From the IMG/VR virus record IMGVR_UViG_3300025736_000234, positions 1 to 22,085 of that record: 22,085 bases of DNA; one strand, given 5' to 3'. The notes beneath the pieces were generated by a model. The model was given only the letters and a program-made list of their open reading frames with translations, was not told the DNA's origin and ran no database searches. Source of the DNA: a virus. The number at the start of each line of letters is the position of its first letter. Within the stretch, counting starts at the first letter, position 1. The position numbers were made by a program, and so were the translations under genes. Positions 1 through 22,085 of the stretch are shown here, piece by piece.

Positions 1-243
1 ATTTATAGCTTGATAATAATAATCTTGATGATCTAAACTGTGTCCTGGTTTTTTCTTTAGCTTGTTAATATTTTTAATCATTTCTTCTATTTGTTTAGCC
101 TTAGCCTTTTTAATCAGCCTAGCAATCTCGCTTCTTTGTCCTGGTGTAAAGTGGTTCATAATTATTCTAGCTCGCTCCTTAGCCTTAGCCTTTTTAATTA
201 GCTTAGCGATATATTGGTTTTCTTGTTGGTTAAAGTGTTTCAT
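1..243 (-). CDS. Hypothetical protein with 28-residue tandem repeat (3' end beyond window)
   Basis: The gene runs off the left edge: 81 codons are open from the ATG at 243-241 with no stop. The product is very rich in Lys, Ala and Gln and probably helical. Residues 1-28 and 29-56 are two copies of one unit; both begin M-(K/N)-H-F and share the core LIKKAKAK. The start is supported by a 4-base ATGA overlap with the stop of the preceding gene, so it is the last visible member of the leftward operon. I do not recognise a family. A basic repeated helix could bind nucleic acid, but that is only inference. Confidence 0.7.
   Translation of the reverse strand, partial: MKHFNQQENQYIAKLIKKAKAKERARIIMNHFTPGQRSEIARLIKKAKAKQIEEMIKNINKLKKKPGHSLDHQDYYYQAIN
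76..243 (-). repeat. Two 84-bp in-frame tandem repeat units
   Basis: Copy 1 is 160-243 and copy 2 is 76-159. The best conserved DNA block (start TTAGCCTTAGCC on the plus strand, at 95 and again at 179) recurs at exactly 84 bp, which is 28 codons, so the duplication keeps the reading frame of the edge gene. Confidence 0.8.
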
Positions 244-383
244 AATTCTTTTTGAAAATCTGATAATTTTTTAGGCTTATTTACTTTAATGTTATTTTCA
301 ATCCATTCATAATATTCATCTCTGGTGCAGTTGCACGTCCAAAGATAAAACCTAAATGCTAATTCGCTTAAATGATGTTTCAT
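240..383 (-). CDS. Small hypothetical protein (47 aa)
   Basis: This is a short ORF of 47 codons plus TGA. Its ATG (383-381) overlaps the TAA of the upstream gene as TAATG, and its TGA overlaps the next ATG as ATGA, so translation is coupled on both sides. The protein has an aromatic N-terminal half (FRFYLWTCNCT) with two cysteines and an acidic/aromatic segment (DEYYEWIENN). I do not recognise a family. The spacing of junctions, rather than homology, argues that it is a real gene. Confidence 0.65.
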   Translation of the reverse strand: MKHHLSELAFRFYLWTCNCTRDEYYEWIENNIKVNKPKKLSDFQKEL

Positions 384-628
384 TATTCCTTTCTGTAAAT
401 GCTATTTTTTACTGACTTCATAGTTGAGTGAAAAGTTCTTGCGTCCACATCTAATCTATTATTGAAGAAGTCTTTTTCTATTCTCTCTATCTCGTCATTG
501 GTTTCAAAGATAAAAGTGACCCTTCTACCCTCTTTATTCCTATCGTGAGGTGAGTATCCTAGCGTCATTAGTGCTGATACCAGTCCTAGATCGCTTATTG
601 ATTTAAAGTTCATGTCTGATCTTTTCAT
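383..628 (-). CDS. DUF5659-like phage protein (81 aa)
   Basis: The sequence shows the pattern I associate with DUF5659: an N-terminal SDLGLVSALMTLGY segment, a central TFIFE strand (about residues 38-42), then DFFNN and VDARTF followed by a basic helix ending near IYRKE. The family is small, widespread in phages and mobile elements, and of unknown function. The ATG at 628 overlaps the TAA of the upstream nuclease gene (TAATG). Met6 is an alternative start. The family call is from memory of the pattern and was not checked by search. Confidence 0.65.
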   Translation of the reverse strand: MKRSDMNFKSISDLGLVSALMTLGYSPHDRNKEGRRVTFIFETNDEIERIEKDFFNNRLDVDARTFHSTMKSVKNSIYRKE

Positions 629-1374
629 TATAATTTTCCTAATTTTTCTAGTTCTTTAATAGCCCACGAGTCATTAACCCAATCCTCGATAAACATAGCG
701 TACTTGATATTACCAGTCCACTTGACGTGTTCGTTAGCTTCAAACATTGGCAGTGAATGATCCTTTTTCCAGTTTTCCATAGCCTTCATGTATTCACTAA
801 TGGCGTGGTCAACGTCTCGCTTCATCTCTCTTGTTTGAAAGATTTGCATATCAGACCTCAAGTCTTCGGCGCTAATAACAGTGACAGCATAATGATCAAC
901 GCCCATAGCTAGAGCATATAAACAGGCTTGGATCTTATAATGCCAGTCAATACCAGTTTTTTTAATGCGTTTCATTTTCATATTAGTCACTGATTTGATC
1001 TCATTAGGAATTATGCCTTTCTTGGCTTGCATTTTGTCGGTATCAATAACCGAGTCAATATAGCCAACACAATCTCTATACTCTACAAAATCTTGACCAT
1101 CTTTAGCTTTAGGCTCTACTAAGACGCCAGCCTCTCTTAATTGGGTAACATACCATTCCTCAACATCAACGCCACGTTTAAACTTTGCTAGAGTATAGGC
1201 GTCAAACTCTTTACGGGTTGCCCCTAAGTTCTTGAGTAGTTGCCACCTAACAGGCTGATAAAGCATAGAAGCTGATAGCTTCCCACTTGATTTGTGATCG
1301 CTTTCTCTCTCTTTATTGAGTCTGATTAGCTCGGCGTCAATATGTTTGTTCACAAATGTATCTATAATTGGCAT
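628..1374 (-). CDS. PD-(D/E)XK (RecB/Cas4-like) nuclease
   Basis: This is a probable metal-dependent DNA exonuclease of the PD-(D/E)XK superfamily, 248 aa. In order it shows a Cas4/RecB-like N-terminal helix (KLSASMLYQP, about 32-41), the helix RGVDVEEWYV (about 67-76) as motif I, GYID with Asp107 (motif II), NEIK with Glu125 and Lys127 (motif III E-x-K), and Gln149-xxx-Tyr153 (motif IV, QACLY). The four-cysteine iron-sulphur cluster of true Cas4 proteins is absent: only two cysteines are visible. The start follows a good Shine-Dalgarno site (AAGGAGG, 5 bases before ATG). It is the only recognisable enzyme in the leftward operon, where it may act in recombination, DNA end processing or host DNA breakdown. 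Confidence 0.8.
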   Translation of the reverse strand: MPIIDTFVNKHIDAELIRLNKERESDHKSSGKLSASMLYQPVRWQLLKNLGATRKEFDAYTLAKFKRGVDVEEWYVTQLREAGVLVEPKAKDGQDFVEYRDCVGYIDSVIDTDKMQAKKGIIPNEIKSVTNMKMKRIKKTGIDWHYKIQACLYALAMGVDHYAVTVISAEDLRSDMQIFQTREMKRDVDHAISEYMKAMENWKKDHSLPMFEANEHVKWTGNIKYAMFIEDWVNDSWAIKELEKLGKL

Positions 1375-1683
1375 TTAATCCTCCTTAATTCTATTTACTA
1401 AATCAATCGCCTCAAGTAGTCCATTTGTATAGCCTTGAGCTCTTGTATAATAAGAGTACAGGACGGCATATCTTCCAATATCTGCTGTATCAGCTCCCTC
1501 ATACTCTCTTTTTGCTATATCTTCTTTTAACTTTGCTATTTCTAGCTCTTTTTTTAATAGTTCTAAAATGTTTTCTTTCATTGTTTTATTTTCCTTTTGT
1601 TCTTCTTCACAAATTTCTTCGTGTTCTACTTCATAATCTTGATCGTATTGTTTGCCACAATTAGGACACATAGCTATACTCAT
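1375..1683 (-). CDS. Small protein with N-terminal CxxC and coiled coil (102 aa)
   Basis: The N-terminus carries CPNC (Cys6, Cys9), then an acidic stretch with His21 and Cys25 that could complete a single zinc site. A charged helix (ILELLKKELEIAKLKEDIAK) follows, likely a coiled coil, then an aromatic YAVLYSYYTRAQGY segment. The ATG overlaps the TGA of the upstream gene (ATGA), and its own TAA abuts the nuclease start. No family recognised. The zinc finger is an inference from C/H spacing. Confidence 0.7.
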   Translation of the reverse strand: MSIAMCPNCGKQYDQDYEVEHEEICEEEQKENKTMKENILELLKKELEIAKLKEDIAKREYEGADTADIGRYAVLYSYYTRAQGYTNGLLEAIDLVNRIKED

Positions 1684-1913
1684 AAAATCTCGCTTTCTTT
1701 GCTGTCAGTTGGTACTATTGAGTCATATTCTGTACAAGTATCAATTCTTTTTGGCTCTTCTGGGTCTAAGCAACCATTAGTACACTCAAAATAAGGCTCA
1801 TGGCTACCTAGATCGCCATCATCTTCCCAGTGATCGACATAGATCATCTCTGATCCACATTTCTTGCAATATTGTTTTTGTAATTTGTTTTTCATCTTTT
1901 CATCTTTCATCAT
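1680..1913 (-). CDS. Small zinc-ribbon protein (77 aa)
   Basis: A CKKC pair (Cys16, Cys19) and a second pair CTNGC (Cys44, Cys48) about 25 residues later make a classic four-cysteine zinc ribbon. The remainder is acidic. There is no clear ribosome-binding site, and Met7 is an alternative start. Its TGA overlaps the next gene's ATG. Small zinc ribbons of this kind are common in phage early operons, where they can bind nucleic acid or modify host proteins; the role here is unknown. Confidence 0.7.
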   Translation of the reverse strand: MMKDEKMKNKLQKQYCKKCGSEMIYVDHWEDDGDLGSHEPYFECTNGCLDPEEPKRIDTCTEYDSIVPTDSKESEIL

Positions 1914-1937
1914 TAACTAATAATAACAGACTGTTCG

Positions 1938-2075
1938 TCATTTGTCTAGTGGTTTAGCTTTCTTTTTTTGTGTAATGGTTGCATACCACTTGGCTACTGC
2001 CTTGATATTAACTTTATCTCGATATTTATTGTTATCGCCATCGCATAACATTTCGATTATTTTTTCTATTTTCAT
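1938..2075 (-). CDS. Small basic hypothetical protein (45 aa)
   Basis: This 45-codon ORF begins at an ATG that overlaps the upstream TAA (TAATG at 2077-2073). The product is basic, with a C-terminal KWYATITQKKKAKPLDK segment. It fills what would otherwise be a gap in a fully packed operon. No family is recognised. Support is from junction architecture only. Confidence 0.55.
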   Translation of the reverse strand: MKIEKIIEMLCDGDNNKYRDKVNIKAVAKWYATITQKKKAKPLDK

Positions 2076-2212
2076 TAGTATGTTCCTATCGTGTCTAGTT
2101 CAAGCATTATGTTTAATAATTCTTTTTTATCATCTTCATTTTCTGTGTTGTTGGCTTCTCTTGCCAGCAAGTCGATGAGTTTGTTATAGGTGTCTATTTG
2201 TAATTTGCTCAT
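2075..2212 (-). CDS. Small acidic helical hypothetical protein (45 aa)
   Basis: The ATG (2212-2210) overlaps the TGA of the upstream gene in an ATGA junction, and the TAA overlaps the next start in a TAATG junction. The product is acidic and predicted helical (IDLLAREANN, KKELLNIMLELD). No family recognised. Confidence 0.55.
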   Translation of the reverse strand: MSKLQIDTYNKLIDLLAREANNTENEDDKKELLNIMLELDTIGTY

Positions 2213-2412
2213 TTTTTCCCCTCTGGCACACCTGCCCATTGTAATAATAAATTATTGTCTGTGTCTATATACTCGGCTAAATCTTGAAGTTCTAGGATTT
2301 CGTCTTGACTTATTCTTTCGGCTTCTATTTCGCCCATTAAATATTCCAGTCTGTCTTTAATTATTGGATAGACGCCTAAGGCTTTACAGGCTCTTATATG
2401 TTTATTTTGCAT
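2209..2412 (-). CDS. Small hypothetical protein (67 aa)
   Basis: The frame is open from an ATG at 2433, but I choose the ATG at 2412. An AGGAGG site lies 12 bases before it, and the 2433 ATG would overlap that site and the end of the upstream 47-aa gene. The product is acidic in its middle (MGEIEAERISQDEILELQDL), with a QWAGVPE C-terminal motif. No family recognised. The TGA overlaps the next ATG. Confidence 0.65.
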   Translation of the reverse strand: MQNKHIRACKALGVYPIIKDRLEYLMGEIEAERISQDEILELQDLAEYIDTDNNLLLQWAGVPEGKK

Positions 2413-2416
2413 TATT

Positions 2417-2560
2417 TTAATTTGCCTCCTCATTATATAAATAAATATCTATGCTTTCGCCTTTGTCGGTTTCATAAGTCCAATTAAAGCTTTTACCCTC
2501 CATTAAGTCCTGTAAATCTTCTTCGCTAAACTCAATCTTTAATTTTTGATTGTCTGGCAT
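2417..2560 (-). CDS. Small acidic hypothetical protein (47 aa)
   Basis: The ATG (2560-2558) overlaps the TAA of the upstream gene as TAATG. The 47-aa product is acidic (IEFSEEDLQDLMEG) with a C-terminal strand-like segment (IDIYLYNEE). Its last codons encode the AGGAGG that serves the next gene, so the two are translationally coupled. No family recognised. Confidence 0.6.
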   Translation of the reverse strand: MPDNQKLKIEFSEEDLQDLMEGKSFNWTYETDKGESIDIYLYNEEAN

Positions 2561-2913
2561 TATTTTAACCCTTTCAATCTAGTTTCTAACTTCTCGGCTC
2601 TGTTTACTAACTCTAAAATCTGGTCTAAAAAATCGCTTTCATTTTTGCCTAGCCAAAAATCGCTGCTAAGAATAATATTAAAACCTAGCTTGTCGCTGTA
2701 ACAGTCTGCCTGCTTAAAGTAATCGTACTCGCCGACTTGGATATCAAGCAAGCAAATCTCTAGCACCTCATAGACTGCTCTAGATAAATAGTTGTTAATT
2801 ATGTCATCGCCTATGGTCTGCTCTATGGCTTCTGATAGCGTGCAATCTGCAAAACTGTCCTTGTTATCAGTAAAATATTGCTCTAACTTGTTTTTTAATT
2901 GTGTTTTTGTCAT
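2560..2913 (-). CDS. Hypothetical phage protein (117 aa)
   Basis: An acidic, mostly helical protein with a central AVYEVLEICLLDIQVGEYDYF segment and a C-terminal coiled-coil-like helix (LVNRAEKLETRLKGLK). The start is one base downstream of the previous stop, with AGGAAAA as a modest ribosome-binding site. No membrane segment or metal motif is visible and I do not recognise a family. Confidence 0.7.
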   Translation of the reverse strand: MTKTQLKNKLEQYFTDNKDSFADCTLSEAIEQTIGDDIINNYLSRAVYEVLEICLLDIQVGEYDYFKQADCYSDKLGFNIILSSDFWLGKNESDFLDQILELVNRAEKLETRLKGLK

Positions 2914-2914
2914 T

Positions 2915-3520
2915 TTAGTTTTCCTTTGCTGTACCTAATATTTTATATATTCTTTCAAAAACTACTGGCAAAATCTTCTCGTTTATCTTTTTGGCAAGAT
3001 ACTTGCTTTGGATTGTTTTTTCTGTTGCCTTGCTTGTTGAGATGTGACAACCGCCACGTTCAAACATTTGAGCTGATGCGCCAAGTGTATAAAACTGTTT
3101 AAGTAGTTCGGCAAGTTCCCAACCCTCTGACTCGGTGAAAGTTGTTTTAACAAGTCTTGAATTATCGCCACCAAACCAATCAGAGTAAAAATCTGTTGCA
3201 TGCTCGTGGCTTGCAATATCTCTACTACATTCTGGTGCATTGTTGTTGCTATAGCTTTCTATATAACCAAAGCCCCAATACCAGCCACAATCCCATCTGG
3301 CAGACTCTAAAAAGTATTTTGTGCCTTCATTATCAGTGCCCAATAAATAGGCTTCTTTGCCAAACTTGTGCATACGCTTTTTATCGTGAAGCACATTAAC
3401 AGGCTCTAGAGTCGTACCTTGTCCTTCAACCATAAAAAGCTTCTGGTGCGTGCCGTCTGCCTTAATAGTCTTGTAATCTTTTGGGGTTTTATCCCATTCG
3501 CTTTGAGTTATGTTTTTCAT
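2915..3520 (-). CDS. Conserved phage hypothetical protein (201 aa)
   Basis: The middle holds a run of aromatic residues (ESARWDCGWYWGFGYIESY, about 72-90) followed by NNN and an SHEHATDFYSDWF segment. This is a pattern I have seen in uncharacterised proteins of phages of Gram-positive bacteria. The N-terminus has a conserved-looking EWDKTPKDYK segment. There are no transmembrane helices or obvious catalytic motifs. It is the largest unknown of the leftward operon. Function unknown; recognition of the family is tentative. Confidence 0.7.
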   Translation of the reverse strand: MKNITQSEWDKTPKDYKTIKADGTHQKLFMVEGQGTTLEPVNVLHDKKRMHKFGKEAYLLGTDNEGTKYFLESARWDCGWYWGFGYIESYSNNNAPECSRDIASHEHATDFYSDWFGGDNSRLVKTTFTESEGWELAELLKQFYTLGASAQMFERGGCHISTSKATEKTIQSKYLAKKINEKILPVVFERIYKILGTAKEN

Positions 3521-3569
3521 AGTTTTATCTTTCTGCCCAATATGGGCTTGTACTAATTTTATTACTATT

Positions 3570-3782
3570 TTATATTCCGTTCTGTTCTACCTTATTACTA
3601 TTGATCTTGCCCTCTTTACTGATCCAATCGTCTTGAATTAAGGCGTGAGCAGTATGTCCATAGCTTCCTTGAAGCTCCCAAGCTCTACCGCTCTTAATTA
3701 AAAATGAGAAAAGTTTTAGGGTTTTGAGGTCTGACAGTTCGCCAGACTCATACTCCATCATTGTGCCTATTAGGTCTTTCAT
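3570..3782 (-). CDS. Short conserved phage protein, DUF7417-like (70 aa)
   Basis: The pattern MxxYESGELSDLKTLKLF followed by LIKSGRAWELQGSYGHTA and ALI matches a short protein family widespread in phages, which I recall as DUF7417-like. No biochemical role is known to me. The ATG overlaps the TAA of the preceding gene (TAATG at 3784-3780). The last 15 residues are polar and may be a tail outside the domain. Confidence 0.6.
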   Translation of the reverse strand: MKDLIGTMMEYESGELSDLKTLKLFSFLIKSGRAWELQGSYGHTAHALIQDDWISKEGKINSNKVEQNGI

Positions 3783-3982
3783 TATCTGATCCCTTCATTC
3801 ATAATACTTTGATATTTATTTCTAATCGTCATAGCGGTAGAGCCTGAAACCTTGCAAGAATAAAAATGCAAGTTCCTTAAGCAGTTCACACAGAGACTTT
3901 TTTCAATTAGCCCGCTCTCATAGTCTGAGACTATGCTTTGCATTTCATTTAAAAAATCTGTTTGTGTTTGTAGTTTTGCCAT
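3782..3982 (-). CDS. First gene of the leftward operon, hypothetical (66 aa)
   Basis: A short, likely helical protein with CVNCL (Cys31, Cys34) and a later Cys43, and a YESGLI segment resembling the start of its downstream neighbour. The start has an AGAAGGG site 8 bases upstream and lies about 90 bases downstream of the minus-strand promoter at 4105-4077. No family recognised. Confidence 0.65.
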   Translation of the reverse strand: MAKLQTQTDFLNEMQSIVSDYESGLIEKSLCVNCLRNLHFYSCKVSGSTAMTIRNKYQSIMNEGIR

Positions 3983-4066
3983 ATTGCTTGCCCTTCTTTT
4001 AATCAGGCTCGGGTCTGGTGTTTGTAATTTGTGTTAATGCGTCCAGTTGCCCGAGCTTGATTGTTA

Positions 4067-4096
4067 ATGTATACATATTATAAGTTGGAAACATGT
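4067..4096. promoter_or_regulatory. Candidate operator: two related palindromes
   Basis: ATGTATACAT (4067-4076) is a perfect 10-base palindrome abutting the leftward -10, and ACATGT (4091-4096) is a second palindrome touching the rightward -10. The two share ACAT/ATGT half-sites. Position suggests a repressor site controlling both directions. No repressor gene is identified in the window. Confidence 0.35.
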
Positions 4097-4105
4097 ATAA
4101 TGCAA
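4077..4105 (-). promoter_or_regulatory. Leftward early promoter (TTGCAT-17-TATAAT)
   Basis: Read on the minus strand, TTGCAT at 4105-4100 lies 17 bases before a perfect TATAAT at 4082-4077. Transcription would start near 4070 and run through the whole leftward operon. The -35 matches the sigma-70 consensus at three of six bases. Confidence 0.6.
4096..4101 (+). promoter_or_regulatory. Rightward -10 box upstream of TerS gene
   Basis: A perfect TATAAT with no good -35 at the usual distance. It overlaps the -35 element of the leftward promoter, so the two polymerases could not bind at once. A weak -35 often means activator dependence, but that is inference. Confidence 0.4.
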
Positions 4106-4164
4106 GAGCAGTTTTAGTAGCAAGAAATTGACAGCAACAACAAAAAGCTATAAGCTATTTAGAT

Positions 4165-4713
4165 ATGAAGAAAACACAGCAAAACAAGGGCAAGAGCAAC
4201 AACGATAGCAAGAAAGCAATTAAGAACGGAAAAAGCACCACTGGCGAGCTTGTAGAAGTAAAAAAAGAAACGATCAACGCTAACCACTTTAGAAAACCTA
4301 AACACCCCAATTCTTTGAAAATGACGCCGCAACGCAAGCGAATGATAAACGAGTCAGTAAACGCGCTTATCTCAAGCAATTTCAACAAAGAGAACGCAAG
4401 TAAATTGCTGGGTATATCAGTCCAGGCCTTGTATGCCCGTTTTAAGAGGTATCCCCAAATTGCAGATCAGGCAGATTTTTACAATAAACAAGTGATAAAA
4501 ATGACTAAACAAAAAATAGAACAATTTAGTGAAAGTAGTGCAGATAATGTTATCAGTTTAGCAACAAATGCTAGTAGTGAGAATGTCAGACTTAACGCTA
4601 ACCTAGAGCTACTAGATCGTGCAGGGATAACGCCACCTCAACAACAGCAAACAAGCGTGCAGGTTAATGTACTTAACGCTATGAAGAAACAGAGCACAGA
4701 TTACGATATATAA
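4165..4713 (+). CDS. Probable small terminase subunit / HTH DNA-binding protein (182 aa)
   Basis: The basic N-terminal 50 residues look disordered. Residues about 74-94 (KENASKLLGISVQALYARFK) form a helix-turn-helix of the kind found in small terminases. A helix follows, then SENVRLNANLELLDRAGI and a Pro/Gln-rich tail, which resembles the end of many TerS-type proteins (oligomerisation helices, then a segment contacting TerL). TerS binds the packaging site and recruits TerL. The gene is the first rightward gene, 4.5 kb from TerL and followed by a GC-rich stretch that could be the packaging site. It could instead be a transcription regulator with the same fold. Confidence 0.55.
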   Translation: MKKTQQNKGKSNNDSKKAIKNGKSTTGELVEVKKETINANHFRKPKHPNSLKMTPQRKRMINESVNALISSNFNKENASKLLGISVQALYARFKRYPQIADQADFYNKQVIKMTKQKIEQFSESSADNVISLATNASSENVRLNANLELLDRAGITPPQQQQTSVQVNVLNAMKKQSTDYDI

Positions 4714-4918
4714 CTGCTCGAGGCAGGAGTGGCAGACGTGAGGTACCCCTATACTGGCCCTACAGGTGCCCCTACCCCAAATCCACCAGTAAAGACGGGT
4801 GGGTCCCCCCTTTTTAAGTGGATGTTAATTTGTGTGAGGGGTGAAAGGGTACCCACACGCAACATTGAACCATAAAACAATACGTCATCATAAGATAGAT
4901 TATAAGCCTCTGAGCGTT

Positions 4919-4931
4919 ACCCCTTCGGGGT
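4919..4931 (+). other. Small hairpin ACCCC-TTC-GGGGT
   Basis: A perfect 5-bp stem with a TTC loop (or a UUCG tetraloop if shifted by one base). It is not followed by a T run, so it is not by itself a terminator. Confidence 0.5.
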
Positions 4932-4963
4932 GGAGTAGTTGTTTGCATTCTTCGGGTGTGAGC

Positions 4964-4980
4964 CGGATTTCATCCGTTTT
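4964..4980 (+). terminator. Possible weak rightward terminator
   Basis: CGGAT-TTC-ATCCG is a perfect 5-bp stem followed by TTTT. It would end transcripts coming from the TerS gene before they run against the convergent HNH gene. The stem is short. Confidence 0.45.
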
Positions 4981-5115
4981 GTATGCAAAAAGAAAGAAAA
5001 GTAAACAAAAGAAAGAACATTTTTATCTAACCAAAGTGGGGGAGAGGTTTGCAAGAGGAATTTTTCCAGAGCAAAAAGGTACCATCAACAATGTATCTGG
5101 TGATTTGGAAAATTT

Positions 5116-5499
5116 TTATAGTTGTGTCTCAAGTTTGAGTTTGAGAGCCAGGAGTTCGTCAGCTGTCTTCTTTGGCGCGTTTGGGTAGTCCTCTATCATC
5201 AACACTGCCTTTGCGAAGACCTCAGGGTATTCTGTTTCTAACCAGTGGCTTGCCTCTATCGGGTTTTTATGCCACCACTGGAGGTGACAGTGCATACAGA
5301 GGGTTTTTAGGTTCCAGGAGCAGAACTCGTAGTTGGGACACTGGCCCTTCGGAATTATATGGCTGCAGTGAAGGGCGCTAGAGCCTGGCAATTTTTTACC
5401 ACAGTGCCAACAGGTGTAATTGTCTCGTTTTTTAATTGTTGTTGCCACCACTTTCCAAAGTTGGTCTTTAAGTTTTGTGATTGTGAATTTTTTTGCCAC
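5116..5499 (-). CDS. NinG-like HNH endonuclease family protein
   Basis: A zinc-bound HNH-type domain: CWHC (first knuckle), then SALHCSHIIPKG (the conserved His of the beta strand) and NLKTLCMHCHLQWW (Asn and the second CxxC knuckle), followed by a helical tail (ASHWLETEYPEVF). The order and spacing resemble phage NinG/Rap recombination proteins; HNH proteins are also used at cos sites together with terminase. The frame is open to 5586, but the upstream residues are encoded by a repetitive CGACAA region, so I place the start at the GTG at 5499-5497 (127 aa). It lacks a visible ribosome-binding site. It lies convergent to TerS and divergent from the prim-pol gene. Confidence 0.65.
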   Translation of the reverse strand: MAKKFTITKLKDQLWKVVATTIKKRDNYTCWHCGKKLPGSSALHCSHIIPKGQCPNYEFCSWNLKTLCMHCHLQWWHKNPIEASHWLETEYPEVFAKAVLMIEDYPNAPKKTADELLALKLKLETQL

Positions 5500-5572
5500 A
5501 TAATCAGAGTAGCATAGTTTTGTAAGAAACGAAAATCGTTTGCCGCTAGGCAATGGAGCTTTGGAAGCGAAG

Positions 5573-5603
5573 CGACAAAGCGACAAGATTTGAGTTTCGA
5601 CAA
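5573..5603 (+). repeat. Three CGACAA direct repeats
   Basis: CGACAA occurs at 5573-5578, 5581-5586 and 5598-5603, two of them within GACAAAG, immediately upstream of a consensus promoter. They could be regulator sites or iterons, or may be chance in a short low-complexity patch. Confidence 0.35.
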
Positions 5604-5613
5604 AGTATTGCTC

Positions 5614-5643
5614 TTGACAATTTTAAAACCTAATGCGTATAAT
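5614..5643 (+). promoter_or_regulatory. Consensus sigma-70 promoter (TTGACA-18-TATAAT)
   Basis: Both hexamers match the consensus perfectly with an 18-base spacer. Transcription would begin near 5650 and read through the inverted-repeat region into the prim-pol gene, giving a leader of about 440 bases. It shares CTCTTGACA with the promoter at 5855. Confidence 0.75.
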
Positions 5644-5854
5644 GCCCATATCACCTCTAACACAAGTGACACCTTAACACTCGATACGATTTATCAGTTT
5701 CTCAGCTCCATAGGATCTTCGAAGCCTTCTAAATCCTCATCGAAAGTAAGCACAAACCAAGGAGTGACTGGGGGTTCTAGGGGGGATATAGTTTGATACA
5801 CTTTATATTTTTTTCCCCAAGACAAATATCCTATAATCGTTCAAAAATATACTC

Positions 5855-5884
5855 TTGACACCTATTCTGTTTCTGTGTTATTGT
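5855..5884 (+). promoter_or_regulatory. Second rightward promoter (TTGACA-18-TATTGT, extended -10)
   Basis: A perfect TTGACA is followed after 18 bases by TATTGT, which is preceded by TGT as an extended -10. The start would be near 5891, so the transcript begins just before the inverted-repeat cluster. Confidence 0.65.
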
Positions 5885-5898
5885 AGTTATGTACTAAG

Positions 5899-6081
5899 TT
5901 ATTTAACAAATAAATAAACTCCTTTTTATTCACAGTAAATCGGCAAGCCTAGTTGAAGCGGCTTATCCAGAAAAGAGGTCATTTTTTTTGTAGAAAAAAC
6001 TCTTTCGACCCCCCCACAATAGCTTCAACACTATGACCTTTATGGAGTGGGGGGATCCAAGGAGTTTTTTTATTTAACAAA
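5899..6081 (+). repeat. 12-bp direct repeats flanking the inverted-repeat cluster
   Basis: TTATTTAACAAA occurs at 5899-5910 and again at 6070-6081, exactly bracketing the paired segments at 5916-6067. Such flanking copies could be a remnant of an insertion or a functional part of an origin or RNA. Confidence 0.6.
5916..6071 (+). ncRNA. Candidate structured leader RNA or origin with crossing helices
   Basis: An outer 9-bp pairing (5916-5924 AAACTCCTT with 6059-6067 AAGGAGTTT) closes the region and is followed by a run of T to 6071. Inside are a hairpin AAGCC/GGCTT (5945-5949/5960-5964), a hairpin AAAGAG/CTCTTT (5972-5977/6000-6005) extended by T/A pairs, and CCCCCCAC/GTGGGGGG (6010-6017/6047-6054). 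The loop of the first hairpin holds GTTGAAGC (5952-5959), complementary to GCTTCAAC (6022-6029) in the loop of the third. AGGTCAT (5976-5982) is complementary to ATGACCT (6033-6039) in that same loop. This could be a kissing-loop RNA controlling prim-pol expression, or a single-strand origin. The pairings are seen directly; the function is inferred. Confidence 0.5.
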
Positions 6082-6087
6082 GCAAAA

Positions 6088-7983
6088 ATGGTAAAACAAA
6101 ACAACATACCACAGGAAATGAAGGACATCCCTAATTGGATCTGTTGGAAAAAAGAATGGTTGCCTAAAGATGAGCGCTGGACCAAAGTTCTTTACAACGC
6201 AAAAACTGGGTCTCTTGCCAAATCCAATGATAGTTCGACATGGACCTCGTTTAACAACGCTTTTGAGGTCTTTGGTGGCGGTGGATATACCGGAGTTGGC
6301 TTTGTCTTCACTGAGGAAGCAGGTATTGTTGGTTTAGACCTAGATCACTTGAAAAAAAGCCCTGAGCGAGAAGCAGTAGCAAAGGATCTTATTAAAAAAT
6401 TTGATACTTATACTGAAATTAGCCCATCTGGCTCTGGCTACCATCTATATTTTAAAGCTAAGAAAAAATTTAAAAAGGGAAAGGGGCTTAGAAGCGAACC
6501 AATTTTCGGAGAGGAAATTGAAACCTATTCGAAAACAAGATTCTTCACTGTTACTGGAAATATTTATGGCGATAAAAAAACTGTAGAAAATCGCCAAGAA
6601 TACTATGACTGGCTTGGAAAAAAATATTTTACCAAAAAAGAAGTTGAGCAAAAAAGTATTGCACCAACAGAAATAATCCACTTTGAGGATCAAGAAATTA
6701 TTAACAAGATTACTAGGGCAAAAAACTCTAAAAAATTCTTAGACTTATATAACAACAGGAATTTAAGCGACTATCCAGAGTATTTTAGAGATGGAAAACT
6801 AGATTTATCATCAGTTGATATGGCCCTTGCTGGAATTTTAGCATTTTGGAGTAGTGATCGAGAACAAATTAGACGAATAATGATGACTTCTAAGCTTGTT
6901 AGAGAAAAGTGGAACAGACCAGACTATCTTTATCGTCCAATAGATGAGGTTTTATCAAGTCCTGGCGAAAAATACACTCCGCCGATAGAAATTGGACCAG
7001 CACCAAGGCTGGTTGAGCAAGAAGATTTTAAAACAATAGAATTTAATGACTTGCCAGATACCTGGGATGACGAAGAATGGATTGTTAAGGATTTATTTTG
7101 CAAAGGAGGGTTGTTTAACTTCTCCGCCTACAATAAAACTGGTAAAACAGCGTTCTTAACCTGTTTTTACAAGGCTTTAGCCGATAATGACGAGCAATTT
7201 GTTGGTAAAGACATCAAGAAAACCAAGATTTTACATATTTCAGAGGAATACGAGCGTTCCTGGATCAAAAAGAAGCGAGATTTTGGCAAAGCTGATGTGA
7301 CATTGGCAATGAATCCATTTCCAAAGAGCAAAAGTGTTGATGAATGGCGGCAAAGACTTGATATTGTGCTTAAAAAGTGCAAAAAAGAAGGTTTTGAGAT
7401 GGTGGTCTTTGATACCATTGACCAATTTTGGGGAGTAAACGAGGAAAATGATGCAGTTGATACCAGTACTAACATTGAGGCTCTAAGAATTTTAACGAAA
7501 GAGGGCATTTGTGTTGTGTCGGTACTTCATACTAGGAAAAATGGTGGAGTTGTTGGTAAAGACACTAGAGGTTCTGGCGCTATTAACGATAAAGTTGATG
7601 GCTTAATCTCTTTTTCCAGAGTTGATGAAGAAGATATTACCAATAACAAGAGAATTTTATCAGTTGGCAATGGCAGGTTTTATGACGAGCCATATGTTTG
7701 GGTGGTTGAGTTTGATACCACCACTAAAAAATACTCCTTTGTTGCCAACAACACATTTGAGGCAAAAGAAAAAGAGGAAGAAAAGAAACTTATGGATTTT
7801 ATTCCAGTGCAAGAGGCAGAAGCTATGAGTTCATCGCAAATTTATAAAGAAATGAAGGAGTCTGATATTGCACACTATGGTCACACAAAAATAAAGAGGA
7901 TTTTATCTAATTTACTTAATAAAGACATTGTTTGCAGAAAACCTGTTGGGAAAACAACTAAGTTTTGGAGAAAATTCTTATGA
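6088..7983 (+). CDS. Prim-pol / RepA-like helicase fusion (631 aa)
   Basis: A likely replication enzyme that makes primers and unwinds DNA. The N-terminal archaeo-eukaryotic primase-polymerase domain (about 1-165) shows GLDLDH (metal-binding Asp84, Asp86), SPSGSGYH (His119) and RFFTVTG (Arg151). Residues about 240-292 are the helical PriCT-like segment (MALAGILAFW to REKWNRPDY). A RecA-fold helicase domain follows, with Walker A KTGKT (350-354), Walker B VVFDTID (Asp442) and a sensor-like LHTRKN (481). The Walker A opens with Ala instead of Gly. A winged-helix-like tail begins near 580. The domain order resembles phage NrS-1-type prim-pols joined to a RepA/AAA_25 helicase. The start has no Shine-Dalgarno site; the nearest AAGGAG is 23 bases upstream, inside the paired leader. 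Two promoters lie upstream. Confidence 0.85.
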   Translation: MVKQNNIPQEMKDIPNWICWKKEWLPKDERWTKVLYNAKTGSLAKSNDSSTWTSFNNAFEVFGGGGYTGVGFVFTEEAGIVGLDLDHLKKSPEREAVAKDLIKKFDTYTEISPSGSGYHLYFKAKKKFKKGKGLRSEPIFGEEIETYSKTRFFTVTGNIYGDKKTVENRQEYYDWLGKKYFTKKEVEQKSIAPTEIIHFEDQEIINKITRAKNSKKFLDLYNNRNLSDYPEYFRDGKLDLSSVDMALAGILAFWSSDREQIRRIMMTSKLVREKWNRPDYLYRPIDEVLSSPGEKYTPPIEIGPAPRLVEQEDFKTIEFNDLPDTWDDEEWIVKDLFCKGGLFNFSAYNKTGKTAFLTCFYKALADNDEQFVGKDIKKTKILHISEEYERSWIKKKRDFGKADVTLAMNPFPKSKSVDEWRQRLDIVLKKCKKEGFEMVVFDTIDQFWGVNEENDAVDTSTNIEALRILTKEGICVVSVLHTRKNGGVVGKDTRGSGAINDKVDGLISFSRVDEEDITNNKRILSVGNGRFYDEPYVWVVEFDTTTKKYSFVANNTFEAKEKEEEKKLMDFIPVQEAEAMSSSQIYKEMKESDIAHYGHTKIKRILSNLLNKDIVCRKPVGKTTKFWRKFL

Positions 7984-8234
7984 TTAACTTTAGCAAAGAG
8001 TGGTATGCAAAAGTTGAAAAGCTTTTAAGTCTTAAAACGATGAGCGAAATGAATAAAAACCAGCTGTTAGCCGTTAAAGCAGCCTATTCAAATATTGTTT
8101 TTGAGTTCGAGTTGAGGAGAGCTAAATTTTATAGCAAAGAATATCAAAAATATTATAGAGAGTTTAAGAAGGCGGAGGCGATGTTAAAAGTAAGAAATGA
8201 ATTTAAAAAATTAGTAATAGAAAGTTTATTCTAA
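7980..8234 (+). CDS. Small basic helical protein (84 aa)
   Basis: I place the start at the ATG at 7980, which overlaps the prim-pol TGA as ATGA, rather than the ATG at 7965. The product is basic and helical with many Tyr and Lys (FYSKEYQKYYREFKKAEAML). No domain recognised. Coupling to the prim-pol gene suggests a replication accessory role, but nothing in the sequence proves it. Confidence 0.65.
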   Translation: MINFSKEWYAKVEKLLSLKTMSEMNKNQLLAVKAAYSNIVFEFELRRAKFYSKEYQKYYREFKKAEAMLKVRNEFKKLVIESLF

Positions 8235-8246
8235 GAAAGGAATAAA

Positions 8247-8537
8247 ATGCCAAGATCGAGAGTTGAAAAAAGAATTTTTGAAGATGGTGTCGAGGTGCAG
8301 TTTACCAAAAAATATCTCGACTATAACAATATAGACGTAAAAGGACATCGAGGAGGAGTCATCACTGGTTTTTTTAAATTTGATGATGGATACAAATATA
8401 GGGTTAGGGTTCATCAAACAAAAAAGCAATGGACTGGATATAACAGATATGTTTTTAAAAAAAATTTAGTAATGCCATCTAGGCTAGATGGTTTTTTTCT
8501 ACCAAAAAAAGAGGTTGAAGAAGAACCGAAAAAGTAG
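8247..8537 (+). CDS. Small hypothetical protein (96 aa)
   Basis: A good ribosome-binding site (AAAGGAA, 6 bases before ATG) sets the start. The product is basic with alternating strand-like segments (VEVQFTKKYLDY, FFKFDDGYKYRVRVHQ) suggesting a small beta protein, then a charged tail (EVEEEPKK). An intrinsic-terminator-like hairpin lies inside the gene near its 3' end and a promoter overlaps its last codons. No family recognised. Confidence 0.7.
   Translation: MPRSRVEKRIFEDGVEVQFTKKYLDYNNIDVKGHRGGVITGFFKFDDGYKYRVRVHQTKKQWTGYNRYVFKKNLVMPSRLDGFFLPKKEVEEEPKK
8475..8498 (+). terminator. Intrinsic terminator inside the 3' end of a gene
   Basis: CCATCTA (8475-8481), loop GGC, TAGATGG (8485-8491), then seven T. 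The 7-bp stem is perfect. It lies 39 bases before the stop codon of the gene at 8247-8537, so it is coding sequence as well. Confidence 0.7.
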
Positions 8538-8543
8538 TATAAT
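8515..8543 (+). promoter_or_regulatory. Promoter for the SSB-like gene (TTGAAG-17-TATAAT)
   Basis: TTGAAG at 8515-8520 and a perfect TATAAT at 8538-8543 with a 17-base spacer, overlapping the end of the previous gene and just after its internal terminator. The start would be near 8550, about 75 bases before the SSB-like start codon. Confidence 0.65.
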
Positions 8544-8624
8544 AAAAGGGTTGTTTAATTACAATAAGTCGCAAAAAAAACAATCCATACAAACAACACA
8601 ATTTGCGCAAAAAGAAAGGGCATT

Positions 8625-9164
8625 ATGCCATTTTTCCCAGACGAGGTTAAGGTTGAATCCACCTCACGTTATACTAAGTTCGCTAATGGTACTACCACCG
8701 TTAGAATGTTTGGCGAACCATTTTTCTACTACGAAACTTGGTTAGACAAAGATGGCGGCGGCAGAACCCCAAAGCGTTTTGCTCTTGATAGCGATATTCC
8801 AGTTTCAGAACTAGGCCCAGATGGTGTCAAACAAGTTATGAGCATTGTTGTTTATAACTATGGTGACAAAGCCATCCAGGTTATGTCTGTTAGCCAGAAA
8901 ACTATTCTAAAAGCCATTAAAGGCTATAGTCAGAATAAGAAATATGGTGATCCAACAGGATATGACATCAACATTAACAAAGAGGGTGAAGGAAAGCAAA
9001 CCAGATATACTGTTATTGCTGATCCTAAAGAAGATGTTAGTGATGAAGTCCAAAAAGCTTATGACCAAGAGAGCATTGATCTTGAAATGTTGCTTTTAAA
9101 CGGAGACCCATTTGGTATCTCTAGTAAAAAAGCCACAGTTGGTAAAGATGAAATTGCATTTTAA
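8625..9164 (+). CDS. SSB-like phage single-stranded DNA-binding protein (179 aa)
   Basis: The layout resembles phage SSB-like proteins: an N-terminal TTTVRMFGEPFFYYETWLD segment, a central VVYNYGDKAIQVMSVSQKTILKAIKGY, then YGDPTGYDININKEGEGKQTRYTVIADP and an acidic C-terminal part. These segments recur in that order in phage ssDNA-binding proteins related in role to T4 gp32. Unlike E. coli SSB it does not end in the acidic DDIPF type tip. The start is preceded by AGAAAGGGC. Its own promoter and a strong terminator make it a separate unit, which fits the high demand for an SSB in replication. Confidence 0.65.
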   Translation: MPFFPDEVKVESTSRYTKFANGTTTVRMFGEPFFYYETWLDKDGGGRTPKRFALDSDIPVSELGPDGVKQVMSIVVYNYGDKAIQVMSVSQKTILKAIKGYSQNKKYGDPTGYDININKEGEGKQTRYTVIADPKEDVSDEVQKAYDQESIDLEMLLLNGDPFGISSKKATVGKDEIAF

Positions 9165-9186
9165 TAGTTACCGCTGAAAATCAAAG

Positions 9187-9214
9187 AGCCAGGCTTAAAA
9201 CCCCTGGCTTTTTT
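9187..9214 (+). terminator. Strong intrinsic terminator after the SSB-like gene
   Basis: AGCCAGG (9187-9193) pairs with CCTGGCT (9203-9209), 7 bp, followed by TTTTT. It separates replication from packaging genes. Confidence 0.85.
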
Positions 9215-9242
9215 GTACCTTTATTTAAATTTGTGCTATAGT
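9213..9242 (+). promoter_or_regulatory. Terminase promoter placed for leaderless mRNA
   Basis: TATAGT (9237-9242) with an extended TGC, and TTGTAC (9213-9218) 18 bases upstream overlapping the terminator T run. The ATG at 9250 is only 7 bases after the -10, which puts the transcript start at or next to the start codon. No Shine-Dalgarno site precedes the ATG. Confidence 0.55.
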
Positions 9243-9249
9243 TATTTTT

Positions 9250-10089
9250 ATGGATGCCCAAATGGGTTTTAAACCCGGTTATAAAAAATTTATTGAAGAC
9301 TTCTTTCAAATCATAGACAAAGAGCAAAAGATTGTTGATTTTAAGCTTAATGCTATCCAAGAGAAGTTCGTCAGTCACGACTCAAGCACAAAAAGAGATG
9401 TTATTTTAAAAGCTCGCCAGCAGGGTTTCTCGTCTATCATTTTGGCAATATTCACCGTTGATTTTTTAATCAAAAACAATACTCGCAACATTATTGTTTG
9501 TGATGAAAAAGAAAATGCTGAGGAAATGCTTGAAAAAGTTAAGTTTTATATTGAGAGTTACGAATACAAGATGAATGACAAGCACAAGGGCTTTAAAGTT
9601 CCCCTTAAATACTCAAGCAAGTACGAGCTTTACAATGAATTCACGAAAAGCCGTTATACTATAGGTACTGCATTAAAGACCGAATTTGGTCGAAGCAAAA
9701 CCATAACTAATTTGCACCTCTCTGAGGCTGCTTTCTATAGAAATATGGAAAAGTTATTGGCTGGAGCTATGCAGGCGGTTGTTCCTAATGGGCGTACCAT
9801 TATTGAAACTACTGCTAACGGCTTTAATTATTTTAAGAACTTTTGGGATAGATCTGTAAGAGGGGAAACTGGATTTAATTCAATTTTCTATAAAGGCAGT
9901 GAATTTTATTCAAAAGAGCTGTTAGAACAAAAGAAAAAAGAATTAGGCAGACAATTTAATCAAGAATACCCAGAAACAGCCACTGAGGCATTTATTACCT
10001 CTGGTGAATGTTATTTTGACGGAGAGGCATTAGAATGGTTAATAAAAAATGCTGTGACCCCACAGCCGTTTAATTTAGGAATAATGTGA
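9250..10089 (+). CDS. terL: Large terminase, ATPase half (279 aa)
   Basis: The ATP-driven DNA-packaging motor domain. Visible are the Walker-A-like KARQQGFS (54-61), Walker B NLHLSEAAF with catalytic Glu159, and the coupling motif ETTANG (186-191). It ends with the usual EYPETATEAFITSGECYF segment and a short linker. An intact TerL is normally 450-550 aa with a nuclease domain; here the frame ends at 279 and the nuclease is a separate protein starting in the overlapping GTGA. Together they give about 497 residues, and nothing between the domains seems to be missing. The product probably docks at the portal as a complex with the next protein. Confidence 0.85.
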   Translation: MDAQMGFKPGYKKFIEDFFQIIDKEQKIVDFKLNAIQEKFVSHDSSTKRDVILKARQQGFSSIILAIFTVDFLIKNNTRNIIVCDEKENAEEMLEKVKFYIESYEYKMNDKHKGFKVPLKYSSKYELYNEFTKSRYTIGTALKTEFGRSKTITNLHLSEAAFYRNMEKLLAGAMQAVVPNGRTIIETTANGFNYFKNFWDRSVRGETGFNSIFYKGSEFYSKELLEQKKKELGRQFNQEYPETATEAFITSGECYFDGEALEWLIKNAVTPQPFNLGIM

Positions 10090-10742
10090 AGAAAATAAGA
10101 CAATTTAGAGAGATTGAGGTCGGAGAGTTCTTTGTTGTTGGTATTGATACCAGTGCTGGTGGTTTAGATTATTGTGCCGCTCAATTTATATCGGTAGATA
10201 GGCTAGATGTGCCTCTTGTTTATCATAGCAAGCTTTTAGCAACAGAAATGACTCCAGACATTGTCAGAATCCTTGAAAGACTCTACGACATCACTGGAGT
10301 AAAGCCTGTGGTAGCTTATGAGCGTAATAATGGCGGTGTTTTTGAAATGGAGCGCCTGGCTCGTTTAAATAAGAAGCAAAAATTCAAGCCATATCAAATG
10401 ATTCAATATGGTCGCAACAAAGATCAGAAAACAATGATGAAACTTGGTTGGGATACCAATAGCGCTACCAGACCAAAGATGTTAAGTGACTTAAAAGAAG
10501 CAATCGACTCAAAATTATTTAGAGTTTATGATTCTCCAACGATAGAGGAGTTATTTTCTTTTGTTGTCATACAAACAAGTGGATCTTGGAGGGCGGCTGC
10601 CGAAACTAACGCTCACGATGATCTAATTATGAGTTTAGCAATCGCCTGGCAGCTTTATCACACAGAATCTAAACCAGAATCATCTGAAAAAAAGAGAGTT
10701 GTCTCTTTAAATAGGTTTAGAACAAAAAGATGGGCAATATAA
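10086..10742 (+). CDS. terL: Large terminase, nuclease half (218 aa)
   Basis: An RNase H-fold nuclease that cuts concatemeric DNA. Acidic residues expected for two-metal catalysis are present: Asp21 in VVGIDTSAGGLDY, Glu79 in AYERNNGG, and Asp178/Asp179 in AHDDLIMSL. The start is a GTG overlapping the ATPase stop (GTGA) with AGGA 5 bases upstream, so it is a proper coupled start. TGA recoding is ruled out because the upstream frame would stop again three codons later at TAA. The split falls in the linker between domains. Confidence 0.85.
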   Translation: MKKIRQFREIEVGEFFVVGIDTSAGGLDYCAAQFISVDRLDVPLVYHSKLLATEMTPDIVRILERLYDITGVKPVVAYERNNGGVFEMERLARLNKKQKFKPYQMIQYGRNKDQKTMMKLGWDTNSATRPKMLSDLKEAIDSKLFRVYDSPTIEELFSFVVIQTSGSWRAAAETNAHDDLIMSLAIAWQLYHTESKPESSEKKRVVSLNRFRTKRWAI

Positions 10743-11050
10743 ACAGACTATCAAAAGCTCGTTATGGTTGGACCAAATATGGAGGAGCCAGACAGGGGCT
10801 GGTTAAGCAAAATGGTAACTGGTATTGTCAGGCTTGTGGGAGAGAACACCCTGATTCAATGCCAGCCTATATGATGTGTGTTGATAATGGTCAATTTAGA
10901 GAGTTTGTTAGGCTTTGTGCTGGATGTGAGAACCTAGTTAAGGTTTTTAACATTAAAGACTTCGACCAATTAAAAGAAATTGTTAAGAGAAAACCTCAAT
11001 GGATTAGATTTAGCATCATTTTTAAAGAAATTGGGCTTGAAAACCTCTAA
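10730..11050 (+). CDS. Small zinc-finger protein (106 aa)
   Basis: Cysteines in CQAC (33, 36), Cys50 and CAGC (63, 66) with His40 form a plausible zinc-binding site resembling HNH-type or ribbon knuckles, but no catalytic HNH motif is seen. The N-terminal half is basic (SKARYGWTKYGGARQG). The gene overlaps the end of the terminase nuclease gene by 13 bases. Function unknown; position between terminase and portal suggests a packaging accessory. Confidence 0.7.
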   Translation: MGNINRLSKARYGWTKYGGARQGLVKQNGNWYCQACGREHPDSMPAYMMCVDNGQFREFVRLCAGCENLVKVFNIKDFDQLKEIVKRKPQWIRFSIIFKEIGLENL

Positions 11051-11066
11051 CTAAAAATCCTATAGT
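11037..11066 (+). promoter_or_regulatory. Portal promoter placed for leaderless mRNA (TTGAAA-18-TATAGT)
   Basis: Both hexamers match consensus at five of six bases with an 18-base spacer. The portal ATG (11075) is 8 bases after the -10 and lacks a Shine-Dalgarno site, so the mRNA would begin at or within about one base of the start codon. Confidence 0.65.
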
Positions 11067-11074
11067 GCTTTTAT

Positions 11075-13135
11075 ATGAAAAACGACAAACAAACTGGCAA
11101 AAAGTCTTCAAGTGAAGAAACTAGCAAGTTATACAACGAGCTAAACGAACATTTCGTCCAATGGAGTGAGGATAATGAAACCAGAATGACCCGTAAGCAC
11201 GGCTGGAATGAAATTACTCGAGCTTATTGGGGTAAACTGCCAGAGGACTGGCCATATATCTCAAAAATCACCGATCCTAGAATTAGAACCTCAATTATTG
11301 AAAAAGATGCTCGTTTACTCAACAAGAAACCAAAGGGCAAAGTAATTCCACGTGGAGATGGTGCCAACATGATTAAAGCATCGGTTCAAAACGCTGTTTT
11401 AAGTCAACAATGGGATAATGCCACCTTTGGTGGAACAATGCAGGAAAAACTAATCATTAGTTCTCAGGATGCTAGACTTTATTCAAGTAAATTCGCTTAT
11501 GTTTACTGGAGAGAAGTTTTAAACAATGATGGCGAGGTAACTTTTGCCGGAAATGAGTTTCAGCCCTGGGATATTAGAGATTGTGGAATGGATGCTAAAG
11601 CAGATCACGTTAGAAACGCTAAATGGTTCCAACACAGAGAGTGGTTTTATATTGAAGACCTAGAAGATGAAAATAAAGCAGCCGGCAAGACAATCTGGAA
11701 GAATTTACGCAAAGTAAAATCTAAAATGAACAGCGATGAATTTAAAGTCTCTGATCGAAAAGACAATGTGAGAACAAGTCAGGTTTTATCGATTCAAGGC
11801 TTGCCAGATAGAATCGGTGAGGATAGTTCTTACCCCGTGATTGAAGTTGTGACTGAGTTTAGAGAAGATAGGTGGATTAGTTTCTCAACTCGCTATGGCG
11901 AGATTGTTAGAGACATTAAAAATCCAAACAAACACGGAATGATCCCAGTTTCTCAACTTAGATATTATCCAATTCAAGATGATGCACTCGGTGAGAGTGA
12001 AGTCGAACCAGTGATCTCTCTTTGGTTAGCAATTCAAGCAGTTCTTTGTGGATACCTAGATGAAATGATCTTAAAGATGCGACCTCCACTAAAAATTGTT
12101 GAAAACAGTGTCAGAATCGAAACTATTGAATATGGACCAGAAGCCCAGTGGCTAATGGATAATCCAGATGCGGTAACAGAGATGCGAGGTAATGGTGAGG
12201 CTCAGCGTTGGTTTGAGACTACTTACGCAGCTCTTGTTAGCGCCTTTAACACTGCAATGGGCGATTTAAGTCAAAACACTTCGTCAGCAGATATGTTTAA
12301 TGGTGAAAAGACTGCTACTGAAATTAAGCAGGTTGCTAAACAACAGAATGCTAGAGACCAGAGAAACCAGAATGAACTTAGTGACTTTATTACAGATGTT
12401 GTCACGATGTGGATTGGCAACAACAAACAATATTACTTCTCAGATCCTAAAAACCAATCAAAGATTATTGATCTCATTGGTCAGGAGCAATATGAGGAGT
12501 TCCAGAATCTTGGTTTGTCAGATATGACTTTCCCAGACGAATCAATGGATATGATCCAGGGAATAATGGAGCAATCAAACTACGAGATTGGCGATGGCCA
12601 ACTGGCAGATATGATGGATGCCTCAATGATCCCAGAACATCCATTTGTTGAAAATCCTGAGGAAGAAGATTTAAGTAAATTGCTTGTATCACCAAAACTT
12701 GAAGTTGATGAAAAACAAAATTCAGCCAAACTTCACGTGGTACCTCAAGATTTTGATGGTAACTTCTCTTACATTGTTGACGTCAAGTCAATGGAAATGG
12801 GAGCTAGTGAGGAATATATAGCATCAAGACAACTTGGACTCTCAATGATTAAGGATGAAACAATACTTGGTCTGTTGCAACAAGAAGGATGGGTTCCAAA
12901 AATTAAAGACTTATTAGTATCAATTTTAAATGAAGGAGGCCTAAATGATAGCCAACGATATTTTAAAAAAGCAGAAGTCGCTCCAGTTCAAGGAGGAGCT
13001 CCGGGTCCAGGAGGCGTTCAACCGAATCAACCAGCTGGAGGATTACAAGGAGCACCTGCTCCCCAAGCTCAAGGCGGCGGCAACAAACCTTTGGGTAGAC
13101 CCAGCCAAGTTCTCGGATCAGCAAGCCTTTTTTAA
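11075..13135 (+). CDS. Portal protein (686 aa)
   Basis: The dodecameric ring through which DNA enters the capsid. Support is from length, position between terminase and scaffold/capsid, and segments typical of large P22/podovirus-type portals: an N-terminal region on trimming and tracing DNA ends (DPRIRTSIIEKDARLL), a middle PWDIRDCGMD and MIPVSQLRYYPIQDD GESEVEPVISLWLAIQAVL region (the long helix that lines the ring), and TATEIKQVAKQQNARDQRNQ. The last 50 residues are rich in Gly, Pro and Gln and low in complexity. That tail is where another gene overlaps in a different frame, so it may be a by-product of overprinting. Its promoter lies immediately upstream. Confidence 0.8.
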   Translation: MKNDKQTGKKSSSEETSKLYNELNEHFVQWSEDNETRMTRKHGWNEITRAYWGKLPEDWPYISKITDPRIRTSIIEKDARLLNKKPKGKVIPRGDGANMIKASVQNAVLSQQWDNATFGGTMQEKLIISSQDARLYSSKFAYVYWREVLNNDGEVTFAGNEFQPWDIRDCGMDAKADHVRNAKWFQHREWFYIEDLEDENKAAGKTIWKNLRKVKSKMNSDEFKVSDRKDNVRTSQVLSIQGLPDRIGEDSSYPVIEVVTEFREDRWISFSTRYGEIVRDIKNPNKHGMIPVSQLRYYPIQDDALGESEVEPVISLWLAIQAVLCGYLDEMILKMRPPLKIVENSVRIETIEYGPEAQWLMDNPDAVTEMRGNGEAQRWFETTYAALVSAFNTAMGDLSQNTSSADMFNGEKTATEIKQVAKQQNARDQRNQNELSDFITDVVTMWIGNNKQYYFSDPKNQSKIIDLIGQEQYEEFQNLGLSDMTFPDESMDMIQGIMEQSNYEIGDGQLADMMDASMIPEHPFVENPEEEDLSKLLVSPKLEVDEKQNSAKLHVVPQDFDGNFSYIVDVKSMEMGASEEYIASRQLGLSMIKDETILGLLQQEGWVPKIKDLLVSILNEGGLNDSQRYFKKAEVAPVQGGAPGPGGVQPNQPAGGLQGAPAPQAQGGGNKPLGRPSQVLGSASLF

Positions 13136-13262
13136 AGCTTACACCGAATCTTATGGCAGAGCTAAAGCTTATCAAGAAATAATTGATTTGTTAGCGAGTA
13201 GTGAGGCTAGAATTAACGCCATTACTAAGGCTATGGATCCAAAGGAGAAATTTGCAATCTAA
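12945..13262 (+). CDS. Overlapping hypothetical head-module protein (105 aa)
   Basis: This gene starts inside the portal gene in another frame and shares 191 bases with it. The start has an excellent Shine-Dalgarno site, AAGGAGG at 12933-12939, 5 bases before the ATG. The protein looks genuine: a charged helix (LKKQKSLQFKEELRVQEAFNRINQLED), then WVDPAKFSDQQAFFKAYTESYGRAKAYQEIIDLL, continuing 42 codons past the portal stop. The overall form is a helical bundle of a small head-module protein; I do not know its function. Confidence 0.75.
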   Translation: MIANDILKKQKSLQFKEELRVQEAFNRINQLEDYKEHLLPKLKAAATNLWVDPAKFSDQQAFFKAYTESYGRAKAYQEIIDLLASSEARINAITKAMDPKEKFAI

Positions 13263-13470
13263 GTATTTCTTTGAAAAACATAAGAAGATGATCGACAATG
13301 ACCATCAGGAGTTTGACACTTACCAGGAAAAAACGAAGATTGAATTTAAGAAGTGCCAACACAAAAGATTAGACTTTGTTGGTAATGAACTTAAATGTCT
13401 TGAGTGTGGTAATGCCTGGCAAGGCTCTGGTAATGAGTTAAAACAACTCTACGACTTACTAACAAAATAA
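13252..13470 (+). CDS. Small zinc-ribbon protein (72 aa)
   Basis: The frame is open from 13201, but AAAGGAG at 13241-13247 sits 4 bases before a TTG at 13252, which I take as the start; ATG at 13288 is the alternative. The product has CQH, then CLEC about 15 residues later (KCQHKRLDF, KCLECGNAW), a likely single zinc ribbon. It overlaps the preceding gene by 11 bases. Function unknown. Confidence 0.6.
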   Translation: MQSKYFFEKHKKMIDNDHQEFDTYQEKTKIEFKKCQHKRLDFVGNELKCLECGNAWQGSGNELKQLYDLLTK

Positions 13471-13475
13471 ACTCC

Positions 13476-13489
13476 ACTTGCAAACCTAT
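13476..13489 (+). repeat. 14-bp motif shared with 21452-21465
   Basis: ACTTGCAAACCTAT is identical at both sites and contains the TTGCAA -35 of each promoter. Both sites lie directly upstream of a transcription unit of virion genes. Confidence 0.65.
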
Positions 13490-13507
13490 GCTGATTTTGC
13501 ATATTAT
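13478..13507 (+). promoter_or_regulatory. Scaffold/capsid promoter (TTGCAA-18-TATTAT)
   Basis: TTGCAA at 13478-13483 and TATTAT at 13502-13507 with an 18-base spacer. The transcript would begin near 13514 with a leader of about 70 bases, containing a small TGCTC/GAGCA hairpin and a strong AAGGGGG site before the scaffold ATG. Confidence 0.6.
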
Positions 13508-13584
13508 TACTTTTAATGTTGTCGTGTGATGCTCCCACGTTAAACCGAGCAGGAATATTAAAATCAACATAAGGGGGTGCTTCT

Positions 13585-14379
13585 ATGAACGAAGATACCA
13601 ACGTGCAGGATAAAGAGGCTGAGGGCAACCAGCAACCAGAATTGCACACTGAACAAAAGCCAAACGAGGAAGCTGAACTTCCCGAAGACGCGAATGATCG
13701 GACCAGAGAGCAATTTGAAAAGCTCAAAAAGACCAATCAGGAAATGAGCAATAAGCTCAGAGACTTCGAGAATAAAAGTAATGCAGAATCCGTTTTAGAC
13801 AGCTTAAAACCAAAGGCAGCTCCACAAGCTCCCAATTTTGATTTTAGCTTAAAAACTCCGACAATAGAGCCGGATGAAGAACAGCTAATTGATGAACAGG
13901 GATATGTGAACGCAAATGTTTTGCAAAAAAGCATTACTGATGCAAAGAATAGAGCTGAAAAAGCTGAGAGAGAAGCTCAGGCAATCAAAAGCCAGTTTGT
14001 GAATTACGAGGAAACTCAACAAACCAAACTAGCCAATGAAAAATACCCAGAGCTAAACCCTCACAGCGACAAGTTTGATAATAACTTCTACAAACTTGTA
14101 AGAAATGAGCTAATTGGTCAAATGGCTAACGGAGAGAAGGATGTTGTTAAAGCCGCAGCAGAGGTTAGAAAATACTATAAGGGTCAAACCGAAAGTATTG
14201 AAAAACCAGCAGAGCAGAAACAAGATACTCAATCCGATGAAAAACAGCAAATCAATGCTGGCCAGAAAAGATCAGCGCAAACTTCTTATAATGATGCAGA
14301 AGAATCACAACTTATAACAGCGACTAGGCTTAACAAAAAAGGAGCATTAGCCGAGCGGTTGAAAAGAGCTGGTTATTAA
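13585..14379 (+). CDS. Capsid scaffolding protein (264 aa)
   Basis: Very acidic and Gln/Glu-rich with low-complexity ends and a central coiled coil (RTREQFEKLKKTNQEMSNKL; later AKNRAEKAEREAQAIKSQF), the usual composition of scaffolding proteins. The C-terminus is basic (LNKKGALAERLKRAGY), matching the capsid-binding tail of known scaffolds. It lies immediately before the major capsid gene and has a strong ribosome-binding site (AAGGGGG). No protease motif is visible, so maturation by an encoded protease is not indicated here. Confidence 0.8.
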   Translation: MNEDTNVQDKEAEGNQQPELHTEQKPNEEAELPEDANDRTREQFEKLKKTNQEMSNKLRDFENKSNAESVLDSLKPKAAPQAPNFDFSLKTPTIEPDEEQLIDEQGYVNANVLQKSITDAKNRAEKAEREAQAIKSQFVNYEETQQTKLANEKYPELNPHSDKFDNNFYKLVRNELIGQMANGEKDVVKAAAEVRKYYKGQTESIEKPAEQKQDTQSDEKQQINAGQKRSAQTSYNDAEESQLITATRLNKKGALAERLKRAGY

Positions 14380-14400
14380 CTAGCATAAGGAATAAACCAT

Positions 14401-15324
14401 ATGGCATTTGGAAAATTTGCCGAGCAGGTTGAAATGAGAGAGTCTCTCCTTTCAATTATGCGAGATGTTTCTCCTAACGAAGACAACTATTTGATGTCTA
14501 ACTTAGGTAAGAGCAGTCCAGCCATGAATACAATTCATGAATGGAATTTATATTATCAATCAAGAGCTACTAGCGCTACTGGATCCGTTGAGGGTGCAAT
14601 CACTAGCTACGCCGATCTGGATTCCGAGACACGATCAAACAACAGAACCATCATCTTAGATGAACCTGTCCGTTTGTCACGTACTCGTAAATCAATCGCT
14701 ATGGTAACTGGTGAAGATGCTATGAGCAAAGAAAAAGAGCGTGCACTTAAACGCCTAAAGAGCCAAATGGAATGGGCTACCATCAATGGTAGTTACGCTT
14801 CTGGTTCTTCTGGAGTTGCACGTGGTATGGCAGGTATCGATGCTTGTATTTCAAGCAACGTAACTGTTCGTGCTACCGACACCTCTTTTACTGAAACTGA
14901 ACTTAATGACATCGTCAACGATTCCTACACAGGAGTTGGACACGAATACATTATGGATGTTTTACTTTGTCCTCCAATCATCAAGCGAAGAATCGCTACC
15001 TTTGGTACAAATGTTACTCGTAACATCAATGCCTCTGATAAGCGCTTAACTTCTGAGGTGCGTGTTTTTGATGCAGACTTAGGTCCAGCTATCAAAATCA
15101 TTGCTCACAAAGACGTTACTGCTACTCAAGGAAACCTCAAAGTTTACGGTTTAAGAGAGGATACTTTCGAGTATTCATTCTTAGTCGGAACTGGTGAACC
15201 TCACTGGGAAGACAGAGCTACTGATGGAGACCGCGACAATGGTGTATATATCTCTGAATTTACTTTGGTAAGTTTAGCTGAAAAAGCATCGGTGAAGCGA
15301 TCTGGTTACGCAATAACTCTATAA
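14401..15324 (+). CDS. Major capsid protein, DUF5309/SU10 type (307 aa)
   Basis: An HK97-fold capsid protein of the DUF5309 family (phage SU10 type). Typical pieces are the N-terminal LLSIMRDVSPNEDNYLMSNLG, the TIHEWNLYYQS segment, the repeated-arginine E-loop area (RSNNRTIILDEPVRLSRTRKSIAM), and the P-domain helix (RALKRLKSQMEWATINGS) followed by GMAGIDACI. The C-terminal part (LKVYGLREDTFEYSFLVG) is a beta-rich domain. The length matches the family. It forms the shell around the scaffold, and it is expected to be the most abundant product; a strong hairpin terminator follows it. Confidence 0.85.
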   Translation: MAFGKFAEQVEMRESLLSIMRDVSPNEDNYLMSNLGKSSPAMNTIHEWNLYYQSRATSATGSVEGAITSYADLDSETRSNNRTIILDEPVRLSRTRKSIAMVTGEDAMSKEKERALKRLKSQMEWATINGSYASGSSGVARGMAGIDACISSNVTVRATDTSFTETELNDIVNDSYTGVGHEYIMDVLLCPPIIKRRIATFGTNVTRNINASDKRLTSEVRVFDADLGPAIKIIAHKDVTATQGNLKVYGLREDTFEYSFLVGTGEPHWEDRATDGDRDNGVYISEFTLVSLAEKASVKRSGYAITL

Positions 15325-15350
15325 AGTTATTAAGTAATAGATAGCCAATA

Positions 15351-15389
15351 GGGCGGGGAGAGTTTGACTTTCCTCGCCCGTTGTTGTTT
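15351..15389 (+). terminator. Terminator after the major capsid gene
   Basis: GGGCGGGGAGAG (15351-15362) pairs with CTTTCCTCGCCC (15368-15379) over 12 positions including two G-T wobbles, loop TTTGA, followed by the T-rich GTTGTTGTTT. It is GC-rich and strong; the T tract is broken by G, so termination may be partial, allowing some read-through to the sugar cassette. Confidence 0.75.
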
Positions 15390-15403
15390 AATTGGGTTAA
15401 GAA

Positions 15404-15838
15404 ATGAATAATCCAATACTTGCCCCTAAAGATCTTAATAAAAATATTTCAATAAAAGGTCAGGACTACGAAATCCTGCCAGACACTGTTAATGAGGCTC
15501 TTATGAGTCTTATGTTGGCTTGGGAGAGGCTAGGACAACCAAAAACAGTGTTTAGTGAATCTGGCAACAAGCTGATGCAGGTTATTATCGCAACCTGGAG
15601 AGACTTGTATCCAAAAGAGAGCCAAGACTGGTTAAAACTTAGAGCTGAATACCAATTTAGTGAGAAAACAATCAAAGAGCAGGTTAAAGCTCATTCTGGT
15701 AGAAGCCTTGCTTCAATTCCCCTTTATATCCACAAAATAATGAAAGAAGTCTTTAAAGACGACAATGAACTCGATAGAAAATATTATCTAAAACTGGTTA
15801 AGAAATTTCCAATGTTTAGATTCGCAAACAAGGCTTAA
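15404..15838 (+). CDS. Hypothetical protein after capsid gene (144 aa)
   Basis: A mostly helical basic protein (ERLGQPKTVF, WRDLYPKESQDWLKLRAEYQFSEKTIKEQ, IHKIMKEVFKDDNEL). There is no signal peptide, metal motif or clear family. It directly precedes the sugar cassette (one base between stop and the next ATG), so it is co-transcribed with it. A virion component or the acceptor protein for the glycan are possible roles, with no direct evidence. Confidence 0.6.
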   Translation: MNNPILAPKDLNKNISIKGQDYEILPDTVNEALMSLMLAWERLGQPKTVFSESGNKLMQVIIATWRDLYPKESQDWLKLRAEYQFSEKTIKEQVKAHSGRSLASIPLYIHKIMKEVFKDDNELDRKYYLKLVKKFPMFRFANKA

Positions 15839-15839
15839 T

Positions 15840-17636
15840 ATGAACAAGTCAGCACTTTGTATAATTGTTGAGGGCGATCAAAAGCTTGATGGCTTAAAAA
15901 TCGCAGTTGATAGTGCTAAAGACTTTGTTGATGAAGTTTGCATTACAGCTAATGGGAAATCCACTACAGAGACAAAGGAATATTGCAAAAAGAACGGCTT
16001 TAAGTATTCTTTCCTAGAATGGAAGGACAACTTCGCAGAACAACGGAATTTTAACTTTGCTCAGGCTAGTATAGATGTAGATTACATTTTATGGCTTGAT
16101 AGTGACGATCAACTTGTTGGTGGAGAGTATCTACCAAAGATTTTTGATCTTGCTAGACGAAAAGAATATGACCAGGTGTTTTTTACCTACTGGTACGGCA
16201 ACAGATTTGTTGAAGGAAAAGAGAGAAACTATGAGAATCTAATTGATATTGAGCTTTATCATAATAGAGAACGAATAATCAAACGAAATAAAATTAAGTG
16301 GGTCGGTCGCTTACACGAGACCCCAGTAGAATTTGATGGATCTAAATTAAACTATACCGGGATTAAACACACGCTAGAAGATCCCCACCCAGTTTTTCCA
16401 ATAGCCGTGCTTCACCGCGATGCCACGAGACACTCTGATGCCGAAAATGAGGTTAGGGGTGACAGAAATAAGCGCTTACTGGAGAAACAACTAAATGACG
16501 AGAGGGAAGCTGGAAAAATAGACCCGAGAACCGTCCTTTATCTGATGAAGATTTACGCCTACTCTAAAAGCGATAGTTTACACAAGAAGTGTATCGCTCT
16601 GGGTGAGGAATATTTAACCAAATCTGGTTGGGATGAAGAAAGAGCAACCGCACTAATCTTAGTTTCAAGTTGTTTTTATTATCTTGGTCATTATGAGAGA
16701 GCTAAAGCAACACTGCTTGGAGCACTTGACGAGTGGCCACAGAATAAGGAGATTTATCTGGCGCTTGCCAATGTTAGTTTTTCTCTTGGTAAATATGATG
16801 ATATGAAAACATATATGGATATTGCCAGCGCAATAGAACCAGATAAAAAAACAGCAGGAAATAGAAACATTATTGACTGGAAATTTAAGTCTTTAATGTT
16901 AGACCTCAAATATAATCTAAATGTTGTTAAAAAGATTAAAAAAGCCTTTGAGGCAGCGGAGAAAATATATGAAATTGAACCAAGTGAAAAAAACCTCGAG
17001 CAACTCAACTACCTCAGCGACCTTTCTGATTACAATGATGCTTGCGAGCATATTGACCTTTTTACTAGGTATCTGGCTAAAGCCAAGCTTTATGATGAAT
17101 TAAACGCCGTTTTAGATAACTTCCCTGCTAAATTTAAAGAATTACCTTTCTACAACAAGCTAATCAATAGTTATAGCAAGCCAAAAACTTGGGCTGACAA
17201 TGAAATCTGTTATTACGCCAGTTTTGGTGGAGCTCATTTTGAGAAGTGGGATCCTAGTAGCTTAAAAGATGGTATTGGTGGTAGTGAGACCGCTGTTATC
17301 AAGCTGGCTAAAGAATGGACCAGTCTTGGTTTCAAAGTTACTGTTTATGGTGATCCTAAAAAAGAGGGAGTTTACGATGGAGTTACCTACAAGAGTTTCA
17401 GGCGTTTCAACCCAAAGGATAGGTTTAACATTTTTATCCAGTGGCGCTCTGGCTTCTTAGCAAACAAGATTGTTGCTAAAAAGTTCTTTGTAGATTTGCA
17501 CGATGTATTTAGCGAACAAGATTATTTAGACATATTGCCAAGCATTGATAAGATTTTTGTTAAAAGCCAGTATCAACGTAGCTTGGCTCCTAATATTCCT
17601 GACGATAAGTTTGTGATTATTAGCAATGGGATTTAA
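15840..17636 (+). CDS. GT2-TPR protein ending in the first half of a GT4 (598 aa)
   Basis: Residues 1-200 are a GT2-like glycosyltransferase: a Rossmann start, FAEQRNF (65-71), the metal-binding WLDSDD (Asp87-Asp90) and the WVGRLHE segment (154-160). Residues about 240-430 form a helical repeat region resembling TPRs. Residues 454-598 match the N-terminal lobe of a GT-B/GT4 enzyme, with KDGIGGSET (476-484) for donor binding and a final VKSQYQRSL ... VIISNGI, where a full GT4 would continue to its second lobe. The gene stops right there, and the second lobe begins in the next gene 2 bases later in another frame. It would add sugars to an unknown acceptor in the cytoplasm. Confidence 0.75.
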   Translation: MNKSALCIIVEGDQKLDGLKIAVDSAKDFVDEVCITANGKSTTETKEYCKKNGFKYSFLEWKDNFAEQRNFNFAQASIDVDYILWLDSDDQLVGGEYLPKIFDLARRKEYDQVFFTYWYGNRFVEGKERNYENLIDIELYHNRERIIKRNKIKWVGRLHETPVEFDGSKLNYTGIKHTLEDPHPVFPIAVLHRDATRHSDAENEVRGDRNKRLLEKQLNDEREAGKIDPRTVLYLMKIYAYSKSDSLHKKCIALGEEYLTKSGWDEERATALILVSSCFYYLGHYERAKATLLGALDEWPQNKEIYLALANVSFSLGKYDDMKTYMDIASAIEPDKKTAGNRNIIDWKFKSLMLDLKYNLNVVKKIKKAFEAAEKIYEIEPSEKNLEQLNYLSDLSDYNDACEHIDLFTRYLAKAKLYDELNAVLDNFPAKFKELPFYNKLINSYSKPKTWADNEICYYASFGGAHFEKWDPSSLKDGIGGSETAVIKLAKEWTSLGFKVTVYGDPKKEGVYDGVTYKSFRRFNPKDRFNIFIQWRSGFLANKIVAKKFFVDLHDVFSEQDYLDILPSIDKIFVKSQYQRSLAPNIPDDKFVIISNGI

Positions 17637-17638
17637 TT

Positions 17639-19153
17639 ATGAAAAAGCTTAATTTTTTTTATGGAAGTTCTTATGATAGGTCTTTAGATATTGTTTTGTT
17701 TCTGTGGCCAGACATTGTTAAAAAATATCCAGAAGCTAAACTTAATGTTTGCTACGGCTGGGATATGTTTTTGAAAGTTGCCAGTAAAAATCCTGAGCGA
17801 ATGGAATGGAAAGAAGAAATGGACAGGCTAATGGAACAGCCTGGAGTTATTCACCACGGCAGACTTGGAAAAGAAGAATTAAAAGCCGTTAGAAAAGAAT
17901 GTGGTATTTGGTTATACCCGACATATTTTACTGAGATTAACTGTATCAGCGCTCTAGAGGCTCAAAAAGATGGTCTTGTGCCTGTTGTTACTAATTTAGC
18001 AGCATTAAAAGAGACAGTCGGTAGTGGTTTCAAGATAGAGGGTGACATTAGAGATATAAAGATACTCGAGGAAGTTAAAAAAGCCGTTTTTAGGCTACTA
18101 GACGAGCCCGACCTCTGGGAAAAAGAGAGTAAAAAGGCTAAAAAGTTCGCTAAAAGCTACTTTACCAACAAAATTGCTAAAAAGTGGGTGCCATTCTTTG
18201 AAAAAGAAGATAAGCAACCGCTAGTAACAATTTACACTCCAACAATTCGTGATGGGTGGTGGAATGTGATGGCAGACAATATCTCAAAACAGACTTACAA
18301 AAATATTGAATGGATAATTGTTGACGATGGCAGAGAAGATAGAAGCGAAGTTGCCGAAAAGTACGGACTTGAATACGAAATTAAAATTAAATACCTTAGA
18401 GGTAAGAAACGAAAAACTAAACGGACTTATTCTCTAATCAATGCTAACAATACAGCGATTGAAGCGGCGGAAGGGGAATTATTTGTTTTCCTGCAAGACT
18501 TTGTTTTGATGCCCGAGGATGGAATTGAGAGGCTGGTTGATATTTACAAACACAACCCTAAATCTTTCATTTCACCAGTCGATCAATATAACGAGCCAGC
18601 AATTAAACCGAATCAGTCAGATAAAGAAGACTGGTTTGATGGTAAGACTGGAGCTGATGTTATTGGTAAATTTATGAGAGAGAGCATTAGACAACAACAC
18701 ATTGGTTTGAGAAAAAGTTTTAAGATAACTGATTTTGAACAGAACTTTGGGGCAGTACCAACAGCTTTGCTAAAATCTCTTGGTGGCTACTATGAATTCT
18801 TTGATGAAGCGCTTGGCTTTGATGATACCGAGATAATTTTTAGAGCTGATAGGCTTGGATACAATCTGATTGTTGATGATAGCATTGTTGCTATTTGCAT
18901 TGACCACTGGGGAGCGCTTGGTAAAGACGAGGGTGGCACAAGTGTCAACAGAACTCGCAGACTTAATGATCCTAGAATGGCTTGGATGATTAAACAAATC
19001 GAAAGTGGAAAACTACCAGTAGTTAGAACTCAAGAGATTGACGATAGAATTGATTTACAGTATGAGGTGCCAGAGGAAATTGATGATGAACACTGTGTAG
19101 AGTGGGTAAGAGCGAATGTGAATAACATTGTGGAAAAGTGGGGTGACTTATGA
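17639..19153 (+). CDS. Second half of a GT4 fused to a GT2 (504 aa)
   Basis: Residues 1-185 are the C-terminal (donor-binding) lobe of a GT4: NFFYGSSYDRSLDI (5-18), HHGRLGKEEL (72-82) and the E-x7-E motif with Glu99 and Glu107 in YFTEINCISALEA. A GT2-like domain follows (about 195-420), with VTIYTPTIRDG, WIIVDDG (Asp229, Asp230) and LFVFLQD (Asp287). A one-base change would join it to the upstream gene as a protein of about 1,100 residues. The TAATTATG junction lacks a clear ribosome-binding site. It could work as a two-subunit enzyme with the previous protein. Confidence 0.75.
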   Translation: MKKLNFFYGSSYDRSLDIVLFLWPDIVKKYPEAKLNVCYGWDMFLKVASKNPERMEWKEEMDRLMEQPGVIHHGRLGKEELKAVRKECGIWLYPTYFTEINCISALEAQKDGLVPVVTNLAALKETVGSGFKIEGDIRDIKILEEVKKAVFRLLDEPDLWEKESKKAKKFAKSYFTNKIAKKWVPFFEKEDKQPLVTIYTPTIRDGWWNVMADNISKQTYKNIEWIIVDDGREDRSEVAEKYGLEYEIKIKYLRGKKRKTKRTYSLINANNTAIEAAEGELFVFLQDFVLMPEDGIERLVDIYKHNPKSFISPVDQYNEPAIKPNQSDKEDWFDGKTGADVIGKFMRESIRQQHIGLRKSFKITDFEQNFGAVPTALLKSLGGYYEFFDEALGFDDTEIIFRADRLGYNLIVDDSIVAICIDHWGALGKDEGGTSVNRTRRLNDPRMAWMIKQIESGKLPVVRTQEIDDRIDLQYEVPEEIDDEHCVEWVRANVNNIVEKWGDL

Positions 19154-20124
19154 GAATTTTAGTAACTGGATCATCTGGCTTAATAGGATCGCACGTTGTT
19201 AAAAAACTTATAGAAGAAGGAAATGAGGTTTTTGGTATATCAAGATCAAACGACAACTTGCACGATCAGGAAACCAGATTTAACATTGATTTATTAGATA
19301 AAAAAGCTACTACCGATGCTGTTGAAAAAATAAAGCCAGAGGTTGTCTATCACTTCGCAGCTAACGCTGCTGAGGGGAAAGCACAATTTTCACCAATAGA
19401 TATTACTCAAAGAAACATTGGAATATTTTTAAATGTTTTAGTACCATCAATAAATAATGGAATGAAGCGCTTTATTTTTACATCTAGTATTGCTGTTTAT
19501 GGTTCGATTGAAATTCCTTTTAAGGAAAGCGATCCTCCAATCCCTCAAGATATTTATGGCATCAATAAGATGGCTTGTGAACAAACCATTAGGGTACTGG
19601 CAAAGGTACACGACTTTGAATTTGTTATTGCTAGACCACACAATGTTTATGGTCCAGGACAGAATATGAGAGACCCATACCGAAATGTTGTTACTTTATT
19701 TATGAACTCACTTCTCAAAAACAAACCATATTCAATCTTTGGCGATGGCACAATGAAGCGCTGTTTTTCCTACATTGATGACGTAGCAGAAGTTTTAAAG
19801 AAAATGGCAACAGCGCCAGTCGCAGGTTTAACTGTTAATGTTGGTAGTGAGAAGGTCTACACGATAAATGAGCTCTCAGACACAATTAGGGAGGTTTCAG
19901 GTATTGATATTGAGCCTAACTATTTGCCAGACAGACCTCAAGAGGTTCACACGGCAAAGTCAGATCATTCAATTTGCAAAATAGTTTTTGGTTATAGTGA
20001 TACAGAGTTTTTAAAAGGAATTAAAGAAACCTGGGAGTGGTGCAAGCAACAAGGACCACAAGAACAAGAATTTACAGAGGTTGAAATCCCAAGTAAAAAG
20101 TTGCCTAAAACCTGGAAGAAATGA
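19150..20124 (+). CDS. NAD-dependent sugar epimerase/dehydratase (324 aa)
   Basis: An extended short-chain dehydrogenase of the nucleotide-sugar epimerase/dehydratase type. It has the NAD-binding GSSGLIG (7-13), the catalytic Ser112/Ser113 in FTSSIAVYG and Tyr136-xxx-Lys140 in IYGINKMACEQ, and substrate-side ARPHNVYGPGQ. Length and motifs match GalE/WbpP-like enzymes, but the exact reaction cannot be told from sequence alone. The start overlaps the previous gene by four bases (ATGA). It likely supplies the nucleotide-sugar donor for the neighbouring transferases. Confidence 0.8.
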   Translation: MRILVTGSSGLIGSHVVKKLIEEGNEVFGISRSNDNLHDQETRFNIDLLDKKATTDAVEKIKPEVVYHFAANAAEGKAQFSPIDITQRNIGIFLNVLVPSINNGMKRFIFTSSIAVYGSIEIPFKESDPPIPQDIYGINKMACEQTIRVLAKVHDFEFVIARPHNVYGPGQNMRDPYRNVVTLFMNSLLKNKPYSIFGDGTMKRCFSYIDDVAEVLKKMATAPVAGLTVNVGSEKVYTINELSDTIREVSGIDIEPNYLPDRPQEVHTAKSDHSICKIVFGYSDTEFLKGIKETWEWCKQQGPQEQEFTEVEIPSKKLPKTWKK

Positions 20125-20762
20125 AAGTAATTTATAGACTTTGCGACATTGAATCAACTAATCCTCCTCCAATTCTTAGGGGATCAAAACTAGCTCTTAA
20201 TCTTTATTGTCTTGATAAGTTTGTTGAGGCTTTTAAAGAGGTAAAGCCAGAGATTATTTTCTTATGCGATCACACCAGGAACTATGATCAAACATTAAAA
20301 GATAATATCCCATTTAAGTTTTCAACAGAATATACTAATGGTGGAATTAACTCGACCTATCTTAGATCTTTTGAAATTGCTAAAGATTTAGATGAAGATG
20401 TGCTTTTCCAGGAATGTGATTATGTTTACAAACCAGATACGGGATTAGAGATTGTTGAGGCCATCAAAGAATTTGGGTTTATTAGTCCTTATGACCATCC
20501 AGATAAATACCCAAGTGATAATGTTAAATTGAGATGGTTTAACGGTCGGCATTGGAGAAATTCTCCATCAACAACAATGACTTATGGTACTACTAAAGAA
20601 AATATAAAAGAACATTATGAATTGCTAACAAAGCACGGCTATTTAGATCAACAGATGTGGCTAGAACTAACTGCCACCACTGGCAAAGAACTTTGGACTC
20701 CAATATCAACTATTGCAACGCATATGGTAGCAAGTCAAATTGCTCCAGGAATGGAATTTTGA
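20121..20762 (+). CDS. GT-A-like glycosyltransferase homologue (213 aa)
   Basis: Not obvious as a known transferase, but the order of segments fits a GT-A fold: a Rossmann-like start, KPEIIFLCD, the LFQECDYVYKPD region (Asp100 in place of a DxD) and the ISPYDHPDKY motif (122-130), which I have seen in uncharacterised GT-like proteins of viruses and bacteria. The position between the epimerase and a GT2, with 4-base overlaps on both sides, supports a sugar role. The catalytic DxD is degenerate (ECD), so it may be an atypical or inactive transferase. Confidence 0.5.
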   Translation: MKVIYRLCDIESTNPPPILRGSKLALNLYCLDKFVEAFKEVKPEIIFLCDHTRNYDQTLKDNIPFKFSTEYTNGGINSTYLRSFEIAKDLDEDVLFQECDYVYKPDTGLEIVEAIKEFGFISPYDHPDKYPSDNVKLRWFNGRHWRNSPSTTMTYGTTKENIKEHYELLTKHGYLDQQMWLELTATTGKELWTPISTIATHMVASQIAPGMEF

Positions 20763-21451
20763 AAGTAAGTATTGTAATGCCTTGTTTGTTAAGAAAAAAA
20801 GAGCACAAAGACGTTGTAATTGAATGTCTTGAATCAGTGAAGCTATTTTCACCAGGCGCCGAGCTAATTGTTGTTGATGATGGTTCACCTCTTTCAACAA
20901 AGTTTTTAAATAAATACGCTGATTTAGTTATTCATCACACTAAAAGTAAGGGAATAGCTTTTGGCTGGAATAATGGAATTAAGCTTGCCAAAGGAGACTA
21001 TATTGTCGTGATAAACGATGACATTGTTGCCAGACCAGGATGGATTGAGGCGATGTTAAAAGGCTTTGAAACAGAAGGAGCTATGGTCACAGCGCCATCA
21101 GTTGAACATATGGCTGCAGGAACTGGAATAAAAGTAGACCACACCTGGTTTCCTGGATCTTGTTTTATGTTGAGTAAAAAAACAATTAAAGAAATTGGTT
21201 ATTTTGACGAACAATTTGCTCCATTCAATTATGAAGATGTTGATTACTGGACTAGAATTTGTAAAGCAGGTGGCAAGATGGTTAGAAATTATGCGATCCA
21301 GGTAAGGCATAAAGAGGGCGATGTAATTCACAAGTTTGAAGGTGGTGGAGAAATTAACGATGCTAATAGAGACCGATATATAAAAAAGTGGGGTTTTGAC
21401 CCAATTAAGGTTTTCTACTGGAAGACCGATGTTTTCCCCTGGCAAAAATAG
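20759..21451 (+). CDS. GT2 glycosyltransferase (230 aa, TTG start)
   Basis: A compact GT2 with the GT-A motifs in order: VVDDG (38-42), the NDD metal site (86-88) and the catalytic-base region FNYEDVDYW (156-164). I choose TTG at 20759, which overlaps the previous TGA as TTGA and begins the KVSIVMPCL strand. The longer upstream reading covers the previous gene, and ATG at 20777 is a shorter alternative. It is the last gene of the cassette, and no terminator follows before the next promoter. Confidence 0.75.
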   Translation: MKVSIVMPCLLRKKEHKDVVIECLESVKLFSPGAELIVVDDGSPLSTKFLNKYADLVIHHTKSKGIAFGWNNGIKLAKGDYIVVINDDIVARPGWIEAMLKGFETEGAMVTAPSVEHMAAGTGIKVDHTWFPGSCFMLSKKTIKEIGYFDEQFAPFNYEDVDYWTRICKAGGKMVRNYAIQVRHKEGDVIHKFEGGGEINDANRDRYIKKWGFDPIKVFYWKTDVFPWQK

Positions 21452-21465
21452 ACTTGCAAACCTAT
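21452..21465 (+). repeat. 14-bp motif shared with 13476-13489
   Basis: The second exact copy of ACTTGCAAACCTAT, one base after the last GT2 stop, including TTGCAA at 21454-21459. Confidence 0.65.
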
Positions 21466-21483
21466 AAGACAATGCTTTAGCAT
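21454..21483 (+). promoter_or_regulatory. Probable adaptor-gene promoter (TTGCAA-18-TAGCAT)
   Basis: TTGCAA and TAGCAT at an 18-base spacing, the same as the scaffold promoter, with the start codon at 21493, 9 bases after the -10, and no Shine-Dalgarno site. The -10 is weak (three of six), and AATGC/GCATT around it forms a small hairpin. Confidence 0.45.
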
Positions 21484-21492
21484 TATCTCTAT

Positions 21493-22085
21493 ATGTCAGC
21501 AACCTTACAGCAAATTTTAATAGATAGCGCCGCTTACTTAGATTTAACGGCAGAACTTCCAACAGACCAAGAATTAACAACTAGAAAAAATTATGCCGAT
21601 AGAGCTGTTAGAGAAGGGGCTGCTAGTGGTCATTTAAAAGAATTTTCAACACCTTACACTACTTATGCAACTTGTGCTACAGTTTCACTACCAACCAATT
21701 TTAGAGAAGAAGAAACAGAACTTTACGCACTAGATACGTCTGGGAGCTGGAAGTCTTTTCCAATTATTTTAGCAAAAGAGATTTATGGTCAAAATATTAA
21801 CGACCAGTTTGCTTATATTACTGGCAATAGAGCCGATGGCTTTGTTATGACCATTAACAATCTCTCAAATTACACAACCTTATCATTTACTTATCAAAAA
21901 TATCCTGCTGGGCTACCAAGTCTATCAAGCATTTGTGAACTCAGTGACGAAAACTATGTGACACGCAAAATTGAGGCTTATGTACTCGAGTCACGAAGCG
22001 ATGACAGATTTACTCTTGTTGATGCCGATGCGAATAGAAAACTTGCCAATATGTCTGGTAGAAGTAACAAAAAACCAGCTGGGGC
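21493..22085 (+). CDS. Head-tail adaptor-like protein (partial, cut at right edge)
   Basis: The frame is open from ATG to the window edge (197 codons and two bases). The N-terminal half is helical (LQQILIDSAAYLDL, RKNYADRAVREGAA). A beta-rich middle follows (EFSTPYTTYATCATVSLP, SWKSFPIILAKEIYG), and the visible end (DANRKLANMSGRSNKK) resembles neck/adaptor proteins that join the portal to the tail. Position after the capsid module fits. The family is inferred by layout only. Confidence 0.5.
   Translation, partial: MSATLQQILIDSAAYLDLTAELPTDQELTTRKNYADRAVREGAASGHLKEFSTPYTTYATCATVSLPTNFREEETELYALDTSGSWKSFPIILAKEIYGQNINDQFAYITGNRADGFVMTINNLSNYTTLSFTYQKYPAGLPSLSSICELSDENYVTRKIEAYVLESRSDDRFTLVDADANRKLANMSGRSNKKPAG

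Follow-up and report, generated by a model that had tools for sequence, protein, structure and literature searches.

What is the function, if any, of a nest of crossing inverted repeats placed just before a primase-polymerase gene? The question is raised by the viral record IMGVR_UViG_3300025736_000234, whose 22,085 bases, taken as a whole, are called the window here. The first gene after the repeats (6088-7983, plus strand) encodes an NrS-1-like primase-polymerase (prim-pol) with an AAA ATPase (Pfam PF22763, 1.3e-11, and PF13481, 1.3e-12; PHROG DNA primase, 1.5e-63). An initial annotation, made from sequence alone, had described three complementary pairs in the order A-B-C-A'-B'-C' and had offered two readings of this arrangement, a compact, pseudoknotted RNA in which hairpins kiss or a single-strand replication origin used by the prim-pol.

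Every segment named there was found at its place. The element occupies positions 5945-6071 of the gene-coding strand, and its parts follow the order hp1 (with A in its loop), B, D, an internal loop, C, A' and B', C', D' and a T-run. Hairpin hp1 (5945-5964) has the stem AAGCC (5945-5949)/GGCTT (5960-5964) and a loop, TAGTTGAAGC, bearing strand A (GTTGAAGC, 5952-5959), which, according to the inverted-repeat listing and to the relatives, forms 8 bp with A' (GCTTCAAC, 6022-6029) in the loop of hairpin C. Strand B (5974-5982) pairs with B' (6033-6041) in the same loop, through a core AGGTCAT (5976-5982)/ATGACCT (6033-6039) that can be extended to AGAGGTCAT/ATGACCTTT, that is, to 9 bp including one G-U. 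Stem C joins CCCCCCAC (6010-6017) to GTGGGGGG (6047-6054), and stem D (inverted repeat I1) joins AAAAAACTCTTT (5994-6005) to AAGGAGTTTTTT (6059-6070), in such a way that D continues C and both together appear as 24 nt at 88% in the inverted-repeat listing. A run of seven T at the foot of stem D (6065-6071) provides an intrinsic-terminator-like 3' end, 16 nt 5' of the prim-pol ATG (6088).

This T-run and the distance from it to the ATG had been described correctly, without the likeness to a terminator being developed. By contrast, the claim that a 9-bp stem, 5916-5924/6059-6067, closes the nest failed in part. The letters are real, since AAACTCCTT and AAGGAGTTT are complementary and their pairing extends to 17 nt at 94%, but it was not seen as such in four relatives, all of which have the arrangement of 5994-6005/6059-6070, the conserved closing stem. 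The proposal of three hairpins held partly: A is in the loop of the small hairpin hp1, and no hairpin around B is conserved. The promoter proposed with a start near 5891 held as a consensus match (TTGACA-18-TATTGT with TG, 5855-5884, plus strand), and a sigma-70-like promoter with 12/12 consensus positions, TTGACA-18-TATAAT, is found at 5614-5643 (plus strand), also as a consensus match only. In addition, the MFE fold gives a weak hairpin, TTTATT-CAC-AGTAAA, at 5925-5939 (plus strand), the position of a hairpin, hp0, of the relatives, to which its homology is not shown.

Four relatives of the element were identified, so the family comprises five members, three of them similar to one another, on five phage contigs and each time immediately ahead of the gene that opens the replication module. 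Searches that took the window's terminase and SSB proteins as queries retrieved L006 and L035, in which, as in the window, an HNH gene on the other strand is followed by leader, primase, SSB and terminase, and whose leaders present the same order of elements with other letters. The L006 primase carries the Pfam domains Prim-Pol, PriCT_1 and DnaB_C and is 74% identical to that of L035, with no BLAST similarity detectable between primases of this type and that of the window. In both genomes the element directly follows an HTH gene and has no strong promoter of its own. A pattern derived from these two leaders detected L076, before whose leader a perfect TTGACA-18-TATAAT can be read. A covariance model built on L006, L035 and L076 (R1) was then run on 380 genomes from the phylum to which MAG nzgw467 belongs, and a fifth copy, L084, appeared on a phage-like contig within a bacterial bin; its portal protein is 35% identical to that of L076, and a promoter TTGACA-18-TATATT ends 7 nt before the conserved start of its leader. 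The genomes of the phylum searched are mostly of 0.5-1.2 Mb, from which we infer that the hosts are likely small-genome bacteria, probably Patescibacteria.

The first downstream gene varies among the members, being one of two unrelated primases or, in L084, a 61-residue zinc-ribbon-like ORF whose ATG abuts the T-run, with no primase directly following. The leader type does not track the primase: the prim-pols of the window and L076 are 57% identical and their leaders are unlike, whereas the leaders of L006 and L076 are alike and their primases unrelated. In all five members a T-run of 6 to 8 is located at the foot of stem D, and the start codon of the next gene lies within around 20 nt of it. 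A few letters are conserved across all four relatives, namely CGTC (5' end), TAC (loop of hp1) and AAT (before A').

The initial annotation had proposed to judge the RNA reading by covariation and by the presence of the helices in relatives, and the element passed this check, in such a way that the compact pseudoknotted RNA is supported by the homologues. In a plain sequence alignment of the four leaders without the window, 12 of the 30 nested pairs are changed on both sides and 95.8% of the cells are paired, a level that none of 500 shuffles reached and from which slid versions were likewise far off. Compensatory changes affect helices B and C and both small hairpins. For stem C, 8 of 11 pairs differ on both sides among the relatives; for the crossing helix B, whose letters are different in every relative, three pairs are changed on both sides in a sequence-only alignment of three leaders. 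Hairpin hp1 is present in the four relatives with compensating stems, and hp0 covaries among them (CTAC/GTAG, CTGC/GCAG, CTAGC/GCTAG and CTCAC/GTGAG). The support for helix A (GTGCAAGC/GCTTGCAC in three relatives and GGCAAG/CTTGCC in L084) is thinner than that for B and C, because A is invariant in three members and changed only in the window and L084. The non-Watson-Crick cells on the coding strand comprise nine G-U against one A-C, which favors an RNA read together with the gene.

The alignment of the window leader with the others by MAFFT fails, and therefore its membership rests on structure. When strands were swapped between leaders, those of A, B, C, D and hp1 from the window paired fully only with their own partners; for B, 9 bp were formed with its own B' and at most 4 bp with those of other leaders. 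Model R1, blind to the window, gave 5946-6073 (plus strand) as its top match there, with 19.8 bits (E 0.0017) and a runner-up of 7.7 in an unfiltered search of both strands, and model R2, which adds L084, raised the same match to 30.8 bits (E 6.4e-6), with a runner-up of 9.5. The alignment inside this match misplaces hp1, and because of that we also applied a descriptor without any sequence letters, consisting of hp1 around A, the crossing A and B with partners in the C loop, stem D and the T-run. In 654 kb of fetched sequence, on both strands, it detected exactly the five leaders, with scores of 85.5-88 and the next at 60.5, and it found zero matches in 40 shuffles of the whole window. As the descriptor was written once the five leaders were known, its evidence lies in the score gap and the empty shuffles, and not in the matches themselves.

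The idea of chance inverted repeats, suggested by the AT-rich region with its homopolymer runs and by the occasional crossing triples of similar score in shuffled windows (1 of 40 reached a score of 64), is all but excluded by the homologues, the covariation and the descriptor controls, and the A-B-C-A'-B'-C' score itself was reached in 1000 dinucleotide shuffles per leader only once for L084 and never for the window, L006, L035 or L076. Taken with the covariation, these data make it very likely that the element is a structured RNA whose letters were nearly all replaced while the fold was retained across five members.

The family is likely a previously uncatalogued one among phage structured leader RNAs, having no Rfam match and with the literature search limited to open PMC papers. 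No model of Rfam 15, which includes C4 antisense RNA, STAXI and riboswitches, matched the window at its gathering score, and a sub-threshold scan of the L006, L035 and window leaders returned only chance-level matches, mostly to microRNA models; the similarity of leader DNA to known phages and plasmids was also at chance level. Further genomes related through their portal, terminase or primase (L010-L015, L056-L061) yielded no element in their leaders, and the descriptor matched nothing in five annotated phages whose primases are related (FtMidnight, Paracoccus R3, MT836114, MW202867 and IME-EFm1). Among the pattern loci, in sets of 18 and 20, only L006, L035 and L076 were genuine, and the covariance-model matches in G154 and G416 were ordinary hairpins without A and B.

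Since the fold is kept while the letters are replaced and the downstream gene is swapped, the RNA itself appears to be under selection as a module for the control of phage replication. By inference, it is probably a switch for starting phage DNA replication. The simplest reading of its action is a conditional terminator, because the T-run stands at the foot of D in the five members and there is no room for another promoter so near the start codon. The sequence meets the criterion of an intrinsic terminator, since the hairpin contains GC and a T-run comes directly after it; termination itself is inferred, in the absence of transcript data. In nested models of transcripts halted after B', the probability of B/B' is 0.98 or more in four members, and that of A/A' is 0.96 in the window. 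In the full-length RNA the nested optimum is the complete terminator hairpin, whose closed apical part excludes A/A' and B/B' in the relatives. As these folds differ, two states are possible, a knotted loop and a closed hairpin.

As the most likely function we propose, without expression data and with our confidence evenly divided, that the element is a cis-acting attenuator in the replication operon's leader, that is, a conditional intrinsic terminator set by the formation of the crossing helices. The window RNA would start around 5891, on the same strand as the first gene of the replication module, and a share of the transcripts would end before the primase at the putative terminator formed by the D/C hairpin and the T-run. 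Early pairing of A with A' and B with B' is feasible because A' and B' are transcribed before C' and D', and this pairing would pin the loop and delay the zipping of the terminator, in such a way that read-through would turn the replication genes on. If A or B were held away, the local apical hairpin and then the whole terminator would zip, and the genes would be off. The choice between the knotted and the closed state would thus set read-through into the replication genes, the trigger being perhaps a phage or host protein, a small molecule or the speed of the polymerase.

Several objections to this attenuator can be raised. The family has few members, three of them alike, and for transcription, the 3' end and read-through there is no demonstration. 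An internal loop breaks the terminator stem, and the hairpin loop of around 30 nt is unusual for intrinsic terminators; a simple terminator scan, with a loop limit of 8, made no call. The D/C hairpin alone is possibly stable enough to terminate regardless of A and B, and the coexistence of the helices is not backed by energies from a pseudoknot-capable model. Finally, no mutually exclusive antiterminator helix is conserved across the five members, the candidates being a pairing between B and the tail, seen in three members, and, for the window, a 5'-strand pairing. In L006, L035 and L076, the tail of around 8 bases that includes and follows the T-run (TTTGTTA, TTTGTC and TTTGTTGG, respectively) can pair with strand B, best with the B of the same member, and could be a second partner for B in read-through RNA; this pairing was looked for and not seen in L084 and the window.

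A bolder version of the attenuator, which we consider less likely than not, makes of it a new class of phage switch, in which two crossing helices, a kissing loop and a pseudoknot, hold the loop of a terminator. In phages whose hosts have small genomes (probably Patescibacteria), co-transcriptional knotting would then choose whether the leader RNA is terminated or interchangeable replication modules are expressed. The A-B-C-A'-B'-C' topology within a terminator-like hairpin is unusual and offers a compact test case for co-transcriptional knotting governing termination, and the covariance model and the descriptor provide a handle for locating replication operons in uncultured phages.

The main rival, which remains possible, is that the terminated leader is a stable trans-acting small RNA of around 130-180 nt, with the replication gene expressed from read-through only, after the model of P4 CI RNA, IsrK or C4 antisense RNA. 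It is supported by the presence of a separate promoter immediately before the element in the window and L084, by the terminator-like end, by the indifference to the identity of the downstream gene, and by the precedent of phage leader RNAs that act in trans on replication or early genes (PMC4825925). Against it, there is no conserved exposed region for target pairing, since A and B pair internally and covary, and the elements of L006 and L035 come directly after an HTH gene and lack a strong promoter of their own.

A second alternative is a protein-binding leader, whose pseudoknot would be the binding site of a repressor, from phage or host, acting on the translation or transcription of the replication genes. 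The leaders of T4 gene 32 and of ribosomal proteins are precedents for repressive leaders of this kind, and the conserved loop and single-stranded letters of the four relatives, the compact fold and the position beside the start codon would agree with it. However, the relatives show no sequestration of a clear ribosome-binding site, the protein encoded first downstream is not the same in all members, and the similarity of the leaders does not follow that protein. As leader types and primase types are not coupled, autoregulation by the primase or by any first downstream protein is improbable, and we regard the whole alternative as unlikely.

A put- or EAR-like RNA, which binds RNA polymerase and makes it ignore later terminators, is very unlikely. 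The element is at the head of an early operon just past a promoter, as HK022 put is (PMC9378689), but put suppresses termination and the best conserved part here is a terminator-like hairpin with its T-run.

The other reading of the initial annotation, a single-stranded DNA origin or priming site used by the prim-pol, with the fold acting as DNA, was not supported and is also very unlikely. In its favor, the element adjoins replication genes in the five members, and STAXI, a pseudoknot motif that likewise occurs near DNA-handling genes, was proposed to act as single-stranded DNA (PMC2864571). Nevertheless, the element is retained before an unrelated primase (L006, L035) and without a directly following one (L084), and this lack of correspondence between leader and primase makes a prim-pol-specific origin improbable. 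The known recognition site of the NrS-1 prim-pol is 5'-TTTGGTTA-3', with GTG as a second reported site (PMC8718748); the former is absent from the window leader, and GTG is too short for such a search. The GC skew changes elsewhere, near 4000, where gene direction flips, and the T-run end and the G-U pairs suit RNA better, although G-T also forms in DNA.

We compared the proposed attenuator with known systems. The CI RNA of P4, from its seqA-seqC immunity leader, is also a phage leader RNA upstream of replication genes and acts by premature transcription termination, and IsrK of Gifsy-1 combines a terminated short RNA with a read-through mRNA (PMC4825925), akin to our proposal, but neither has a sequence or Rfam relation to the element. 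In P4 the RNA factor pairs as antisense with two complementary sequences, one on each side of it, whereas here A and B cross inside one molecule and the loop of the terminator-like hairpin carries both partners. The C4 antisense RNA (Rfam RF01695, targets a1/b1) is a phage RNA which, as here, has two separate complementary segments; it acts on a separate downstream target in another gene context, and cmscan returned no match to it at E values of up to 5. STAXI is also a pseudoknot near DNA-handling genes, including those for single-strand binding proteins (PMC2864571), but it is repeated two or three times, and the fold studied here is single, larger and triply crossed, with a terminator-like end. 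HK022 put is likewise a structured RNA that acts in cis from the beginning of early phage transcripts (PMC9378689), but it suppresses pausing as well as termination, whereas the element ends in a terminator-like hairpin. Attenuating riboswitches and leader attenuators share the folded domain with a last helix and a T-run just before the gene; unlike them, A and B pair with the terminator loop and are compatible with the terminator instead of competing for a strand, and no ligand or sensor is known for the element.

Other features were observed around the leaders. A 12-bp direct repeat, TTATTTAACAAA, brackets the window leader (5899-5910 and 6070-6081) in the manner of a target-site duplication and, as it is absent from the relatives, is likely an AT-rich coincidence. 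Promoter-like sites at L035:3398-3433 and L006:363-400 are near the ATG of the HTH (replication-initiator-like) gene, from which a near-leaderless mRNA is expected. An HNH endonuclease gene, on the strand opposite to the leader, precedes it in the window (5116-5586, minus strand), L035 and L076, and the end of this gene is present in L006. Between this gene and the leader there is a G-rich stretch in the two phages carrying an NrS-1-like prim-pol (GGGGGTTCTAGGGGGG at window 5769-5785 and GGGGGGTTTAAGGGGGGG around 10905-10925 of L076, minus strand), and a larger one is found near L035:2673-2697. The large terminase of the window is split into an ATPase ORF (9250-10089) and a second ORF (10086-10742) with a four-base overlap, and a similar split occurs in L076 (6360-7181 and 5708-6382, minus strand). 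After the capsid genes, positions 15840-21451 of the window hold a series of ORFs that resemble glycosyltransferases and epimerases in a by-eye reading of their translations.
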